Assembly (NCBI GenBank): GCA_002720975.1
Contig: PBIX01000041.1
Location: 1-64,000, forward strand
From: Planctomycetota bacterium
GTDB taxonomy: Bacteria; Planctomycetota; UBA1135; GCA-002686595
Length of the DNA: 64,000 nucleotides
Reading direction: 5' to 3'
Shown: positions 1 through 64,000 of the stretch, one piece after another
How positions within the stretch are numbered: the stretch's first letter is position 1
Layout: each line of letters starts with the position of its first letter
Notes under the pieces: model-generated
What the model was told of the DNA's origin: nothing
Seen by the model: the letters and a program-made list of their open reading frames with translations, nothing else
Databases searched by the model: none
Program-made: the position numbers and the translations under genes

Positions 1-948
1 AGCAACGTCTTCAGCATGGTTCTTGGGCGCAAGAACAACCTCTTCATCGTGGATGCCGGGGCCAACGCCATCATCAGGTATGACCTCAAGACATCCGCTT
101 TGTCGGTCTACGTGGATATTCCCGGAGAGCCCAACCCGACAAGTGTGGGGCCTCCGATCATCGATGCCGTACCCACTCGCCTGCGATGGGACGGAAAAAC
201 CCTGCGTGTGTCCACACTGACGGGTTTCCCGTTCATTCCGGGCCTGGCCAAGATCTACGCGATTGATGCTGGCAAGCAGCTCTCCGTCGAGCAGGACGGC
301 CTCACCATGGTGACGGGCTTTGACTATGACCCGCAGAATGATCGCTTGGTTGTGACCGAGTTGGCTTCCTCCTTTGATCTGGCTACGGGTTTTGCCCCGA
401 ACACGGGATCCGTGGTGGAGTTCACTCGATCGGGAGACCGGGTGCCCATCTCAGTTGATGCAGCTTTTCCGACGGCGGTCATGCACAAGCCTGACGGGAC
501 ACCGTTCTTTACGAGCCTTGCAGACGGAGTGCTGTACAGGATCGATCCTGGTTCCATGAACTTCTGCGTGACAAGCGCGAACTCCGTTGGCGCTGGCGCC
601 ATCATGAGCCATTCCGGCTCGGTTAGCCTCTTGGCCAACGATCTCGCACTTCGGTGCGACTATCTCCCGGTGGACGAGTTCGGCCTGTTCTTCTACGGTT
701 CTGCGCCCACGATGGTGCCCCTGGGTGGCGGCTATCGGTGTGTGGGCGGGCCCAGACTGTTCCGTCTGGGCCTCATGAAGAGCAACCAGGCGGGCGTGGC
801 GTTCTGCCCCGTGGACAACACCACGCTCAACAAGCACGGCTCCTTCATTCCGGGCTCCGTGTGGCAGTTTCAGTACTGGTACCGGGACAAGGGGATCGGA
901 GCGGGCAACAGCCTGTCCGATGGGCTTCAGGTGATGTTCACGGACTGA
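1..948 (+). CDS. Secreted ScyD/ScyE-like beta-propeller protein, 5' end outside window
   Basis: The reading frame is open from the first base, so the N-terminus lies upstream of the window; the first visible ATG (base 16) is internal, because the downstream paralogue has the same residues about 190 codons into its chain. The visible part carries propeller-type strands (NNLFIVDAGANAIIRYD, LTGFPFIPGLAKIYAID) that resemble the ScyD/ScyE family of secreted proteins. The chain ends with a WQFQYWYRDKG...SLSDGLQVMF tail also found in the neighbour. By eye it is roughly two-thirds identical to the next gene, so the two are a tandem duplication. The molecular function is unknown; an extracellular or cell-surface location is inferred from the paralogue's signal peptide. 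Confidence 0.7.
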   Translation, partial: SNVFSMVLGRKNNLFIVDAGANAIIRYDLKTSALSVYVDIPGEPNPTSVGPPIIDAVPTRLRWDGKTLRVSTLTGFPFIPGLAKIYAIDAGKQLSVEQDGLTMVTGFDYDPQNDRLVVTELASSFDLATGFAPNTGSVVEFTRSGDRVPISVDAAFPTAVMHKPDGTPFFTSLADGVLYRIDPGSMNFCVTSANSVGAGAIMSHSGSVSLLANDLALRCDYLPVDEFGLFFYGSAPTMVPLGGGYRCVGGPRLFRLGLMKSNQAGVAFCPVDNTTLNKHGSFIPGSVWQFQYWYRDKGIGAGNSLSDGLQVMFTD

Positions 949-1170
949 TCGGGCCGGGGCGAGCCAAGGGAGAATCAGAGCCTCTGGAGGGGCCACCCGG
1001 GTGTCCCACCATGAGACCGTATAAAAACTGTCTCAATATGGGCACTCCTAAGAAAAGCTACAGATGCAGCCTTGTGGGCGAGGTGTCTAAAGATGAGATT
1101 GTCTGAGACGAATCTATCCACCGCGGGCTGTTCCTCCCTAGGCCATCGGTGCCCACCCCTCCAGAAGATC

Positions 1171-2589
1171 ATGCTGACCCGTAAAATCACCACTCTCGCG
1201 CTTGCCGTGACCCTTGTGGGCACCCTCCAGGCCCAAGTCACCATCACGAACCACTCCGGCTTCCTGAGCGCTGCCGGGATGCACGCCCTCCAAGGGTCCT
1301 CAATAGGCTCGGGGTTCCTCGTTGTGGAGGCCGGCACCGGCATCAACGACGGCCGCGTGACCTTCTTGGAAGATGTGACGTTCAACCGTCAGACCGTTGT
1401 GGCCGGCCTGCCCTCGAACATGGTTGCCGGCTTCGCCTCAGGGCCGCGCGACGCCACCCTCACGGGTGACCAGCTCTACGTCGCGCTGGGCCAGAACGCC
1501 GACCCCATTCTGGATTCCACCATTCTGCACTTTGATCTGCAGGCAACTCCGTGGTCACTCGGCTCGCCGGCACTAACAGCTGCGGATGCGGCGACGCTGA
1601 TTCCGGTCAAGAGCTTCATGCAGAGCCAGGGATACTCCTACAGCGGGGTGCACAGCATGGTCTTGGGCCGGAAGAACAACCTGTTCATCGCGGACGCGGG
1701 GGCGAGCGCGATCCTGCGCTACAACCTCGGAACAGGGACCCTCTCGGTCTACGCAGATATTCCCGGGGAGGCAAACCCCACAAGTGTGGGGCCCCCGATT
1801 ATCGCCGCAGTTCCAACCCGAATGCGCTGGGACGGCAAGAAACTACGGGTCTGCACCATGACCGGGTTCCCATATCTACCGGGGCTCTCCAAGATCTACA
1901 CCATCGACGGGCCAAGCGCGATCAGTGTCGAGGTGTCGGGGCTGAACCTGGCCACAAGCTTCGATTACGATCCGATCAATGGACGACTGGCCGTGGCGGA
2001 GTTCGCCGCGTCATTCGACCCGTCCACGGGCTTTGCGCCCAATTCCGGTTCAATCGTCGAATACACCGAGGATGGTCTGCGGGTTCCTATTTCGGTGGGC
2101 GCGTCCTTCCCCGCGAACATCATGCACAAGCCGGACGGCACGCCGTACTTTGTCAGCCTCTCTGACGGGAACATGTATCGCATCGATCCGGGCTCGATGA
2201 ATTTCTGCACGACGTCACCGAACTCCGTTGGAGGAGGAGCTCTCATCAGTAACGCCGGCTCAGTCAGCCTCCAAGCCAACGACCTTGCCCTGAAGTGCGA
2301 GAGCCTGCCTGTCGGTGAATTCGGCCTGTTCTTCTATGGGTCGGCCCCGACCTACTTGCCCGTTGGCGATGGTTATCGATGTGTCGGTGGGGCCAAGCTG
2401 TTCCGCTTCGACGTGCTGAAGAGCAATCAGGCTGGAATCGTGTTCTATCCCATGGACAACACCACCTTGCCAGGACCGGGGACCATCCTTCCCGGCAGCA
2501 TCTGGCAATTCCAGTATTGGTACAGAGACAAGAACGGCATCAGCGGTAGCAACCTATCGGATGGCCTGCAGGTGATGTTCACGAACTGA
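1171..2589 (+). CDS. Secreted ScyD/ScyE-like beta-propeller protein (tandem paralogue)
   Basis: A 472-residue protein. The ATG at 1171 is preferred over an in-frame start at 1072 because it gives a clean signal peptide (MLTRKITTLALAVTLVGTLQAQ, probable cleavage after AQA/LQA). Propeller-like repeats follow, including VVAGLPSN, NNLFIADAGASAILRYN, PTSVGPPI and MTGFPYLPGLSKIYTID, which resemble the ScyD/ScyE family. The last 130 residues form a separate Cys-containing region ending in WQFQYWYRDK...SNLSDGLQVMF, a tail type I associate with secreted planctomycete proteins. It lies 222 bases after the truncated paralogue. A possible -10 like TATAAA at 1020-1025 is the only promoter-like feature noticed in that gap. 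Family assignment rests on motif resemblance only. Confidence 0.65.
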   Translation: MLTRKITTLALAVTLVGTLQAQVTITNHSGFLSAAGMHALQGSSIGSGFLVVEAGTGINDGRVTFLEDVTFNRQTVVAGLPSNMVAGFASGPRDATLTGDQLYVALGQNADPILDSTILHFDLQATPWSLGSPALTAADAATLIPVKSFMQSQGYSYSGVHSMVLGRKNNLFIADAGASAILRYNLGTGTLSVYADIPGEANPTSVGPPIIAAVPTRMRWDGKKLRVCTMTGFPYLPGLSKIYTIDGPSAISVEVSGLNLATSFDYDPINGRLAVAEFAASFDPSTGFAPNSGSIVEYTEDGLRVPISVGASFPANIMHKPDGTPYFVSLSDGNMYRIDPGSMNFCTTSPNSVGGGALISNAGSVSLQANDLALKCESLPVGEFGLFFYGSAPTYLPVGDGYRCVGGAKLFRFDVLKSNQAGIVFYPMDNTTLPGPGTILPGSIWQFQYWYRDKNGISGSNLSDGLQVMFTN

Positions 2590-2611
2590 GTGGAGTCGCC
2601 CCCACGCTAAA

Positions 2612-2627
2612 GGGGCCGAGCGGCCCC
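2612..2627 (+). terminator. GC-rich hairpin after the ScyD-like gene
   Basis: A perfect 6-bp stem (GGGGCC / GGCCCC) with a GAGC loop lies 23 bases after the stop codon. There is no T-run behind it, so it may be a weak or Rho-assisted terminator, or simply a GC-rich dyad. Smaller dyads (GGGAAtccgTTTCCC, GCTCCgaGGAGC) follow before the next gene. Confidence 0.3.
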
Positions 2628-2706
2628 CTGGGCTGCCCATAGGGAATCCGTTTCCCACACTGTGCGATGCTCCGAGGAGCGCCTCCCGAGGGCGGTATCC
2701 TTGAGC

Positions 2707-3561
2707 ATGGGAATCTTTACCCGACGCTCGGCCTTGGCTCTGGCCATCGCCTTGGCCCCTTGGGTTGCGGCCTGTGGCCCCTCCGTGAACCTGGATAATC
2801 CCGGTGGCGGCGGAGGAGGAGATGGCGGTGGTGGCCCCGTGACCATGACCGGCAGCTGGGTCATGCATGCGCGCTGCAAGGGGACTCCCCCCGCCGGGGT
2901 GCAGTCTTGCCGCACGCTGTTCATCACCTTCTCGGATAGTGGCCAGGGTGTTAAGGCCTACCTCGACTTGGACGGCGATGGGGGGTTTACGGAGGCCGTC
3001 AGCGTTGTAGCAACGGGCGCTTCCGGAGGCGTGCGGCTGAAGGGGCAGTACAACTGGAACGGCACCAACTTCTTCTTTAATACGCTTGTCTGGGAATTCA
3101 GCTGGGGGCATGCGGCTGGTGACGCAACCTATCGGGTGGGATCCGCGCCCAATCAGCTGGAGACGGTGACGATGGTGAAGATCATGAATCTCCCCCAGCA
3201 CGACCTGAACGGCGTGTGGGACATCGACCACACGCTGGATTGGGCCACCGGAGGGCTCTCCTATCTTTCGGGGATGACGGAGAGTGGCATCTATCAGATC
3301 ACCCAGGAAATGAGCGGGCCCATGCAGGGCTTCTTTGAGGCCAAGCGTGCTGATGGTGAGTGCTTCACCGGCATCGTCAACGACAGCCAGATAACAGTCG
3401 CCCGGCGCTACGAGGACTACGACTGGCTGTGGACCTACACCTACACAAACCTGAATGCCGATGGCGACTGGTTTGGCGGCACCCACCTGGGCCAGGCCGA
3501 GCTGGGAACACTCCAGGAGGACGTTGGGTGGTCCATGGTGGCGTACCGCACGGGACAGTAG
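2707..3561 (+). CDS. Lipoprotein with Gly-rich linker and two Trp-containing beta domains
   Basis: A 284-residue predicted lipoprotein. The ATG at 2707 is chosen because it gives a short N-region (MGIFTRRS), a hydrophobic core and a lipobox ending at C23 (VAAC-GPS); an ATG at 2662 would add 15 residues before the signal peptide. After the anchor comes a glycine-rich linker (GGGGGGDGGGG). Two domains then start similarly, MTGSWVMHARC and LNGVWDIDHTL, suggesting a twofold repeat of a small beta-barrel or lipocalin-like fold. I do not recognise the family. The next gene starts 9 bases downstream and is also a lipoprotein, so the two are probably co-transcribed. Confidence 0.6.
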   Translation: MGIFTRRSALALAIALAPWVAACGPSVNLDNPGGGGGGDGGGGPVTMTGSWVMHARCKGTPPAGVQSCRTLFITFSDSGQGVKAYLDLDGDGGFTEAVSVVATGASGGVRLKGQYNWNGTNFFFNTLVWEFSWGHAAGDATYRVGSAPNQLETVTMVKIMNLPQHDLNGVWDIDHTLDWATGGLSYLSGMTESGIYQITQEMSGPMQGFFEAKRADGECFTGIVNDSQITVARRYEDYDWLWTYTYTNLNADGDWFGGTHLGQAELGTLQEDVGWSMVAYRTGQ

Positions 3562-3570
3562 GATCGGAGC

Positions 3571-4479
3571 GTGCTTGTGCGCGCGACACTGTTTCCTCTT
3601 GTTCTTCTTACGGCCTGCGGAAGTAGCCGGTCCGTACGCTCAGAGAACCCGTTGGCACCGCTGTCACCTCCCACGCCCGGGGCGATTGCGTCGACGGACC
3701 TGAGCGGGGAGGCAGAGTGGGCTCGAACCTCCAGTCTTCCCCATCGGACGCTGCCCGACACGGGGACGGAGCTAGGCGTGCGCCCGCCCACATCAGAAGC
3801 TGACCGCATTAGTGCCCGCATCCAGCGGAACGCACTAGGGCGGATTCAACATCTGTTTCCCGACACCGCTAGCCCCGATGCTGATGGCGAATCAGCGTGG
3901 GTCTACTACTCTGTCAAGGTCGTCTCCTCGTCCGGCACACAACATCCGGCAGTTGAAGCTATTCGTGTCCAGCGTCAACTTCGCCGTGGGGGCCCCGTTG
4001 TCAGCGAGAGCCTCATCCTGGCCGAAGCGGGAGAGGTGCTGTTGCGCACGGCAGCTTTGACTCCAAGCCCTCCGCGCTCTGTTCTTATTGCAGGCTTTGC
4101 CGTTGATCTACGTGAACCCGAGCAAGTGCGCCGGTTGGCTTCTCTTTCCGTGGCGCCGTTGCAACTTGGGGCCGTAGTTCGGATGGGCCGCGCCCAGGTG
4201 GAGGAGAATCTCAGGTGGGTTCAAGACGAAGGCTGGTCCACCTGGGACCTTCCCCACGAGGAGAAGGGGCTGTTCATCATCGAGGGCCCCTGGTCACCTC
4301 AAGCAACCCTCCCTTGGCCCTTCGAGTCGGCTTCCCTGGATCGGATGCGCATCAATGAGGTCCTTTGGAAAACGGTACCCGAGGGTGTCGAGTGGCGCGC
4401 ACGGGTGCCCGTGAGCTTCTACGGACCGGGCAATTCGGGACCCTTCCGCCGGGAGTTCATCCTGAGAGGAACTCTCTGA
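3571..4479 (+). CDS. Hypothetical lipoprotein
   Basis: A 302-residue predicted lipoprotein beginning with a GTG codon; a second GTG at 3577 is a possible start because GGAG at 3566-3569 is better spaced from it. Either start gives a short signal peptide with lipobox LTAC (C16 from the upstream start). The mature chain has a low-complexity Ser/Pro-rich N-terminal stretch and then a beta-rich region with no motif I recognise. It follows the previous lipoprotein by 9 bases, suggesting an operon, and is convergent with the GH5 gene, whose stop lies 4 bases away. Confidence 0.55.
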   Translation: MLVRATLFPLVLLTACGSSRSVRSENPLAPLSPPTPGAIASTDLSGEAEWARTSSLPHRTLPDTGTELGVRPPTSEADRISARIQRNALGRIQHLFPDTASPDADGESAWVYYSVKVVSSSGTQHPAVEAIRVQRQLRRGGPVVSESLILAEAGEVLLRTAALTPSPPRSVLIAGFAVDLREPEQVRRLASLSVAPLQLGAVVRMGRAQVEENLRWVQDEGWSTWDLPHEEKGLFIIEGPWSPQATLPWPFESASLDRMRINEVLWKTVPEGVEWRARVPVSFYGPGNSGPFRREFILRGTL

Positions 4480-4483
4480 AGGC

Positions 4484-5575
4484 CTATCGTTCAAGCAGAA
4501 CGCGCAGTGGGGCGGCTTGCTCCCCGTCCTTCGGTTGGACCGAGAGCGGGTTATCACCCCACCACTCTCCGGCTGCCCAGTAGTAGACGGGGGTTTTTCG
4601 TGTTGCGGCTCCCCTCAGGAGGCTTGCCAAAACGGGAAGCCAGCGGGGTTCGTCCCTGGGGATGCCACACTCTCCAATTACGCCTCGTACCCCATTGCGT
4701 CTGCACCAGTCCAGAAAAGGAGCTACGCGCGAGATACCGCGGTCTAGGACAGCGTCATCCCGGAGAAGTTCTTCGGCGAAGGGCAACTGGTAGGTTCCGC
4801 TGAAGTCGTGGTCAAAGTAGCAGTGCGCCTCGTAGACGACATTATCGAAGGGGTCAGCAATCCAGGCTCGGGACCCGTTGTTTCTCTGCCAGTCATGGGC
4901 ATGGGACCAACCGTCACCCGAAATCCACAGGGTCGTGCGATCGCCACGGAAGCGCAGTGCATCGACCACGTGCTGCGAGATCTTGCGCCAGTCCGCTCGG
5001 CCCATGTCGTGCGGTTCATTCATTAGGGCGAAGGCTTCAATGGCCTGATGGTCTCGGAGTCGGTCCGAAAGTCTGCACCACAGGTCTGCCAGATGCTCTT
5101 GCGTGATGCCGAGGCCATCCGTGGCCGGCACACCGACGATCCGTCCGCTGGGATACCGACTCTCCCCGCGACAGTAGCGCCCGTAGTTGTGGAGATCCAA
5201 CACGACCCGGCATCCATGGAGGCTTGCGGAGTCAAGCGTCTCCAAGACGCGTCCCAACTCAACGTTGTTGAGGTCTCCACCAGGAACACTCTGGAGCCGC
5301 TCCCATCTGACAGGAAGGCGGAAATGGGTCACACCCAACTGCGCGAAGTAGCGCATGGTCTCTGGCGTACAGTAGGTGTAGTCCACCCCAAACACGCCTG
5401 GCGCAGAGGCGCCAAACCCCGGAACCTGGGAGCCAAACTCTGCCCCGGCCAGGCTGACTCCCCGGTAGGTGGCGGAATCAGCTCCTCCTCCCATGGACTG
5501 AACGGTTCGCAGTGTAAGGATGGCCGCCCCGGCCAACGCCCCGGCCAGGAGGACAACTCGCGTAGCCACCTTCAA
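4484..5575 (-). CDS. Glycoside hydrolase family 5 (endoglucanase-like), membrane-anchored
   Basis: A GH5 TIM-barrel glycanase of about 363 residues. A TTG start at 5575 is chosen: AAGGAAG lies 6 bases upstream, and it begins right before a hydrophobic segment (VVLLAGALAGAAILTL) that should act as a signal anchor. GH5 signatures are visible: FRLPVRWERLQ, VVLDLHNYGRY, the acid/base Glu in LMNEPHD (E187), YEAHCYFDHD, and the nucleophile Glu in GECGIPR (E302). It starts 32 bases after the BcsC-like gene on the same strand, so the two form an operon. Together with the paralogue at the other end of the locus, it probably trims the nascent beta-glucan, as BcsZ does in cellulose systems. Substrate is inferred. 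Confidence 0.85.
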   Translation of the reverse strand: MKVATRVVLLAGALAGAAILTLRTVQSMGGGADSATYRGVSLAGAEFGSQVPGFGASAPGVFGVDYTYCTPETMRYFAQLGVTHFRLPVRWERLQSVPGGDLNNVELGRVLETLDSASLHGCRVVLDLHNYGRYCRGESRYPSGRIVGVPATDGLGITQEHLADLWCRLSDRLRDHQAIEAFALMNEPHDMGRADWRKISQHVVDALRFRGDRTTLWISGDGWSHAHDWQRNNGSRAWIADPFDNVVYEAHCYFDHDFSGTYQLPFAEELLRDDAVLDRGISRVAPFLDWCRRNGVRGVIGECGIPRDEPRWLPVLASLLRGAATRKTPVYYWAAGEWWGDNPLSVQPKDGEQAAPLRVLLER

Positions 5576-5607
5576 GGCATGCTTCCTTTTGTGAGTGCGG
5601 AGTCGGC

Positions 5608-8600
5608 CTAGGGCCAACGGATAGTGAAGAGGAGTGAACTGGCGGTTACGTCGATCTCGGAGGATCGAAGCATTCGCGAGTTCAACTTCATTCCAAACCA
5701 CTCACTGAAGTCATATCCAGCCTGGACACCAAGCTCGGTGTAGCCGGCTCCGTTATTGTCCACAGCCAGGCGGACGCTGGATCCGTACCACATATCAGGG
5801 GAACCCGTGAACCAGTACTCACCGAATTGGTGGCGCCAGTCAAGCTGGGTCGAGAAGATGGAGTAGCCCGAGGGCGCGAAGTAGGGGATGGGGTGTAACG
5901 AATAGTCCTCACCGATGGTGATGTCGTCGCTCTTCTTCGAGAAGTCGAGCGTGTCGATCTTGGTCAGGACGCGCAGACTTTGCGGAGCAGGCGTGAACTC
6001 ATACGCTGCGAACAGGTTCATCTCAAAGCGCGCGTTGCCATCGGAATAGTCAGCGAACATCAGGCTTGCACCATAGTCGACGGCGCGACTGTGCTTCTTG
6101 GTAACACCCATGCGAGCGCCGGTACGGTGCAGGTCGTTGGCGATGGTCACGCTGTTTTCTGCGACGTTGTCGGCGAAGACGGCCATGTCGATAGTCAATT
6201 CGTTGACGGTGCGGTGCTTGATTCCGAGGTCAAACAGCAGGCGCTCATCAAAGGCTTCGTCCGACACGTTGTAGTGGGGGGCCTCCATGGCACCGCGCAC
6301 CACCGTCCGCTCGCCCATACCCTTGGATCCACGGATACGTAGAATGTTGGCGCTAAGGGGTGTGTTTTCGACCCGGTCATAGGATCGCTGCCCAAGCCCG
6401 ACCGCGAAGAAGTCAACGGCGTCACCCATGGGGAAGATGATGTCTCCGATGCGGCTGCTCTCATGCATCAGCGTCAGGCCGGAGCGACCATTGCGGTCTT
6501 CGGTACTAACGTCGAGCACGAACTTCGGCCGTGTGGTGAGGGCGGCTCCCTGGAGTGCGATCTCGGCTTCCTTGTGTCCGGCGACCTGGGCGATCAGCTC
6601 CCGGTAGGACTGGGCAGCCAGTTGCGTGTGCCCTTCCCTGTGGTGGAGTTGGGCCAGATCAAAGCGCGCCTCCAAGTTGGCGGGCTCAATCACGACGAGC
6701 TGCTCTAGTGCATTCTTGGCAACCATCGGACGCCAGGACATGTTTATCTTCACTTCGCGCTCGAGGCGAATCCCCTCGGAAACCTCAAGCTCGGCTTCGA
6801 AGTCCATGCCGGCACGCAAACCAGCGTCAGGCGCGTTCGAGCCGAACACGTCTACCGGATAGGCCCCTGTGGGCAACCCGGCCAGGAGTTCGTCGTAGGC
6901 GGCGAAGGAGGCGTCGTATTCTTGATTCCAATAGAGCGTGCGGGCGCGCTCGCGCTTGACGTAGGTGTAGGACGCATCTTGAGCAATCAGGACGTCGTAC
7001 TCCGCGATGGCTTTGGAAAACTCCTGTCGAATGACAAACGCGCGGGCCAGACCTAGGCGGGCACGGCTGTTGTTCGGGTCACGTGCGAGAACAGCGGTAA
7101 AGACCTTCGCTGGCTCCGCAACAAAGCCGGCCTTCAACTTCTGGTTGTAGGCTTCGCCAAGAAGGACGAGGGCCGTGGCATTGTCAGGTTGCCACTGCAG
7201 CACGTTGCGCAACTCGCCAATGGCGCGATCCCAGGAGTAGTCACCCAGAGACAACTTGGCCAGTTCGACGCGCAGGCGAATATCCTCACCAGAAGCCAAC
7301 ACAGTGGAGGACATCAAGGCCATTTCGCCACCATCCCGGTTTCCACCCAATTGGCGCGCGCCGGCCAAGCCGTAGAAGGCTTCAGGCGTGTGCGTCATGG
7401 GGCTTTCGAGCGCTTCACGATAGGTGCGTGTCGCGAGAACGGCGTTCCCTGAAAGTAAGTGGGTCTTGGCGAGCGCCAACTGCACCTGGGCGACGGCCAA
7501 GGGATCGTTGCTATGGTTGTCGATGTAGCGTTGGCATGTTGCCCTGGCCTGGGAGTAGGCCTTCAGCTTGAGATGGGCGCGGACCAGCCCCAGAACCCCT
7601 TCAAGATAGTTGGGCCGCTGGGCCAGGACGGATTGGCATACAGCGGCAGCATCTTCGTAGCGTCCTTGAGAGATGAGCGTATTGGAGAGCTCAACACGTG
7701 CGCGCGGCCCGAGGGGGCTGGACATGGGGACCTTGCGCAGGTCGGCCTTGGAATACTCCGCATCGCCTTTCTCGCGGCGGAGGACGGCCATGAGCAGACG
7801 CACCTCGTAGTCGTCCGAGTGCTTGAGCAGCAGGCTCTCGTAGATACCCTGAGCGTCCACCCAGCGGCCGACCAGCTGAAAGTAGCGCGCTTGTGCGAGC
7901 TGAAAGGCCCGAAGGTTCCCCAGGGTGCTGTCTAGACGTGTCAGTGCATCGCTAGCGGCGCTGACGTCATAGGCTTCCAGCAGGATTCGGGCACTCATCA
8001 ATTGGGCGATGGGGTCCGTGGGAGCCACGTCCAACACCTGGCGGTTGACCTGCATGGCCAGCTTGTAGTTCTTGATGAGAAGCAGCTGGTCAACCAGGTG
8101 AATTCGAGGCTGGGTGCGCTGTGTTTGCAGCTCCGTCATTTCTCTGACCAGCCGGTGAGCACGATCCAGATCCCCGGTCTGCAGGTAGCAGAGCACGAGG
8201 TTGGTGACCCACTCGACCTCCATGGGGTAGCGGCGGTGGAGCCTCTCCAGGTAGATCAGGGCTTCTGAGGGGCGCTGCATGTCGAGCAGCACCGGAGCGA
8301 GAAGCAGTTGGTCTTGTTCGTTGGAGGGGTCAAGCTTGCGCAGGTAGCGGTCATAGATCTGCTGAGCGCGTTCAAAGTCCTTCACCCAGGAGTAGACACG
8401 CACGAGCATTGCGGCAGAGGTAACGTCGTTGGGGTCTTCGGTCAGAATGGCCTCTAGCTCTTCCATGGCGGACCAGTACTCACCACCGATGATAAGGACG
8501 TTGGCCAGGCTCCGGCGCAGGTCGAGATCCTCCGGCCGTCCAACGCGGACTTCCTCGAAGGCCTCCCGGGCTCGTGAGAGCTGTCCCTCATGTACCAACA

Positions 8601-8970
8601 GGCCGGCATACTCCATGCGGACGCCGTAGTCATTGGGGACTTGCAGGAGGTAGGACTCGAAGAGAGAAATGCCCTCAGTCCAGTTCTCAAGCGCAACAGC
8701 GTTACGTGCCGAGCGGAGAAGCAGCTCCTGCTCGTCCGTGCGCAGTGGCGTGTCGTCCTGGGGGATTGCCGGTGTGCTGGGATCCTGAATGCCGAAACGC
8801 GCTGGCCGTATGGCCGCTTGAGGATTGACCGAGGCCTCGAGGTCTCGGTCTTGGACCGCAGACGGTCCAGCGGTGGGCTCTGCGAAAGTGGACTCCTTCT
8901 CGCCTGGGCTGCAGGCCGCAAGAACCAAGAAGACGGGGAACCAGGTTGTTTGGGTGGATCGGAGGCGCAT
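5608..8970 (-). CDS. TPR plus outer-membrane beta-barrel export protein, BcsC/PgaA-like
   Basis: A 1120-residue protein. The ATG at 8970 is preferred to an upstream in-frame start because it gives a lipoprotein-type signal peptide (lipobox VLAAC, C20). Residues from about 80 to 800 are tandem TPR-like helices (EYAGLLVHEGQLSRAREAF, LARAFVIRQEFSKAIAEYD). The last 270 or so residues are beta-strand rich, contain the PYFAPSGYSIFSTQLDW segment resembling the barrel of BcsC and PgaA, and end with an aromatic strand (LLFTIRWP). The predicted role is to guide and export the polysaccharide made by the divergently encoded synthase. A lipobox on a protein that ends in a barrel is unusual. Confidence 0.75.
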   Translation of the reverse strand: MRLRSTQTTWFPVFLVLAACSPGEKESTFAEPTAGPSAVQDRDLEASVNPQAAIRPARFGIQDPSTPAIPQDDTPLRTDEQELLLRSARNAVALENWTEGISLFESYLLQVPNDYGVRMEYAGLLVHEGQLSRAREAFEEVRVGRPEDLDLRRSLANVLIIGGEYWSAMEELEAILTEDPNDVTSAAMLVRVYSWVKDFERAQQIYDRYLRKLDPSNEQDQLLLAPVLLDMQRPSEALIYLERLHRRYPMEVEWVTNLVLCYLQTGDLDRAHRLVREMTELQTQRTQPRIHLVDQLLLIKNYKLAMQVNRQVLDVAPTDPIAQLMSARILLEAYDVSAASDALTRLDSTLGNLRAFQLAQARYFQLVGRWVDAQGIYESLLLKHSDDYEVRLLMAVLRREKGDAEYSKADLRKVPMSSPLGPRARVELSNTLISQGRYEDAAAVCQSVLAQRPNYLEGVLGLVRAHLKLKAYSQARATCQRYIDNHSNDPLAVAQVQLALAKTHLLSGNAVLATRTYREALESPMTHTPEAFYGLAGARQLGGNRDGGEMALMSSTVLASGEDIRLRVELAKLSLGDYSWDRAIGELRNVLQWQPDNATALVLLGEAYNQKLKAGFVAEPAKVFTAVLARDPNNSRARLGLARAFVIRQEFSKAIAEYDVLIAQDASYTYVKRERARTLYWNQEYDASFAAYDELLAGLPTGAYPVDVFGSNAPDAGLRAGMDFEAELEVSEGIRLEREVKINMSWRPMVAKNALEQLVVIEPANLEARFDLAQLHHREGHTQLAAQSYRELIAQVAGHKEAEIALQGAALTTRPKFVLDVSTEDRNGRSGLTLMHESSRIGDIIFPMGDAVDFFAVGLGQRSYDRVENTPLSANILRIRGSKGMGERTVVRGAMEAPHYNVSDEAFDERLLFDLGIKHRTVNELTIDMAVFADNVAENSVTIANDLHRTGARMGVTKKHSRAVDYGASLMFADYSDGNARFEMNLFAAYEFTPAPQSLRVLTKIDTLDFSKKSDDITIGEDYSLHPIPYFAPSGYSIFSTQLDWRHQFGEYWFTGSPDMWYGSSVRLAVDNNGAGYTELGVQAGYDFSEWFGMKLNSRMLRSSEIDVTASSLLFTIRWP

Positions 8971-9220
8971 GGCGGTATCTGTGTGGGGATGAGTCAGAAC
9001 GAGACCGTGGATCGGACTGATAGGGCACTGGACTTGATTCTTTTCCTGATCCCTTTCAGGGAAGGCTGTGTCACAATAGGGCACATGTGGAGGCAGTAAG
9101 TCCGGTGTGATGAAAGAATTAGGTCCCTGCACCGATAATGCATGATCCTAGGGTACTGTTAAGCAGAGTCGTAAGAATGCCTGAAGTCCCCTCCCTTTTG
9201 CCTGCCAGCGAGAACACCCC
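8971..9220. promoter_or_regulatory. Divergent control region of the exopolysaccharide locus
   Basis: This 250-base gap separates the start of the BcsC-like gene (minus strand) from the synthase (plus strand), so it must hold both promoters. It is more AT-rich than its surroundings. GATAAT near 9134 and TACTGT near 9156 could be -10 elements for the synthase, but no convincing -35 box matches either. I looked for a c-di-GMP riboswitch here and saw none. Confidence 0.4.
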
Positions 9221-12200
9221 GTGACCAACAAGATTCGTCAGTCCCTCATGGTTCTGTGCTCGGTCGTGTGTATCGGGTACCTCGTCTACAGAGGGCTCTA
9301 CACGCTCAACCACTCCAGCACCTATGCCACAGCGGCATCTTGGGTCCTCTACCTAGCCGAAATCTGGGGTACCGTCTCCCTGCTTCTGTTCCTGATGCAG
9401 GTCTGGGATCCCAGTGAGCCCCCCGAGCAACCGCCTCTGGAAGAGGGTGAGGTCGACGTCTTCGTGCCCTCCTACAACGAGGACATCTCCATCCTGAGGG
9501 GCACGCTGCAAGCCTGCCTGGCCATGGACTACCCCCACAGGACGTTCCTGTTGGATGACGGTAACCGGGAAGAGATGAAGCTCCTGTGCGAGGAGTTGGG
9601 CGTCCACTACATCACCCGGGACAACAACCTGCACGCCAAGGCCGGAAACCTGAACAACGCCCTCGACCAGACCGATGGTCAGTTTGTGGCCATTCTGGAC
9701 GCGGACCACATTCCTGAGCCCAACTTCCTCACGAAGATGGTCGGGCATTTCCGCGATGAGGAAGTGGGCATGGTTCAGTCCCCCCACGCATTCTCGAACT
9801 TTGACACGTTCCAGGGACGCGTCAACTACGAGAAGGGTCGCTTCTGGGATGAGGGCCTTCTGTTCTACAAGGTCATTCAGCCTGGACGCAACGCGACCAA
9901 CTCCGTCATCTTCGCCGGTAGTGCGGCTGTCTTCCGCCGCAAGGCTCTCCAGGAAGTGGGCTACATCGCCACCGAGACGATTACCGAGGATATGCACACA
10001 GGTATTCGCATGTCTGCCCACGGTTGGCGCACGGTCTACGTGAGCGAGCGCTTGATCGCTGGACAGGGTGCCTCAGACGTGACGACCTACCACTCTCAGC
10101 GTCTACGGTGGGCGGAAGGCAACCTCTCCATCCTCCGGTATGACAACCCTCTGACCATTCGTGGTTTGGACATTGGGCAGCGCCTGACCTACTTCGCGTC
10201 GATCATCCACTGGGCTGGAGGCGTGCCGCGCCTGGCGCTCTACCTGACGCCCGTGATGATGCTGCTTTCCGGTGTGGCTCCGGTGGCAGAGATCACCCCC
10301 ACTCTGGCGGCCGTGTTCCTGACCTACCTGGGCACCATGATGCTGACCTTGCGGGTCATCTACCGTGGGTACACGAACTACGATCTGATCGAGTTCTTCA
10401 ACATGGCGAACTTCTGGACTCAGATGCGTTCGACATGGAGGGCGGCCTTCACCAAGCAGAAAGCCAAGTTCGTCGTGACGCACAAGCGTGGGGGCCGTCA
10501 GGGCTCGACCCTTCCCCACATCATGCCCCAGATTCTGCTGCTCTCCGCTCTGTGGTGCAGCTTGGTGTATGGATGGGTGCGGCACCTGCTGTTCGACCCT
10601 CAGCTCGACCTGGTGGGCTTGGGCATCGCCACCTTCCTGATCCTGCATCACTCGCGCTATGCCGTGGCCTATCTGCGCTGTGCCATGGCTCCGGCCTCCA
10701 AGCGGGCTATCTACCGCCATCGTTTGAACCTGCCCGTGCGCTATGAGTTCAAGAACAACGAGGGCAAGGTCTTCGAGGGAATCGGCGTCACCACGGACCT
10801 GAGCGATTCAGGCCTGGGCGTTGTGGCGTACTCGAGCCTCCCCACTAACGTGCGTGGCATCGTGGAGGTCATCGTCAACGGCGATAGGATGAAGGCTGAG
10901 GCCGTAATCCGCTATGCCGCCCACCGGGAAGGTGAGGCGCACCGGGGTGCCCAAGCACCCAACCTATACCGCTATGGCCTGGAGTTTGTTGACCCCACGC
11001 CGGAGGCCTTGGATGCTGCCAGTCGAATCGCCCAGCGCTTTGCAGTGGCTCCGTGGTACTCCGTGTTCGAGCGCAACCGTAAGACCGGAGTCCGTGTCCG
11101 CGGTCACCTCTCGGATCGCGAAGTCACCCGCGAGGAGTTCAAGCTGCCGGTCATCATGCGAGTGGGTAACGAAGAGGTGCATTGCACCACCCGCGACCTG
11201 AGCATTCGCGCCATGCGCTGCATCATGGCCAAGCCCATTGAAGACGGCACCGTCTTCGACGCCGAGATCGTGAGCCCCATTGGGCCGATCAAGGTCAAGG
11301 CAAGGTCCACTATCGCACGTGTCATCACCGGGCCTCCGCATCGGGTTTCGGAGTACGTCTTCACCTTCGATGGGTTTGAGGATCAGGGTCGCAGCCTGCT
11401 GCAGTCCCTCCTTGACCTGGGCGGCCAACCTAGCCTGCGCCCCGGGCTGAGCCTCGAACACGAGCGTCCCCGTCGCCCGTTCTCGCGGCCGGTCCTGGCT
11501 GGCGCGCTGGCCGTGGCGATCTTCTCCCCGGTAGCGATTGGTGTATTCCGTCAGGTTCACGATGACGACCTGCTCTTGGCTGGATCGAAGCGAGAGCTGG
11601 CCCTGCGTATGGAGACGGTCAACGCAAAGGATCTGGATAGGATTTTCACCGAGACCCTGTCGGATGACCTCCCTGACAAGAGGCGCCTGCTGCTCCTGAA
11701 GGACGCCCTTGAGGAGAGCAAGCGCTTTCCCGAGCTTGTGCGTGTCTGCCGTATCCTGTCCTCCCAAGACCCCAACGATGCCGACATGGGAATGGCCCTG
11801 GCGAGTGCTCTGACCCTCGCGGGCCGTTATAGAGAGGCGGAGGACATCTGTCAGCATTGGGTGTCACGCATCAGCCAAGAGGGTGCCGAGCCCACTGACC
11901 TCCTGACGTTCCAGGTGCTGCAAGCTCGTAATACGCTGGCGTCTGGGGATGCCTTCGCTGCCCTTGACCGGTTCCGCCGTGCCCTGGCCTTGTTCCCCGA
12001 GGACATTCCGACGCGGAAGGAGTACGCCGGTCTCTTGCTTCAGGTCGGCCTGCCCGATGAGGCTCTCCGGCAATATGCTGCGATTCCCCAGGATCTGGCC
12101 GTGCGCATGGAGCTGGTGTCCATCTACTCTGCCCTTGAGGACTTTGCAGCTGCCGAGAATCTGATTCGCGAGATGTTGCAGGAGAACCCGAGCGACCGTG

Positions 12201-12751
12201 GATTCCAGCTGAAGTTGGCGGAGCTGCTCACCTGGGAGAAGCGTTACGACGAGTCTGAGCGCATCTATCGCGAACTCTTGGCTCAAAACCCCTACGATGT
12301 GGATATTCGCATCTCTCTTGCAGAGACCATGACCTGGGCCGGTGAAGCAGACCTGTCGCTGGTGGAATACGGCCACATGATTGATGAGGGCAACGACGAC
12401 TGGCGTCTCCTTGCAGGTTTCCTCGATGCTTTCTTGGGTGCGGAACGTCGCACGGATAGCGACACGCGGCGCCTGATGTGGATGGTCAGCCTGTACAACC
12501 GCGCCGCCGAGCCTCCGACCTTGGACATTGCGGGGCGCTTGGCTACGGCCCTGACCCTTGTCGGGGACTTCACGAGCTCCTTGGACATGCTGCAGACGGC
12601 CGTTAAGGAAAACCCCGAGAGTCGAAGTCTGCGAATGCGTCTCGCCGACGCGCTCAGCTCCGCAGGGAGACACTCCGAGGCTCAACACCACTATCGGGCT
12701 CTTCTCTCTGAGGCCCGAGAGAAGGGTCGTAGCAGTAGTACCCGCTATTGA
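9221..12751 (+). CDS. BcsA-like processive glycosyltransferase fused to two PilZ-like domains and a TPR domain
   Basis: A 1176-residue synthase with a GTG start. Two N-terminal membrane helices (about 8-29 and 38-62) precede a GT2 domain with DDG, D160-A-D162, T255-E-D257 and the processive motif Q293-RLRW. Four more helices follow, then a PilZ domain with RxxxR (R495-R499) and DLSDSG (526-531), the c-di-GMP binding pattern of BcsA. A second PilZ-like unit (about 625-735, with RDLSIRA) lacks the arginine motif. A helix near 757-775 leads into TPR repeats to the C-terminus (about 830-1170), predicted periplasmic. Likely makes cellulose or a related beta-glycan from a nucleotide sugar under c-di-GMP control. 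The TPR fusion is not part of classical BcsA. Confidence 0.9.
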   Translation: MTNKIRQSLMVLCSVVCIGYLVYRGLYTLNHSSTYATAASWVLYLAEIWGTVSLLLFLMQVWDPSEPPEQPPLEEGEVDVFVPSYNEDISILRGTLQACLAMDYPHRTFLLDDGNREEMKLLCEELGVHYITRDNNLHAKAGNLNNALDQTDGQFVAILDADHIPEPNFLTKMVGHFRDEEVGMVQSPHAFSNFDTFQGRVNYEKGRFWDEGLLFYKVIQPGRNATNSVIFAGSAAVFRRKALQEVGYIATETITEDMHTGIRMSAHGWRTVYVSERLIAGQGASDVTTYHSQRLRWAEGNLSILRYDNPLTIRGLDIGQRLTYFASIIHWAGGVPRLALYLTPVMMLLSGVAPVAEITPTLAAVFLTYLGTMMLTLRVIYRGYTNYDLIEFFNMANFWTQMRSTWRAAFTKQKAKFVVTHKRGGRQGSTLPHIMPQILLLSALWCSLVYGWVRHLLFDPQLDLVGLGIATFLILHHSRYAVAYLRCAMAPASKRAIYRHRLNLPVRYEFKNNEGKVFEGIGVTTDLSDSGLGVVAYSSLPTNVRGIVEVIVNGDRMKAEAVIRYAAHREGEAHRGAQAPNLYRYGLEFVDPTPEALDAASRIAQRFAVAPWYSVFERNRKTGVRVRGHLSDREVTREEFKLPVIMRVGNEEVHCTTRDLSIRAMRCIMAKPIEDGTVFDAEIVSPIGPIKVKARSTIARVITGPPHRVSEYVFTFDGFEDQGRSLLQSLLDLGGQPSLRPGLSLEHERPRRPFSRPVLAGALAVAIFSPVAIGVFRQVHDDDLLLAGSKRELALRMETVNAKDLDRIFTETLSDDLPDKRRLLLLKDALEESKRFPELVRVCRILSSQDPNDADMGMALASALTLAGRYREAEDICQHWVSRISQEGAEPTDLLTFQVLQARNTLASGDAFAALDRFRRALALFPEDIPTRKEYAGLLLQVGLPDEALRQYAAIPQDLAVRMELVSIYSALEDFAAAENLIREMLQENPSDRGFQLKLAELLTWEKRYDESERIYRELLAQNPYDVDIRISLAETMTWAGEADLSLVEYGHMIDEGNDDWRLLAGFLDAFLGAERRTDSDTRRLMWMVSLYNRAAEPPTLDIAGRLATALTLVGDFTSSLDMLQTAVKENPESRSLRMRLADALSSAGRHSEAQHHYRALLSEAREKGRSSSTRY

Positions 12752-12805
12752 TTGAGCCCCAGGGGTAGCCTCAAGCTGATATCCTGATCTGCCGATAGCC
12801 ACGAG

Positions 12806-13924
12806 ATGGACCCCGCCCCTTCCGACCCCCAACGTGGCCTCAGAAGCCGCCGCCCCTCTGTTTCACGGCAGGAGCCTCGCCTTCAGCCCCGGGCTACTTC
12901 TGCGCCCAAGACCGTGGAGCCCCAACCGAGAGCGATGAACATCGCAGGCTTGGAGTTCGGGACGCTGCTACCGGGGTTCTGCGCCGAGCACCCAGGCAAG
13001 ATCGGCCGCGACTACGTTCAGACCCGTGCCCGTACCTATGACCTGCTGGCGGATCAGGGGTTTCGGACATTCAGGATACCATTCCGGTGGGAGCGTATTC
13101 AGCCCGTGCTTGGCGCTCCGTTGAACCCCGATGCGATCCAGCAGCTGCGCTTCCAAGCCAACCTCGCGGCCCGAGTTGACGGCAAGATCATCTTGGATCT
13201 CCATAACTATGGTCGCTACGTACGCACTCTGGACAGCGGCCCTGTCGAGTGCCATATCGGGCATGATCGCAATGGCTGGGTGCCCCTGACCAAGGACGAC
13301 TTTGCGGACCTGTGGGCCCGCATCTCCTATGCCCTGTGCGGTCTTCCCGAAATCGCGGGCTACGGACTGATGAACGAGCCCCACGACCTGGGTCCCGGCG
13401 TATGGGTGGAGGCATCGAAAGCGGCCGCCGAGGCGATCCGGTCTTGCGGTGATGACACGCCCTTGTATGTCTCGGGAGACCGTTGGGCGAGCTCCATGCA
13501 CTGGAACCAGGTCAACCCGAGCTGCCCGTGGATAAGCGAGCGCAAGGGGCCGGTTATCTACGAAGCGCACTGCTACTTCGACCACGATGGTTCTGGCGAG
13601 TACGAGCTCTCTTATGAAGAGGAGCTTGAGCGCGACCCGACACTTCCCTCTCGGTTCACGGCGCGGCTGGAGCCATTCCTGACATGGCTGAGTGAAAACC
13701 AGGCCAAGGGCTTCGTGGGCGAGTTTGGTCTCCCGGTTCAGTCCGAACAGTGGTCACGTTTGCTGCCCGGCTTCCTGGATGCCCTCGACAGGGCCGAGGT
13801 GTCGGCTGCCTGGTGGGCCGCAGGTGAGGGTTGGGGGGACTATCCTCTATCCATGCAACCCCGATCGCACGGGTTCGACGCCTCTCCTGCATCTATCGAG
13901 CTGCAGAGAGGTCTGGACGGATAG
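12806..13924 (+). CDS. Glycoside hydrolase family 5 (endoglucanase-like)
   Basis: A 372-residue GH5 paralogue of the enzyme at the other end of the locus. It shows FRIPFRWERIQ, IILDLHNYGRY, the acid/base Glu in LMNEPHD (E191), YEAHCYFDHD and the nucleophile Glu in VGEFGLP (E306). It follows the synthase by 54 bases on the same strand and is probably co-transcribed. Unlike its paralogue, it has no visible signal peptide or anchor: the first 40 residues are Arg/Pro-rich and polar. An alternative ATG at 12937 (MNIAGLEFG) would begin right at the catalytic domain. Where it acts is therefore unclear: cytoplasmic, or exported by an unseen route. Confidence 0.85.
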   Translation: MDPAPSDPQRGLRSRRPSVSRQEPRLQPRATSAPKTVEPQPRAMNIAGLEFGTLLPGFCAEHPGKIGRDYVQTRARTYDLLADQGFRTFRIPFRWERIQPVLGAPLNPDAIQQLRFQANLAARVDGKIILDLHNYGRYVRTLDSGPVECHIGHDRNGWVPLTKDDFADLWARISYALCGLPEIAGYGLMNEPHDLGPGVWVEASKAAAEAIRSCGDDTPLYVSGDRWASSMHWNQVNPSCPWISERKGPVIYEAHCYFDHDGSGEYELSYEEELERDPTLPSRFTARLEPFLTWLSENQAKGFVGEFGLPVQSEQWSRLLPGFLDALDRAEVSAAWWAAGEGWGDYPLSMQPRSHGFDASPASIELQRGLDG

Positions 13925-14030
13925 TACGCCCCCCCCGAGGCTTGAGGGGCCCCGTCCTTGCTGCGGTGGTCGCGGGAGCGTGAGCCCCCTATGCTGAGCG
14001 CGGATCTCTGAGATCGCGACACCAGCAACC

Positions 14031-15143
14031 ATGACGCACCCCCGACGGACAACCTATTGGGATTACATCCACGTCGAGGACCTCCTGTCCTTGCAGGGTG
14101 GGCTTCCCGAAGATATTGCCGATCCCAGCAACGATGAAGTCCTCTTCATCACCGTCCACCAGGTCTTCGAGTTGTGGTTTCAACTCGTCCTGCGGGAGCT
14201 CAACTCGGCACGGGACCTCTTTGGGAGAGACCTTGTCCAAGAGCAGGAACTCTCGGGGGCTGTGGCAAGCTTGCGCAGGATCAGCACGATTCTGGCTGTG
14301 GCCGCCGATCACTTCCGGGTAATGGAGACCTTGCCCACGCGGGAGTATCTGGAGTTCCGCAAGAAGCTCATGCCGGCCAGTGGTGGGCAGAGCGCTCAGA
14401 TGCGCCAGATCGAAATCCTATTTGGGCTCGACGATCGGGACCGCGTCCCCTTGGGTGACAAAGACTGGCACATGAACATCCTGCGAGAGGCCGATGGATC
14501 AGAAGGTCCTGCATATAAGCGGGTCGCGGGCCAGATGGAGGACGGCCCGAGCCTCAGGGACGCCATTGACTCTTGGCTGTTACGTACTCCGATCGATGGC
14601 GTGGCGCACGAAGATCCCGATGCAGACGTGGCTTTGGAGAGGTTCATCTCTCGCTATCTCGCTGCCCATCAAGGTGAGGTCGAAGCCAACCTCGAGTACT
14701 CCAAGTCCATCATGGAGGGCGACGCGGCCCATGAGAACTTGGAGGATCGCTATCGGTGGGAAGCCAAGTCCGCGGAGAAATTCCTGCGTCCCAGCGAGGA
14801 CGAGGGTGGTGCTCGCATCGCACGTATCCGTGCAGCAATGATCTTCATCGAGACCTATCGAGAACTTCCTCTCCTGGCTTGGCCCAGGGAGGTGCTCAAC
14901 GAACTGGTGAGAGTTGAGCAGCGGTTTCTCATCTTCCGCCAGCGCCATGCGCGGATGGTGGAGAGGGTTATTGGCTCCAGGACAGGCACCGGTGGTAGTG
15001 AGGGCGTCAAGTACCTCGACGAGACCGCCCTGCGCTATCGGATCTTCAGGGATCTATGGGCCGTGCGCACGCTCATGATCCGGCCTGGGGCCACACCGAA
15101 GCTGGAGCGACCCGAGTTCTACGGTTTCCGCAGCGACGGCTAG
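14031..15143 (+). CDS. kynA: Tryptophan 2,3-dioxygenase
   Basis: A 370-residue haem dioxygenase that opens the indole ring of L-tryptophan to give N-formylkynurenine. Family hallmarks are TYWDYIHVEDLL near the N-terminus, HQVFELWFQLVLREL (substrate and haem pocket), the haem-ligand region RHARMVERVIG, and GTGGSEGVKYL near the C-terminus. It is longer than the roughly 280-300 residues I expect for bacterial enzymes. No other kynurenine-pathway gene is in the window. The gene stands alone, convergent with the porin gene, whose stop lies 17 bases away. Confidence 0.9.
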   Translation: MTHPRRTTYWDYIHVEDLLSLQGGLPEDIADPSNDEVLFITVHQVFELWFQLVLRELNSARDLFGRDLVQEQELSGAVASLRRISTILAVAADHFRVMETLPTREYLEFRKKLMPASGGQSAQMRQIEILFGLDDRDRVPLGDKDWHMNILREADGSEGPAYKRVAGQMEDGPSLRDAIDSWLLRTPIDGVAHEDPDADVALERFISRYLAAHQGEVEANLEYSKSIMEGDAAHENLEDRYRWEAKSAEKFLRPSEDEGGARIARIRAAMIFIETYRELPLLAWPREVLNELVRVEQRFLIFRQRHARMVERVIGSRTGTGGSEGVKYLDETALRYRIFRDLWAVRTLMIRPGATPKLERPEFYGFRSDG

Positions 15144-15159
15144 AGACCCTCCCCGGGTA

Positions 15160-16320
15160 TCAAAACCCCGAGTGCAGTCGGATCAGTAGCAGGCCGGCCC
15201 GGTCTCCGTCGCTGGACGTCTGTACGTGGTTCACCATCCAACGAGTGTCGGAGTTGAGGTGCCAGGTCAGTCCGAGGGTGAGGTTGTCCATCACTCCACC
15301 ATCAACGTAGCCGTCGCGCAGGTCCGTTTGGGAATAGCGAACCCCGAGCTCCCATGCTCCCGGCCCACCACCGCCGAGAGTCGGCTGGGCAACCGGTAGG
15401 CGGCCCATTGAATGGGTAGAGTCGCGGTAGCTTCGTCTCTCACCAGTCAAGATCCTGCTGGCTTGCAGATAGCCGCCACGGAGTGCGGCATCGGCTCCAT
15501 CGGCCCGTACCAGATTGGCGAACAGGAGTTCGGCCTGCATGGTGAGTGCCTTTCGCTGCCAGGCGCCTTCAAGCGCCAAGCCTGAAGTGCTGTCCGCCGC
15601 GACCAGGCCCGTGTCTACTCCATTGCGGGCGAGATGAACCTCGGGATCGGCGGAAAGGCGGATCCCGTCAGCTTGGGTATCCCGGTAGGTAGCTGATAGC
15701 CCAAAGTGAAGAACCTCTTCCCCCTCGACGTCTCTGAGGGGCAACCAGATCACGCGGCCTGTGATGGCCTTATTGTTCAGCAGGCCTTCATCGGCCATGC
15801 CGACAGACTCTCGAAACACCCCCGCCTCCCAGCTGAAGGGGACACCTGACCTGTGGACCTCCACACCCCGGTTGCGACCAAAGGTAAGCGCCTGCGTGGG
15901 CGAGGCGCGCTCTACAAAGGTCAGGTGCGCCGAAGACGTGCGCGCGTCCAAACCGAAGGGTTCGCGAAAATGCCCAAAGCGGACGGCGGGGCGAGCTGGG
16001 GTTCTCCAATCGAGCCACCATTCCAGCAGGCTCGGGTCTCCTCCCTTGAACTCGCCTTGGGTCTTGAATGCAAGTTGCGGGCTCCACTCTCCCTGCAGTA
16101 GCAGCCGAAGGCGGCGGGTTTGGTCCAACTCAGCCGGATTATCACGCCAATTGGGGTCAAGATCCCCCCAATCGTGCATCCAGCGCCCCTTCAGGCGCAC
16201 TCGGGAGAGGCCTTCCCGCCCCTCTGCCCAGAGACCGTCGCGATAAAAAAGGGAGCCCTCGGGTTCGGCGGGAGGTTCTTGTGCAACAAACGAGAGGGCA
16301 ATGCTGGCAACGAGGAACAT
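15160..16320 (-). CDS. Phosphate-selective porin (OprO/OprP)-like outer-membrane protein
   Basis: A 386-residue predicted beta-barrel. The ATG at 16320 gives a signal peptide (MFLVASIALSFVAQ); an upstream in-frame start would place 21 polar residues in front. The sequence follows the OprO/OprP pattern: RLRLLLQGEWSPQLAFKTQGEF, then WLDWRTPARPAVRFGHFREPFGLD, then HLTFVERASPTQAL and GRNRGVEVH, and a terminal aromatic strand (LLLIRLHSGF). Substrate is uncertain; members of this family take up phosphate or other anions. It is divergent from the HIT gene, with 61 bases between start codons. Confidence 0.75.
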   Translation of the reverse strand: MFLVASIALSFVAQEPPAEPEGSLFYRDGLWAEGREGLSRVRLKGRWMHDWGDLDPNWRDNPAELDQTRRLRLLLQGEWSPQLAFKTQGEFKGGDPSLLEWWLDWRTPARPAVRFGHFREPFGLDARTSSAHLTFVERASPTQALTFGRNRGVEVHRSGVPFSWEAGVFRESVGMADEGLLNNKAITGRVIWLPLRDVEGEEVLHFGLSATYRDTQADGIRLSADPEVHLARNGVDTGLVAADSTSGLALEGAWQRKALTMQAELLFANLVRADGADAALRGGYLQASRILTGERRSYRDSTHSMGRLPVAQPTLGGGGPGAWELGVRYSQTDLRDGYVDGGVMDNLTLGLTWHLNSDTRWMVNHVQTSSDGDRAGLLLIRLHSGF

Positions 16321-16381
16321 CGACGAGGATTCTATGCGTATTCGGTTCGCTTCCGTTAGGCCGTAAGCCCAACCCTTATCC

Positions 16382-16729
16382 ATGCCGGACGACTTCTACT
16401 GTGACCAAGTGCTGAGCGGCAAGACGCCGGTCGAGGTTGTCTTGGAGACGGACGATGTGCTCGCGTTCCACCATACGCGCCCCTTTTGGCCTGTGCACAT
16501 CGTCGTGACCCCAAAGGCGCACGTGCCCTCTCTCGCGGATTTGGGTGACTGCGACCCCAGCCTCCTGATAGAGCTCATGGCGGTGGTGCGCCACGTTGCG
16601 GCAGAAGTAAACCTGGAGCACGGGGGCGCTCGAGTCTTGACAAACCTCGGCCAGTATCAGGACTCCAAGCATCTCCATTTTCACGTAAACTTCGGTGAAC
16701 CTGGGGCCTCCGCTCCCAACGCGCAGTAG
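16382..16729 (+). CDS. HIT-family nucleotide hydrolase/transferase
   Basis: A 115-residue histidine-triad protein. The triad KHLHFHV near residue 102 supplies the catalytic histidine, and the core region FWPVHIVVTPKAHVPSLADL is typical of HINT-type proteins acting on nucleotide phosphoramidates or dinucleoside polyphosphates. Length fits the family. It is followed after 67 bases by a sugar-kinase-like gene on the same strand. Confidence 0.85.
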   Translation: MPDDFYCDQVLSGKTPVEVVLETDDVLAFHHTRPFWPVHIVVTPKAHVPSLADLGDCDPSLLIELMAVVRHVAAEVNLEHGGARVLTNLGQYQDSKHLHFHVNFGEPGASAPNAQ

Positions 16730-16796
16730 CCCCCTCGACGGACAAGACCTCAGGTGTAATGCTCTCGCACAGCCCTGCGACGGCGAAGGAACAAGC

Positions 16797-17882
16797 TTGA
16801 CTTCCGACTCAACCGCCGGCCCTGAACATGCCGCCAGGCAATTCGCCACAGAGGGCGAGTTCGTAGGCCTGCGCGCCCACGTGCGCGGGCACATCCACGA
16901 CACCTACGTCTCCACCTGGACTTGTGGTGATGGGCAGCGGCGCTACATACACCAGCGCATGAACGATCGCGTGTTCACGGACATTCCAGGTCTGATGCAC
17001 AACATCGAACTGGTGACGCACCACCTGCAGGTTGGAGCGAAGGATCACTCGGGAGACATGACCGTTCTTCGTTTGGTGCCCACTCGCCACGGGCATCCGT
17101 TCCTGCAGCACCGGTCAGGGCCTTGGCGCACGTACGAGTACATCGACAACACCGAGTCGTTCGATCGGTGCGAATCCACAGATCGGGCGTTTGAGGCTGC
17201 GAGCGCCTTTGGGGGCTTTCAGGCCCGGCTCCTGGGGCTCAATGCGATGGACCTACGGGAGACCCTGCCCAAGTTCTTCAGCTCGCCTCACAGACTCGAA
17301 CAGCTTGGGGATGCACGTGAAGCTGATGTCATGGGGCGCGTTTCCACGTGCCGAAGCGAATTGGACTTTGTGAGTGCGCACGCAACGGAGGTCGGAGTCG
17401 TCGAGGCCTGCCTGGCCGCCAACGAGTTTCCTGCCCGGGTTGTCCATGGCGACACCAAGCTGAACAACGTCCTGTTCGATCAGGACACCGGGCATGCACG
17501 CTGCGTCGTGGACCTTGATACCTGTATGCCGGGGTACTCGTTGTATGACTTTGGAGATCTGGTGCGATTCACTGCGGCCACTTGTGACGAGGATGAGCAG
17601 GATGCTGATCGGGCGGGTGTAGACCTCGACCTCTACGACGCCCTCGTCGCTGGTTATCTAGAAAGCGCCGCCGAATTCCTGACCCCCAGGGAGCGCGAGC
17701 TGATGCCTTTCTCCGCGCGCCTCGTGACCCTCACGATTGGAATGCGGTTCTTGGCCGACCACCTTTCGGGGGACGTCTACTTCAAGATTGACCGCCCGGG
17801 CCAGAATCTCGACCGTGCACAGGTGCAGTTCCGCATGGTTGAGGAAATGGAGCGTCACCAGGAGCGCATGGCCGTGCGTTAG
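16797..17882 (+). CDS. Aminoglycoside-phosphotransferase-fold kinase, N-acetylhexosamine 1-kinase (NahK)-like
   Basis: A 361-residue kinase. The TTG at 16797 is chosen as start since GAAGGA sits 6 bases upstream and the resulting length matches NahK; the ORF open from 16695 would overlap the HIT gene. Motifs: a glycine-poor ATP loop region RGHIHDTYVS, then YIHQRMNDRVFTDIPGLMHNI, catalytic loop H217-GDTKLNNVLFD, and metal-binding DLDT. These match NahK-type kinases that phosphorylate GlcNAc/GalNAc at C1. Substrate is inferred. Its stop codon overlaps that of the convergent UbiD-family gene. Confidence 0.7.
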   Translation: MTSDSTAGPEHAARQFATEGEFVGLRAHVRGHIHDTYVSTWTCGDGQRRYIHQRMNDRVFTDIPGLMHNIELVTHHLQVGAKDHSGDMTVLRLVPTRHGHPFLQHRSGPWRTYEYIDNTESFDRCESTDRAFEAASAFGGFQARLLGLNAMDLRETLPKFFSSPHRLEQLGDAREADVMGRVSTCRSELDFVSAHATEVGVVEACLAANEFPARVVHGDTKLNNVLFDQDTGHARCVVDLDTCMPGYSLYDFGDLVRFTAATCDEDEQDADRAGVDLDLYDALVAGYLESAAEFLTPRERELMPFSARLVTLTIGMRFLADHLSGDVYFKIDRPGQNLDRAQVQFRMVEEMERHQERMAVR

Positions 17883-19684
17883 TCCAGGTGCCCGCCCGCT
17901 GAATCGCCCATCTCCACGCCTCCACCAGGGAAGTACTCCTTCCAGCGCTTGGCCACGAGAGCGTGCGTGGAATCATCGCAGAACAGCTCCTCTGGGTAGC
18001 CCGCCTTCATTCGGGAGTCGATCACGATCGGCTGCGTGAACGAAGCGTGGTTCTGGTTCAACTCCACGGAGTGGGCGTAGATGTCGCTTGCGGGGTTGAA
18101 GCGGGTGAACGTGGTCCAAAGGAAATTTGTTGTACTGCGGGCCGCTTGCTCGGCGTTGTCGACCAGCACCACCAAGGGCCAGTCGGCAAGAGCAGGATCC
18201 TTGGCGATGCTCTCCCCGGCCTCCGGATCCTTGGCATGTGGCGGCCCTTCAACCACAAGGCAGCCGTCTGTGAACACCTGCACGGCGGTGATGGGCTTTC
18301 CGGGCTTGCCATCGAACTCACTCGGCAGGCTTCGCCTTGGCTCGCCCACCCCAAGCAAGACTCCCTTCGAGCCCTCGCCCACCCGGGGCCCGGCGTAGTC
18401 GAGAGAGTCCATGGAGAGATTGGCGAATACGAAGAGATCGGTGCGGAAATCGGCCCGGCACAGGACGTGACGAAGAGTGGCGGGAAAGTCCCTCAGGTCT
18501 ATTTGGCTGTCGGTGACAAGCAGGAACTTCGTAAGAGACAGCTGGCCTTCGCCCAGAATGCGGAAAGCGGAGGCCATGGCCTCTCGCTTGTATCGTTCGC
18601 GAACGACAGCGGCGGACAGGGAGTGGTAGCCGGTCTCACCGTAGCTCCAGAGATCCCGCACGGCGGGCATGACCACAGGGAACAGCGGCGCGAGCAGCTC
18701 CTGCAAGTAGTCCCCCAGGAAGAAATCCTCCTGCCGCGGCTTACCGACCACCGTTGCGGGAAAGACAGCATCCCGTCGATGAAGAAGGGCATCCACATGC
18801 ATGAACGGATAGTCGTGACATTCGGAGTAGTATCCGTAGTGATCCCCAAAGGGACCCTCGGGCCGATGTGCCCCGGGCTGGACCTGTCCCACCAAGCAGA
18901 ACTCCGCTTCGGCGATGAGGGGTAGCGGGCCCGCAGGGTTATTGCACATGGCCAGGCGCTTGCCCAGGGCCAGGCTCGCCAGCAGAAGCTCGGGCGTGTT
19001 CTCGGGCAGGGGTGCGACAGCCGCAAGCATCAAAGCTGGCGGTCCACCCACGTGTAGATTGACCGGCAAGGGTCGCTCTTGCGCGTGAGCTTCGCTCAGG
19101 TGGAAACCGCCCCCTTTGCCAATCTGGAAGTGCAGGCCCACGGCGTTGTCCTCAAACACCTGAGAGCGGTACATGCCAAGGTTGCTTGGTCCACCACCCA
19201 CCGGTTCGGTGTAGACCAGCGGCAGGGTGATGAATGGGCCGCCGTCCCGCTGCCACGTGCGCAGAGCTGGGAGGCAACTCAGGTCAGGCTTGGCCGTCAC
19301 AACCTCGGTCACGGCTCCCCTCCTACGCCTGCGCAAACCAACGCGGGCCAACTGCGCGAGGAGTCCGCGTTCAGCGATGAGCTTGCCCGGAGTCGGTGGG
19401 AGCAAGGTTTCAGGAAGTCGAGCCGCCGCAGCGATGGTCTCTTCAGGGCGCGTTCCGAATGCCATGCTCACTCTCCGGGCTGTACCGAAGAGGTTGGTGA
19501 CCAGGGGGAATGTCGCTCCGCGCACGTTGGTGAAGAGCAGGGCCGGACCATTCGCGGCGATCACGCGTCGGTGGATTTCGGCGACCTCAAGATCCGGATC
19601 GACTTCGGCCTGGACCTCAACCAGCTCCCCTTCGGAGCGCAAGCGTCGGAGGAAGGACTGCAGGTCGTGGGGGGCGGCGGACAT
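17879..19684 (-). CDS. UbiD-family (prenylated-FMN) decarboxylase homologue
   Basis: A 601-residue UbiD-family protein. It has the N-terminal LQSFLRRLRSEGELVEV segment, GMYRSQVFED, the NLHVGG and PEGPFGDHYGYYSE regions, and a long C-terminal part typical of the roughly 600-residue branch seen in menaquinone-type decarboxylases. Family members decarboxylate unsaturated or aromatic acids using prenylated FMN made by UbiX; no ubiX is in the window. At the usual E-x-x-x-E-G position the sequence reads E261-FCLV265-G, so one expected glutamate is missing. Physiological substrate is unknown. Confidence 0.8.
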   Translation of the reverse strand: MSAAPHDLQSFLRRLRSEGELVEVQAEVDPDLEVAEIHRRVIAANGPALLFTNVRGATFPLVTNLFGTARRVSMAFGTRPEETIAAAARLPETLLPPTPGKLIAERGLLAQLARVGLRRRRRGAVTEVVTAKPDLSCLPALRTWQRDGGPFITLPLVYTEPVGGGPSNLGMYRSQVFEDNAVGLHFQIGKGGGFHLSEAHAQERPLPVNLHVGGPPALMLAAVAPLPENTPELLLASLALGKRLAMCNNPAGPLPLIAEAEFCLVGQVQPGAHRPEGPFGDHYGYYSECHDYPFMHVDALLHRRDAVFPATVVGKPRQEDFFLGDYLQELLAPLFPVVMPAVRDLWSYGETGYHSLSAAVVRERYKREAMASAFRILGEGQLSLTKFLLVTDSQIDLRDFPATLRHVLCRADFRTDLFVFANLSMDSLDYAGPRVGEGSKGVLLGVGEPRRSLPSEFDGKPGKPITAVQVFTDGCLVVEGPPHAKDPEAGESIAKDPALADWPLVVLVDNAEQAARSTTNFLWTTFTRFNPASDIYAHSVELNQNHASFTQPIVIDSRMKAGYPEELFCDDSTHALVAKRWKEYFPGGGVEMGDSAGGHLD

Positions 19685-19882
19685 GGGTATGCATTATGGA
19701 CATCGTTCAGGCGGAAAGGAGCCCCTCAGGCCGTGTCCCCGGCCCCCTGGATCGGCGCCAGAGGGGAGCCAGAGAGTCCAAGTGCACGGATTACCCCCTG
19801 AAAGATAGATTGGAAGTCTCGGAACCTGGACTCTTGAGGCGGTTGCAGACCGTGCGATTGTCGGGTTTCGACACCGACCCCC

Positions 19883-21619
19883 ATGAAGAATATGCCGTAC
19901 CTACCTCACCTCACGTTCCTTGCCCTTCTTGTCACGAGCCCCGTAACGGGCCAGTCCGTTGACGGCCTGGAGGACCGGGGAACGCTCGACTTAAGAGTCC
20001 TCAAATCCAAGCCCGATTCCGCCTGGGACGCCAGGGCCGTAGAGCATCTCTTCAACAGGGCAGGCTTTGGGGCGCACAACCTCGACCTGCGCCGTGGTCT
20101 CCGGACGGGCCAGAAGATGCTCGTGGGGCACCTGATCCGGGGGGAGGACGAAGGACCACGCTTCGTGGTTCGCCCCGTTGAACCGGACATGGAGATGCTG
20201 AAGGGCGGTGATGAGGAAGAGCGCCGGAAAGAGCGCAACCGCTTGCGCAACGACAACCGCCGTCAGGGCCAGGAGTTCTTGAACTGGTGGGTGAGCCGCA
20301 TGCTTGAGGGCCAGTCGCCCCTGCGCGAGAGGATGACCTTGTTCTGGCACGGGTTCTTCACCAGTGATTCCACCAAGGTGCGCTTGGCTGAGTTGATGAT
20401 CGACCAGAACGAACTCCTGCGTGAACACGCGCTCGGCAATTTCGGTGAGTTGCTTCACGCAGTCGTTCGCGACCCGGCGATGCTGATCTACCTCGACAAC
20501 ACCTCCAACACCAAGGACAGCCCCAACGAGAACCTGGCCCGCGAACTGATGGAACTCTTCAGTCTGGGCGAAGGGAACTACACCGAAGAAGACATCCGAG
20601 AAGTCGCGCGGGCCCTCACCGGGTACGGCATCGACCGCAGGCGTGAGTTTGTCTTCAATGCCCGCGCACACGATTTCACGACAAAGACCATTCTGGGTGT
20701 GGAAGGGCGTCACGACGGGCGCGATGTGGTGGACATTCTGCTTGCCCAGCCAGCCTGCGCACGTTGGGTGGCTGGCAGCATCATCACCTACCTCGAAGGC
20801 GCGGCGCCCGACCAGGAGCGCTTGGAGGCCTACGCCGAGTTCCTCCGTGAAGCGGACTACGAGCTTGGGCCCATGTTGGAGAAGCTCCTGCTCGACCCGG
20901 AGTTCTACCGAGACGAAATCGTGGGAGCTCGCGTGAGTTCACCCATCGATTACCTCGTTGGGGCCTGCCGGCGACTGGGTGCCGATGTGCGCGGTGAGCT
21001 CATCGTCCGCGGGGCTGGCCTGCTTGGCATGAGCCTTTTCGAGCCACCCAACGTCAAGGGTTGGAACGAGGGTCCGGCTTGGATCACAACCGCCACCCTC
21101 ATGAACCGGGCCAACCTCGCCGGCGTCTTGCTTGGGACCATCGGGGCGGGAGAGATGTTGGTTGATCCTCTGGATGATATGGAGTTGACGGAGGAGGAGA
21201 TGGCCAGCATGGGCCCGGAGTTCCCGCTCGACGAAGCGATGATGGGAGACGGGGAAATGATGACGGCCAGTGCTGAGGTCGAGAAGGAAAAGAAGTCTCG
21301 CAACCAAGGGAACCTCATGGCCAAGGTGGCCCGTGCCATCGGGTCGGGTGGGCACCACCCGCGTATCAGCTTGGGTGCGCGCCTGTTCCGGTCGGGCGCC
21401 AGCAGTGACCGGGAAATCGTGGAGTTCATGTGCTCGAGCTTGCTCGCCATCGACGCCCCTCTCGAAACTCGCCGCATGCTCGTAGCTGCCTTGAGAACCG
21501 ATCGCGAGGCCCAGGGAATTGAGCCCGGCGCCCTTGTGAAGAAGACCATGGCCGCAGAGCAAGTGCTGCGCCGCCTCGCCCACCTGATCTTGTCCCTGCC
21601 GGAGGCCCAACTGGGATGA
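19883..21619 (+). CDS. DUF1800 family secreted protein
   Basis: A 578-residue DUF1800 protein with an N-terminal signal peptide (MKNMPYLPHLTFLALLVTSPVTG). Family signatures: HLFNRAGFGAHN near residue 55, FWHGFFTSDSTKV, and NENLARELMELFSLG followed by REVARALTGY. The segment around 430-480 is rich in Asp/Glu/Met and then Lys, an acidic linker. It overlaps the DUF1501 gene by ATGA at 21616-21619. This pair recurs in Planctomycetota and other phyla; its biochemical role is not established. Confidence 0.9.
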   Translation: MKNMPYLPHLTFLALLVTSPVTGQSVDGLEDRGTLDLRVLKSKPDSAWDARAVEHLFNRAGFGAHNLDLRRGLRTGQKMLVGHLIRGEDEGPRFVVRPVEPDMEMLKGGDEEERRKERNRLRNDNRRQGQEFLNWWVSRMLEGQSPLRERMTLFWHGFFTSDSTKVRLAELMIDQNELLREHALGNFGELLHAVVRDPAMLIYLDNTSNTKDSPNENLARELMELFSLGEGNYTEEDIREVARALTGYGIDRRREFVFNARAHDFTTKTILGVEGRHDGRDVVDILLAQPACARWVAGSIITYLEGAAPDQERLEAYAEFLREADYELGPMLEKLLLDPEFYRDEIVGARVSSPIDYLVGACRRLGADVRGELIVRGAGLLGMSLFEPPNVKGWNEGPAWITTATLMNRANLAGVLLGTIGAGEMLVDPLDDMELTEEEMASMGPEFPLDEAMMGDGEMMTASAEVEKEKKSRNQGNLMAKVARAIGSGGHHPRISLGARLFRSGASSDREIVEFMCSSLLAIDAPLETRRMLVAALRTDREAQGIEPGALVKKTMAAEQVLRRLAHLILSLPEAQLG

Positions 21620-22869
21620 CCCGCGCCATGCAACAACTCCTAGCACGACGTCAGGTCCTTGCCGGAGGCCTCTATGGCCTGGGTGGGATGAGCCTTGCGA
21701 CTCCCCTCGCCAAGGGACTGCAGGGACTCTCTGACGAGACACCCTTTCCGCGCTCCCTCGTTCTTGTGCAACTGTCTGGTGGCAACGATGGCCTCTCCAC
21801 GATCGTGCCCTTCGCTGATGACAGCTATGCAGCTGCACGTCAGGCAACCCGTCTGATGAAGGGGGATGTCTTGCCTCTCGACGACTACCGCGGCATGCAT
21901 CACAACCTGAAGGGACTGCACCGACACTACGAGGAGGGCCACATGGCCATCATCGAGGGTGTGGGATACGAGGAGATGATCCGCTCTCACTTCCGGGCCC
22001 TGGAGGTCTGGCACACGGGACGGCGCGCGGGCCGAATCAGTGGCGAGGGCTGGGTGGGTCAATTGGCTCAAGCGGCCTGGGATACCGAAGACCACCCAAA
22101 TCTGGTGGTGCACCTGGGTGGGGAGGTTCCCTACTCGGTGTACTCGACCCACCACCCCTCGGCTGCCCTTCAGGCACCCACGGTCTACAAGTGGTTCGGG
22201 AAGCAGCAGGTTGAGCTGGCCTACGGCATGGGGGCGGCCCGTGCTGACTCCAAGAAGCCCGCAGAGCCCAAGCATGCCGGCCGTGACAAGGCACTGGCCA
22301 GCCTGCGCTCTGTCCTGGACGACGCTCACGATTCCAGCGCCTCCATTCGAAAGGCGGCCGCCCTCTACAGAGAACGCGTGGAGTATCCGCGCAACCGCCT
22401 CGGCGGAGGTTTGCGTGATGTGGCGGCCCTGATCCACGGGCGTCTGGGGACGCGTGTCTTCTCGTTGAAGATGAAAGGCTTTGACACCCATGCAGGTCAG
22501 CGCGGCAGTCACGACTCTCTGATGGAGAGTTTGGACACGGCCTTGAGTGCATTCATGGACGATCTCAGCAAGAGCCCTGCAGGACGAGACACCCTTGTCC
22601 TGGTGTTCTCCGAGTTCGGGCGCCGCGTAAAAGAGAACGGCTCCAAGGGAACGGACCATGGCAAGGCGGGGCCCATGTTCTTGCTAGGCTCTTCAGTGAA
22701 GGGCGGACTCTATGGGAAGCACCCATCACTAGAAGACCTGGACGCTGGTGATCTGGCGTCCACCACGGACTTCCGCTCCGTCTATGGGTCCATCATCGAG
22801 CACTGGTTCAAGACCCCGCACGAGGTGGTCCTGGGGAAGAAGTACCCCTTGCTGCCACTGCTCGGCTGA
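21616..22869 (+). CDS. DUF1501 family protein
   Basis: A 417-residue DUF1501 protein, translationally coupled to DUF1800 by the ATGA overlap. The N-terminus has a Tat-like pattern (LARRQVLAGGLYGLGGMSLA), so folded export is likely. Core motifs: LVLVQLSGGNDGLSTIVPF, HFRALEVWHTG, GFDTHAGQ and LVLVFSEFGRRVKENG...GTDHGKAGPMFLLG, the alkaline-phosphatase-superfamily-like signature of this family. It presumably acts outside the cytoplasm with DUF1800. Confidence 0.9.
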   Translation: MTRAMQQLLARRQVLAGGLYGLGGMSLATPLAKGLQGLSDETPFPRSLVLVQLSGGNDGLSTIVPFADDSYAAARQATRLMKGDVLPLDDYRGMHHNLKGLHRHYEEGHMAIIEGVGYEEMIRSHFRALEVWHTGRRAGRISGEGWVGQLAQAAWDTEDHPNLVVHLGGEVPYSVYSTHHPSAALQAPTVYKWFGKQQVELAYGMGAARADSKKPAEPKHAGRDKALASLRSVLDDAHDSSASIRKAAALYRERVEYPRNRLGGGLRDVAALIHGRLGTRVFSLKMKGFDTHAGQRGSHDSLMESLDTALSAFMDDLSKSPAGRDTLVLVFSEFGRRVKENGSKGTDHGKAGPMFLLGSSVKGGLYGKHPSLEDLDAGDLASTTDFRSVYGSIIEHWFKTPHEVVLGKKYPLLPLLG

Positions 22870-22900
22870 GAAGCCCCCCCAGCTGTTCGCGAATGCAGGG

Positions 22901-23320
22901 TCAGGCCGCGCCCAAGAGCGTGTGCAGTCGGATCATTGCCTCGCGGTCGTTCTCGAATCCCAGGGCCGGGTAGGCCAGGGCAAAATCGGCCCAGCGGTGT
23001 TCCGCCCACCCCTCACTCAAGCGCGCAGGATCCGGGTCTTGGGCCGGACGGCATCCGAAAGCCCACTCGACCACCTCTTCATCGCCCAGGCTCCAGCGGC
23101 TGGGGAGGTCCAGGTCGATCACGGGTCCGAGGCATGGCACTCCGGTCGCCTCAGCAGCGCGCCTGCGTACGGCTTGCTCAAGCTGCTCACCCAGGCCAAG
23201 GTCCCCCTGAATCGGACCCCATAGACCTTCTATCCCCTGCTCCGGCTTGAGCAGCAGGTAGTCGGGCTTTGCATCGCCTTGGCGATACACGAAAATCTTG
23301 ATCCTGTGGAACAATTGCAC
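22901..23320 (-). CDS. Nudix-fold protein with degenerate Nudix box
   Basis: A 139-residue protein with a GTG start, supported by GGAGG 6 bases upstream. The beginning (RIKIFVYRQGDAKPDYLLLK) and the segment LWGPIQGDLGLGE...RRRAAEATGV match the shape of a Nudix domain. In the catalytic box the consensus REUxEExGU reads RRAAEATGV, so two of the three expected acidic residues are replaced. It may bind rather than hydrolyse a nucleotide, or hydrolyse poorly. It is divergent from folC. Confidence 0.55.
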   Translation of the reverse strand: MQLFHRIKIFVYRQGDAKPDYLLLKPEQGIEGLWGPIQGDLGLGEQLEQAVRRRAAEATGVPCLGPVIDLDLPSRWSLGDEEVVEWAFGCRPAQDPDPARLSEGWAEHRWADFALAYPALGFENDREAMIRLHTLLGAA

Positions 23321-23368
23321 GATGGTCCTCCATCGACGAAGTGCCTTGGCCTACTTCAATTGTAGGCC

Positions 23369-24760
23369 ATGAGGACGCAGGAGCTTGCACAAACGGAATC
23401 CCGTTCTGGGGCGCCTGCACCTACGACGAGTCTCAATATGGACTGCCCCTCACCGCGATTGAAGGCTGTAATGGAGCGATTGGACGAGCGCATCAACTGG
23501 GAGCGCACGGATCGGGGGGCCATGCGTGTGGACCTCGGGCCCATGGTGGACCTCGTGAAGCGCCTCGGTAATCCCCAGGAGGCCTTCAGGGCCGTGCACG
23601 TGGGTGGTTCGAAGGGCAAGGGCTCGGTGGCCGCCTTGATCGCTGGAGGGTTGGGTGCGGCCGGGCTGCGCGTCGGGCGTTACGCCTCGCCCCATGTGGA
23701 ACGTGTGAATGAGCGCCTCGTTATTGATGGGGAGGAGATCGCTGACGACGCTCTGGCCCATGGGATCGAGAAGGCCCTGGAAGCTCAAGCGGCCGCGCAA
23801 GCGGAGCAGACTCCTGCGGCGGCGGCAACCTGGTTTGATCTGGTCACAGCCGCGGCCTTTGTAGCCATGGAGTCGGCCGGCGTGAGCGTTGCCGTTGTCG
23901 AGGTGGGCCTCGGAGGCCGGCTGGACTCAACAAACATTCTCAAGCCCGATCTGTGCGTTCTGACCCGGATCGACCTCGAACACACCGACGTGTTGGGCGG
24001 CACGCGCGAGGCCATCGCCGGGGAGAAGGCCGGGATCCTGAAGAGGGGAAGGCCGTGCGTCAGCGCGGTGGGCTGTTGGCGGGCCGACACCGATCCGGGG
24101 CCCGCGAGGGTCATCGCCGAGCGTGCCCGGGAGCTCGGATGCGAGCTGTCGTCCACGGGGCCCCTCGAAGGGCTTGTGGAGGGAAACGAGAAGCTGGCCG
24201 AGAAGTGCCTCGATGTGTTGGGCGGCATGGGTCTCGAAGGCACAGACGGCCAGCCGGTTGGGGCCCACTTGTTGGTGCCCGAGCCCGTGCGCCTGGGGGC
24301 TCGCCTGGCGGGGCGCCTTGAGAAGAGACGGCAGGAGGGTGTGCCGCTGGTCCTCGATGGGGCCCATGTTCCGACCAGCCTGACGGCGGTCCTGGAGGCG
24401 CTGAGGGGCGATCCGGACCTATCTGGGCCCTGTCAGCCTGTGCTCAGCCTCGCCCGTGACAAGGACGCCCGGGGGCTGCTCAAGGCTCTCGAGGGCCATG
24501 CCGATAGGTTGATATGCACCTCCGTCGAGGGCGGCCGTCATTGGCTCGCAGACGAGTTGGCGGGCCTGGCCCGTGAACTTGGCTTCGAGGCCCTGGCCGA
24601 ACCCGACGCGAGTGAAGCTCTTGCCCAAGCGATGGCGAGAGCCGGTGCGGACGGGTGGGTCCTGGTGACAGGCTCCCTCTACCTCGTCGGCGCCTTGCGG
24701 ACCTCGCTCACGCCCCAAGACCCACCCCCATGCTCACCCTCTGCTCCGACCTCTTCCTGA
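23369..24760 (+). CDS. folC: Folylpolyglutamate synthase / dihydrofolate synthase
   Basis: A Mur-ligase-family enzyme of up to 463 residues that adds glutamate to dihydropteroate or folates in the cytoplasm. The ATP loop GSKGKGS is near residue 80; ASPHVERVNERLVI, VVEVGLGGRLDSTNI, DLEHTDVLG and the carbamylated-lysine region GEKAGILKRG follow in family order. The start could be the ATG at 23369 or the one at 23438 (MDCPSPRLKAV), which begins closer to the domain. Its 3' end overlaps the next gene by 31 bases. Confidence 0.85.
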   Translation: MRTQELAQTESRSGAPAPTTSLNMDCPSPRLKAVMERLDERINWERTDRGAMRVDLGPMVDLVKRLGNPQEAFRAVHVGGSKGKGSVAALIAGGLGAAGLRVGRYASPHVERVNERLVIDGEEIADDALAHGIEKALEAQAAAQAEQTPAAAATWFDLVTAAAFVAMESAGVSVAVVEVGLGGRLDSTNILKPDLCVLTRIDLEHTDVLGGTREAIAGEKAGILKRGRPCVSAVGCWRADTDPGPARVIAERARELGCELSSTGPLEGLVEGNEKLAEKCLDVLGGMGLEGTDGQPVGAHLLVPEPVRLGARLAGRLEKRRQEGVPLVLDGAHVPTSLTAVLEALRGDPDLSGPCQPVLSLARDKDARGLLKALEGHADRLICTSVEGGRHWLADELAGLARELGFEALAEPDASEALAQAMARAGADGWVLVTGSLYLVGALRTSLTPQDPPPCSPSAPTSS

Positions 24761-25239
24761 CGGACGCCTTTCTGATCAAGGGCAATGTCGAGAACAAGTA
24801 CACACGTCTGTCGAAGCTCCTAGACGAGCACCGCAAGACCTTCTTGCGCGTTCAGGATGTGACGCTGATCGACCTGCGCTCGCAAGAGCGCATCGAGACT
24901 CCCCTGCTGCACATGAACGTGGACGAAGTGCTGTTGGCACACGAATTTCTGGACGAGGCCGGTGACAAGCACCGCGCACAGATCGCGCGCGAACAAGAAG
25001 AGAATCTCCAGAACGTCCGGGTGTTCTACACCGGCAACCTGAACCTGGAAATCGCAGGTGCTATCCAGCCCAGCTCCTATGAGGTCAGCGACCGCAACTC
25101 CCGCCGTTTCTTCGTCATGCGCGACCCCAAGCTGGGTGGCTTTGAAGACCACGGTGATAAGGACTTGAATGGCCTGCACAAACTGCCGTACGCCATCCTG
25201 AACAAGTTCCGGTTGTCCTACATCTACGACTTCAACTAG
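24730..25239 (+). CDS. Conserved-looking hypothetical protein, cytoplasmic
   Basis: A 169-residue protein starting at the ATG 24730 inside the end of folC, so translation is probably coupled. No signal peptide or membrane helix. I do not recognise the family. The two halves look alike: FLTDAFLIKGNV...RKTFLRVQDVTL in the first and FYTGNLNLEIAG...SRRFFVMRDPKL in the second, suggesting two small beta domains. The end (NKFRLSYIYDFN) is aromatic. Function unknown. Confidence 0.55.
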   Translation: MLTLCSDLFLTDAFLIKGNVENKYTRLSKLLDEHRKTFLRVQDVTLIDLRSQERIETPLLHMNVDEVLLAHEFLDEAGDKHRAQIAREQEENLQNVRVFYTGNLNLEIAGAIQPSSYEVSDRNSRRFFVMRDPKLGGFEDHGDKDLNGLHKLPYAILNKFRLSYIYDFN

Positions 25240-25284
25240 ACCTCAGAGCTTGACGTAACCCTTGGGGCGGTCGACCATGACGGG

Positions 25285-25707
25285 GTGGAAGCTCGAAGCC
25301 CGCAACACATCTGGGTCGTCCGCCTTGCCGCAGCCCTTCCGCTGCTGTGGTTGGCCGTGGGAATGTGGCTGGAGCCCGACCCGCGAGGCTTCGGGACTCA
25401 TGAGCAGATGGGCCTGCCTGCATGCGGGGCTCGCGAGTGGTTGGGCTTCTCCTGCCCAACCTGTGGAGCCACGACTGCTGCGGCACTCCTACTGCACGGC
25501 CAGCCTGTAGAGTCGTGGCAGATCCAGCCCTTCGGGTTCCTGTTCGTGGTTGGCAGCCTTGCCTTCTGCATGCAGGTTCTGCAGGTGCACCGTCGAGGGG
25601 ACGACGCCTTTGCGAGGCTCATGGGGGGAGGCGGGAAACGCTGGGGGACGGCATTCCTCCTCAGCCTCACGATCGGCTGGGCCTGGCGCCTGCTGGTCTG
25701 CGGCTAG
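25285..25707 (+). CDS. DUF2752 membrane protein
   Basis: A 140-residue integral membrane protein with a GTG start (start uncertain). The DUF2752 core is present: a Cys-containing segment GFSCPTCGATTAA followed by LLHGQPVESWQIQPFGFLF. Three hydrophobic stretches are visible, around residues 10-30, 85-100 and 120-138. Function of the family is unknown. Its stop codon shares the palindrome CTAG with the stop of the convergent rsgA gene. Confidence 0.75.
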   Translation: MEARSPQHIWVVRLAAALPLLWLAVGMWLEPDPRGFGTHEQMGLPACGAREWLGFSCPTCGATTAAALLLHGQPVESWQIQPFGFLFVVGSLAFCMQVLQVHRRGDDAFARLMGGGGKRWGTAFLLSLTIGWAWRLLVCG

Positions 25708-26660
25708 AGCGGCTCCTCCTCTGCTGGATCGTAGGCGTTGTCTGGGTCGATCTCGTCCAGCATCTCCACATAGCTCGCGTAGCGCGAGGCGGCCAACTCG
25801 CCCCGGTCCACGGCATCAAACACGCCGCAATCGGGCTCGTGGTCGTGACTGCACCCATCGAAGTGGCACTTGTTTTGGATGCGCTCGAACTCCGGAAACA
25901 AGTCACGCAACAGATTGCGCTTCAGGCCGTGCAGGCGGAACACGCGGATGCCCGGCGTGTCTATCACCCAGCCGCCCATCTCAAGCGGAATCAGCTGTGA
26001 GTAGCTCGTCGTGTGCTTACCTTGCTTCCAATAGGAGCTGATCTTGCCCTCGCGCAGATTCAATCCGGGTTGCACCGCATTGATCAGGGTGGACTTGCCC
26101 GCGCCCGACGGCCCATACAGCACGGAGACCTTGTCGCGCATGCGGTCCTTCAGGATATCCACCCCGCGGCCGTCCACGGCGCAGGTCTCGATGACCTCGA
26201 TAGGGACAGCTTCGTAGGTGCGGCGGATGTCTTCCAGGTCGCCGGCCCCGGAGAGATCGATCTTGTTGATCACAAGAACCACAGGGATTTCGTGCCAGAT
26301 GCAGGCGGCCAGAATGCGGTCGGTGCGGTTGCTGGAGAAACCGGGGTCCTGAAGGGAGCTGACGATGAACAGCTGGTCGGCGTTGGCTACGAGAATCTGC
26401 TCGCGTGGATCGTGCGAAGAGGCCGTCCGGCCCAGATAGTTGCGGCGCTCGTGCACGCTCTCAATGGCAACCGGGTCGCCTTCAAGGGAGACGTCCACAA
26501 AGTCCCCGACGGCGATGGGGTTCTTGCGGCCCTCGAGATTCTCGAACAGGTGCCCCCGGGGGGAGGCCTGGATGACGCCCGCTTCCACTTGTACGTGACA
26601 CACCTTGGCATCCACTCGCAGCACTCGGCCGGGCTGGGTCTGTTGGGGAGCATCGTCCAT
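25704..26660 (-). CDS. rsgA: Small ribosomal subunit biogenesis GTPase RsgA
   Basis: A 318-residue circularly permuted GTPase that checks late 30S maturation. An OB-fold N-terminus is followed by the G4 motif NKIDL, then G1 GPSGAGKSTL, G3 DTPG, and a C-terminal zinc-binding cluster CHFDGCSHDHEPDC. The order G4-G1-G3 is diagnostic. The ATG at 26660 is used; a GTG at 26669 is possible. The start lies 11 bases from the start of the divergent methyltransferase gene. Confidence 0.95.
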   Translation of the reverse strand: MDDAPQQTQPGRVLRVDAKVCHVQVEAGVIQASPRGHLFENLEGRKNPIAVGDFVDVSLEGDPVAIESVHERRNYLGRTASSHDPREQILVANADQLFIVSSLQDPGFSSNRTDRILAACIWHEIPVVLVINKIDLSGAGDLEDIRRTYEAVPIEVIETCAVDGRGVDILKDRMRDKVSVLYGPSGAGKSTLINAVQPGLNLREGKISSYWKQGKHTTSYSQLIPLEMGGWVIDTPGIRVFRLHGLKRNLLRDLFPEFERIQNKCHFDGCSHDHEPDCGVFDAVDRGELAASRYASYVEMLDEIDPDNAYDPAEEEPL

Positions 26661-26671
26661 GGAGGGCACCC

Positions 26672-27469
26672 ATGCTATATAACAGGAGCATGTGTGCCGA
26701 TGGGCAGATCATTCGCTCGCGTTCCAACGCGGGCCTCAAGCGCATGCGGGCCGTGCTCGCGGGACGAGAGCGCGGAGCTCTCGTGCTCGAGGGTGAGCGA
26801 CTCGTGCGCGATGCCATCCGGTTGGGGTACCCCTTGGAGGGCCTATTCGTGGGGGATGACAGCCTCGAACTCCACGAGTCTCTGGGCGGCGAGGGCAGCC
26901 TGGTGGAGGCCGCACTGCTTCAGCAGGCCAGCGGGCTCAAGACTTCGCCGGGCGTCATGGCTCTCGCTGCCGTCCCAGAGACCTTGACCTTCGACCAGCT
27001 TGATCTGGAAGGTGACCCACTGCTGCTGGTCGTCGCAGGAGTTGCGGACCCCGGCAACCTTGGGGCCCTGGCGCGCTCCGCAGAGGCCGCAGGAGTGCGC
27101 GCCCTTGTTCTGTTGGCAGGCGGCACGAGCCCCTGGAATGCGAAGGCGCTGCGCGGGTCCATGGGTAGCTTGCTGCGCCTGCCCGTGGTGATCGCAGCGG
27201 ATGCGCTACAGGTCGGGGCTGAGTTGAGGGACCGGGGGATCCGCCAGGTCGTGGCTGCGACCCGGGGCGGCAAGGCTCCCGCCGACCATGACTGGGCGGG
27301 CCCCACCGCCCTGTGGGTGGCATCGGAGACCGGCGCCCTGCCCGACAGCGGCCAAGGCCTTGAGCCCCTGACTATCCCCATCACAGGCGAGGTGGAATCC
27401 CTCAACGTCACCGTTGCCGCTTCGCTTCTGCTCTTCGCTGCGGGACGCGGGGGGTCGCAGGCAAAGTGA
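26672..27469 (+). CDS. TrmH/SpoU-family RNA 2'-O-methyltransferase
   Basis: A 265-residue SPOUT methyltransferase using S-adenosylmethionine. The substrate-binding N-terminal domain includes ALVLEGERLVRDAI; the knot domain shows VVAGVADPGNLGALARSAEAAGV, a middle motif KALRGSMGSLLRLP, and a C-terminal motif IPITGEVESLNVTVAASLLLF. The ATG at 26672 is supported by GGAGGG 5 bases upstream; a second ATG at 26690 is possible. It overlaps rarA by GTGA. RNA target not determinable. Confidence 0.85.
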   Translation: MLYNRSMCADGQIIRSRSNAGLKRMRAVLAGRERGALVLEGERLVRDAIRLGYPLEGLFVGDDSLELHESLGGEGSLVEAALLQQASGLKTSPGVMALAAVPETLTFDQLDLEGDPLLLVVAGVADPGNLGALARSAEAAGVRALVLLAGGTSPWNAKALRGSMGSLLRLPVVIAADALQVGAELRDRGIRQVVAATRGGKAPADHDWAGPTALWVASETGALPDSGQGLEPLTIPITGEVESLNVTVAASLLLFAAGRGGSQAK

Positions 27470-28755
27470 GAGAGCTCTTCGAAGCCCCCGCGGATCAAGG
27501 CGATGACCCGCTCTGCCCGGCCCCTGACGACGCCCCACTCGCGGATCGCATGCGACCGCACAGCCTTGAGGAGTTTGTCGGTCAGCGGCATCTCGTGGAG
27601 GACGGGCGCATCCTCACCCAGGCCCTGGCCGGGGACCTGACCCAGAGCCTGATCCTGTGGGGGCCGCCAGGAGTGGGCAAGACGACCCTGGCGCGCTTGA
27701 TCGCCGCGAAGACCACCTGTCGATTCGTCCCCTATTCCGCCGTGCTCTCGGGAATCAAGGAGATCAAGGCCGTCATGGCCGTTGCCGAACAGGAGCGCAA
27801 GCGCAATGGCACTCGGACGCTCCTCTTCGTGGACGAGATCCACCGCTTCAACAAGGCTCAACAGGACGCGTTCCTGCCCTACGTGGAGCGCGGCGACATC
27901 CTGCTTGTGGGGGCCACTACCGAAAACCCCTCCTTTGAGGTGATCTCTGCGTTGCTCTCACGCTGCAGGGTGCTCCAGCTTGAGCCCTTGGCTCCAGAGG
28001 ACGTTGCCGATCTTCTTGGGCGCGCCCTGGAGGATCCGCGAGGATTTGATTCTGCGTTGAAGGTCAATCCCGAGCAGCTGCTCCGCATCGCTCACGCAAC
28101 CGATGGAGACGCGCGTCGCGCCCTGACCCTACTGGAGACCGCCGCTTCAATGGTGAACAGGGAGGGCGGAGTGCCGCGTGTCCTTGACGACAAGCTCTTG
28201 AGCGAGGCGTTGCAGCGCAAGCATCTGCACTACGACAAGAGCGGCGAAGAGCACTACAACCTGATCTCTGCTCTCCACAAGAGTGTGCGCAACAGCGATG
28301 AGGACGCGACCCTCTATTGGCTGACCCGCATGATGGAGGCCGGGGAGGATGGGCAGTACCTCGCACGGCGCCTGATCCGCATGGCCAGTGAGGACATTGG
28401 CCTGGCAGACCCGTTCGCCCTGCGCGTGACCCTTGACGCAGCAGAGGCTTTTGGGCGTTTGGGGTATCCGGAGGGCAAGCTGGCTCTGGTGCAGGCGGCC
28501 GTGTACCTGGCGCGGGCCCCCAAGAGCAACGCCCTCTACACCGGCCTCGGGAAGGCGGAGGAAGACGTGCAGCGCACGGCTGCTGAAGGTGTTCCCAGAC
28601 ACCTGCGCAACGCGGTCACCGACCTCATGAAGCAAGCGGGCTACGGGAAAGGCTATCGCTACGCCCACGATGACCCCGAAGCCAAGAGTGAGATGACCTG
28701 CCTGCCCCCCTCTCTGGCGGGCCGCCGTTACCTGAAGGCGGATGAGGCGGACTAG
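27466..28755 (+). CDS. rarA: Replication-associated recombination protein RarA (MgsA)
   Basis: A 429-residue AAA+ ATPase acting at stalled replication forks. It has LADRMRPHSLEEFVGQRHLV, Walker A WGPPGVGKTTL, Walker B LLFVDEIHRFNKAQQDAFLP, sensor 1 GATTENPSFEV, and the C-terminal tetramerisation region DKSGEEHYNLISALHKS...DEDATLYWLTRM. GTG start overlapping the stop of the methyltransferase gene. Its TAG stop overlaps that of convergent recD2 in a shared CTAG. Confidence 0.95.
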   Translation: MRELFEAPADQGDDPLCPAPDDAPLADRMRPHSLEEFVGQRHLVEDGRILTQALAGDLTQSLILWGPPGVGKTTLARLIAAKTTCRFVPYSAVLSGIKEIKAVMAVAEQERKRNGTRTLLFVDEIHRFNKAQQDAFLPYVERGDILLVGATTENPSFEVISALLSRCRVLQLEPLAPEDVADLLGRALEDPRGFDSALKVNPEQLLRIAHATDGDARRALTLLETAASMVNREGGVPRVLDDKLLSEALQRKHLHYDKSGEEHYNLISALHKSVRNSDEDATLYWLTRMMEAGEDGQYLARRLIRMASEDIGLADPFALRVTLDAAEAFGRLGYPEGKLALVQAAVYLARAPKSNALYTGLGKAEEDVQRTAAEGVPRHLRNAVTDLMKQAGYGKGYRYAHDDPEAKSEMTCLPPSLAGRRYLKADEAD

Positions 28756-31058
28756 CCGTCGGAATCGGCCGCCAGCCGCTCAGACAACGCACTGCTTCGA
28801 TCTGCCTGCCGGACGTTTTCAACGGCCATGGCCAGCGCCCGCCGGGAACCCACCAGCACCACCATGCGCTGGGCTCTTGTGACCGCGGTGTAGAGCAGGT
28901 TGCGCTGCAACATCATTGCGTGTTGGCGAACGAGGGGCAGGACCACCACGGGGAACTCGCCTCCCTGGCTCCGGTGCACCGTGATGGCAAAAGCGGGCCG
29001 CAGCTGTGAGAGCTCGCCCCCGCTGTAGACCACGTCCTGTTCGGGGTAGCGCACCGTCACGATGCCGTCCCCGGTCACCGTGTGGATCACACCCATGTCT
29101 CCGTTGAACACCTCCTTCTCGTAGTCATTGCGTGTGTGAATGACCCGATCTCCCGTGCGCCAACGCTGTTCGCCCCTGACCACCTCCCGCCCGCCGACCC
29201 CCTGGGCCTCTCGCAAGCGATCATTGAGTGCGTCCACCCCACACTCCCCTCGATACATGGGTGCGATCACCTGCACGTCCTGGATCCAGTCAATACCAAA
29301 ACGATCTTCGAGGCGACGCGTCACGACATCCATGAGCAGGTCGGCGGTGGCTGCGGCCTCCTCACTGGGAAAGAAGAAGAAGTCGGCTCCCTCGGCCGGG
29401 TCCCCATCTGTGGCCGGCATGTCTCCACCCAGAATGCGGTGGGCGTTCTGGACGATCTGGCTCTTGGCCGCCTGGCGGTAGATCTGAGTCAGTCGCGCCG
29501 TGGGGACGGAGCCCGAGTCCAACAGATCACCGAGTACGTTGCCCGGGCCAACCGAGGGCAGCTGGTTGGGATCTCCCACCAGGACCAGCCGGGTCTTGCT
29601 GTCCAGCGCCTTGAACAGGTGATGGGCGAGAACCACGTCGAGCATGGAAATCTCGTCCACGATCACCAGATCCGCCTTGAGTGGCTTGTTGACGCCGTGC
29701 TCAAACCCGCCATCGGTCGAATCGAATCCCAGGAGTCGGTGGATCGTGCTGGCGGGGCGGCCTGTAGCCTCACTCAGGCGCTTGGCGGCTCGGCCCGTCG
29801 GGGAAGCCAGGAGGATTTTCGCTCCGCTTCCTTCTGCCAGGTTGGCGACGAAGCGGATGATCGTGGTCTTGCCCACACCTGGGCCGCCGGTGAGCAGAGC
29901 CACCGGCTGGCTGAGCAGGGTCAGCACCGCCTCCCGCTGCCCCGTGTGAAGCTCCAGATTGCCATCCGATTCGGCGGCCTCCAGGGCCTCTGTGTCGGCG
30001 AGCGCGCTGCGTGGCCCCTCTGCCAGCAGCCTGCGTATGTTGCGGGCGGCCCCCAACTCACTGGTGTGCAGGTGCGGTAGGTACACGGGCACGAAGCCCT
30101 CGACCTGTGAGAAGACTTTCTCGTCCACGACCAGCAACCCTTCACGGCAAAGAGCGTCGAGGGCGTCTTCGAAGGGTCCATTCGGGGTGGGCACCCTTAG
30201 CAGGTCGCGCGCTGTCTCCAGGAGTTCGACTTGTGCCAAGAACGTGTGTCCGTCATCGGCCGCTCGTTCGAGGGCGTGCACCAGAGCGGCCCTCAGGCGT
30301 CGTGGGTCGTCGTCCTCCAAGCCGAGCTCCTTGGCGACCCGGTCGGCGAGTACAAACCCCAGGCCCGGAACCCCCATCAGGCAGTAGGGATCCTCGCGCA
30401 CGTGGGTCTCGCAACCGGGTCCCAGTCGCGTCAACGTGGCCTGGGCTTGGATGGGTCCCAGCCCGACGCCGTGCAGGAAGGAGAGGGTCTCGTGCAGGGC
30501 GGTCTGGGCGATCACGGCTTCCCGCAAGGTTGCGGCGACTCCGGGCTTGAGGCCCTTGATACCCACCAGACAGTTCTCTTCCTCGGCGATGCGTTGCAAT
30601 GTGTCCGTGCCAAGGTGGCTGACAATGCGCTCGGCGAGGGCCTTGCCCACCCCGGGGAACGCCTTGGAAGCCAAGTAGCGCTTGAGGCCGGGAGCATCCA
30701 CGGGGACCAGGGTTTGCAGGACCTCGAACTCGAATTGGCTGCCGTGGGAGGCGTGCCTTCCCCACTGGCCCAGCATGCGCACCCTTGCCCCTTCCATGGG
30801 GTTGGCCCAGCGCCCGACCACCGTCACGCGCCCGGAGGGGAAGAGGTCGGGGTCCTTTGGCGCGTCGTAACCCGGTTCGAGAACTAGCTTTAGAACTGTG
30901 TAGAGGCTCTCCTCGTCGTGGTATGTGACGAGATCCACCTGCCCCTGGAGGGGGATCCCCTGCTGCCCTGGCCCCTGTCCAGGGTGCACCTGGCTGCTTT
31001 TCTTCCTGGAGTTCGCCACGGAGAGGGGAGAATGGCAGCCCGGGCGCGGGATTTCCAC
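28752..31058 (-). CDS. recD2: RecD2-type ATP-dependent DNA helicase
   Basis: A 5'-3' superfamily 1B helicase of up to 768 residues, of the RecBC-independent RecD2 type. The N-terminal OB and helix-hairpin-helix region (GVGKALAERIVSHLG, IKGLKPGVAATLREA) precedes the helicase core: Walker A GGPGVGKTT, SPTGRAAKRLSEATG, motif II IVDEISMLD, GDPNQLPSVGPGNVLGD, and motif VI-like ITVHRSQGGEFP...LYTAVTRAQRM. GTG starts at 31058 or 31019 are both possible. Divergent from rpsU. Confidence 0.92.
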   Translation of the reverse strand: MEIPRPGCHSPLSVANSRKKSSQVHPGQGPGQQGIPLQGQVDLVTYHDEESLYTVLKLVLEPGYDAPKDPDLFPSGRVTVVGRWANPMEGARVRMLGQWGRHASHGSQFEFEVLQTLVPVDAPGLKRYLASKAFPGVGKALAERIVSHLGTDTLQRIAEEENCLVGIKGLKPGVAATLREAVIAQTALHETLSFLHGVGLGPIQAQATLTRLGPGCETHVREDPYCLMGVPGLGFVLADRVAKELGLEDDDPRRLRAALVHALERAADDGHTFLAQVELLETARDLLRVPTPNGPFEDALDALCREGLLVVDEKVFSQVEGFVPVYLPHLHTSELGAARNIRRLLAEGPRSALADTEALEAAESDGNLELHTGQREAVLTLLSQPVALLTGGPGVGKTTIIRFVANLAEGSGAKILLASPTGRAAKRLSEATGRPASTIHRLLGFDSTDGGFEHGVNKPLKADLVIVDEISMLDVVLAHHLFKALDSKTRLVLVGDPNQLPSVGPGNVLGDLLDSGSVPTARLTQIYRQAAKSQIVQNAHRILGGDMPATDGDPAEGADFFFFPSEEAAATADLLMDVVTRRLEDRFGIDWIQDVQVIAPMYRGECGVDALNDRLREAQGVGGREVVRGEQRWRTGDRVIHTRNDYEKEVFNGDMGVIHTVTGDGIVTVRYPEQDVVYSGGELSQLRPAFAITVHRSQGGEFPVVVLPLVRQHAMMLQRNLLYTAVTRAQRMVVLVGSRRALAMAVENVRQADRSSALSERLAADSDG

Positions 31059-31168
31059 CCGCCCCTATGTCCAATGGCGCTGTTGGCGCTAGAGTAATCG
31101 CCCCCAATTCGGCGTTGGCACCCCTGCCAGCGCACCCCACAAACAAGGATATGGAAGGTTAGTCCGTC

Positions 31169-31402
31169 TTGATCAAGGTCGCCGTACGCTCGAACGAATC
31201 TCTGGAAGCCGCCCTGCGCCGCTTCAAGCGCCAGTGTAACTACAGCGGCATTTTCCGCATGGCCAAGGCCCGCACCTGGCACGAGAAGCGATCTGATCGC
31301 CGTCGTCGTGAGCGTCGCGAGCGTCTGCGCACGATCCAGAAGGCCACGCGCAAGAACGATCCCAACCGCCGCCGCCGTCGGCGCCGCACGGTCACGCGCT
31401 AG
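31169..31402 (+). CDS. rpsU: Small ribosomal subunit protein bS21
   Basis: A 77-residue basic ribosomal protein with a TTG start; GGAAGG lies 10 bases upstream. The start LIKVAVRSNESLEAALRRFKRQCNYSGIF is the bS21 signature, and WHEKRSDRRRRERRERLR gives the Arg-rich tail. It extends a little beyond the usual 58-71 residues with RRRRRRRTVTR. A strong intrinsic terminator follows, so it is probably monocistronic. Confidence 0.93.
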   Translation: MIKVAVRSNESLEAALRRFKRQCNYSGIFRMAKARTWHEKRSDRRRRERRERLRTIQKATRKNDPNRRRRRRRTVTR

Positions 31403-31426
31403 CGCCCAGGGCCGTTGCCCAAGTAC

Positions 31427-31461
31427 AAAGGAGCTGCCCCTGAATGGGCGGCTCCTTTTTT
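31427..31461 (+). terminator. Rho-independent terminator of rpsU
   Basis: A 13-bp stem (AAAGGAGCTGCCC with GGGCGGCTCCTTT, one G-U wobble) around a 6-base loop, ending in six T residues at 31456-31461. This is the clearest intrinsic terminator in the window. The GTG-like and other starts of the next ORF inside it are discounted. Confidence 0.9.
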
Positions 31462-31473
31462 CGTGTCTTCACC

Positions 31474-32547
31474 ATGGGCCTGCTCCCCAACGATCGCGAC
31501 CTGACTGAACCGCCCGAGGCGGTGGAGTTGGTTGTTGATGCCAGCGACTTCAGGGTCAAGGTCGTCGATCTGGTCGTACGCTTGGATCACTTCCTGGCCG
31601 AACGCATCAACTGGCGCTCGCGCAATTCGATCCAGAAACTGATCCGCGAAGGATTTGTGTTGGTAGATGCAGTCGCTCCCGATCGTCCTCGTGGGGAGGG
31701 CAAGCCGGAGGTTGAAAAGAGGCCGGGCCGCAAGTTGCGACACGGTTCACGCGTCGTCGTGGTCATCCCCGAAGAGAACCGAAGGCAGTTCTCGGCAGAC
31801 GCCATGGGTCCTATCGACGTACTCTTCGAAGACGACGAGGTTGTGGTTGTGAACAAGCCACCGCACGTTGCAGTACACCCGTCGGGCCGGCATTACACCG
31901 ACACCTTGATTCAGCGGGTGCACGCGCACTTCAAGGAGGAGATCAACCGGGGCGACATGGCTCCGCGCCTGTGCCATCGCCTGGACCGGGAAACCAGCGG
32001 CATTGTCCTGATCGCGAAGCGACCTGCAGGCCATACCCAGCTGATGCTGCAGTTCGAGGGTCGTCGTGTGCGCAAGGCCTATCAGGCGATCGTGTGTGGA
32101 GTCCCTACTCCCGATGAGGGCTCGATCCGATCGGCAATAGGCCCCTCACGAACAAGTGCGGTGCGCCTGAAGATGGCCGTCCGTGTGGATGGCCTGGAAT
32201 CGCGAACGGACTATGCGGTTCTTGAGGAGGTCGGGCCGGAGGATCGTCGGCATGCCCTGGTGCGGTGCGACTTGTTCACTGGCCGCCAGCACCAGATCCG
32301 TGTCCATCTCGCGGCCCAGGGTCACCCCCTCGTGGGAGACAAGCTGTACGGCCCCGATGAAGCCCTGTTCCAGCGCTCGCTCGACGGCGAGCTGACAGCA
32401 GCCGATCTGATGGAGTTGGAGCACGAGCGCCAGGCTCTGCACAACACCCTCCTTGCGTTTGAGAGCCCCGCGTCCGGTCCGGTCGAGATCAACTGCCCCC
32501 TGGCGCCGGACCTGGAGGCATTTCTCGTTGCGCGTCGTGGCGCGTAG
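31474..32547 (+). CDS. RluA-family ribosomal large-subunit pseudouridine synthase (RluD-like)
   Basis: A 357-residue enzyme starting at the ATG 31474, just past the rpsU terminator. An S4-like RNA-binding domain (RLDHFLAERINWRSRNSIQKLIREGFVLVD) precedes the catalytic domain with VVNKPPHVAVHPSG and the catalytic Asp in CHRLDRETSGIVLIAK, and then FTGRQHQIRVHLA and GHPLVGDKLYG. Converts specific uridines in 23S rRNA to pseudouridine. Its 3' end overlaps the convergent permease gene by 59 bases. Confidence 0.9.
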   Translation: MGLLPNDRDLTEPPEAVELVVDASDFRVKVVDLVVRLDHFLAERINWRSRNSIQKLIREGFVLVDAVAPDRPRGEGKPEVEKRPGRKLRHGSRVVVVIPEENRRQFSADAMGPIDVLFEDDEVVVVNKPPHVAVHPSGRHYTDTLIQRVHAHFKEEINRGDMAPRLCHRLDRETSGIVLIAKRPAGHTQLMLQFEGRRVRKAYQAIVCGVPTPDEGSIRSAIGPSRTSAVRLKMAVRVDGLESRTDYAVLEEVGPEDRRHALVRCDLFTGRQHQIRVHLAAQGHPLVGDKLYGPDEALFQRSLDGELTAADLMELEHERQALHNTLLAFESPASGPVEINCPLAPDLEAFLVARRGA

Positions 32548-33979
32548 GCAGGCGGTCCGCCACCAGCACCACGGCAAGGATCGAGAAGGCCATCGCCACC
32601 GAATGCATGAATTGCCAGGCGCCGATGGCCGCGAAGGTCATGAGAATGGCAATCATGAACATGCGCCCTGAACGTGTGTCGTCCCAGGCCGTGCCCAGTT
32701 CACTGGGGGCCATGGACAGGGGGGGCGCTCCGGCAAAAAAATCCCAGGAGGTTCGCAGGAGTAGCAGCCCGGCGGTCAATGCCACGGGAGTCAGCCGCAT
32801 GGCCAGGTCCACGTTGCCTCGCCACGCGACCAGGGCGCCCAAGGCCAGATAGAGCGGTAGGACCATCCGAATCACGACCGCCTTGCGTGAGCCGGCGGCT
32901 TCGTCGCGAGTATCCAGGGGGCAGGTGTCCACAATCCAGCGCGCTTCGGGGGTGGCCGTGGCGGGTACGTAGAGCAGCAAGAGCGGCAGGTAGACGGCGG
33001 GCGCGAAGAGCAGGAGGGCAAGCAGGCCTTCGTCCCGCGCACTTGATCCATCGGCACCAAGAAGCAAGAACGCCAGCGGCACGGCGAGCAGAGGATAGGC
33101 GCGGGTGACGAAGTCCTGTTCGCTGGGGAGGGCGTGGTAGACGAATTCAAAGCTCGCCCTCTCTCGCGGTCGCACCCAATAGCGTGCCGCCAAGACCCGC
33201 AGAGGCCAGAGCAGAATGCCGAGGGGGGAGCGCGTGGGCCGCGCACGGGGGGCGGGGGGAAAGGGGGCCAGGGCGAAGGTGGCCAGGGTCAGGAGCGTTG
33301 CGGCCAGGGCCAGCCACAGGCCCGATGAAGTGGGGTCCGGAGCCAGGGGCGCCGTGAACCAAAGCGGCGGGTAGTAGGCGTCCAAGGTGCCCTTGCCCAC
33401 GGCCTCCTGGAGGTCGGGGAGGTTGCCGAGGCCCGCGGTGAGGCCCACGATGACTCCACAAAAGAGGATGGTCTGGATGGCGGTCAACACTCCTTCCGCT
33501 CGGCCGGCCAATCCCGCTTGGACCCAGAGCAGCAGGGCGCCCACGAAGAGGGTCTGCAACAGACCCCCGACGACAAGTGCAAACCGTGCCCACCAGACCA
33601 TCTGTTCAGGAGCCAGCAAGGCTGCCGGGATGAGAGAGCCGAGGGCGAGGCCCCCGAGCAGTACGGCCAGGACGAGGATGCGAGCAGCACGCAGCTCACC
33701 GGGTTTCACGGGAAGGGCAGCCACCCACTCGGCTGCAGGATCGGCGCGCAGCAGGGGACCCAGCTCTCCAAGCAGCGCAATGGCTGTCAGTCCAAGCGGC
33801 AGAGAGAGGGCGAATACGGCAAACGCCCTGGGCTCCAGGTGATCGCGAACCAGCAAGCACAGGACGGCGGACAGTGAGGCCTGGAACAGGATCGGCGCGA
33901 TGGGCAATCGGGCCCCGCGCTCACCCAACCACTCTCCGGAGAGGTGTGTGCGGGCTATGAGTAGAATGCGATTCCACAT
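32489..33979 (-). CDS. Polytopic membrane protein, probable ABC-2-type exporter permease
   Basis: A 496-residue protein starting at the ATG 33979 (MWNRILLIARTHL); codons upstream belong to an antisense extension and are discounted. About twelve hydrophobic segments are visible, such as LVLAVLLGGLALGSLIPAALL and LLALLLFAPAVYLPLLLLYV. I infer it pairs with the ATP-binding subunit at 35364, which lies on the same strand but is separated by a plus-strand gene pair. No substrate can be named. Its first codon is 27 bases from the divergent hydrolase gene. Confidence 0.6.
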   Translation of the reverse strand: MWNRILLIARTHLSGEWLGERGARLPIAPILFQASLSAVLCLLVRDHLEPRAFAVFALSLPLGLTAIALLGELGPLLRADPAAEWVAALPVKPGELRAARILVLAVLLGGLALGSLIPAALLAPEQMVWWARFALVVGGLLQTLFVGALLLWVQAGLAGRAEGVLTAIQTILFCGVIVGLTAGLGNLPDLQEAVGKGTLDAYYPPLWFTAPLAPDPTSSGLWLALAATLLTLATFALAPFPPAPRARPTRSPLGILLWPLRVLAARYWVRPRERASFEFVYHALPSEQDFVTRAYPLLAVPLAFLLLGADGSSARDEGLLALLLFAPAVYLPLLLLYVPATATPEARWIVDTCPLDTRDEAAGSRKAVVIRMVLPLYLALGALVAWRGNVDLAMRLTPVALTAGLLLLRTSWDFFAGAPPLSMAPSELGTAWDDTRSGRMFMIAILMTFAAIGAWQFMHSVAMAFSILAVVLVADRLPTRHDAQREMPPGPAPGGS

Positions 33980-34006
33980 GAGTGCCGCCGAGCCTACCGT
34001 AGCGGG

Positions 34007-34645
34007 ATGATGAAGGTCTGCATTGAGGGTTCGGCTGGTGAACTGGAGGGCGCCCTTTGGCTGCCCGAGGGTCCGCCACGCGCGGCAATCGTCCTGGGGC
34101 ATCCACATCCCCTGCACGGTGGCTCCATGGACAGCAGCGTGGTGTTTCGGGCGGGTCGGGCGTTGCAGGAGGCGGGATTGGCCGTCCTGCGTCTCAACTA
34201 CCGGGGTGTAGGGGCCAGCGTTGGCACCTTCCACGGAGAGGGAGGGGAAGTGGATGACCACCGTGCGGCGCTCGACTGGCTGGAACAGGAGGTCGGTGGA
34301 GTGCCTCTCTGGGCCGGCGGGTTCTCCTTCGGTGCTCGCACAGCCGCGGCCCTGGCCACCCATGAGGACCGGATCCGGCAGGTCTTGTTGATTGCCTTGC
34401 CGGTCCTGGCCTTTCCCTGCGCCGTGGCGGACGACGTCCGGTGTCCTGGGCTGACCCTCATGGCGAGCGAGGACGCATTTGGCACAGCTGCGGACGTAAA
34501 AGCCGCCCTCCCCGTGCTGGCGTCCAGGGTCGAGGTGGATGAGCTTGAGGGAGCGGACCACTTCTTCAGTGGCAAGCTGCAAGATCTCCAGGCCCGCATT
34601 GGTGATTGGGCGCAGCGCGCACTCCATACTGAACCCAGCCCATGA
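34007..34645 (+). CDS. Alpha/beta-hydrolase family protein
   Basis: A 212-residue small alpha/beta hydrolase. LGHPHPLHGGSMDSSVV forms the oxyanion-side loop, RLNYRGVGASVG follows, and the nucleophile elbow is GGFSFGA with Ser as nucleophile. LEGADHFFSGK near the C-terminus supplies the catalytic histidine. Substrate unknown. The ATG at 34010 is an alternative start. It overlaps the thioesterase gene by ATGA, so both are translated together. Confidence 0.8.
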   Translation: MMKVCIEGSAGELEGALWLPEGPPRAAIVLGHPHPLHGGSMDSSVVFRAGRALQEAGLAVLRLNYRGVGASVGTFHGEGGEVDDHRAALDWLEQEVGGVPLWAGGFSFGARTAAALATHEDRIRQVLLIALPVLAFPCAVADDVRCPGLTLMASEDAFGTAADVKAALPVLASRVEVDELEGADHFFSGKLQDLQARIGDWAQRALHTEPSP

Positions 34646-35043
34646 CCGCCCTAGTCCCCGAGACCTACCCCTCCGACAAGATGCCTGCCATCAGGCAGGT
34701 GATGATGCCCCGCGACACCAATGCGGTGGGCACGATCTTTGGAGGTGTGATCCTCTCCCAGATCGACCTGGCAGCCGCCATCGAAGCGCACACCCATCAC
34801 CTGGGCAAGGTGGTTACCGTCTCCATGGACAAGGTCGACTTCAAGGCGCCCGTGCGTGTGGGAGATCTCGTCTCGTTCTTTACGGAAACGCGCAAGACAG
34901 GCCGCACCTCAATCACCGTGCATGTGGCCGTTTGGGCGCAGCGACGATTTGGCGGTGGAGAGCAGAAGTATGTCACCGAGGCCGAGGTGACCATGGTGGC
35001 GGTGGATGATGATTTCAAGCCCACCCCGCTCGGATCGGCCTGA
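34642..35043 (+). CDS. Acyl-CoA thioesterase, hotdog fold (YciA-like)
   Basis: A 133-residue hotdog-fold thioesterase. MMPRDTNAVGTIFGGVILSQIDLAAA is the conserved active-site stretch, followed by VTVSMDKVDFKAPVRVGDLV and the acidic tail of the beta sheet. Length fits acyl-CoA hydrolases of the YciA/acyl-CoA thioester hydrolase group. Translationally coupled to the alpha/beta hydrolase upstream, which suggests both act on acyl or ester metabolites. Confidence 0.85.
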   Translation: MTALVPETYPSDKMPAIRQVMMPRDTNAVGTIFGGVILSQIDLAAAIEAHTHHLGKVVTVSMDKVDFKAPVRVGDLVSFFTETRKTGRTSITVHVAVWAQRRFGGGEQKYVTEAEVTMVAVDDDFKPTPLGSA

Positions 35044-35093
35044 CGCGCGCTTGGTCGTGTCGTTGCGCGTGTGACGAAAGCTCCGGCTCTTCG

Positions 35094-35357
35094 TCAGCGG
35101 TCGAGACGCCCGCGTCGACGCCACCAGATGGCGTCCACGACGAGGAGCGCCAAGCACACGGGGCCCCAGTAGAACGTCCAGAACGTCCGGACCAACACGG
35201 CTCCCCCGGTGGTTGCGACGGCATCGGGACCGAGGCCGTCACGAAGTATCCAGGCGAACCCGCCGACGCCGATGAGCCACACGAATTGAGCACCGATGAA
35301 GGCGGCCTCGGCAAGCGCGGCGGCCTCCGACTTTCCCTGAGGAGTGGTCATGCCCAT
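35094..35357 (-). CDS. Small two-helix membrane protein
   Basis: An 87-residue protein with two predicted membrane helices (AAFIGAQFVWLIGVGGFAWIL and FWTFYWGPVCLALLVVDAIWW) and a basic end (RRRGRLDR). It starts at 35357 or 35351, 6 bases after the stop of the ABC ATPase on the same strand, so it is almost certainly in that operon. Function unknown. Confidence 0.55.
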   Translation of the reverse strand: MGMTTPQGKSEAAALAEAAFIGAQFVWLIGVGGFAWILRDGLGPDAVATTGGAVLVRTFWTFYWGPVCLALLVVDAIWWRRRGRLDR

Positions 35358-35363
35358 CGAAAC

Positions 35364-36137
35364 CTAGTCGCCCAGCAGGCGACGTGCCTGCAGGGCTGGA
35401 TCTTCGCTGTGGGTCAGCGCTCCGAAGACCTGTTCGAGAGTGCCCTCCTCGCCGGCGCGCGCGCGCAGATCTTCCAAGCTCCCCAGCCCCACGAGTTTGC
35501 CCTCGTCCAGAATGGCCATGCGGTCACACACGCGCTCCACCACGTCCAGGAGGTGGGAGGTGTAGAGAACGGAGCGCCCGGCTTCGGCCCAAGCACGCAG
35601 TACTTCCTTGAACACGGCCGCCGTGGGGGCGTCGAGTCCTGAGAGCGGCTCGTCGAGGACAAGGAGTTCCGGGCGCGGCAGGAGGGCGCAGGCAAGGGCC
35701 GCCTTCTGGCGCATGCCTCGGGAGAAGCGGCCTACCGGCTCGTCGATGCGCCCCTCCAGGCCAAGTACGGTCAGGAGCCGCAGAGCCTCGGCTTGTAGCT
35801 GCTCCTCGTCCATCCCGTGCAGGCGCCCGACCAGCTCCAGGTGCTGGCGAGGAGAGAGGTTGGGGTACATGGGGGCACCGTCTGGAACGAATCCCAGCGA
35901 GCGCCGGGCGGCCAGAGGGGATTGGGCCACGTCGGCGCCCTGGACGAGAACCGCACCTGCAGATGGTGCGAGTAGTCCCGCGATCATCCGGACGGTCGTG
36001 GTCTTGCCCGACCCGTTGGGTCCCAGGAGGCCGAAGACCTCTCCCGCCCGGACGTCAAGGGTCAGTTGGTCAACGGCGAGGGTTTCGTCGAAGCGACGTG
36101 AGACGGCTCGCAATTCGACGAGGGGCGCCTGGGTCAC
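35364..36137 (-). CDS. ABC transporter ATP-binding protein
   Basis: A 257-residue ABC ATPase. Walker A GPNGSGKTTT, Q-loop region SLGFVPDGAPMYPNLS, signature FSRGMRQKAALACALL (a variant of LSGGQ common in ABC-2 exporters), Walker B LLVLDEPLSGLD and the H-loop YTSHLLDVVE are all visible. A short C-terminal extension follows. Exporter type by sequence. Likely partners are the small membrane protein next door and the permease at 32489. Confidence 0.92.
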   Translation of the reverse strand: MTQAPLVELRAVSRRFDETLAVDQLTLDVRAGEVFGLLGPNGSGKTTTVRMIAGLLAPSAGAVLVQGADVAQSPLAARRSLGFVPDGAPMYPNLSPRQHLELVGRLHGMDEEQLQAEALRLLTVLGLEGRIDEPVGRFSRGMRQKAALACALLPRPELLVLDEPLSGLDAPTAAVFKEVLRAWAEAGRSVLYTSHLLDVVERVCDRMAILDEGKLVGLGSLEDLRARAGEEGTLEQVFGALTHSEDPALQARRLLGD

Positions 36138-36150
36138 GACGGAAAGGCCC

Positions 36151-36891
36151 TCAGGCGAGTAGGGGTTCTTCGTCGTGCAAGACCACAGTCAACCCGGTCT
36201 TCTCCGTCACGTCTTCAGCGATCTTCTGGCGACGCTTGGGGGTGACGGCCTTGGCGGGCTTGGGCTGGCCGGCTGTGCCCGAGAGGATGTGAACCTCCTG
36301 GGGGGCGATCTCCTGGAGCTTCTTGATCCAGTTGGCGACCTCACCGTCAGCGGCGTTGTTGGCTCCACCGGAGACGAACGAAGCCTCGACAATGATGTGG
36401 TCGAAGCCGGGTAGGCGCTTGGTCAACTCACCCAATTGCGTGGCCTTGGCGCCGGTCATCTTGGCGAAGGTCTTGGCCGTTCCCCATTGGTACCGAAGGA
36501 AAATCCGGTCGTACTTCGTGAGGCTGGCGCGGAGATTCTCGTCTTCCAGATCAGTGACCGAGGTTGCGATGCACAGCTTGGCCCGGGAGAACCACTTGTC
36601 GCGCAGCATGCGCAGGTTCTCGGTGACCTCTCGCAGATCGGGGTGCAGGGCGGGGTCTCCACCAGAACCCGTCACGATGATGTGGTCCAACTTGTCGCCA
36701 GCCTTGGAGGACGCGATCATCTCCCTCGCACAGGTCGTCACAATGACGGAACCGCGGGCCAGGGACGATCCACGCTCCACGACCAGGTGTTCTTGGCTGG
36801 CGGTGAGATCGAGGGCCAGGGTGCGCTTGAAGCGCTTGGTGACGGAGGGGCCGTATAGAAAGGTTGTCTTGGTATTGTCCATGGGACACAT
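36151..36891 (-). CDS. Radical-SAM-like protein lacking the iron-sulfur cysteines
   Basis: A 246-residue protein (start at 36891, or MDNTK at 36882). It follows the layout of COG0731-type radical SAM proteins: LYGPSVTKRFKRTLALDL at 12-29 corresponds to the YGPxPSRRLGxSLGxNL opening, TGSGGDPALHPDL at 74-86 to the GSGEPTLHPD motif, then IIVEASFVSGGANNA and VHILSGTA. The CxxxCxxC cluster motif that should follow residue 29 is absent; only Cys 2, 54 and one near 105 occur. So it is probably a pseudoenzyme or binds something else. The ABC gene lies 13 bases downstream. Confidence 0.6.
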   Translation of the reverse strand: MCPMDNTKTTFLYGPSVTKRFKRTLALDLTASQEHLVVERGSSLARGSVIVTTCAREMIASSKAGDKLDHIIVTGSGGDPALHPDLREVTENLRMLRDKWFSRAKLCIATSVTDLEDENLRASLTKYDRIFLRYQWGTAKTFAKMTGAKATQLGELTKRLPGFDHIIVEASFVSGGANNAADGEVANWIKKLQEIAPQEVHILSGTAGQPKPAKAVTPKRRQKIAEDVTEKTGLTVVLHDEEPLLA

Positions 36892-37337
36892 GGGGGGCCT
36901 GCTCGAGGGGAGTGCCGGGAGTCAGGGGCCGGCAGCGACTGGTTTCAGGGTGCCCGCTCAGCGACGGGACCCAGGGTGGGTGGTAGCACCCTAGTTGGGC
37001 GGGCGAAGATACGGAGCAGACCCTCCCGTTGCTAGACCTGGGGGGGGGAGACATGGGGAGTCCTGCTGCTATTGAGGGCCCCGCTGGCGACAACACACCA
37101 GCAGCCTGGCCATGAGAACCCCAATTAACACCCGCTTAGGGCCCATATGGACCCACTCATTGGCGCTTTTGGAGCCTTGCTTTCTAGGGTAGGAGTCCTG
37201 TTTGGAGTCGGATTTCTGGCTTCCCCCAGTGCTCGGATCGCCACTCGCCGGAGCGGCTGGAGAGCCCTCTCAAGGCTTCCTCCGTGGTCCTATTCCGGGC
37301 CTCCGATTGGGCCCCGATCCCAAGGGTCCTGGTTCGC

Positions 37338-37367
37338 TTGACACCCCCGGACAGGCCCTCCTAGACT
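37338..37367 (+). promoter_or_regulatory. Sigma70-like promoter for nuo operon
   Basis: A perfect -35 TTGACA (37338-37343), an 18-base spacer, and a -10 like TAGACT (37362-37367, four of six matches to TATAAT). It sits about 126 bases before the nuoA start, giving a long leader. Confidence 0.45.
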
Positions 37368-37417
37368 CTCCGCCAAGATCCCTGCTCGAGGCCCCCATTT
37401 GGAGCCTGACAGGCTGC

Positions 37418-37431
37418 TGGAACGGGTTCCA
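37418..37431. promoter_or_regulatory. Dyad in the nuo leader, possible operator
   Basis: Two 6-base arms, TGGAAC and GTTCCA, flank GG. It lies downstream of the putative promoter and upstream of nuoA, a location expected of a repressor site or a leader hairpin. No regulator can be assigned. Confidence 0.3.
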
Positions 37432-37493
37432 CGCCCCCCCCTCAACTTCCCATTTCACGACCGCTTTCCCCATAGGGGAAGCCCCCCCCACCA

Positions 37494-38009
37494 GTGCAAT
37501 TCGACTACCTCAACGTGCTGGTGTTCGCGGCCGTGGGCTTCGCGTTTGTATTCGTGAACGTGTTCATCGGATCCTTGCTCCGGCCCAAGCGCAAGACCGA
37601 GGTCGGCTTGGAGGTCTATGAGTGTGGTGAAGAGACGATCGGCGATTCCTGGATCAACTTCGACATCCGCTACTACACGGTGGCCCTGATCTATGTGATC
37701 TTCGCCGTGGAAATCACCTTCCTGTTTCCGTGGGCCATGGTCCTGACGGAAGCTCTGGACACTCCCGACATCGGGATGTGGGCCGTGGCCAAGGGCGTGC
37801 TCTTCATTGTCATCCTGTTCTTTGGCCTGATTGCAGTCTGGTCCAAGGGAGACCTGGACTGGGTTCTCTCCTACGACGGGCCGGAGTACGTCCCGACAGC
37901 CGAGCGTCACCGCGACCCGGTACCCTCGCTGGACGAGCTCTCTCCTCCCGAGGAGGACGAGGATGAATCCCACGAAACCGAAACGGCTGCAGAGGCGGCC
38001 AGCGCCTAG
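37494..38009 (+). CDS. nuoA: NADH-quinone oxidoreductase subunit A
   Basis: A 171-residue membrane subunit of complex I with GTG start. Three helices are visible, and the conserved [20 protein letters not shown] loop, followed by [17 protein letters not shown], is diagnostic. The C-terminal 45 or so residues form an acidic tail ([21 protein letters not shown]) not seen in standard NuoA. First gene of nuoABCDHIJKLMN. Confidence 0.95.
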
Positions 38010-38029
38010 GGCGTGGACGAGAACCGACC

Positions 38030-38545
38030 ATGGGAATCCTCGAAGAAGCATTTGAAGAGAACGTCCTGACGACGAGGGTGGATTGGCTCCTCAACTGGGC
38101 CAAGCTGAACAGCATCTGGCCCATGACCTTCGGTCTTGCCTGCTGCGCCATTGAAATGATGGCTGTAGGCGCTGCCCACCACGACATCGACCGCTTCGGA
38201 GCAGGGGCCTTCCGCGCCACGCCCCGCCAGGCCGACCTGATGATCGTCGCCGGGACCGTGAACTTCAAAATGGGCGAACGTGTCAAGCGGCTCTACGACC
38301 AGATGCCCTCTCCCAAGTACGTGATCGCAATGGGTGCCTGTGCCACGGGCGGTGGCCCCTATTTCAAGTACGGCTACACAGTCATGAAGGGCGTGGACCG
38401 CATCATCCCCGTGGATGTGTACATCGCCGGTTGCCCCCCGCGGCCGGAGGCGCTGCTTGAGGGACTGATGACTCTGCAGGACAAGCTCCGACGCACCCCG
38501 GTGATCCGCAAGCCCGCGCGGTTGCAGCCCGCGGATCTGGCCTGA
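38030..38545 (+). CDS. nuoB: NADH-quinone oxidoreductase subunit B
   Basis: A 171-residue subunit carrying the N2 [4Fe-4S] cluster next to the quinone site. Cluster cysteines appear in [17 protein letters not shown] and [32 protein letters not shown]-like N-terminus fits. It begins 20 bases after nuoA. Confidence 0.97.
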
Positions 38546-38558
38546 GGCAACAAGAGTC

Positions 38559-39074
38559 ATGGACTTCCAGGCAATCGCGGATCACCTGTCAGTGGCAAAC
38601 GCACCGGGCCTGCTCTCGGTCGAATTACCCCGTTCTCCAGACAAGGAGACCAAGGACAAGGGGCGTTCGGGCCTGCCCTACTTGTGTGTCGACCCGTCGC
38701 GCATCGTGGAGTTCTTGACGTTCTGTCGTGATGACGAGGCGCTTGGCTTTGAAGTGCTCGTGGACCTGACTGCCTCCGATCCCAGCAGCGACGATGAGAA
38801 CCTCTGGGTTCTGATCCAACTCCTGAGCGTGCGCCACCGCCAGCGATTGGCGATCAAGTGCTTGCTGCCCAAGGCGGCTCCCTCCATGCCCTCCTCCACC
38901 AAGGTGTACCGCGCGGCCCAATGGCACGAGCGCGAGTGCATGGAGATGTACGGCGTGACCTTCGAGGACCACCCGGATCCGCGCAACATGCTGCTGCCCG
39001 ACGACTGGGTGGGGTATCCCATGCGCAAGGACTACGAGTTTCCCAAGGAGTACCACGGCATCTCCTGCGAGTAG
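38559..39074 (+). CDS. nuoC: NADH-quinone oxidoreductase subunit C
   Basis: A 171-residue connecting-module subunit. The conserved segment AAQWHERECMEMYGVTFEDHPDPRNMLLPDDW, here in WHERECMEMYG and FEDHPDPRNML, and the end YPMRKDYEFPKEYHGI, is typical. Separate from nuoD, not fused. No cofactor. Confidence 0.93.
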   Translation: MDFQAIADHLSVANAPGLLSVELPRSPDKETKDKGRSGLPYLCVDPSRIVEFLTFCRDDEALGFEVLVDLTASDPSSDDENLWVLIQLLSVRHRQRLAIKCLLPKAAPSMPSSTKVYRAAQWHERECMEMYGVTFEDHPDPRNMLLPDDWVGYPMRKDYEFPKEYHGISCE

Positions 39075-39084
39075 CCCTGCCGCC

Positions 39085-40305
39085 ATGACCAGCCCGACCC
39101 AAGACCAGCACAAGCCGTCCATCCGGCCTGCCGATGAATCGCGCACTCTGTCGAGCGGCGAGCGCGAGTTCTTCATGGACGTGGCCACCTCCGACCTCGA
39201 GGTGAACATGGGTCCGCAGCACCCCGCTACGCACGGCGTGATGCGCGTACTGCTGCGTACCGATGGTGAACTGGTGACCGGCGCTCAACCCCACCTGGGC
39301 TACCTGCATCGGTGCGCGGAGAAGATCGGCGAGAACGTGGAGTGGCTGCAGTATCTGCCCTACACAGATCGGTACGACTATCTGTCGGCGATGAACAACA
39401 ACCTGAGCTACAGCCTGGCCGTCGAGGCCCTGATGCCCGAGTTGGAGATACCCCGCCGGGGCACGATGATCCGGATGATCTGTGCCGAGCTGAACCGCAT
39501 CGCCTCGCACCTGGTTGCCTTCGGCACCTATGGTCTGGACATCGGGGCCTTCACGCCCTTCTTCTACGCCTTCCGCGAGCGCGAGTGGATCCAGGCCCTG
39601 TTCGAGAAGATCTGTGGTGCGCGGTTGACCTACTCCTACATTCGGATCGGTGGTGTATTCAACGACACGCCCCCCGGCTGGCTTCAGGAAGTGGCCGATT
39701 TCTGCGACGTCTTCGAGGAGAAGTGGCAGGAGTACTACGACCTACTGATCGAGAACCACATCTTCGTCCAGCGCACGGCCAACGTGGGCGTCATCTCCGA
39801 GGAGATGGCCTACGACTTCGGCTTGACCGGACCCATGCTGCGGGGCAGTGGCGTGGACTTCGATCTTCGCCGGGACATGCCCTACATGGAGTACGGCCAA
39901 GCCCATGATGACGGAGCCTACGGTGTGCCCCTCGGCACCGGCGAGAAGGGAACCGTGGGAGACTGCTGGGATCGTACGCAGGTACGGATGGTCGAGATGA
40001 AAGAGTGTCTCGGCATCGTGCGTTGGTGCCTGGAGCAGATCGAACCCGGCCCGGTGATCGGCGACGTGCCCAAGGTGATCAAGGTGCCCCCGGGGGAAGC
40101 CTACGTGGGCATCGAGAACCCCCGCGGTGAGCTCGGTCACTACCTGCACTCCGATGGAGGCAAGGTCGCCACGCGCTGCCGGGTGCGAGCCCCCTCTTTC
40201 GTCAACCTGGCCGTTCTGGAAGATCTCATGCCGGGCACGCTCCTGGCGGATTCGGTGGCCATTATCGGCTCAACCGACATCGTGATCGGGGAGACGGATC
40301 GCTGA
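39085..40305 (+). CDS. nuoD: NADH-quinone oxidoreductase subunit D
   Basis: A 406-residue quinone-site subunit related to hydrogenase large subunits. MGPQHPATHGVMRVLLRTDGE, GYLHRCAEKIGE, RIASHLVAFG and the end ADSVAIIGSTDIVIGETDR are diagnostic. The first 35 or so residues before SDLEVNMGPQHP are non-conserved, and the start may lie further in. Its stop overlaps the nuoH start as TGATG. Confidence 0.96.
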   Translation: MTSPTQDQHKPSIRPADESRTLSSGEREFFMDVATSDLEVNMGPQHPATHGVMRVLLRTDGELVTGAQPHLGYLHRCAEKIGENVEWLQYLPYTDRYDYLSAMNNNLSYSLAVEALMPELEIPRRGTMIRMICAELNRIASHLVAFGTYGLDIGAFTPFFYAFREREWIQALFEKICGARLTYSYIRIGGVFNDTPPGWLQEVADFCDVFEEKWQEYYDLLIENHIFVQRTANVGVISEEMAYDFGLTGPMLRGSGVDFDLRRDMPYMEYGQAHDDGAYGVPLGTGEKGTVGDCWDRTQVRMVEMKECLGIVRWCLEQIEPGPVIGDVPKVIKVPPGEAYVGIENPRGELGHYLHSDGGKVATRCRVRAPSFVNLAVLEDLMPGTLLADSVAIIGSTDIVIGETDR

Positions 40306-41459
40306 TGCTTGCCTTGATTCAAGACGGGGTCGGCACGCTTGCGCAGACACCCAATGAGGGCACCAACTTCCTCCACGAGCTGCTCCTCTGGCTGTCCTTG
40401 CCAGACTGGATTCCGGGCTGGGCCCTGGTCTTGGGTGCGGTTGGTGCTGGGGTCGGCATCCTGGTGAGTCTTGTGTCCCTCATCGCCCTCTGGTCGGTCT
40501 GGATGGAGCGCAAGGTCTCGGGTCACATGCAGTGCCGAAACGGCCCCATGTATGCCGGCGGCTGGCACGGTTGGGCGCAGACCATCGCGGACGGCATCAA
40601 GCTCTTCCAAAAGGAGGACATGATTCCCGTTGGCGCGGACAGGGTCCTGTTTGTGCTCTCTCCGGCGATCGTCCTGGCCTCCATCTTTGGCGCCTTGGCC
40701 GCGCTGCCCCTGTCCTACGACTGGTACTTCGCGCGCATGGACCTGGGGATCTTCACCATCCTCGCCATCGGCTCCACCACCACCATTGGGGTGATCATGG
40801 CCGGATGGGCATCCAACTCGAAGTGGTCCCTCTACGGGGCGATGCGAGAGGCCGCTCAGGTTGTGGCCTACGAGATTCCCCTTGGAATCGCGCTCATGGT
40901 GCCCCTGATCACGTTGGGCACATTCAGCCTGCTCGACGCCAGCGAGCTGCAGAGTGGATTCTTCGGCATGGGCTGGGCCATCTTCCAGAACCCTCTCTGC
41001 CTGCCGGCCTTCATCATCTTCTGGATCGCCGCCCTGGCCGAGACCAAGCGCGCCCCCTTCGACCTGCCCGAGGCGGAGTCCGAACTTGTGGCCGGTTTCC
41101 TGACGGAGTTCTCTGGTATCCGCTGGTCCTTCTTCTTCATGGAGGAGTACGCGGCCATGTTCCTCATGAGTGTCGTGGGGTCGGTGTTCTTCTTCGGAGG
41201 CTTTGAGAGCCCCGCCACCTATGCCCTGCGCTCCGCCGGCATGGAGGGCACGATCGTGTTCTCCCTCGTGTGCTTCGCGACCCTGGTGCTCAAGGCCTTT
41301 GCCGGAGTGTTCCTGATGATGTGGCTGCGCTGGACCCTCCCGCGCGTGCGCATCGATCAGGTGATGACCATGGGATACAAGTATCTCACTCCGCTGGCCT
41401 TGATCTGTGTCCTGGGCGCAGCGATCTGGGAAGCCATTCTGCACGTCGTGCTCAACTGA
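40305..41459 (+). CDS. nuoH: NADH-quinone oxidoreductase subunit H
   Basis: A 384-residue membrane subunit at the quinone chamber. WSVWMERKVSGHMQCRNGPMYAG, RAPFDLPEAESELVAGFLTEFSGIRW (in RAPFDLPEAESEL) and the C-terminal LPRVRIDQVM, with multiple helices, identify it. It starts inside the nuoD stop and ends by overlapping the nuoI start. Confidence 0.96.
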   Translation: MLALIQDGVGTLAQTPNEGTNFLHELLLWLSLPDWIPGWALVLGAVGAGVGILVSLVSLIALWSVWMERKVSGHMQCRNGPMYAGGWHGWAQTIADGIKLFQKEDMIPVGADRVLFVLSPAIVLASIFGALAALPLSYDWYFARMDLGIFTILAIGSTTTIGVIMAGWASNSKWSLYGAMREAAQVVAYEIPLGIALMVPLITLGTFSLLDASELQSGFFGMGWAIFQNPLCLPAFIIFWIAALAETKRAPFDLPEAESELVAGFLTEFSGIRWSFFFMEEYAAMFLMSVVGSVFFFGGFESPATYALRSAGMEGTIVFSLVCFATLVLKAFAGVFLMMWLRWTLPRVRIDQVMTMGYKYLTPLALICVLGAAIWEAILHVVLN

Positions 41460-42079
41460 TGGATTCAAGAAGCCCAACAATGGTGAGCACCAAGCAATAC
41501 ATCGGAAACGTCTGGAATGCCCTGCACTCCACGCTTGTGGGCATGCGGATCACGGGCAAGTACTTCCTGCAGAAACCGATCACTGTCCAGTATCCCGATC
41601 AGCGGCTGCCGATCCCGGATCGCTATCGGGGCATTCACTATCTCGAACAGGAGAAGTGCATCAACTGCCTGGCCTGTGCCCGGGCCTGTCCCATCGATTG
41701 CATCGAGATGGACGCGATCCGGCACGGCAAGGAGCTGGAGTGGGTGTCGTTCACCCTCGACTACCAGAAGTGCATGTTCTGCGAGCTGTGCGTGTATCCG
41801 TGCCCCAAGGATTGCATCCACATGGGCACCGAATTTGCCCTGGCGACCGAAGACCGTAGCGAGCTCAACCATGATCTGCTGTCCTTCAAGGGCATGGCTC
41901 CGGACGCGCGCGTTCGCATGAAGGAGGCTGCGGTCAAGAAGGCGGCCAAGGCTGCTGCCAAGGAGGCGGCGGCCGCACAGAAGGCACAGGAAGAAGCCGC
42001 TGGCGGCGATGGCACCGCCGAAGCTGCTCCAGAGATTACTCCAGAGACTGACGATGAACCCGGCGGAGGCGAAGCGTGA
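41459..42079 (+). CDS. nuoI: NADH-quinone oxidoreductase subunit I
   Basis: A 206-residue ferredoxin-like subunit. Two CxxCxxCxxxCP motifs, CINCLACARACP and CMFCELCVYPCP, hold clusters N6a and N6b. The start is ATG 41459 (overlapping the nuoH stop) or ATG 41480. After the conserved domain comes an unusual Ala/Lys then Glu-rich tail (AAVKKAAKAAAKEAAAAQKA). It overlaps nuoJ by GTGA. Confidence 0.95.
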   Translation: MDSRSPTMVSTKQYIGNVWNALHSTLVGMRITGKYFLQKPITVQYPDQRLPIPDRYRGIHYLEQEKCINCLACARACPIDCIEMDAIRHGKELEWVSFTLDYQKCMFCELCVYPCPKDCIHMGTEFALATEDRSELNHDLLSFKGMAPDARVRMKEAAVKKAAKAAAKEAAAAQKAQEEAAGGDGTAEAAPEITPETDDEPGGGEA

Positions 42080-42693
42080 ACTCCAACCACCTGTTCTATG
42101 CGGCACTGGGTCTGGCGGGAGCCTGTGCGATGGGGGCCGGAATGGTCACCGCTGGCGGTCCAGGCCTCGCATTCGGTTTCTGCGCCTATCTGACACTGGG
42201 CGGTGCGGCCATTTGCATCTGGGAGCGATCGATAGTCCGGAGTGCGTTCTCCCTGATGGGCACCTTCGTGGGTGTGGCGGGCCTGTTCGTTCTTCTTGGC
42301 AGCGACTTCCTCGCCATGGCTCAGATCCTGATCTACGTCGGAGGCATTCTGGCGCTGCTCCTCTTTGGTGTGATGCTGACGCCTCCGGACAACAACGAGC
42401 GCAGCTTGGCGCGCGTGGGGGCCACTACGGTCATGATCGGCGCGGGCGTGGCCTTTGTCGTGGCTCAGATATCTGGCGGCGTGGCCGGCTGGGTCATGGC
42501 GGACCAATTGCCCGAGCCCAACTCCCAAGCGCGCGCCATCGGCTTGGCGTTCCTGGACCCCAAGCAGTACGTCGTGGCCTTCGAGTTGGCGGCCTACCTG
42601 CTTACCGTGGCGCTTGTCGCCGCCGTCTACATCGCCCGGCGTCGCCGCGCGGACTTTGAGCCGGAACCCGAGACACCGGGAGGGCAATCCTAA
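42076..42693 (+). CDS. nuoJ: NADH-quinone oxidoreductase subunit J
   Basis: A 205-residue membrane subunit with GTG start overlapping the nuoI stop. Helices and the segment FLAMAQILIYVGGILALLLFGVML, the family hallmark with the pi-bulge region, are visible. Its stop overlaps the nuoK start as TAATG. Confidence 0.94.
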   Translation: MNSNHLFYAALGLAGACAMGAGMVTAGGPGLAFGFCAYLTLGGAAICIWERSIVRSAFSLMGTFVGVAGLFVLLGSDFLAMAQILIYVGGILALLLFGVMLTPPDNNERSLARVGATTVMIGAGVAFVVAQISGGVAGWVMADQLPEPNSQARAIGLAFLDPKQYVVAFELAAYLLTVALVAAVYIARRRRADFEPEPETPGGQS

Positions 42694-42995
42694 TGGCACT
42701 CGGAGCCTACATCGGTGTGTCGGCGGCCCTGTTCGCCCTTGGGTTGATCTGCATCATCAGTCGCCGGAACATCCTCTATGTGCTGTTTGGCGTGGAGATG
42801 ATCCTGAACGCTGCCAGCATCAACTTCGCCGCCTTCAACCGCTTCAACGGCGGTGGCCTTGAGGGGCGGGTCTTCGTGGTGTTCATCATCATCCTGGCCG
42901 CTGCAGAATCCGCGATTGCCCTGGCCATCGTGTTGAACGTCTACCACCTCATGAAAACCGTGAAGCCCAGCGAGGCGGACTTCCTGCGGGAGTAG
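42693..42995 (+). CDS. nuoK: NADH-quinone oxidoreductase subunit K
   Basis: A 100-residue three-helix subunit, the usual length. RRNILYVLFGVEMILNAASINF with the conserved membrane Glu and VFVVFIIILAAAESAIALAIVL with the second Glu are diagnostic of NuoK/MnhC-type proteins that take part in proton transfer. Confidence 0.96.
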   Translation: MALGAYIGVSAALFALGLICIISRRNILYVLFGVEMILNAASINFAAFNRFNGGGLEGRVFVVFIIILAAAESAIALAIVLNVYHLMKTVKPSEADFLRE

Positions 42996-43028
42996 CCGGC
43001 ACTCTCCCCCCACACCTCGCAAGACACG

Positions 43029-45227
43029 ATGGACCACCCCCTCACATCCCTGGACTGGAATCTGCTCCTGGCCGTACCGGCGATTCCGCTGGCGGCTTTC
43101 GTGGTGCAGATCTTCTTCGGCAGACACCTGCCGCGCAAAGGAGACTGGCTACCCACAGCCGGGATGTTCGTCGTCATGTGCATCACGGTGCGCATGCTCT
43201 TTGTTGCGTTGGGCGCCGCCGGTCACGAACCCTTCTTCCACGAGTCCGTCCATGAGGGCGGCCCGGTCTTCGGGTGGTTCTATCAGGCGGCCGAGAAGGC
43301 CGACGGCCTGAATCTGGTAGCTGGAGTCCTCTACGACGGGTTGGGCGCGGCCATGCTCGCCGTGGTCGGCGTCGTCTCGTTCTTCGTGCACCTGTTCTCC
43401 ATGGGGTACATGAAGGGGGATAGGCGCTATCACATCTTCTTCGCGAACATCAGCCTGTTCACCTTCGCGATGCTGGGCCTGGTCCTGTCGGACAACCTGC
43501 TATTCCTGTTCATCTTCTGGGAGCTGATGGGCTTGATGAGTTACTTGCTCATCGGCCACTTCAGCCACGACCCCGACAGCCCGCGCATCAAGCAAGCCGC
43601 CGCTGCCTGCAAGAAGGCCTTCCTCACCACGCGTGTGGGGGACACCTGCCTCTTGTTTGGCATGGCGATGTTCTACTACCACTTCCAGACCTTCCAGTTC
43701 AGCGAGATGTGGCGTCTTGCAGCGGAAGAGGTGGCCCGTAATGGCGGCGAGTACCCCACCTGGATGACCGTCGCAGGGCTCTTCGTGTTTGGCGGGACGG
43801 TGGGCAAGTCGGCGCAGTTCCCACTGCACATCTGGCTGCCGGATGCAATGGAGGGACCCACCCCGGTCTCCGCGATGATCCACGCCGCCACGATGGTGGC
43901 GGCCGGCGTCTTCCTGCTTGGCCGTACGTTCCCGTTGCTGTCCCCAGAGGTGCTACAGGTCGTCACGGTTGTCGGTTCGGTGACCGCCCTCTTTGCGGCG
44001 ACCATCGGGTGCACGATCAATGACATCAAGGGAGTCTTGGCCTACTCCACCATCTCCCAACTGGGATTCATGGTAGCCGCCATCGGTACGGCGGGGGGGG
44101 CGGTCGGTACGGTCGGCATTGGGCTCGTGGCGGGCCTGTTCCACATGGTCACCCACGCCTTCTTCAAGGCCTGCCTGTTCCTCTCCGCGGGCTCGGTCAT
44201 CCACGGCTGCCACCACGAGCAGGACATGCGCAAGATGGGAGGCCTGCGGAAGAAGATGCCGCTGACCTTCACGGCCATGCTGATCTGCACTTTGGCGATC
44301 GCGGGCACCCCTCTGTTCAGTGGGTTCTATTCCAAGGACAAGATCATCGCGTCGGCTTGGGAGGTTGTTCTCGGCCACGGTGGCTGGACCGGCCCCTTCG
44401 CTCTTGTCTGCCTCGCCCTGGCTGCGATGCTGACAACCTTCTACATGTTCCGCCTGATCTTCATGACTTTCTTCGGGGAGCCCAGGGATCAGCACATCCA
44501 CGATCACGCCCATGAATCACCGGCCCCCATGGTGATCTCCCTCTTGGCCCTGGCCAGCCTGGGCCTGTTTGGGGGCAAGATGTGGGCCATGGACGGGGAT
44601 GTCCTTGGCAAGCACACCTGGTTCGAGAGCTTGACCTGGCATGTGGATCACGAGACTGGCGAAACCGAGCAGTTTCTCTATCCCGGGATCGACCTGACCC
44701 AGATGAACATCGCCTCGGCGGCCGAAGCGCGCGCTCATGATCCGGAACACACTGCTCACATTGGTCACGACGCCCATACCCGTGCGCTCATTGTCAGCTT
44801 GGGCGTGCTGCTCCTTGGCGTTATCGGCGCCGTGCTGTTCTATCTCTTGCGCAAGATTGATCCGGCGCGAGTGACGGCCAGGTTGGGGCGTGTCTATACG
44901 ACCATCGCCAACAAGTACTACATAGACGAAATAGTCGACGGTTCCGTTATCCGTGGAACCATGGTCCTGAGCCGCACCCAGACCTGGATCGATGAGAACA
45001 TTGTCGATGGTCTCGTCCTGCTCATGGGGCGCATCCACAAGGCCTTTGGCTTTGTTTGCGCCTGGATCGACAAGAACATCGTGGACGGCCTCGTGAACCT
45101 GGTGGCTGGTGTCACCCAGGTCTGCGGCTCCGTCGTCCGAATGCTCCAGACGGGGCGTATTCAGCAATACGTCTCCTTTGCCGTGGCCGGCGGCATCCTG
45201 TTGGCGGCCCTCCACATCCTTTCCTGA
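43029..45227 (+). CDS. nuoL: NADH-quinone oxidoreductase subunit L
   Basis: A 732-residue antiporter-like subunit, longer than the roughly 610-residue E. coli protein. Core helices are canonical: FWELMGLMSYLLIG, PLHIWLPDAMEGPTPVSAMIHAATMVAAG (in LPDAMEGPTPVSAMIH) and the Lys-containing LAYSTISQLGFM. The C-terminal part carries the lateral-helix region, where YIDEIVDGSV (631), WIDENIVDGLV (653) and WIDKNIVDGLV (679) form a threefold repeat before the last helix. Confidence 0.95.
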   Translation: MDHPLTSLDWNLLLAVPAIPLAAFVVQIFFGRHLPRKGDWLPTAGMFVVMCITVRMLFVALGAAGHEPFFHESVHEGGPVFGWFYQAAEKADGLNLVAGVLYDGLGAAMLAVVGVVSFFVHLFSMGYMKGDRRYHIFFANISLFTFAMLGLVLSDNLLFLFIFWELMGLMSYLLIGHFSHDPDSPRIKQAAAACKKAFLTTRVGDTCLLFGMAMFYYHFQTFQFSEMWRLAAEEVARNGGEYPTWMTVAGLFVFGGTVGKSAQFPLHIWLPDAMEGPTPVSAMIHAATMVAAGVFLLGRTFPLLSPEVLQVVTVVGSVTALFAATIGCTINDIKGVLAYSTISQLGFMVAAIGTAGGAVGTVGIGLVAGLFHMVTHAFFKACLFLSAGSVIHGCHHEQDMRKMGGLRKKMPLTFTAMLICTLAIAGTPLFSGFYSKDKIIASAWEVVLGHGGWTGPFALVCLALAAMLTTFYMFRLIFMTFFGEPRDQHIHDHAHESPAPMVISLLALASLGLFGGKMWAMDGDVLGKHTWFESLTWHVDHETGETEQFLYPGIDLTQMNIASAAEARAHDPEHTAHIGHDAHTRALIVSLGVLLLGVIGAVLFYLLRKIDPARVTARLGRVYTTIANKYYIDEIVDGSVIRGTMVLSRTQTWIDENIVDGLVLLMGRIHKAFGFVCAWIDKNIVDGLVNLVAGVTQVCGSVVRMLQTGRIQQYVSFAVAGGILLAALHILS

Positions 45228-45268
45228 CTCCATAACGGCAGCCCCCCCTTCCTCGGTCCACAAGTTCC

Positions 45269-46804
45269 ATGGACAGCCTCCTCAAGCTAAGCGAATCCAC
45301 GATCCTGACCTGGATCACCTTCATTCCCCTGATCGGAATGGCGGCGATCCTCTGCGTGCCTCGCCAGAACATGAGCCTCATCAAGGGCATCGCCGGTTTG
45401 GCGACGTTCATTCCCTTGGTGCTGGCCACGATGGTCTACTTCGGCGACTTCCAGACGGGAGCCAACGGCTACCAGTTGGTACAGAGCCTGCCTTGGATCA
45501 CGGCCGGAGAGTTTCAGGTCAACTACACGGTTGGAATCGATGGCCTGTCTCTGCCCCTGGTTTGGTTGACGACGCTGCTGATGTTCATCGCCGTCCCCGC
45601 GAGCGAGACGGTGCCGCGCCTTTCCAAGGCCTACTACGCCTTGCTCTTGATGCTCGGCTGCGGCATCACCGGCGTGTTTATCTCTCTGGACTACTTCCTG
45701 TTCTACGTGTTCTGGGAAGTGATGTTGCTGCCCATGTACTTCCTGATCGGCATCTGGGGCGGACCCAAGCGGGAGTACGCGGCGATCAAGTTCTTCCTGT
45801 ACACCCTGGCCGGATCGGTTCTGATGCTGATCGCGTTGGTCGCGATGTACCTCGATCAAGGCACCTTCTCGATCCCCGAGATGATGGCTATTGGCAAGGC
45901 GGGCGCTTGGACGGGTCCGGAGTTGCTCGGCATGAGCTTCACCACCTGGGCCTTCTGGTTCCTGTTCATCGCCTTCGCCATCAAGATCCCCTGCTTCCCC
46001 TTCCACACCTGGCTACCCGACGCCCACGTTCAGGCGCCAACGCCGATCTCGGTCATCCTGGCCGGCATCCTGTTGAAGCTTGGAGGCTACGGCCTGATCC
46101 GGGGCTGCTTCCCGATCGTGCCGGATGCCTTCCGTGAGAACGCCTACGTCCTGGGCGTCCTGGGGGTGATATCCATCGTCTACGGCGCCTATGTGGCCCT
46201 CGGGCAGACGGACTTCAAGCGCATGGTGGCCTACTCCTCCGTCTCGCACATGGGCTTTGTGCTGCTCGGCATGGCAGCCCTGACCGAGTGGGGAATGAAC
46301 GGTGCCGCGCTCCAGATGTTCAACCACGGAACAAGCTCCGCTGCCTGCTTCCTCATCGTGGGCGTGATCTACGACCGCGCCCACCACCGCGACCTGAATG
46401 CGTTCGGTGGAGTGGCCCAGCCCATGCCCCGGTACTGGGCCTTGGCGACCTTTGGCTTCTTTGCCTCCCTGGGCCTGCCCGGAATGGCAGGGGTTGTCTC
46501 GGAGGCCATGACGCTCGTGGGCGCGTTCCAGTCGGCCGACACACGCTTCCAGCTCCTGGTCCTGATCTCCTGCCTGGGCGTCGTGCTGACCGCGGCCTAC
46601 ATCCTGTGGGCCTTGCAGCGTGTCTTCCTGGGCCCCTTGAACGAGAAGTACAAGGACTACCCGGACATCAACGGCCGTGAGGTGTTCTCCTTGGCGCCGC
46701 TGCTGTTCCTCTGCCTGGTCCTGGGGATCTTCCCCTTCTATCTTCTCGACTGGATGGACACGAGTGTCATCGAGTTGATGAGCCTGCTGAACCCGGGTAG
46801 CTAA
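45269..46804 (+). CDS. nuoM: NADH-quinone oxidoreductase subunit M
   Basis: A 511-residue antiporter-like proton-pumping subunit. VGIDGLSLPLVWLTTLLMF, FWEVMLLPMYFLIGIWGG, FPFHTWLPDAHVQAPTPISVILAG and YSSVSHMGFVLLG with the helix-bound lysines are all typical. It begins 41 bases after nuoL. Confidence 0.96.
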   Translation: MDSLLKLSESTILTWITFIPLIGMAAILCVPRQNMSLIKGIAGLATFIPLVLATMVYFGDFQTGANGYQLVQSLPWITAGEFQVNYTVGIDGLSLPLVWLTTLLMFIAVPASETVPRLSKAYYALLLMLGCGITGVFISLDYFLFYVFWEVMLLPMYFLIGIWGGPKREYAAIKFFLYTLAGSVLMLIALVAMYLDQGTFSIPEMMAIGKAGAWTGPELLGMSFTTWAFWFLFIAFAIKIPCFPFHTWLPDAHVQAPTPISVILAGILLKLGGYGLIRGCFPIVPDAFRENAYVLGVLGVISIVYGAYVALGQTDFKRMVAYSSVSHMGFVLLGMAALTEWGMNGAALQMFNHGTSSAACFLIVGVIYDRAHHRDLNAFGGVAQPMPRYWALATFGFFASLGLPGMAGVVSEAMTLVGAFQSADTRFQLLVLISCLGVVLTAAYILWALQRVFLGPLNEKYKDYPDINGREVFSLAPLLFLCLVLGIFPFYLLDWMDTSVIELMSLLNPGS

Positions 46805-46818
46805 CGGGAGACCCAACG

Positions 46819-48336
46819 GTGCCAAACATCCATCTCACAGGCTTCGGACTTCTGTCCCCCGAGCTGGTCCTCGGCGCGGTCAGCTTGCTCGTGCTGATCA
46901 TGGATCTGGTTTGGAAGGAGCGTGGATCGAGCCGCCTCGGATGGATTTCCATCGCAGGCCTTGCTCTCTCCAGCTTTCTGTTGATCTTGGCCTTCGACGA
47001 CTCGGTGGGCGACACGGCCTTTGGCATCGTCGTCGTGGACAAGTTCGGGAACTTCTTCAAGTTGTTCACCTGTGGCGCGCTGGCGGTTGTCGTGGCCTTC
47101 GTGATGGGCGATCAGCGCGAGCGCAAGGACCGGATCGGGGAGTATTACTTCCTGCTCCTGGGCGCAGCCATGGGCATTTTCTTCATGGTGGGCACCAACA
47201 ACCTGCTGCTTCTGGTCCTGGGCCTGGAGCTGCTCTCCTTGGCCAGCTATGCCCTGGCAGGTTTCCATAAGGGCGAGAAGCGCTCCGCGGAAGCCGCCAT
47301 GAAGTACGTCGTCTTCGGTGGCTTCTCGGCTGGGGTCATGGTCTACGGCATCAGCTTGCTATACGGCCTGACCGGCACGCTCGACCTGCAGGTCATGGCC
47401 GGTACGGCTGAAGGAGTGGGTCTCACCCGCAGCCTGGCAGATGCCGTGATGACCTCTCCCTCCACCGTGGCCCTGGCCATGGTGATGATCCTGGGTGGAT
47501 TCGCCTTCAAGATCTCCGTGGCCCCCTTCCACTTCTGGGCGCCAGATGTATACGAGGGATCGCCAACACCGGTGACGACCTTCCTGGCCGTGGCCTCCAA
47601 GGCGGCGGGCTTCGGCGCTCTGCTCCGGTTCCTCGCGGTGCTCTTCATGTCACCTGATGTGGCCGCAGCCGTGGGCGCCTACGGTCTGCAGGTCGGAAGT
47701 CTGATCGCCATCCTGGCGGCAGTGACGATGACCCTGGGCAATCTGGCAGCCGTTCGTCAGGAGAGCGTCAAGCGCATGCTGGCCTACTCCTCCGTCGCCC
47801 ATGCGGGCTACGTTCTTGTGGCGCTGGTGGCCATGAATGGCGACGGCCTGGAAGCGGCCATGCTGTACCTGGTGGCGTACTACCTGATGAACCTGGGCGC
47901 CTTTGGCGTGCTGATCTACTTCCACGGTCAGACAGGCAAGGAGACCTACGAGTCGCTCAACGGCCTTGGCCGTGCGGCGCCGCTCATCTCCGTGTCCGCT
48001 GTCGTCTTCCTCGTCAGCTTGACCGGGCTGCCGCCGACGGTGGGCTTCTTTGGAAAGCTGGCTGTTGCCCGTGCAGCCCTGGCTGCGCAAGAAGGAGCCT
48101 ACGCCTGGCTTGTGCTCTTGATGCTGCTGAACTCGGTCATCAGCCTCTACTACTACATGCGCGTGGCCAAGCACCTGTTCCTGAAGGACTCCGAGGGTCA
48201 GACTGTTCGTCCCCAGCCTGCCATGGCGACCCTGCTGGCCGTATTCGCGGCTTTGAACATCATCTTCCTGCTCTACGCCGAACCGCTTGTGAACTGGACC
48301 TCGGCCAGCATGGACCTGCTGCTGCTAGGTCGCTGA
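46819..48336 (+). CDS. nuoN: NADH-quinone oxidoreductase subunit N
   Basis: A 505-residue antiporter-like subunit with GTG start. LLLLVLGLELLSLASYALAGF, FKISVAPFHFWAPDVYEGSPTPVTTFLAV (in APFHFWAPDVYEG) and KRMLAYSSVAHAGYVL are characteristic of NuoN. It ends the operon; the convergent methyltransferase gene ends 2 bases later. Confidence 0.96.
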   Translation: MPNIHLTGFGLLSPELVLGAVSLLVLIMDLVWKERGSSRLGWISIAGLALSSFLLILAFDDSVGDTAFGIVVVDKFGNFFKLFTCGALAVVVAFVMGDQRERKDRIGEYYFLLLGAAMGIFFMVGTNNLLLLVLGLELLSLASYALAGFHKGEKRSAEAAMKYVVFGGFSAGVMVYGISLLYGLTGTLDLQVMAGTAEGVGLTRSLADAVMTSPSTVALAMVMILGGFAFKISVAPFHFWAPDVYEGSPTPVTTFLAVASKAAGFGALLRFLAVLFMSPDVAAAVGAYGLQVGSLIAILAAVTMTLGNLAAVRQESVKRMLAYSSVAHAGYVLVALVAMNGDGLEAAMLYLVAYYLMNLGAFGVLIYFHGQTGKETYESLNGLGRAAPLISVSAVVFLVSLTGLPPTVGFFGKLAVARAALAAQEGAYAWLVLLMLLNSVISLYYYMRVAKHLFLKDSEGQTVRPQPAMATLLAVFAALNIIFLLYAEPLVNWTSASMDLLLLGR

Positions 48337-48338
48337 AG

Positions 48339-49031
48339 CTAGGCCGGCTTCACGCCGTGGATCCAGAGGCTGCCAGCCTCGTGCAGCTCCACTTTTTCCT
48401 GCCACGACAAGAGGTGGGCACTGGCTTCAAACTCGTCTTCGGAGCCCGGTCCGCGTGAATCGATTACCCGCGCGCAGGTGACTTCCTGGTAGCCGGCGGC
48501 CTCCGCTGCCTGCTTCCACTCCGCTTCACTCAGGTAGTGCATGGCGACTCCACAGGTCTCCTCCCAGCGCTCCGTCAGGGAGGACTCCTTGAAGCGGTCC
48601 ATGACGATGTCGCAGTGGCCGCCGGGCTTGGTAACCCGGAAGACCTCAGCCAGGGCCAAGGGAAGATCCACGGCGTAGTACAGGGCTTCCATGGTGAAGA
48701 CCCGATCGAAGCGGTTGTCTGGGAAGTCAAGGGCCTCAAACGTGCACACCTCGTAGCGCGCGCGGGAGGTGAGGTCGTGGCCGGCTTCAGCCCGCGCGAT
48801 CATCTCCGGCGAAGCATCGACGCCCACGGCACCCGCACCGGGGGCAGCGGATGCCAGGAGACGCGTGGCCCAGCCTGAACCGCAACCCAGATCCAGAGAC
48901 TGCATGCCCGGGCGGATTTCCAGTTGGGAGAGGACCTGGCGAACCACGTCTCCGTGGCCCTCTTCCATGCCCTCGGCGCGGCCATCCTGAGCCCAGGAGT
49001 TGAAGGTGGAGATGATGTTTTCGTGGGTCAT
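48339..49031 (-). CDS. SAM-dependent methyltransferase
   Basis: A 230-residue class I methyltransferase starting at ATG 49031 (MTHENIISTF). The SAM-binding motif SLDLGCGSGWATRLLA, acidic VGVDASPEMIARA, and post-motifs FDRVFTMEALYYAVDLP and EVFRVTKPGG are seen. Closest in layout to the UbiE/sarcosine-type small-molecule methyltransferases. Substrate unknown. Confidence 0.8.
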   Translation of the reverse strand: MTHENIISTFNSWAQDGRAEGMEEGHGDVVRQVLSQLEIRPGMQSLDLGCGSGWATRLLASAAPGAGAVGVDASPEMIARAEAGHDLTSRARYEVCTFEALDFPDNRFDRVFTMEALYYAVDLPLALAEVFRVTKPGGHCDIVMDRFKESSLTERWEETCGVAMHYLSEAEWKQAAEAAGYQEVTCARVIDSRGPGSEDEFEASAHLLSWQEKVELHEAGSLWIHGVKPA

Positions 49032-49126
49032 GGGGGCGCCGTTCAGGGGGTCGATTTGGGCTCGCGGGCCCGATTTGGGGCGAGCAGTATAGCGCAAGGG
49101 CGGGCCCTCGGCAGGCCGGGCAGCGT

Positions 49127-50305
49127 CTAGCTCTGCTGATTCAATTGGTCGAGAACTCCGTCGAGCGGCTTGAGTGTCTCGGCCCAGTTGTAGTTCTGCT
49201 CAACGAAGCGGCGCCCTCGCTGGCCCAGGGCCTTGGCTTCGGTTGGATCGCGTAGCAGGCCCAGGATCGCGGCAGCCTGATCCTCGACACTATCGGCCAA
49301 GAGGAAGTCGCGCCCGGCCTGCCCCTCCACGCCCTGAGTGGCTGAGGTTGTCCCAACCACCGGCAGTCCAGAGGACATGGCCTCGAGCACCTTGTTCTGA
49401 ATCCCGCGTGCGATGCGCAGGGGGGCGACCGAGATGGTGGCCTGCCCGAGGTAGGTTCGGATGTCCTCAACAAAACCCGTGACGCTCACGCCGCCTACCT
49501 CAGCCAGCTGCTGGATCTGTGCCGTGGGCCGAGAGCCTACGATGGTGAACCGACAGTCGGGCATCTGCGCTCGGATGAGCGGGAAGACCTCGTGCACAAA
49601 ATGCACACAGCCATCCACATTGGGGTAGTAGTCCATGACTCCCGTGAACACCAGATGGGCGCGCTCAGTCTTGTCGGGCTGAGGCTGGAAGTACTCCAGG
49701 TCTACGCCGTTGCGGAGGACCAAGGAGGGGCAACCGGGAATCTGCTCCTCGAAGATGTCCTGCTCCAGGGGTGTGCAGAAGACATTGCTCACGGTATCGG
49801 CAGCCAGCTTGCGTTCGTAGGCCAGGAGAGTGCGCCACTCGCGTCGGTAGATGGCGCTCAGCGGGAAGGGCTTGCTGGCGGCGTACTGCTTCCACTTGTC
49901 CGAGTCGAGTTCGGCAAAGTGCATGACCCAAGGCAGCCCTCGGCCCACGAGAAACGCGCCCATTGAGGACGAGAATGCGTAGGCAGCGTCGGCCCATTCC
50001 AGCCTCTTGTCGACCTCCGCCTGCAGCTGCGAGGAGCCGAATACCCCAAGGGTCAGGGCCTTGCTCGTGAATAGCAGGGGCAGGGCAAGGAGCTTGCGCA
50101 GTTTCTGGTTCAGGGGAATGACGGTGGTCTCGAACCCCATCTTGCGCAGGTCTTGTGCCCCCTGCTTGTCCGCCTCGTCATGGGCGAAGGCGATCACCTC
50201 CACCTCATGGTCTTGGCGCAAGCGGTCAATCAGGCGCCAGGTCGATATCTTGTCCCCCCGGTTGGGTGGATAGGGGACGCGCTGGGAGAGGAAGAGGATC
50301 TTCAC
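49127..50305 (-). CDS. GT4 glycosyltransferase of the TIGR03087 (PEP-CTERM/XrtA-associated) type
   Basis: A 392-residue glycosyltransferase. The N-terminus ILFLSQRVPYPPNRGDKI, MHFAELDSDKWKQYA, LVFTGVMDYYPNVDG and APLRIARGIQNKVLEAMSSGLPVV closely follow the TIGR03087 model, a transferase usually encoded beside exosortase/PEP-CTERM exopolysaccharide genes. No exosortase is in the window. Presumably transfers a sugar to a lipid-linked or polysaccharide acceptor at the inner membrane. Confidence 0.75.
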   Translation of the reverse strand: MKILFLSQRVPYPPNRGDKISTWRLIDRLRQDHEVEVIAFAHDEADKQGAQDLRKMGFETTVIPLNQKLRKLLALPLLFTSKALTLGVFGSSQLQAEVDKRLEWADAAYAFSSSMGAFLVGRGLPWVMHFAELDSDKWKQYAASKPFPLSAIYRREWRTLLAYERKLAADTVSNVFCTPLEQDIFEEQIPGCPSLVLRNGVDLEYFQPQPDKTERAHLVFTGVMDYYPNVDGCVHFVHEVFPLIRAQMPDCRFTIVGSRPTAQIQQLAEVGGVSVTGFVEDIRTYLGQATISVAPLRIARGIQNKVLEAMSSGLPVVGTTSATQGVEGQAGRDFLLADSVEDQAAAILGLLRDPTEAKALGQRGRRFVEQNYNWAETLKPLDGVLDQLNQQS

Positions 50306-50335
50306 CGCGGGCAGCCTAGCGAACGGGGGCGCAAC

Positions 50336-51913
50336 CTACTCGCTCGGAGTCAGGAACAGTTTGCCACCGGGTAGATCCACGCTGACCCGGTAGCCCCTCA
50401 CAAGGCCGCCTCCGATGTTGCCCAAGGTTGTGGCGTTGTTGAGCGCACCCGGGGCGAGAGACATAAAGGTGACGGGCAATTGCTCAAAGCGTTCCCCGCA
50501 CATCTCGAACCATCCCAGCGGCCCACGCTTGCCGCGCTGAACTCCGCCGACACCGGCTATCTTCACGCTGGCAAGGCCCCTGCGATTTTTGATGAGGTCC
50601 AGCCGCTCCACGGCGGGCCCATGAAACGTGACGGTGTCATCGGAGCCCGTGTCAAAACTGAACCAGCCCTGGTGCCCGCCGACAAAGGAGCACTCCACGC
50701 AGGGTGCGTTCTGATCCAGCACCAAAGGTGATCCGCCCGCGGGGCGTATCCAGGTGTCGGGGTTCTGCACCCACACGCGGCCGGCGTCCAGATCGATCTC
50801 GATACCCGCCCGGGCAAACGTGTCGTGACCCAGGACTCCGTTAATCTCCACACCAAAGAGAGGCTCCAAGATGCCCAGGTCGAGCTCCAACCATGGAGTT
50901 CCGCGGACCACCATCGGACCCAGCTCATACAACTCGCCACGTCGAAATTTCGCTTGCTCGACTCCGCCGACACCGACAACGGAGACCACGCCGAAGGGCT
51001 CAAACCCCAGAGCATCTGCATACTCGGGGTCGATGCAGTTCATTCCCGCCCCGGAATCCAGGAGGAACCACCCAGCATCCTGACGGGAAATGCGTGGCCG
51101 CACGAGGATGTGACCCGAGGCCGTGATGCGAACCTTCGCCAACTCCGAAGGAACCTCTGGGAGGAAGCGGGTATCTGCCGGGCGCTGCACCCTGGGGCTA
51201 TAGGGGTCACGCGCAAACAGGGGCATGGGTGCCACGGACTCGATCGAGAGGGTGGACACCTCCCCGCTTATTCCCGTTAGGCGCACCTTGGTGGCCACCT
51301 GGAATCCTTCCGGAGCGGCGTACTCCAGCAACTCGATCAGCCGCTTCCCATAGGGCAGGTGCACCACGACCTTCCTGCGCAGCCAGGTGAGGCGATCGAC
51401 GATGACCGTGCAATGAAAGCCCCCCCCGGGCAGGCGCACATCAAGCGCCAGTGTTTCATCGTCGGAGTGCTCTGCATCCACGGCGACCTGGAAGCGCTCA
51501 TTGGTGGGGTCAAGCCAGGCGCCGCCACCCACCCATGCCATTCCCAACAGCAGGGACCTGGAGCTGAGCGCGGGGCGCCGTGGCATGCCGGTGTGGTCGA
51601 CGGCCCAGGCGACTTCACCGTCGAAGCCTTGAACGGACGGCAGCTCGGAGCGTGTTTCGCTGACAAACAACCCCCTGGGATTCAGCATCTGGGAGAAGGA
51701 GCCATCCAACCCCTGTTCGTGGCTTGTCCCGTGGATCACCCAGCCCAGCTCGTGGCTGGCGAATTCACGCCAACCGAAAGCCACTCGCATATTCTCCATG
51801 ACCGTGGCTGCACTGGGCTCGGACTTGACGGCCGGACCGCCGACGCAAGCCAAGCCCACCACCATGATTCCTCCGTACACAAGCCAGAGTCCAGAAAGTC
51901 TGCAGGGTCTCAT
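50336..51913 (-). CDS. Lipoprotein with two retropepsin-like aspartyl-protease domains
   Basis: A 525-residue predicted lipoprotein. ATG 51913 is chosen: GGAGG lies 6 bases upstream and a signal peptide with lipobox GLAC (C23) follows. After an N-terminal beta-rich domain come two retropepsin-type units, each with a catalytic-type loop: LLDSGAGMN (D286) and SFDTGSDDT (D421), each followed by an IxGVxGVxx flap-like segment. It overlaps the prmA stop by ATGA. If both halves pair, they could form a pepsin-like active site in one chain. Activity unproven. Confidence 0.7.
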   Translation of the reverse strand: MRPCRLSGLWLVYGGIMVVGLACVGGPAVKSEPSAATVMENMRVAFGWREFASHELGWVIHGTSHEQGLDGSFSQMLNPRGLFVSETRSELPSVQGFDGEVAWAVDHTGMPRRPALSSRSLLLGMAWVGGGAWLDPTNERFQVAVDAEHSDDETLALDVRLPGGGFHCTVIVDRLTWLRRKVVVHLPYGKRLIELLEYAAPEGFQVATKVRLTGISGEVSTLSIESVAPMPLFARDPYSPRVQRPADTRFLPEVPSELAKVRITASGHILVRPRISRQDAGWFLLDSGAGMNCIDPEYADALGFEPFGVVSVVGVGGVEQAKFRRGELYELGPMVVRGTPWLELDLGILEPLFGVEINGVLGHDTFARAGIEIDLDAGRVWVQNPDTWIRPAGGSPLVLDQNAPCVECSFVGGHQGWFSFDTGSDDTVTFHGPAVERLDLIKNRRGLASVKIAGVGGVQRGKRGPLGWFEMCGERFEQLPVTFMSLAPGALNNATTLGNIGGGLVRGYRVSVDLPGGKLFLTPSE

Positions 51914-52821
51914 TTCATTCCTCCCACAAAAGTCATCCAGCGTCCGCGTAGCCGCTCCTCTTCGATACGTAAACCAGCTTCCACAATGGCCACACGTGTG
52001 GCCTCCACATGATGCAAAGGGCAGCCGCTGAAGGCGAACCAACCGGCAGGATCCAGGCGCTCGCGCAGGTTCTCGGCTTCTGCTTGGATCACGTCTGAGT
52101 AGATATTGGCCAGGACGACTCCGAACGGACCGTCACCGGGTGTCAGCACCTCAAAGCCGCCTTGGCGGAAAGTGCAGAGTTCTTCGACATGATTGTTGCG
52201 AGCCAGTTGGTTGCCGTAGGCGGGGCCGGTGTCATCGATGTCGAAGCCGAGCACGCTGGTCGCTCCGAGTAATGCCGCGCTAACCGACAGTATCCCGCTC
52301 CCCGAACCCGCATCCAAGACGCGCTCAGAGCCTCTCATGCGCTCTTGCAGGACCTTTAGGCAGGTTCGGGTGGTTGCATGCCGTCCGGAACCAAAAGCGC
52401 CTCCGGGCTCCAGGTGCAGGACGCAGTCGCTGGGGCGAACCTGGCCCTCAAACCAGGGCGGAATCACGGCCAGGTCCCGCACCCGGAAGGGCCTCCAGGA
52501 CTTCTTCCAGGACGTGGCGTAGTCCTCTGGCGGAAGTTCATGGAATCGGACGGGCAGAGCTTCCAGCTCGGGAGCGTCAGCTCGCTTCGCCAAGCTTGCC
52601 AGGGATTCCTGAAGTTGCTCCCTCAGCTCAGGTGTGTCCTGGTCCGTGGGCACAAAGGTCCGTAGCGCTTCAAATCCATCGGGGGCGTCCTCTTGGCCCA
52701 CACAGGTGTTCCCCACGCTCACGGTTGTGCAGGGTCCAATGGCCATGCTCGAGGCCACCAACTCTTGCCAACCCCGCGGAACGAACACGCGCACTTCAGT
52801 CCAACGAAGGGGTTCGGCCAT
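51910..52821 (-). CDS. prmA: Ribosomal protein L11 methyltransferase
   Basis: A 303-residue PrmA-type enzyme. RWTEVRVFVP start, the HLEPGGAFGSGRHATTR loop (usual DPGxAFGTGxHxTT), VLDAGSGSGILSVSAALLGA for SAM, and VLANIYSDVI (usual NI) near the active site match the family. Trimethylates ribosomal protein uL11. Translationally coupled to the downstream retropepsin-like gene. Confidence 0.85.
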   Translation of the reverse strand: MAEPLRWTEVRVFVPRGWQELVASSMAIGPCTTVSVGNTCVGQEDAPDGFEALRTFVPTDQDTPELREQLQESLASLAKRADAPELEALPVRFHELPPEDYATSWKKSWRPFRVRDLAVIPPWFEGQVRPSDCVLHLEPGGAFGSGRHATTRTCLKVLQERMRGSERVLDAGSGSGILSVSAALLGATSVLGFDIDDTGPAYGNQLARNNHVEELCTFRQGGFEVLTPGDGPFGVVLANIYSDVIQAEAENLRERLDPAGWFAFSGCPLHHVEATRVAIVEAGLRIEEERLRGRWMTFVGGMK

Positions 52822-52830
52822 GAGAGTGAT

Positions 52831-55800
52831 CTAGAAGGGTAGGTCGTCGACCGGGACGTCCACCGGCTGCGGAGATTCCAGGGCGAGCGGTGTGCTGGCC
52901 TCAGGCGGCGGCGGTGGCGCCTGGGTGGTGGGGATCGTGGACGCCGGGCCCGTAGGCTCGAAGTCGGCTCCCAACTGCCTGCGCTCCACGTCCGCCAGCA
53001 TGTCCATGTGTGCCAGACATTCGTGAAGCACCTGACGCGAGTCGCCACGTACCACCCGGGCCATCCCTGTCGGCTCGTCGTCTGCGACCATCGGGTTGGC
53101 CATCGCGGGCAGCTCGGAGAGGAATACGCGGTGGCGGGGGCCACAGATGCGTGGGTCCAGAATCAGTACACAGCCACGGTCCGAAGTCCGCCGCATGAGA
53201 CGGCCGAACCCTTGCCGCATCTTGGCCAAGGCGCGCGGCATGTAGATTCGCTTGCGCTGGTCCTTCTCGCCGATGGCCGCGCACTGGGCGTGGTGGTAGC
53301 TGTCCGGAACGCCATAGGGCAAACGTGCGATGAGGAGGTACTCCAACGTCTCACCAGGGAAGTCCGCGCCGTACCAGAAAGTGTCCACCCCCAGCAGGAT
53401 GGAATCGGTGCGCTCTCGGAAGAGGTCCGCGAGCTCCTCCTTGCCGATTCCCGGCATGCCCTGATACCAGAGGGGAACCTGGCGCTGGGCAAAGACCGGA
53501 GCAAGGGCTTCGCCCACCGCGCGCACATCGGCCAGGCTCGTGAACAGGACCAACATGCGCCCCCGTGTACGCGTCCCCAACCACTCGATGACTTCGCCCA
53601 CGTAGTTGCGATGTGCGTGCCGGTCTTGGGGCGCGGGTACATCCCGTGGGAGCCCCACCAGTACCCGCGAATAATCAAAGACCTCAGGTGCCGAGAACGT
53701 ACGCACGGTCCGGCCGGGCTGCTCACCGTCCCCTGAGGGCTCCTGGGTCCGATCCAAGCCCAGGAACGCCATCGCTGGCGCAAACCCGCCTGCCAGACAA
53801 GTGGTTGCGGACAGGAAGACGCCGCAGGCCAGGGATGGGTAGTACATGCGCCCCAGCTGTTCGTCTGGCAGGAGAAGCTGTGCCGAGAGCTCGAGGGCTC
53901 CGCCTTCCTGACGGGTGACCTCGTGAAAGACGCGCTGGGAGAGGGAGGGCAGCCCGTCCTTTTCGGGCAACCAGGCGCTCAGGTGCCCCATGAGCTCCAC
54001 CAGATCGGCGCGGACGAGCTCCACCGTGCGGTGGATGCGTCCGAAGCCCTTCAGTTCAAGGGCTGTAACGGTCTCCAGTAGGCGCTCCAATCCGCCCTCC
54101 AATCGATTCAGAGCCCCCGTTGAACCCAGCCGTGCGGCGAGGAGGGCTTCACCTCCATCACCTTCCACATACTCCCTGAACAGGGAGTGGTGCTCCCGCG
54201 GTGGGCGCGACCGTTCGGCTTCCCGTCGCCAGCGATCGAAATCCGTGGCGCCCTCTTCCAGGGTGTGCAGGCAGTGAGTCGCTGCATCCCAGTGCTGCAG
54301 AGCACCCTGCAGCTCTTTGCGTGCGCTGCTATCCAGAGGCAGCTTGCGCTCCAAGACATCCAAGGGCCTGTTTGAACGACCCTTGCCCGGCCGGTGCAGG
54401 CGCAGCAAGGTCTCGCGCATGCCTGCGAAGCCGACCCGGTGACTCCACGTGCCGTGAGCCACGCTGTGCAGGTGCTCGCACTCATCGAAGATCACGTGCC
54501 GAAACATCTCAGGTCGAGCCAGGGCCAGGGCTTGATTGGTGATGACCACATGGCTTCGGGTCGCCTTGCGTGCAGCGAGGGTCGCACAGCATGTGTCTTT
54601 GTCCCGCGCGCCCGAGCAGCACCCACTGCGTGCGCGCACCGCATGGACCATGTGACTCGCGGTCGTACGCATCTGCGGAATGGTCTCCCCCCGCAAAGCA
54701 GGGCGCCGGGGGAAGCGATCCAGGTCCCCATCGGGATCCGTCAATCCGAATAGCGCGAGGCTCGTCCAGGCCAACCACGAGGATGCGTCCCCGTCCGCAT
54801 CAGGCACGGCCACCTTCAGGGATCGGAAACACAGGTAGTTCTCCCGGCCCTTGAGCACCGAGATACGCGTCTCCTCCAGGTCTCCCGACCGGGCGAGGGC
54901 CGACAGGGCGCGGGGAACCTCTCGGTCCATGGCCTGCTCCTGGAGGGCGCGGGTATAGGTTGCGACGGCGACCCGCACCTTATGGCGGCGGGCCCAGAGA
55001 ATCGCCGGCAAGAGGTAGGACAGGGTCTTGCCTGTCCCCGTTGGTGCGTGCACCAGAAGGAGCTCGTCCTGCCCAAGGGTCTGGGCGACCTGCTGGGCGA
55101 CCTGGTGTTGGGATCGGCGGTAATAGTCTCCTGGCTGGCCGCCCTGTTCGGCCACCAGGAGGCTTGGCAGGTGAACTTCAAACAGCTCATCCAATCGCGC
55201 CTGGTCATCGGGGTGAGACGGTGTGCAGTCCAGGCATGCGGGCGGTAACTCCTCGTGCTGCCGCCATTGCTGTGGCGCGACGGCGGCAGCGGGGGGAAGG
55301 TCGGCAAGCAGGGAGCACAGATCATCCTCTGCGTCGGGAGTGTCGGCCAGGCAACCATCGCGCAGGGAGGGAGGCACGCTGAAGAGGCCGCCCGTACTGA
55401 GGGCCCAGGTGCTGGGTCGATCCAACAGATTCAGCGCAAACCCAAGTTGGTGCGCCGCTTGGGAATCCGTGGCGCGTAGCCCGTGCAGGGCGCGCGTGAG
55501 TCCACCAAGGGCCAGGGCCACGATGGATGGATGTTGGCCCAGAAAGCGGCCCATGAGCTCAGCCAGCGCGACCACCAAGGCTTCGGGGGTGTTTCCGCGG
55601 GGGCCCTTGTGGGTGTCGTGTCCGCTGGGCAGCAGTACGTGTAGTAGATCTGCCCGGCGCGTGGCGAGGCGCCCGGGAAGAAGCAGCAACGCGAGTTGCT
55701 CAAGGCCGAGCACAAGCCGCTCTCCGTCTCCGCCGAGGGCTCGCGCCCAGCTACTCAGGCAGGTTCCATCCAATGCGACAGCGGGGGCCTCACCCAAGAA

Positions 55801-56106
55801 TGCTTCCAGGGAGGCCCATGCTTCGGCTGCGTGCGGGCAGCCCTCGATGTCAGCCTTCTGAATTCCGAATTCGCGCGCCATGCGAGCTGTGGCGCCTTCC
55901 TTGCCAGAGTCGGGAAAAGGATCCACGAGTTGATCCAATGCTGCCCATCCACCGTGGCCATCGGGCTTGAGGGCGAGCAGACGGAAGACTCCATCATGCG
56001 CCGGGTCAGCACCGGTGGCCCAGATGGAAACGAATGCAGGCGGGAAGGCCTGTGCCCTCTCGCCTTGTGGGCCCCCGCCCTCCCCGCTGCCGCCGTACTG
56101 AATCAT
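52831..56106 (-). CDS. DinG-type superfamily 2 helicase with degenerate exonuclease-like N-terminus
   Basis: A roughly 1091-residue protein (start at 56106; earlier in-frame starts to 56139 possible). Residues about 15-230 resemble the DnaQ-like domain of Gram-positive DinG, but the DxExTG motif reads IWATGAD. The helicase follows: HAPTGTGKT (K360), four cysteines C496, C497, C506, C507 for a possible Fe-S cluster, motif II FDECEHL (D541), and the C-terminal half with LFTSLADVRAVG, GVDTFWYGADFPG and QGFGRLMRR. The end is Pro-rich. Likely unwinds R-loops or flaps. Confidence 0.8.
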   Translation of the reverse strand: MIQYGGSGEGGGPQGERAQAFPPAFVSIWATGADPAHDGVFRLLALKPDGHGGWAALDQLVDPFPDSGKEGATARMAREFGIQKADIEGCPHAAEAWASLEAFLGEAPAVALDGTCLSSWARALGGDGERLVLGLEQLALLLLPGRLATRRADLLHVLLPSGHDTHKGPRGNTPEALVVALAELMGRFLGQHPSIVALALGGLTRALHGLRATDSQAAHQLGFALNLLDRPSTWALSTGGLFSVPPSLRDGCLADTPDAEDDLCSLLADLPPAAAVAPQQWRQHEELPPACLDCTPSHPDDQARLDELFEVHLPSLLVAEQGGQPGDYYRRSQHQVAQQVAQTLGQDELLLVHAPTGTGKTLSYLLPAILWARRHKVRVAVATYTRALQEQAMDREVPRALSALARSGDLEETRISVLKGRENYLCFRSLKVAVPDADGDASSWLAWTSLALFGLTDPDGDLDRFPRRPALRGETIPQMRTTASHMVHAVRARSGCCSGARDKDTCCATLAARKATRSHVVITNQALALARPEMFRHVIFDECEHLHSVAHGTWSHRVGFAGMRETLLRLHRPGKGRSNRPLDVLERKLPLDSSARKELQGALQHWDAATHCLHTLEEGATDFDRWRREAERSRPPREHHSLFREYVEGDGGEALLAARLGSTGALNRLEGGLERLLETVTALELKGFGRIHRTVELVRADLVELMGHLSAWLPEKDGLPSLSQRVFHEVTRQEGGALELSAQLLLPDEQLGRMYYPSLACGVFLSATTCLAGGFAPAMAFLGLDRTQEPSGDGEQPGRTVRTFSAPEVFDYSRVLVGLPRDVPAPQDRHAHRNYVGEVIEWLGTRTRGRMLVLFTSLADVRAVGEALAPVFAQRQVPLWYQGMPGIGKEELADLFRERTDSILLGVDTFWYGADFPGETLEYLLIARLPYGVPDSYHHAQCAAIGEKDQRKRIYMPRALAKMRQGFGRLMRRTSDRGCVLILDPRICGPRHRVFLSELPAMANPMVADDEPTGMARVVRGDSRQVLHECLAHMDMLADVERRQLGADFEPTGPASTIPTTQAPPPPPEASTPLALESPQPVDVPVDDLPF

Positions 56107-56345
56107 GGCATCCACCAATCTACCCATCCTCCCGCCCATGGACTGCGGTCACCTGCCGGCAATTGTCATTGGGTAGGGAGTTCTTCGGGGATCGAGTAGC
56201 TGTTGGGACTGTCGACGGCGGTCTCCAGAGCGCGTAGAATGTGCGCCCAATTCTCTCGCGCGAAATAGGAATTGAACCCTGTTTCGGGCGCTTTGGGACC
56301 CCATTCTCCCTATCGGCTCAATCACCGTTCCCGCCCACTGCGCCC

Positions 56346-57398
56346 ATGCAAATCACCGAAATCCCCGTCGACGGCTATGAGCGCGTGGCGAGTTGTCGGG
56401 ACGAAGCCTCTGGCCTGCATGCACTGATCGCGGTGCACAGCACCGTTCTCGGCCCGGCCCTCGGCGGCATGCGCATGCTGCCCTACGCCTCCGAAGAGGA
56501 GGCCCTGGTGGACGTACGCCGGCTCTCAAAGGGAATGACCTACAAGTCAGCCGTGGCCGACACCGGCCTTGGTGGTGGCAAGTCCGTGATCATCGGCGAC
56601 TCGAAGACCATGAAGTGCCCGGAGTTGTTCCAAGCGATGGGCGACTTCATTGAGGCCTTCGAAGGCAAGTACATCACCGCGGAGGACATGAACATCGGCA
56701 TTGGGGATCTGGAAGCCGTGAGCAGCCGCACGGGGTGGGTAACCGGACTCTCCCGTGAATCCGGAAGTTCAGGCAACCCGAGCCCCTACACCGCCCACGG
56801 ATGCGTCGTCGGCATGCGAGCGGCGGCCGAGGAGGCCTTCGGTAGCCAGGATCTCTCGGGCAAGCACATCGTCATTCAAGGAGTCGGCGCGGTGGGGGGG
56901 CAGCTGGCCATCCTTCTCAAGGAACGAGGCGCCCAGGTCACCATCAGCGACATCAATGCCGAACGAGTGGAGCAACTGTGTTCGGAGCATGGTTTCACTG
57001 CGGTGGATGATGAAGACCACCTCGAAGTGGAGTGCGACATCTATGCACCCTGTGCCCGAGGTGCAGGGATCAACCTCAGCACGATCCCCCGTTTGCACTG
57101 CAAGGTCATTGCCGGCTGCGCCAACAACCAGCTGCTCGAATTCGAGCACGCGGAGATTCTGCGCGAGAAGGGCATCCTCTACGCTCCCGACTACGTCATC
57201 AACGCTGGCGGGATCATCAACGTCTCCATCGAACTGCTCGATGGGGGCTATGACGAAGTGGCGGCCATGGCCAAGATCGAGAACATCTACATCAACCTGA
57301 AGAGGGTCTTCGAGATCTCCAGAGAGGAGGGCGTGCCGACGAACGTGGCAGCCCTGCGATTGGCGGAGCAGCGTCTCGCCCAGGGCCGCGCCGACTGA
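56346..57398 (+). CDS. Leucine/Glu/Phe/Val dehydrogenase (leucine dehydrogenase type)
   Basis: A 350-residue NAD-dependent amino-acid dehydrogenase. ATG 56346 (MQITEIPVDGYERV) fits the family start better than upstream codons. LGPALGGMRMLPYASEEEAL, the catalytic lysine loop GLGGGKSVIIGD, TAEDMNIG and the Rossmann GVGAVGGQLA are seen. Deaminates branched-chain amino acids reversibly. Alone on its strand, convergent with the kinase gene. Confidence 0.85.
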   Translation: MQITEIPVDGYERVASCRDEASGLHALIAVHSTVLGPALGGMRMLPYASEEEALVDVRRLSKGMTYKSAVADTGLGGGKSVIIGDSKTMKCPELFQAMGDFIEAFEGKYITAEDMNIGIGDLEAVSSRTGWVTGLSRESGSSGNPSPYTAHGCVVGMRAAAEEAFGSQDLSGKHIVIQGVGAVGGQLAILLKERGAQVTISDINAERVEQLCSEHGFTAVDDEDHLEVECDIYAPCARGAGINLSTIPRLHCKVIAGCANNQLLEFEHAEILREKGILYAPDYVINAGGIINVSIELLDGGYDEVAAMAKIENIYINLKRVFEISREEGVPTNVAALRLAEQRLAQGRAD

Positions 57399-57415
57399 GT
57401 GCCCGTGTGGGCGGT

Positions 57416-58342
57416 TCAGTCCTTGCGCAGGAAGTCCACCAGGTCGCCTTCCAGCTCGGCCAGGCCATACTCGGGCACGATCAAGCAGCGATAGACGATG
57501 CGTGAAAGGGCTTCGGGCGTGTTGGGGTTCAGGTCCTTGGCGGGCGGGTAGGACAGGAAGTAGGACAGGCTCAGGCGTTCTTCCTCACCACCCTGCTCGT
57601 TGCCCGCGAACTTCCACGGGACCTCATCGAAGGGCAGGACACCCGTCAGGATCTCGTAGAGCATGACACCAATGGCCATCACATCGGCCTTGGAGTCGCG
57701 CAGCAGCAGCGGGTTGTAGTGTGGCGTCGTTGTAATGACATCACGCATTTCGGAGCGCATGGCGGGGTCGATCATGACCACGCTGCCCGACGGCTTGATG
57801 ATGATGTTCTCGGGCTTCAGATCGCCGTGGTACTTGAGCTGGCCCTTATCGGCGAGCTTGGAGAGCGAGCGCACGATGGTCAGGAACCAGTTGAGGCGGA
57901 TGCCCTCCAAGGCGCGGATCTTCTCGCGCAGGGTCTTACCGCGGACGTAGTCCTGTACAGCGATGGACCGACCTTCGTGCGTGAAGCACTCCTTGGTGTG
58001 TACCAGATTGGGGCTCTTACATCCTTGCAGGAGAGTGGATTCACTCTGGATCAGCTCGTCGATCTCGTGGACGTCCAGGAAGTCGATGCGCACACCATCT
58101 TGGCGGAAGAAGATGGCTTCGGCTGGCGTCTCGTCAGGGCTGATGCCCTCGGGCTGGCGCGAATCCGTGATTTCCAAGAAGCGCGTCACGTAGCGGCCCC
58201 CGCCAGCTACATCGCCGACCTTGAGCGCGACCTTCTTGCCTTGCTGGTCCTCAGCCAGATACACGAGCGAGAAACCGCCGCGGGCGACGAATTCGAGCAC
58301 TCGGTATGTACCGATGGACTCACCAACTTCGAGCTTGATCAT
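57416..58342 (-). CDS. Serine/threonine protein kinase-like protein, single domain
   Basis: A 308-residue kinase domain starting at ATG 58342 (MIKLEVGESIGTYR). Gly loop VARGGFSLVYLAED, VALKVGD lysine, catalytic loop H172-GDLKPEN and metal site D192-PA in place of HRD and DFG. The key Lys, Asp and Asn residues are kept, so activity is plausible. No membrane helix or sensor domain follows. A segment between Gly loop and C-helix is longer than usual. Confidence 0.8.
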   Translation of the reverse strand: MIKLEVGESIGTYRVLEFVARGGFSLVYLAEDQQGKKVALKVGDVAGGGRYVTRFLEITDSRQPEGISPDETPAEAIFFRQDGVRIDFLDVHEIDELIQSESTLLQGCKSPNLVHTKECFTHEGRSIAVQDYVRGKTLREKIRALEGIRLNWFLTIVRSLSKLADKGQLKYHGDLKPENIIIKPSGSVVMIDPAMRSEMRDVITTTPHYNPLLLRDSKADVMAIGVMLYEILTGVLPFDEVPWKFAGNEQGGEEERLSLSYFLSYPPAKDLNPNTPEALSRIVYRCLIVPEYGLAELEGDLVDFLRKD

Positions 58343-58589
58343 GGGATGTAAGTGGAGAACGGAGGGGGGAAGGGGACGGTCGGCTGACCTTGGTGCCCTT
58401 TCATCGAGCAAAGCCGGGCCTGGGTTGAGGGAAACCGGCCTTCGGAGCCCGGAATCCGAGAACTCCTCCCCGCTGAGGTCCGAATGCGCCCGAAAATCGC
58501 CCATCCGTGCCCTGGAGCCTGCCCTGGGGGTGGCGGGCGGGAGAGGTTTCCCGGAGGTGGGAAAACCCAGGGCCGCGTGGGCCCAACCC

Positions 58590-58994
58590 CTAGCGGCCGG
58601 GGGGCTCCGTTGATCTTGGTGGCTGCTCCGGGCCCAGGGAGATCTTGGCTCCCTTCCTCGCCCCCAGGACAAGCCCCAAGGCGTGAAGAAGATCGGCCTC
58701 GGGCACGATCTCATTCTCACCATGGGGGGTGAAGCGCCAGACGCGGCCGAGGGTGTCGATGAGTCCCAGGTCCTGACCGTGGACATTGCGCACCAGGCGC
58801 ACCCAGGGCTGCCCCCCCCCGCTGCGTCGGTAGGAGGCCAGGGACCCCACCTGGACCCCATCCGACAGGATCGTACGCGTCACAGCCATCTCGGCGCGTT
58901 CTACGACGTTTCCCGCTCGGCCAGGAGCCTCTGGTCCCTGGCAGGAGGTGATCAGCGCGGCGATCGAGACAAGGGGGGCGAGGATGCGCAGCAT
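58590..58994 (-). CDS. Small hypothetical lipoprotein
   Basis: A 134-residue predicted lipoprotein starting at ATG 58994 (MLRILAPLVSIAALITSC, lipobox ITSC). The remainder is beta-rich with a GQPWVRLVRNVHGQDLGLID core. The codons GGG GGG GGG at 58812-58820 form a nine-base G tract. It lies upstream of the kinase on the same strand, 247 bases away. Function unknown. The divergent aminopeptidase gene begins 100 bases away. Confidence 0.55.
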   Translation of the reverse strand: MLRILAPLVSIAALITSCQGPEAPGRAGNVVERAEMAVTRTILSDGVQVGSLASYRRSGGGQPWVRLVRNVHGQDLGLIDTLGRVWRFTPHGENEIVPEADLLHALGLVLGARKGAKISLGPEQPPRSTEPPGR

Positions 58995-59094
58995 AGCGAG
59001 GATCACTGTAGCCCCTGTCCCGCCCGACTCCTTCCTCATTCAGGGTTGTTTGAGGCATCGACCGTCGACGTGGACGATTATCCGGCGGCCACCT

Positions 59095-60000
59095 ATGATC
59101 CGATCCGTGGACAGCGAAGGACTCGAAAAACTGCGTCGTGCCGGACGAATCGCATCGGAATGCCGGGAATGGGCGCGTGAGAACATCCGCCCCGGGGTCC
59201 AGGTGCGTCACGTACTTGAGACGGTGGAGGAGATGATCCGTGAGAGGGGCGGCGCGCCAGCCTTCCCTACCCAGTCTTCGCGCAATTGCATTGCTGCCCA
59301 CTACTGCTCCGCACCCGAGGACCCCATGACCTACGAGATCGGGGACTGCGTCAAGGTCGACGTGGGCGTGCACGTAGACGGCTATATAGGGGACACCGCT
59401 TGCAGCGTGGATCTCTCAGAGGACGGTACCTGGCAACCTCTTGTGGACGCCTCAGCCAATGCGCTGGCTGCGGCCATCGCTACGGTTGGAGATGGCGTCG
59501 CCGTGCGGGATGTGGGCGCAGCCATCGAGCGTACGATCGTGGGCGCGGGCTTTGAGCCCATCCGCAACCTGACGGGTCACGGCCTCGAGCGCTGGAAGGT
59601 GCACACCTCTCCGCAGATCCCCAACTACGCCGAGGGTGGCTCTGGCCGCCTCAAGGAGGGGATGGTGATTGCCATCGAGCCCTTTGCTTCCACCGGTCGC
59701 GGCTACATTCAAGAGCGGGGCCGGGCGGAGGTCTTCATGATGCAGCGCCCGCCTCGCAAGGCGAAGGGCTTGGACCGGGAGGTGCTGGCGGTGATTCAGT
59801 CTTGGCGCGGACTCCCCATTGCCCGGCGCTACTTCAGGGACCTTGATCCCGACGTCGTGGAGGCGACCCTCTCCAAGCTGACGCGACAAGGATCGTTGAT
59901 GCGCTTCCCACCGTTGGTGGAAGAGGAGGGCGTCATGACCACCCAGTGTGAGCACTCCCTGTATCTGGGTCCGAACGGTGTGGAAGTCCTGACGGCATAG
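59095..60000 (+). CDS. map: Methionine aminopeptidase, type II-like
   Basis: A 301-residue metallopeptidase removing N-terminal methionine. Metal ligands are all in place: D89 and D100 (VDVGVHVDGYIGD), H162 in LTGHGLERW, E195 in AIEPF, E286 in QCEHSLYL. GHGLERWKVHTSPQIPNY and the long region between E195 and E286 resemble type II (archaeal/eukaryotic) enzymes, not bacterial type I. ATG 59095 chosen; a GTG 9 bases on is possible. The GT4 gene follows after 7 bases. Confidence 0.85.
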   Translation: MIRSVDSEGLEKLRRAGRIASECREWARENIRPGVQVRHVLETVEEMIRERGGAPAFPTQSSRNCIAAHYCSAPEDPMTYEIGDCVKVDVGVHVDGYIGDTACSVDLSEDGTWQPLVDASANALAAAIATVGDGVAVRDVGAAIERTIVGAGFEPIRNLTGHGLERWKVHTSPQIPNYAEGGSGRLKEGMVIAIEPFASTGRGYIQERGRAEVFMMQRPPRKAKGLDREVLAVIQSWRGLPIARRYFRDLDPDVVEATLSKLTRQGSLMRFPPLVEEEGVMTTQCEHSLYLGPNGVEVLTA

Positions 60001-60007
60001 ACCCCTG

Positions 60008-61723
60008 ATGAAGGTCGCTCTAGTCACCACGCCACCCCGACGGAGATCGGGAATAGGGGACTACACTCGAGATCTTCTGCCCCATCTCGCCCGACACGTG
60101 GAGGTCGAGGTGTTTGTGGAGGATGGACTGGAAGGTGGAGAGATTGCGGGCTGCCCCACGCGGCCCCTGTCGGCGCTGGATCCCATGAAGGTGGATCGCA
60201 TTCTCTATCAGCTGGGAAACGAGCGCTGTCATGGGTTCATGCTGCCTGCCATCCGTGAGTTCGGAGGGACCGTCGTCCTGCACGATTGGGTGTTGTTCGA
60301 TCTGGCCATGGGTGGGGTGCCCGGATTGGAGAGCGGGGGCCTTAAAGGGCATCTGGCTGCCTTGAAGGCGGGCGGATTGAGTCAGGCCAGGGTCTATGCC
60401 CGCGCCCGATCCGCACGGCGGCAGCGGCGTTCGCCGGAGGCCCTGGTGCGGGAGTTGAAAGAGAGAGTGGGCGGTCCTGGGAGCTTCTCGCTCTTGGAGG
60501 GTTGGCACGATTGGGAAGGGGAGGGTCGCTGGAGCAGCGCGTGGTCCGTACTCAGCGTTGAACTGCAGAGCGCTGGCGAGTTGGAGCTTGTGGTGGATCT
60601 GCCGGCGGGCCGGACCCTCGAGCTACTCGGGGCTGAAGGTCCACTCGGCTCATTGCAGGGCCATGGCGGGCCCAAGCTGAGAGTGCCGCTCCCCGGCGAC
60701 TCCCAAGTGGTCATGGGCTTGCGTGTGGCGCCCACCACCCCGACCCCTGAACAGCGGAGGGCGCAGGATGATCGCATCCTGGGTGCCTTTGTGCGCTCCA
60801 TTCGTGTCTTCTGCGGGGGTGCCGAGAAGACCCTGGACCTGACGGGCGAGGCCACAGGATCCGCGCGCATGGATCCACTGGCCCGGGCCCGTTTCGACTT
60901 GCCCCTCAACAGACCGGTCGTGCGCCTGGCCGATGCTTTTCTTGTGCATAGCGATTGGATGCGCTCCCGGATCCTGGACCAGCGCAATGCCCCGACACCC
61001 ATCGGGCTTGTGCCCCACGGCTCGACCCCCTTCACAGAGGAGGCGGATCGGGAAGGAGCGCGAAGGGCCCTGGGACTGCCTGCCGGGGCCACCATCGTCA
61101 CGAGCTTTGGTGCCATCCAGGAGCACAAGCGGCCCGAGCCCCTCCTGCGCGCCTTCGCCTTGGCGTGCAAAGAGGTCGACGGCCTGCACCTCGTGCTGGC
61201 TGGCGAGGATCGCTTGGAGCAGCTGGATCTGAGTGCCCTGGTGGAAGAGCTGGGGATCCGACCTCACCTGACGGTGACGGGCTTCCTCTCGGAAGAAGAC
61301 ATCACGCGTCACCTTGTGGCTGCGGACCTGTGTGTCAACTTGCGGGGTCCCTCCACCGGCGGCACCTCGGGGGCCATCGCTCGCGCCATGGGTGTGGGCA
61401 GACTGGTGTTGACCTCTGACCAGGGTGAGCAGGCCGAGTGGCCCGAGGCCTGTGTGCGGCGGGTGCCCGTGGGCGAGGGAGAGGTGGCACGTCTGCAGGA
61501 GTTGATCGTCGAGCTGGCGGGGGACAGCGGAAGTCGGCTGCAGGCCGAGGCGGCAGCACGTGAGTTCGTCCGCGACGCATCCAGTTGGGAGCGCGTGGGG
61601 GCCAGCTATGCCCAGCTCCTGGATTTGCTTCCGTGCCACCGCTCCCGCGCCAGGAGCTTGATCAGCGAGGCCGTCGATGCCGCTGACGAGCGTCGACGGG
61701 ATCGTCGCGAGCAGTCCCCCTAG
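60008..61723 (+). CDS. GT4 glycosyltransferase with inserted domain
   Basis: A 571-residue GT4-type transferase. The N-terminal Rossmann half (MKVALVTTPPRRRSGIGDYTRDLL, VVLHDWVLFDLAMGG) is separated from the C-terminal half (ADAFLVHSDWMRSRIL, PHGSTPFTEEAD, TIVTSFGAIQEHKRPEPLL, PSTGGTSGAIARAM) by about 140 residues that are beta-rich (GWHDWEGEGRW...). The insert looks like a carbohydrate-binding module. Acceptor unknown. It follows map closely, so the pair may be co-transcribed. Confidence 0.75.
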   Translation: MKVALVTTPPRRRSGIGDYTRDLLPHLARHVEVEVFVEDGLEGGEIAGCPTRPLSALDPMKVDRILYQLGNERCHGFMLPAIREFGGTVVLHDWVLFDLAMGGVPGLESGGLKGHLAALKAGGLSQARVYARARSARRQRRSPEALVRELKERVGGPGSFSLLEGWHDWEGEGRWSSAWSVLSVELQSAGELELVVDLPAGRTLELLGAEGPLGSLQGHGGPKLRVPLPGDSQVVMGLRVAPTTPTPEQRRAQDDRILGAFVRSIRVFCGGAEKTLDLTGEATGSARMDPLARARFDLPLNRPVVRLADAFLVHSDWMRSRILDQRNAPTPIGLVPHGSTPFTEEADREGARRALGLPAGATIVTSFGAIQEHKRPEPLLRAFALACKEVDGLHLVLAGEDRLEQLDLSALVEELGIRPHLTVTGFLSEEDITRHLVAADLCVNLRGPSTGGTSGAIARAMGVGRLVLTSDQGEQAEWPEACVRRVPVGEGEVARLQELIVELAGDSGSRLQAEAAAREFVRDASSWERVGASYAQLLDLLPCHRSRARSLISEAVDAADERRRDRREQSP

Positions 61724-61757
61724 TCCGCAGGCAATGGCGCTCCGCGCCTGAAGGCCC

Positions 61758-64000
61758 CTAGGTCAGGTCCTTGAGCTCCCGCACCTTGGCCAGCGCGTCC
61801 ATGGGCGTCATGTTCTCGGGGTCGAGGTCCTTCACGGCCTCCTCCAAGGCCGACGGCTCGGGACCGAACAGGCCGAGCTGCATTTCCCCAGAGACCATTC
61901 GCTTGGCCTCCGGCGAGCTCTTTCCCGCTGCGTGGCCCAGGGTGCCCTCCAACTCTCCCAGCACGATCTTGGCCCGCTCTATCAGGGCAGCCGGAACGCC
62001 AGCCAGACGAGCCACCTGAATTCCGTAGGAGCGGTCCGTTCCACCCTCGACGATCCGGTGCAGGAAGATGATCTCGTCCTCCCACTCGCGGACGGCGACG
62101 CTCAGGTTGTGCACGCCCTCAAGGGGCTCGGACAGATCCGTCAACTGGTGGTAGTGGGTGGCGAAGAGGGTGCGCGCCCGGGAGACGTCGTGGATGTGCT
62201 CGACAATGGCCCAGGCCAGGGCCACCCCATCAAAGGTGCTCGTGCCACGCCCCACCTCGTCCAGGACCACCAGGCTCTTGGCCGTGGCGTTGTTCAGGAT
62301 ATTGGCGATCTCCACCATCTCCACCATGAACGTGGAGGCGCCGCGCGAGAGGTCGTCGGCAGATCCGATACGGGTGAAGATGCGATCCACTACGCCGATG
62401 GCCGCCTCGCTCGCGGGGACGTACGACCCCATCTGGGCCAACAGCACGATCAGCGCCGTCTGCCGGATGTAGGTGGACTTTCCGGACATGTTGGGGCCCG
62501 TGATCAGGCCTACCATCTTGTTACCCCGGTTCAGGTGCGTGTCGTTGGGGACGAAGGTCTCATCGGTCAATGCGTGCTCGATAACCGGGTGTCTTCCGTC
62601 CACGATCTTGATGCGCTCACCGTTGTCGATGAGCGGCGCGGTGTAGCGATTCTCTGCCGCGACCTGGGCCAGCGCAGCGAGCACATCGACCACCGCGATG
62701 GCCTGGGCGGTGGCGAGTATGCGTGGGACCTCCCCCGCCATGGACTCCCGCATCTCGGTGAAGAGCTTGCACTCAAGATCCTTGCTGCGTTCTTCCGCCC
62801 GCAGGACCTTCTCCTCGAACTCCTTGAGCTCGGGTGTGATGTAGCGCTCCGCGTTCTTGAGGGTCTGCTTGCGGATGTAGGTCTCCGGGACCCGATCGAT
62901 CTGGCCGCGCGGGACTTCGAGGTAGTACCCGAAGACCGAGTTGAAGCCGACCTTCAGGCCGGCCATGCCCGTGCGCTCGATCTCTTCAGCCTGGAAGCGG
63001 GCCATCCAGGCCTTGCCGTCCCCGGCGATCTGGCGCAGCTCGTCCAACTCCTGAACCACCCCGTCGCGGATCAGGCCGCCCTCTTTGATCGTCATGGGCG
63101 GGGCATCGACCAGGGTCTTCAAGACGTGCTCGACCTGGTCCTCTATCGGATCGAGGCTCTCACACAGATCCCCCAGGATCTTGGAGTACACGTTCTCCAG
63201 TTTGCCCAGCAGGGGCTTCACCACGGCAATCGAGGAGGCCAGGCCCAGGAGGTCACGGGCGTTCGCCCGGCCCGTGGAGACCTTGGCCACCAATCGCTCG
63301 ATGTCCAGCACCTCCAGGAGCGTCTCGCGCACGTCTCCACGCAGGAACGGATTGTCTACGAGCTCGGCCACGCCCTTTTGGCGGTAGAGGATGGCCTCCG
63401 TGCTGCGCAGGGGGACGAGCATCCACTCCCGCATGAGCCGTCCGCCCATGGGGGAGAGGGAGCAGTCGATCGTGTCGATCAGGGTTCCCTCCCGCCGCGC
63501 ACCGCGCTGGGTGGCCACCAGCTCCAGGGTGGATCGGGTCGCCCGGTCGAGGACCAGATGATCGCCGGGATGCTCGCATTCCAAGGTCAGGATGTGATCG
63601 CAGGCTCCACGCTGGGTTTCTTCCAGGTACTCCAGCAGGGCACCCGCCGCATTGATCACCGGGGAGTCGTCCTCGATCCCAAAGCCCTCCAAGGTGGCCA
63701 CCTTGAAGTGTGCCTTGAGTATCCGCAGGCAGGCGTCTTTTTCGAACCGCCATGGGTCACGCTCGGAGAGCTTGCGTCCCAGCTGATGGATGAGCGTCGA
63801 TGTCAGGTCAGGCTCAGATTCCCATGAGGTCGGCGACCAGAGCATTTCGGCCGGCTCGATGCGTGCGCACTGATCCTCGACACCATCGAGGGGCACCTCT
63901 GCGACGCGAAACTGGCCGGTGGAGATATCCACCCAGGCCATTCCCGCGCGCTCGTTGCCCATGGCGAGGGAGGCCAGCCAGTTGCTGGACCGCGCGTCGA
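61758..64000 (-). CDS. mutS: DNA mismatch repair protein MutS, N-terminus beyond window
   Basis: The reading frame continues past base 64000, so the mismatch-binding N-terminus is missing; the ATG at 63962 is internal (the frame reads NWLASLAMGNERAG across it). Present are the connector (GMAWVDISTGQF), the lever and clamp, and the ATPase: Walker A GLITGPNMSGKSTYIRQ, ST(S)-like GASTFMVEM, Walker B LVVLDEVGRGTST and FATHYHQLTDL. The C-terminus has a MutS tail ending in LAKVRELKDLT. Recognises mismatches. Confidence 0.96.
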   Translation of the reverse strand, partial: DARSSNWLASLAMGNERAGMAWVDISTGQFRVAEVPLDGVEDQCARIEPAEMLWSPTSWESEPDLTSTLIHQLGRKLSERDPWRFEKDACLRILKAHFKVATLEGFGIEDDSPVINAAGALLEYLEETQRGACDHILTLECEHPGDHLVLDRATRSTLELVATQRGARREGTLIDTIDCSLSPMGGRLMREWMLVPLRSTEAILYRQKGVAELVDNPFLRGDVRETLLEVLDIERLVAKVSTGRANARDLLGLASSIAVVKPLLGKLENVYSKILGDLCESLDPIEDQVEHVLKTLVDAPPMTIKEGGLIRDGVVQELDELRQIAGDGKAWMARFQAEEIERTGMAGLKVGFNSVFGYYLEVPRGQIDRVPETYIRKQTLKNAERYITPELKEFEEKVLRAEERSKDLECKLFTEMRESMAGEVPRILATAQAIAVVDVLAALAQVAAENRYTAPLIDNGERIKIVDGRHPVIEHALTDETFVPNDTHLNRGNKMVGLITGPNMSGKSTYIRQTALIVLLAQMGSYVPASEAAIGVVDRIFTRIGSADDLSRGASTFMVEMVEIANILNNATAKSLVVLDEVGRGTSTFDGVALAWAIVEHIHDVSRARTLFATHYHQLTDLSEPLEGVHNLSVAVREWEDEIIFLHRIVEGGTDRSYGIQVARLAGVPAALIERAKIVLGELEGTLGHAAGKSSPEAKRMVSGEMQLGLFGPEPSALEEAVKDLDPENMTPMDALAKVRELKDLT

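Follow-up and report, generated by a model that had tools for sequence, protein, structure and literature searches.

Genes and layout of the locus

The window is the whole stretch of DNA analyzed (64,000 nucleotides) and belongs to a Planctomycetota MAG (3.58 Mb in 118 contigs, completeness 90%). All four predicted ORFs were found where an earlier note on this DNA had placed them (4484-13924 of the window). The note described a compact cellulose-like synthesis system with no visible BcsB, and the analysis supports such a system, built from a cellulose-type synthase and a secretin. The features are listed by window position and strand.

4484..5701 (-): GH5a, a GH5_5-like endo-beta-glucanase with N-terminal membrane anchor; likely true start TTG 5575
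5608..9132 (-): TPR + 16-stranded beta-barrel outer-membrane secretin; likely true start ATG 8970
5611..6840 (-): C-terminal part of the secretin (final TPR helices and barrel), the stretch modeled; from alignment and model
8971..9220 (no strand): 250-bp intergenic region from which secretin and synthase diverge; weak sigma70-like matches to the consensus only
9221..12751 (+): BcsA-like synthase fusion, in the order 2 TM, GT2, TM bundle, PilZ1, PilZ2, TM helix, ~10 TPRs
10688..11380 (+): tandem PilZ region of the synthase (residues ~490-720); from alignment, PF07238 and model strands
11483..12727 (+): extra TM helix (residues 755-787) and periplasmic TPR domain (802-1169) of the synthase; from the model and the split counterpart in anammox bacteria
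12806..13924 (+): GH5b, a second GH5 without signal peptide; predicted cytosolic

The mirror-image layout, for which the earlier note had called the locus symmetric, is real in the window but lineage-specific, not general. Gene content was conserved among relatives, but the four-gene order was not: all four genes lay on a single strand in L026 and L073, GH5b was placed behind GH5a in L020, L021 and L023, and GH5b was confined to some members of the family. Symmetry is not the functional point and was rejected as a functional feature, given this variation in gene order and strand. Scanning the intergenic region for promoters returned two weak back-to-back sigma70-like matches (~9110-9162), which are consensus matches only. 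An Rfam search of the whole window gave zero matches, so no known c-di-GMP riboswitch was found there. Two secreted lipoprotein-like ORFs without a Pfam match lie beside GH5a (3571-4479 and 2662-3561), and a relative of the 2662-3561 ORF adjoins the locus in several genomes with one GH5 (L028, L081-L085). Directly downstream of GH5b is a tryptophan 2,3-dioxygenase (14031-15143), a neighbor found only in the window's genus, and a phosphate-selective porin O/P homologue (Porin_O_P, 15160-16383) lies near the locus.

The annotated secretin frame begins too early. Starting at ATG 8970, the conserved start among relatives, the protein has the N-terminus MRLRSTQTTWFPVFLVLAAC, a lipoprotein signal with a lipobox, which was present in most relatives. 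TPRs were matched by Pfam. In a high-confidence AlphaFold model (pLDDT 90) the final 410 aa form TPR helices and then 16 strands, and the top five Foldseek matches of the barrel model in the PDB were PelB, PgaA and three BcsC entries, all of them exopolysaccharide secretins and all ahead of every uptake porin. Pfam, the model and Foldseek agreed on periplasmic TPRs joined to an outer-membrane barrel; the likeness to BcsC was clear in the fold (E 8.9e-12 to 1.1e-10), and the sequence match was weak and ran via the TPRs. A TPR arm on an outer-membrane barrel is ordinary, as BcsC, PgaA and PelB all have one. Of the TPR fusions that the earlier note proposed as replacements for the usual parts, only the one on the synthase is unusual.

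The synthase was matched in Pfam by GT2, Cellulose_synt, PilZ and TPR. TIGR03030 (CelA) aligned to residues 7-571 (4.3e-113) with 379 bits, below the equivalog cut-off of 699. Its best solved structural relatives were the BcsA proteins of E. coli and Rhodobacter (PDB BcsA 3.9e-79), and Foldseek agreed. Motifs were scored, wherever the sequence was covered, across 26 aligned homologues, some full-length and some partial, and DDG, HAKAG, DxD, Q[ST]PH, FAGS, TED, QRxRW and FxVTxK were kept throughout; Q-T-P-H reads Q-S-P-H in many members. Motifs and structural match together identify a processive GT2 inner-membrane synthase, although GT2 substrate specificity cannot be read off sequence. In a GT tree, fused synthases and their split homologues (see below) formed separate clades outside both canonical BcsA and the Bgs-like, HlyD-partnered GT2 synthases, with the deep branching unresolved. 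An order-level relative (L090:2-4162, G113) has a different domain order, with the BcsA-like GT on the C-terminal side of a 1386-aa ORF. No plasmid record spanning 80% of the synthase was found in a plasmid collection.

Two features of the synthase bear on its regulation and shape. In PilZ1 of the window synthase the c-di-GMP motifs are RxxxR (495/499) and DxSxxG (526-531); R495, R499 and D526-x-x-x-x-G531 were invariant across the alignment, and many relatives had N or T in place of the S. PilZ1 is followed by a second PilZ-type domain, whose RxxxR (R633/R637) and DxS aspartate (D659) were likewise invariant; PF07238 matched it in the window synthase, and two PilZ stretches were found in the anammox homologue. 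Both domains are predicted c-di-GMP receptors from these motifs. By Pfam the synthase carries PilZ in place of an MshEN domain, and four GGDEF domains were found in the window's own genome. The AlphaFold model of the full-length synthase (moderate confidence, pLDDT 76.5, pTM 0.55) has two beta domains (strands 505-589 and 643-719), then a 33-residue helix (755-787) and ~20 TPR helices (802-1169).

Co-inheritance, BcsB and the anammox counterpart

Co-occurrence of homologues, a check proposed in the earlier note, was counted in 154 class genomes, of which 33 had the synthase. GH5 kin accompanied it in 30/33 genomes and the barrel in 29/33, and both were absent from all 121 genomes without the synthase (Fisher p ~1e-27 to 1e-29, ignoring phylogeny). 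The few incomplete cases were mostly short contigs or fragmentary matches. As counted, 41 of 45 GH5 matches lay within 10 kb of a synthase; the other four were contig breaks or had the locus outside the count. The association of the modules is not chance.

BcsB (PF03170) was not found in the window's own MAG (90% complete), nor in any of the 154 genomes of the class, nor in the 28 fused-type genomes or the 10 others with split-type or related synthases. The same search was positive for E. coli and for canonical operons in two anammox-family genomes (G410 and G378, 1e-104 to 1e-109). The window's own genome has no GH8, and GH5 is present instead. The possibility, named in the earlier note, that a separate complete bcs operon exists elsewhere was rejected on the BcsB counts. 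As BcsB and GH8 were tested for and not found, the locus is not a canonical Bcs member.

A split counterpart was found in anammox bacteria (L092-L097, L102 and L103; genus g133 and kin), in whose family hydrazine synthase was detected (G221, G270, G358, G410). It shares with the window a homologous two-PilZ synthase, a TM-TPR part and a TPR-barrel, and BcsB is likewise absent, but the parts are separate genes. The synthase lacks the TPRs and is often a tandem duplicate; beside it is a 137-161 aa protein of one TM helix plus TPR; the C-terminus of the TPR-barrel aligns with that of the window secretin, but the protein has no lipobox; and the hydrolase is a GH8 lipoprotein of the BcsZ family (PF01270 5.5e-46) rather than GH5. 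In G358 and G270 the GH8 gene is ~30 and ~10 kb away, respectively. Synthase and TM-TPR, being fused in the window and neighboring genes in anammox bacteria, show a classical sign of shared function. Since GH8 and GH5 fill the hydrolase slot in different lineages, a beta-1,4-glucan product is favored. Canonical bcsA-bcsB-bcsZ loci were found in other genera of the same family (L101:8103-18172, with a TPR-barrel; L100:8807-14839), and bcsA, bcsB, GH8 and TPR-barrel are adjacent in G410, so that this one family holds two kinds of cellulose-type loci. A search of the open-access literature for planctomycete or anammox cellulose synthases found no paper on the locus.

The two GH5 proteins

Both GH5 proteins matched Pfam Cellulase PF00150 (GH5a 1.3e-30, GH5b 1.4e-31) and are clear paralogues, as the earlier note had them (40% identity over 327 aa, E 1e-75). 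The best PDB matches of GH5a were P. stutzeri Cel5A (4LX4, 1.6e-53) and RBcel1 (4EE9, 6.6e-53), these being the closest solved relatives of both window proteins, and the GH5_5 assignment was made from these nearest PDB relatives. NEP and GE, with the acid/base and nucleophile Glu, are retained in both window copies. GH5a had a hydrophobic N-terminal signal in the relatives examined, mostly with a lipobox, and is predicted to be periplasmic or outer-membrane-facing. GH5 relatives in the plasmid collection lay in other gene contexts or in unannotated DNA.

GH5b is the most surprising part of the locus. No signal peptide or hydrophobic N-terminal stretch was found in GH5b at any of 15 loci, where its maximum 15-aa hydropathy was at most 0.33, compared with 1.25-2.6 for GH5a. 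In the window a hidden signal is impossible, as the open frame begins just 6 codons upstream of the ATG. A short basic N-terminal motif is conserved instead (M-D-P/S ... RGL-H/R ... PR-W/A-I/M). GH5b formed one clade (support 100/100) and therefore arose by one duplication. Over the same genome pairs, dN/dS was 0.05-0.10 for GH5b, 0.12-0.20 for GH5a and 0.05-0.09 for the synthase; GH5b is constrained about as strongly as the synthase and more than GH5a. We predict from the N-terminus that GH5b stays in the cytosol. Export by an unrecognized route, which would make GH5b merely a second periplasmic hydrolase, is the less likely course: elements of the basic motif (RGLH, RAL/RPM, PRWI) could serve as a sorting signal, but the lack of a hydrophobic stretch in 15/15 loci, the short upstream frame and a constraint that tracks the synthase, not GH5a, argue against it.

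In genus g76 the catalytic residues of GH5b were changed. The acid/base motif NEP reads SAV or SAA in all three copies, and in L020 the nucleophile is also replaced, by D. The full-length copies that lost the acid/base Glu are as follows.

L020:3740-4846: GH5b of g76, full-length
L021:3893-4987: GH5b of g76, full-length
L023:3579-4685: GH5b of g76, full-length

For the L021/L023 pair, dN/dS was 0.26 for GH5b and 0.21-0.29 for GH5a, synthase and barrel, a similar level that indicates purifying selection. The g76 protein thus looks like a pseudoenzyme, catalytically dead by appearance and retained under purifying selection; at least in that genus, this speaks for a role in binding. We suggest tentatively, with the odds somewhat against it, that GH5b is a dedicated cytosolic subunit of the glucan synthase. 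It would bind the nascent chain, proofread it or clear it, or else regulate the synthase, and would be non-catalytic in g76; with a TM-TPR in BcsB's place as well, such bacterial cellulose synthases would form a class with a mechanism of their own. No paper on GH5b was found in the open-access literature, a result that does not prove it undescribed.

Proposed mechanism, alternatives and precedents

Our main reading, to which we give a probability of about 0.78, is that the locus encodes a c-di-GMP-responsive, synthase-dependent machine for making and exporting a glucan of the cellulose type, most likely beta-1,4-linked, with the TM-TPR in BcsB's place. The inner-membrane synthase would polymerize UDP-glucose and thread the chain via its own TM channel, and c-di-GMP on the PilZ domain(s) would open the gating loop. 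The C-terminal TM helix and periplasmic TPR arm would replace BcsB and hold the synthase at the membrane, and this arm would probably dock to its TPR counterpart on the lipoprotein secretin in the outer membrane. The chain would then pass along the two TPR arms and be released by the 16-stranded barrel. In the periplasm or at the outer membrane, exported GH5a may trim or remodel the chain as BcsZ (GH8) does elsewhere, and cytosolic GH5b may act on, or merely bind, the nascent chain or the synthase at the cytoplasmic side.

One alternative concerns the product. Another polymer (mixed-linkage beta-1,3/1,4-glucan, curdlan-like or amino-sugar) could be made, with the GH5 proteins tuned to it: the synthase does not group with canonical BcsA in the GT tree, many members have Q-S-P-H instead of Q-T-P-H, and the BcsA-like NfrB makes a non-cellulose exopolysaccharide (PMC8669469, PMC8669472). 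We consider this unlikely, given that the complete BcsA motif set is kept, the FxVTxK gating loop included, that Bgs-like synthases form a separate clade with HlyD partners, that kin of the GH5 proteins hydrolyze cellulosic substrates, and that the homologous anammox locus has a GH8 BcsZ-type enzyme. A canonical Bcs system whose BcsB is too diverged to detect, or is encoded elsewhere, is very improbable and already largely refuted. BcsB sequences do diverge fast (PMC7112194) and the MAG is ~90% complete, but BcsB was missing from 154/154 class genomes under a search with positive controls, no further conserved gene was seen at the locus, and the TM-TPR part is retained both fused and split. 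A cellulose-degradation locus, in which the GH5 proteins digest external glucan, the barrel is an uptake porin and the synthase is a chance neighbor, was rejected as the least probable reading of all. Two GH5 cellulases and a nearby porin of a different kind (the Porin_O_P homologue) speak for it; against it stand the strict co-inheritance with a motif-complete synthase (GH5 and barrel in 0/121 synthase-less genomes), a TPR-fused barrel whose best matches are secretins and not uptake porins, a GH5b without export signal, and the absence of any SusCD-like gene or CBM seen at the locus.

The synthase-dependent glucan machine was compared with known systems. With canonical Bcs (bcsABZC; BcsA-BcsB of E. 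coli and Rhodobacter, and BcsC) it shares a GT2 with full BcsA motifs and PilZ, a TPR + 16-strand barrel and an endoglucanase partner. It differs in having no BcsB, a TM + TPR arm fused to the synthase, a second PilZ, GH5 in place of GH8, a predicted lipoprotein secretin and a second, unexported GH5. The nearest working precedent for a synthase and TPR-barrel without a required BcsB is E. coli NfrB/NfrA (the N4 glycan receptor), in which a BcsA-like synthase has its own c-di-GMP domain (PMC8669469, PMC8669472); there the domain is MshEN not PilZ, no synthase TPR is reported, GH5 is lacking and the product is not cellulose. Clostridial CcsZABHI pairs a BcsA-like PilZ synthase with a GH5 cellulase, CcsZ, proposed to edit the chain, and replaces BcsB by an unrelated membrane protein, CcsB (PMC7710045), but is Gram-positive and without a secretin, with a CBM-like CcsB, O-acetylation genes and one GH5. 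RBcel1 and P. stutzeri Cel5A are cellulose-active and transglycosylating, and were proposed as a GH8 stand-in for bacterial cellulose synthesis in Pseudomonas (PMC8900817). They differ from the window pair in being a single enzyme. We know of no unexported paralogue of either.

With these precedents (NfrB/NfrA, CcsZAB and GH5_5/RBcel1), the claim of an undescribed system was too strong. The system is real, coherent and conserved, and is a variant of synthase-dependent exopolysaccharide secretion; tandem PilZ, the lipoprotein secretin and GH5b without signal peptide are features beyond those in the earlier note.

In studies of BcsA, BcsB has been regarded as essential to cellulose synthesis, and BcsA of characterized systems requires BcsB for activity according to work cited in PMC10237404. 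A BcsA homologue that keeps every motif, in a class where BcsB is absent throughout, is a natural experiment on BcsB's purpose. In this BcsB-less system an anchored TPR arm is fused to the synthase in one lineage and is a separate gene in anammox bacteria. If the proposal for GH5b is true, glucan synthases would have a partner of a new type: a cellulase paralogue that is not exported, has in part gone dead and evolves in parallel with the synthase. Granule formation by anammox bacteria matters in wastewater treatment, and the split locus may be relevant to the matrix polymer of the granules.

Follow-up and report, generated by a model that had tools for sequence, protein, structure and literature searches.

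On balance, we read the open reading frame P0001 as the inner-membrane part of a beta-glucan secretion system that would be gated by c-di-GMP and do without BcsB; a TPR arm carried by the synthase chain itself would take over the BcsB tethering of an outer-membrane TPR porin. P0001 (9221..12751, + strand, 1176 aa) lies in the window, the 64,000-nucleotide stretch of a Planctomycetota bacterium contig that was analyzed here, and consists of a BcsA-like synthase, two PilZ domains (PilZ1 and PilZ2), a membrane helix and TPRs. The reading frame, its coordinates and this domain order are as given in the initial annotation, and Pfam matched GT2, two PilZ stretches and TPRs along the chain. Full-length homologues were found in about 30 genomes of a single planctomycete order, spread over three families (the genus and family of the window and two further families), with identities reaching down to 36-38%. 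The persistence of full-length homologues at this level places the architecture far above chance, and their lack of stops rules out an annotation artefact or a chance frameshift fusion. The hosts of the fused form are uncultured, mostly marine Planctomycetota; where identified, each source is a MAG, either of Planctomycetota or of an uncultured bacterium. Plasmid records contain many bcsA homologues, none of which spans 80% of the P0001 chain.

The GT2 core of P0001 (residues 1-488; 9221..10684, + strand) contains six membrane helices equivalent to TM3-TM8 of R. sphaeroides BcsA, as judged from alignment to 4hg6 and TIGR03030, from hydropathy and from AF2 helices. Since the alignment begins only at TIGR03030 position 58 and at residue 72 of R. 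sphaeroides BcsA (4hg6), TM1-TM2 appear to be absent and the six channel helices to be present. The BcsA channel is formed by TM3-8 (PMC4330554). The core carries the GT2 motifs LDDG (111-114), DAD (160-162), TED (255-257) and QRLRW (293-297), and FVVTHK fits the gating-loop motif FxVTxK. Across the fused family, DDG, DxD, TED, QxxRW and FxVTxK are invariant or nearly so. With moderate confidence, we take the product to be a glucan, probably a beta-1,4-glucan. A smaller yet appreciable chance goes to a diverged synthase that makes another beta-glucan or a related polymer rather than cellulose, since the cysteine of FFCGS is an alanine in P0001, every member of the BcsB-less clade has FAGS, FTGS or FAGT at this site, and P0001 scores 378.7 bits against the TIGR03030 cellulose-synthase equivalog, below the cut-off of 699.1. 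In addition, the glycosidases next door belong to GH5, a broad family, and FxVTxK and QxxRW are common to all GT2 beta-glucan synthases (PMC6821405). Against this, the top PDB sequence matches of P0001 are BcsA chains (E 4e-79), a PilZ domain follows the core as in BcsA, and GH8, the BcsZ family, occurs in four of the sister split loci described below. On the cellulose-like reading, the core would polymerize a beta-glucan, most likely beta-1,4-linked, and thread it through the TM3-TM8 channel.

PilZ1 (residues 490-612; 10688..11056, + strand) sits after the last channel helix and contains both RxxxR (495-499) and the DxSxxG motif, here DLSDSG (526-531). Among 36 aligned homologues, some of them from near-identical genomes, R495, R499, D526 and G531 are invariant (36/36), and S528 is replaced by Asn or Thr in most relatives. 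A second PilZ-like unit, said to be without the arginine motif, had been noted in the initial annotation, with a profile search at 625-735 as the check. Scanned alone, PilZ2 (residues 628-738; 11102..11434, + strand) matched PF07238 with E = 7e-7 and 30.0 bits, against a gathering cut-off of 22.5, and AF2 predicted six strands (E643-E719) and a C-terminal helix (723-735) in the same order as in PilZ1, with pLDDT of about 70-80, which supports the PilZ fold. Aligned to each other, the PilZ1 and PilZ2 families are collinear across 104 columns (E 4.6e-6), RxxxR falling on RxxxR and Asp on Asp. Contrary to the earlier description, PilZ2 does contain the arginine motif (RxxxR 633-637, here R633-EVT-R637), placed six residues ahead of a conserved Pro with the same spacing as in PilZ1. 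The second motif, DLSIRA (D659-L-S-I-R-A664), has Ala in place of the motif Gly, a position occupied by Ala in 26 of the 36 homologues and by Gly in the other 10 (10/36). R633, R637 and D659 are invariant in all 36. Only 7 of the 111 PilZ2 positions are invariant in a 21-row alignment, and the chance that three given positions all fall among those seven is about 1.6e-4 if positions are treated as equal. Complete RxxxR and DxSxxG motifs are found in PilZ2 of the relatives L111-L113 and of the split clade. Together, the conservation of R633, R637 and D659 and the full motifs of these relatives indicate that PilZ2 is most likely a c-di-GMP site, or the recent descendant of one. There are thus good grounds to regard PilZ2 as a homologue of PilZ1 that keeps the c-di-GMP-binding residues and probably binds the ligand. 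Profile searches of PilZ1 and PilZ2 against PDB sequences gave no or spurious matches and were uninformative. GGDEF proteins occur in all ten host genomes tested (10/10), indicating that c-di-GMP can be made there. We propose that the tandem cytoplasmic PilZ domains would both bind c-di-GMP and control the FxVTxK gating loop. One synthase of the split type (L081:7579-10119, + strand) has three consecutive PilZ stretches by Pfam.

In bacterial cellulose synthesis, BcsB is seen as the partner of the synthase and as its tether to BcsC. No PF03170 (BcsB) match was found in the fused group (20 + 10 genomes, the window's own and 29 others) or in 12 genomes of the split type. The same model detected BcsB in an E. 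coli control and, beside bcsA, in 4/4 related genomes that have a canonical bcsA and belong to the planctomycete family f49, which resembles the anammox group. Within P0001 itself, residues 757-1176 matched TPR models, and no BcsB domain was among the Pfam matches listed for them. Incompleteness of the MAGs does not account for a lack this uniform. A BcsB that has diverged beyond the reach of the PF03170 model could escape detection, an explanation that is less supported because no gene besides those for the synthase, the TPR-barrel protein and GH5 is conserved across the gene neighbourhoods.

The TPR-barrel protein of the window, P0002 (5608..9132, - strand), is encoded next to the synthase and has a likely true start at 8970 (MRLRSTQ...) and a lipobox (LAAC); most of its relatives likewise have a lipoprotein-type N-terminus. 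A TPR array is followed by a predicted outer-membrane barrel (residues 870-1172; 5617..6525, - strand), modeled with 16 strands at a mean pLDDT of 80. The barrel superimposes on those of BcsC (Z 25.4, rmsd 5.0, 331 aligned), PgaA (Z 24.6, rmsd 3.2, 277 aligned) and PelB (Z 24.4, rmsd 4.8, 328 aligned), and the next porin after these follows at Z 17.2. From these models, P0002 is predicted to be a TPR-barrel protein of the BcsC/PgaA/PelB fold, not assignable to one of the three. It shares with these secretins the order of TPR array and predicted 16-strand barrel, at Z 24-25 to all three, and differs from them in its lipoprotein signal and in having no Pfam barrel match. The BcsC model NF008520 gave 30.7 bits, through the TPRs only, against a cut-off of 858. 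The BcsC-like partner proposed by the initial annotation is therefore present next door, as a predicted secretin-type barrel. The P0002 gene adjoins the synthase gene in nearly all fused loci, and this adjacency holds in divergent, same-strand and convergent gene orders.

Two GH5 genes flank the pair. P0004 (4484..5701, - strand) has an N-terminal membrane anchor and keeps the catalytic motifs NEP and GECG, and its relatives are lipoproteins or signal-anchored. P0003 (12806..13924, + strand) keeps NEP and GEFG and has no evident export signal; it starts 54 bases past the synthase stop codon, with a basic, Arg-rich N-terminus. GH5 paralogues beside the system in two other loci (L031:2740-3846 and L032:2893-3987, both - strand) are without the NEP catalytic motif and are apparently degenerate or binding-only. 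A membrane-bound GH5 in place of the GH8 BcsZ might trim stalled chains, a role to which we attach weak confidence. Elsewhere in the window, 14031-15143 encodes a divergent protein of the tryptophan 2,3-dioxygenase family (145 bits, where the equivalog cut-off is 390.7). The window's own genome (G000) also has four matches to PF18582, the hydrazine-synthase alpha domain, on contigs C51, C92 and C34, so either PF18582 extends beyond anammox-type genomes or this genome carries relatives of the domain.

In E. coli, BcsB forms a semicircle whose terminal copy holds BcsC by its N-terminal TPRs; the 19 TPRs of BcsC reach about 150 Å, and BcsB about 70 Å (PMC11379886). The TPR superhelix of P0001 (residues 800-1174; 11618..12742, + strand), predicted to be periplasmic, has about 24 helices at 802-1174 in the AF2 model, that is, about 375 residues or about 12 TPRs, and matches TPR superhelices. 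The TPR assignment of the initial annotation thus stands, and its length of about 340 residues was too short. At the rise of BcsC, 12 TPRs would span about 95 Å, long enough to stand in for BcsB. After PilZ2 the chain would recross the membrane, placing its TPRs in the periplasm, where the arm would meet the N-terminal TPRs of P0002 in the tether role of BcsB; the P0002 barrel would then export the polymer, so that synthesis and export would be coupled without BcsB. Since the synthase has a predicted periplasmic TPR arm and BcsB goes undetected, the arm as tether is the simplest reading, and we give the docking of the arm on the P0002 TPRs moderate confidence. It is unlikely, though worth weighing, that a periplasmic arm instead guides the polymer, recruits GH5 or oligomerizes the synthase, replacing the clustering or guiding function of BcsB and not its tether. 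The TPRs of BcsC bind a putative cello-oligosaccharide (PMC11379886), so TPR grooves can carry polysaccharide, those of PelB have been proposed to act as rails (PMC12141448), and the GH5 genes are linked as tightly as that of P0002. Such a role fits less well with the way P0002 remains the neighbour at nearly all loci despite rearrangement, or with the canonical systems, where contact with the porin TPRs has to be made from the synthase side. The bridging of synthase and porin suggested by the initial annotation stays plausible and draws its best support from two observations: BcsB goes undetected in these genomes, and elsewhere in the phylum the system occurs in a split version.

This split version is found at six f49 loci (L079-L083 and L085), where the tandem-PilZ synthase ends without a TM helix or TPRs, and an adjoining gene of 137-161 aa supplies a single TM helix with two to three TPRs. 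The separate protein has a basic N-terminus followed by the helix, which predicts a periplasmic C-terminus. Its alignment to P0001 is collinear, starting where the TM helix ends and running through FQxVYKxEILL against FRQVHDDDLLL into the first TPRs. TPRs resemble one another in general, and the separate protein, used as a query, matches the final TPRs of P0001 as well. Agreement within the TPRs is therefore non-specific, and it is the juxtamembrane match and the gene order that carry weight. Genes for a TPR-barrel protein and a GH8 are adjacent in 4/6 split loci, and in the other 2/6 the TPR-barrel gene is not adjacent. Three of the loci (L081, L082 and L085) have two tandem synthase genes, which may act as a pair. 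The split form is thus like P0001 in the order of parts, in that no BcsB was detected and in a PilZ2 with RxxxR and DxSxxG, and unlike it in being encoded by two genes, with far fewer TPRs, GH8 rather than GH5 and an often duplicated synthase. In a tree of the synthase cores, the fused proteins formed one clade (100/99), sister to the f49 tandem-PilZ synthases with moderate support (91/89) at a point where long branches meet. Fused and split forms both branched away from the BcsB-linked BcsA proteins, among them those of other f49 genomes. We judge it possible, if not quite probable, that a tandem-PilZ synthase with a TM-TPR adaptor replacing BcsB is ancestral and was fused once in this order, which would define a distinct BcsB-independent class whose synthases have two c-di-GMP sites each and whose TPRs couple directly to those of the outer-membrane secretin.

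The periplasmic placement of the arm depends on the last membrane helix (residues 757-776; 11489..11548, + strand), which had been put at about 757-775 and contains the invariant residues P757, P770 and F776, with an invariant D782 just beyond. Averaged over the family, no other 19-mer of the chain is as hydrophobic (mean KD 2.14), and the family hydropathy profile gives the six core helices and this one, seven predicted TM helices in all. Its flanks have family means of 3.1 K/R on the N-side and 3.2 D/E on the C-side. Counted from a basic, cytoplasmic N-terminus, seven helices place the C-terminus in the periplasm. The helix count and the flanking charges, read from sequence, thus give strong reason to consider the P0001 TPRs most likely periplasmic, as first proposed. 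The AF2 model of the full chain has a pTM of 0.34 and pLDDT below 50 in the membrane core, and this weakness of the core means that the model does not probe the topology. Structure comparison with the full-chain model returned only TPR proteins, as TPRs fill the list, and does not thereby probe the PilZ domains. That 757-776 does not span the membrane, leaving a cytoplasmic TPR block to bind a regulatory or substrate-supplying partner, is very improbable: the helix has an invariant Pro in its middle and the topology is a prediction from sequence, but the segment is the most hydrophobic of the chain with a charge bias for N-in, C-out, the separate TM-TPR homologue opens with it as a signal-anchor-like N-terminus, and the neighbouring gene encodes an exported TPR protein.

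Compared with the BcsA-BcsB-BcsC systems of E. coli and R. sphaeroides, the P0001 system has the same GT2 core with TED, QxxRW and FxVTxK, the same PilZ with RxxxR straight after the last channel helix, and genes for a TPR-barrel outer-membrane protein and glycosidases next door. It differs in having no detectable BcsB and apparently no TM1-TM2, in adding a second PilZ, an extra TM helix and about 12 predicted periplasmic TPRs to the synthase chain, and in having GH5 for GH8, a lipoprotein porin and a replaced FFCGS cysteine. A synthase and a periplasmic partner are also joined in one chain in AcsAB and in the reported Zymomonas BcsAB fusion (PMC7112194); the fused partner there is BcsB, whereas in P0001 it is a TPR block without Pfam-detected BcsB homology. 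In the Alg8-Alg44 alginate polymerase, the inner-membrane part likewise comprises a GT2 synthase, a PilZ domain, a single TM helix and a periplasmic domain (PMC8461298). Unlike P0001, it consists of two chains, the periplasmic domain of Alg44 is a membrane-fusion domain and not TPR, and polymer and porin are different.

These results point to a polysaccharide system of marine Planctomycetota that went unmentioned in literature searches covering BcsA of planctomycetes or anammox bacteria, tandem PilZ domains and TPR fusions. The retention of the arginine motif in both PilZ domains raises the question of two-site c-di-GMP gating. A synthase-adaptor fusion would offer a single-chain handle on the coupling of synthesis and export across the periplasm, and a lineage with a TPR adaptor and no detectable BcsB makes the minimal need for BcsB testable.
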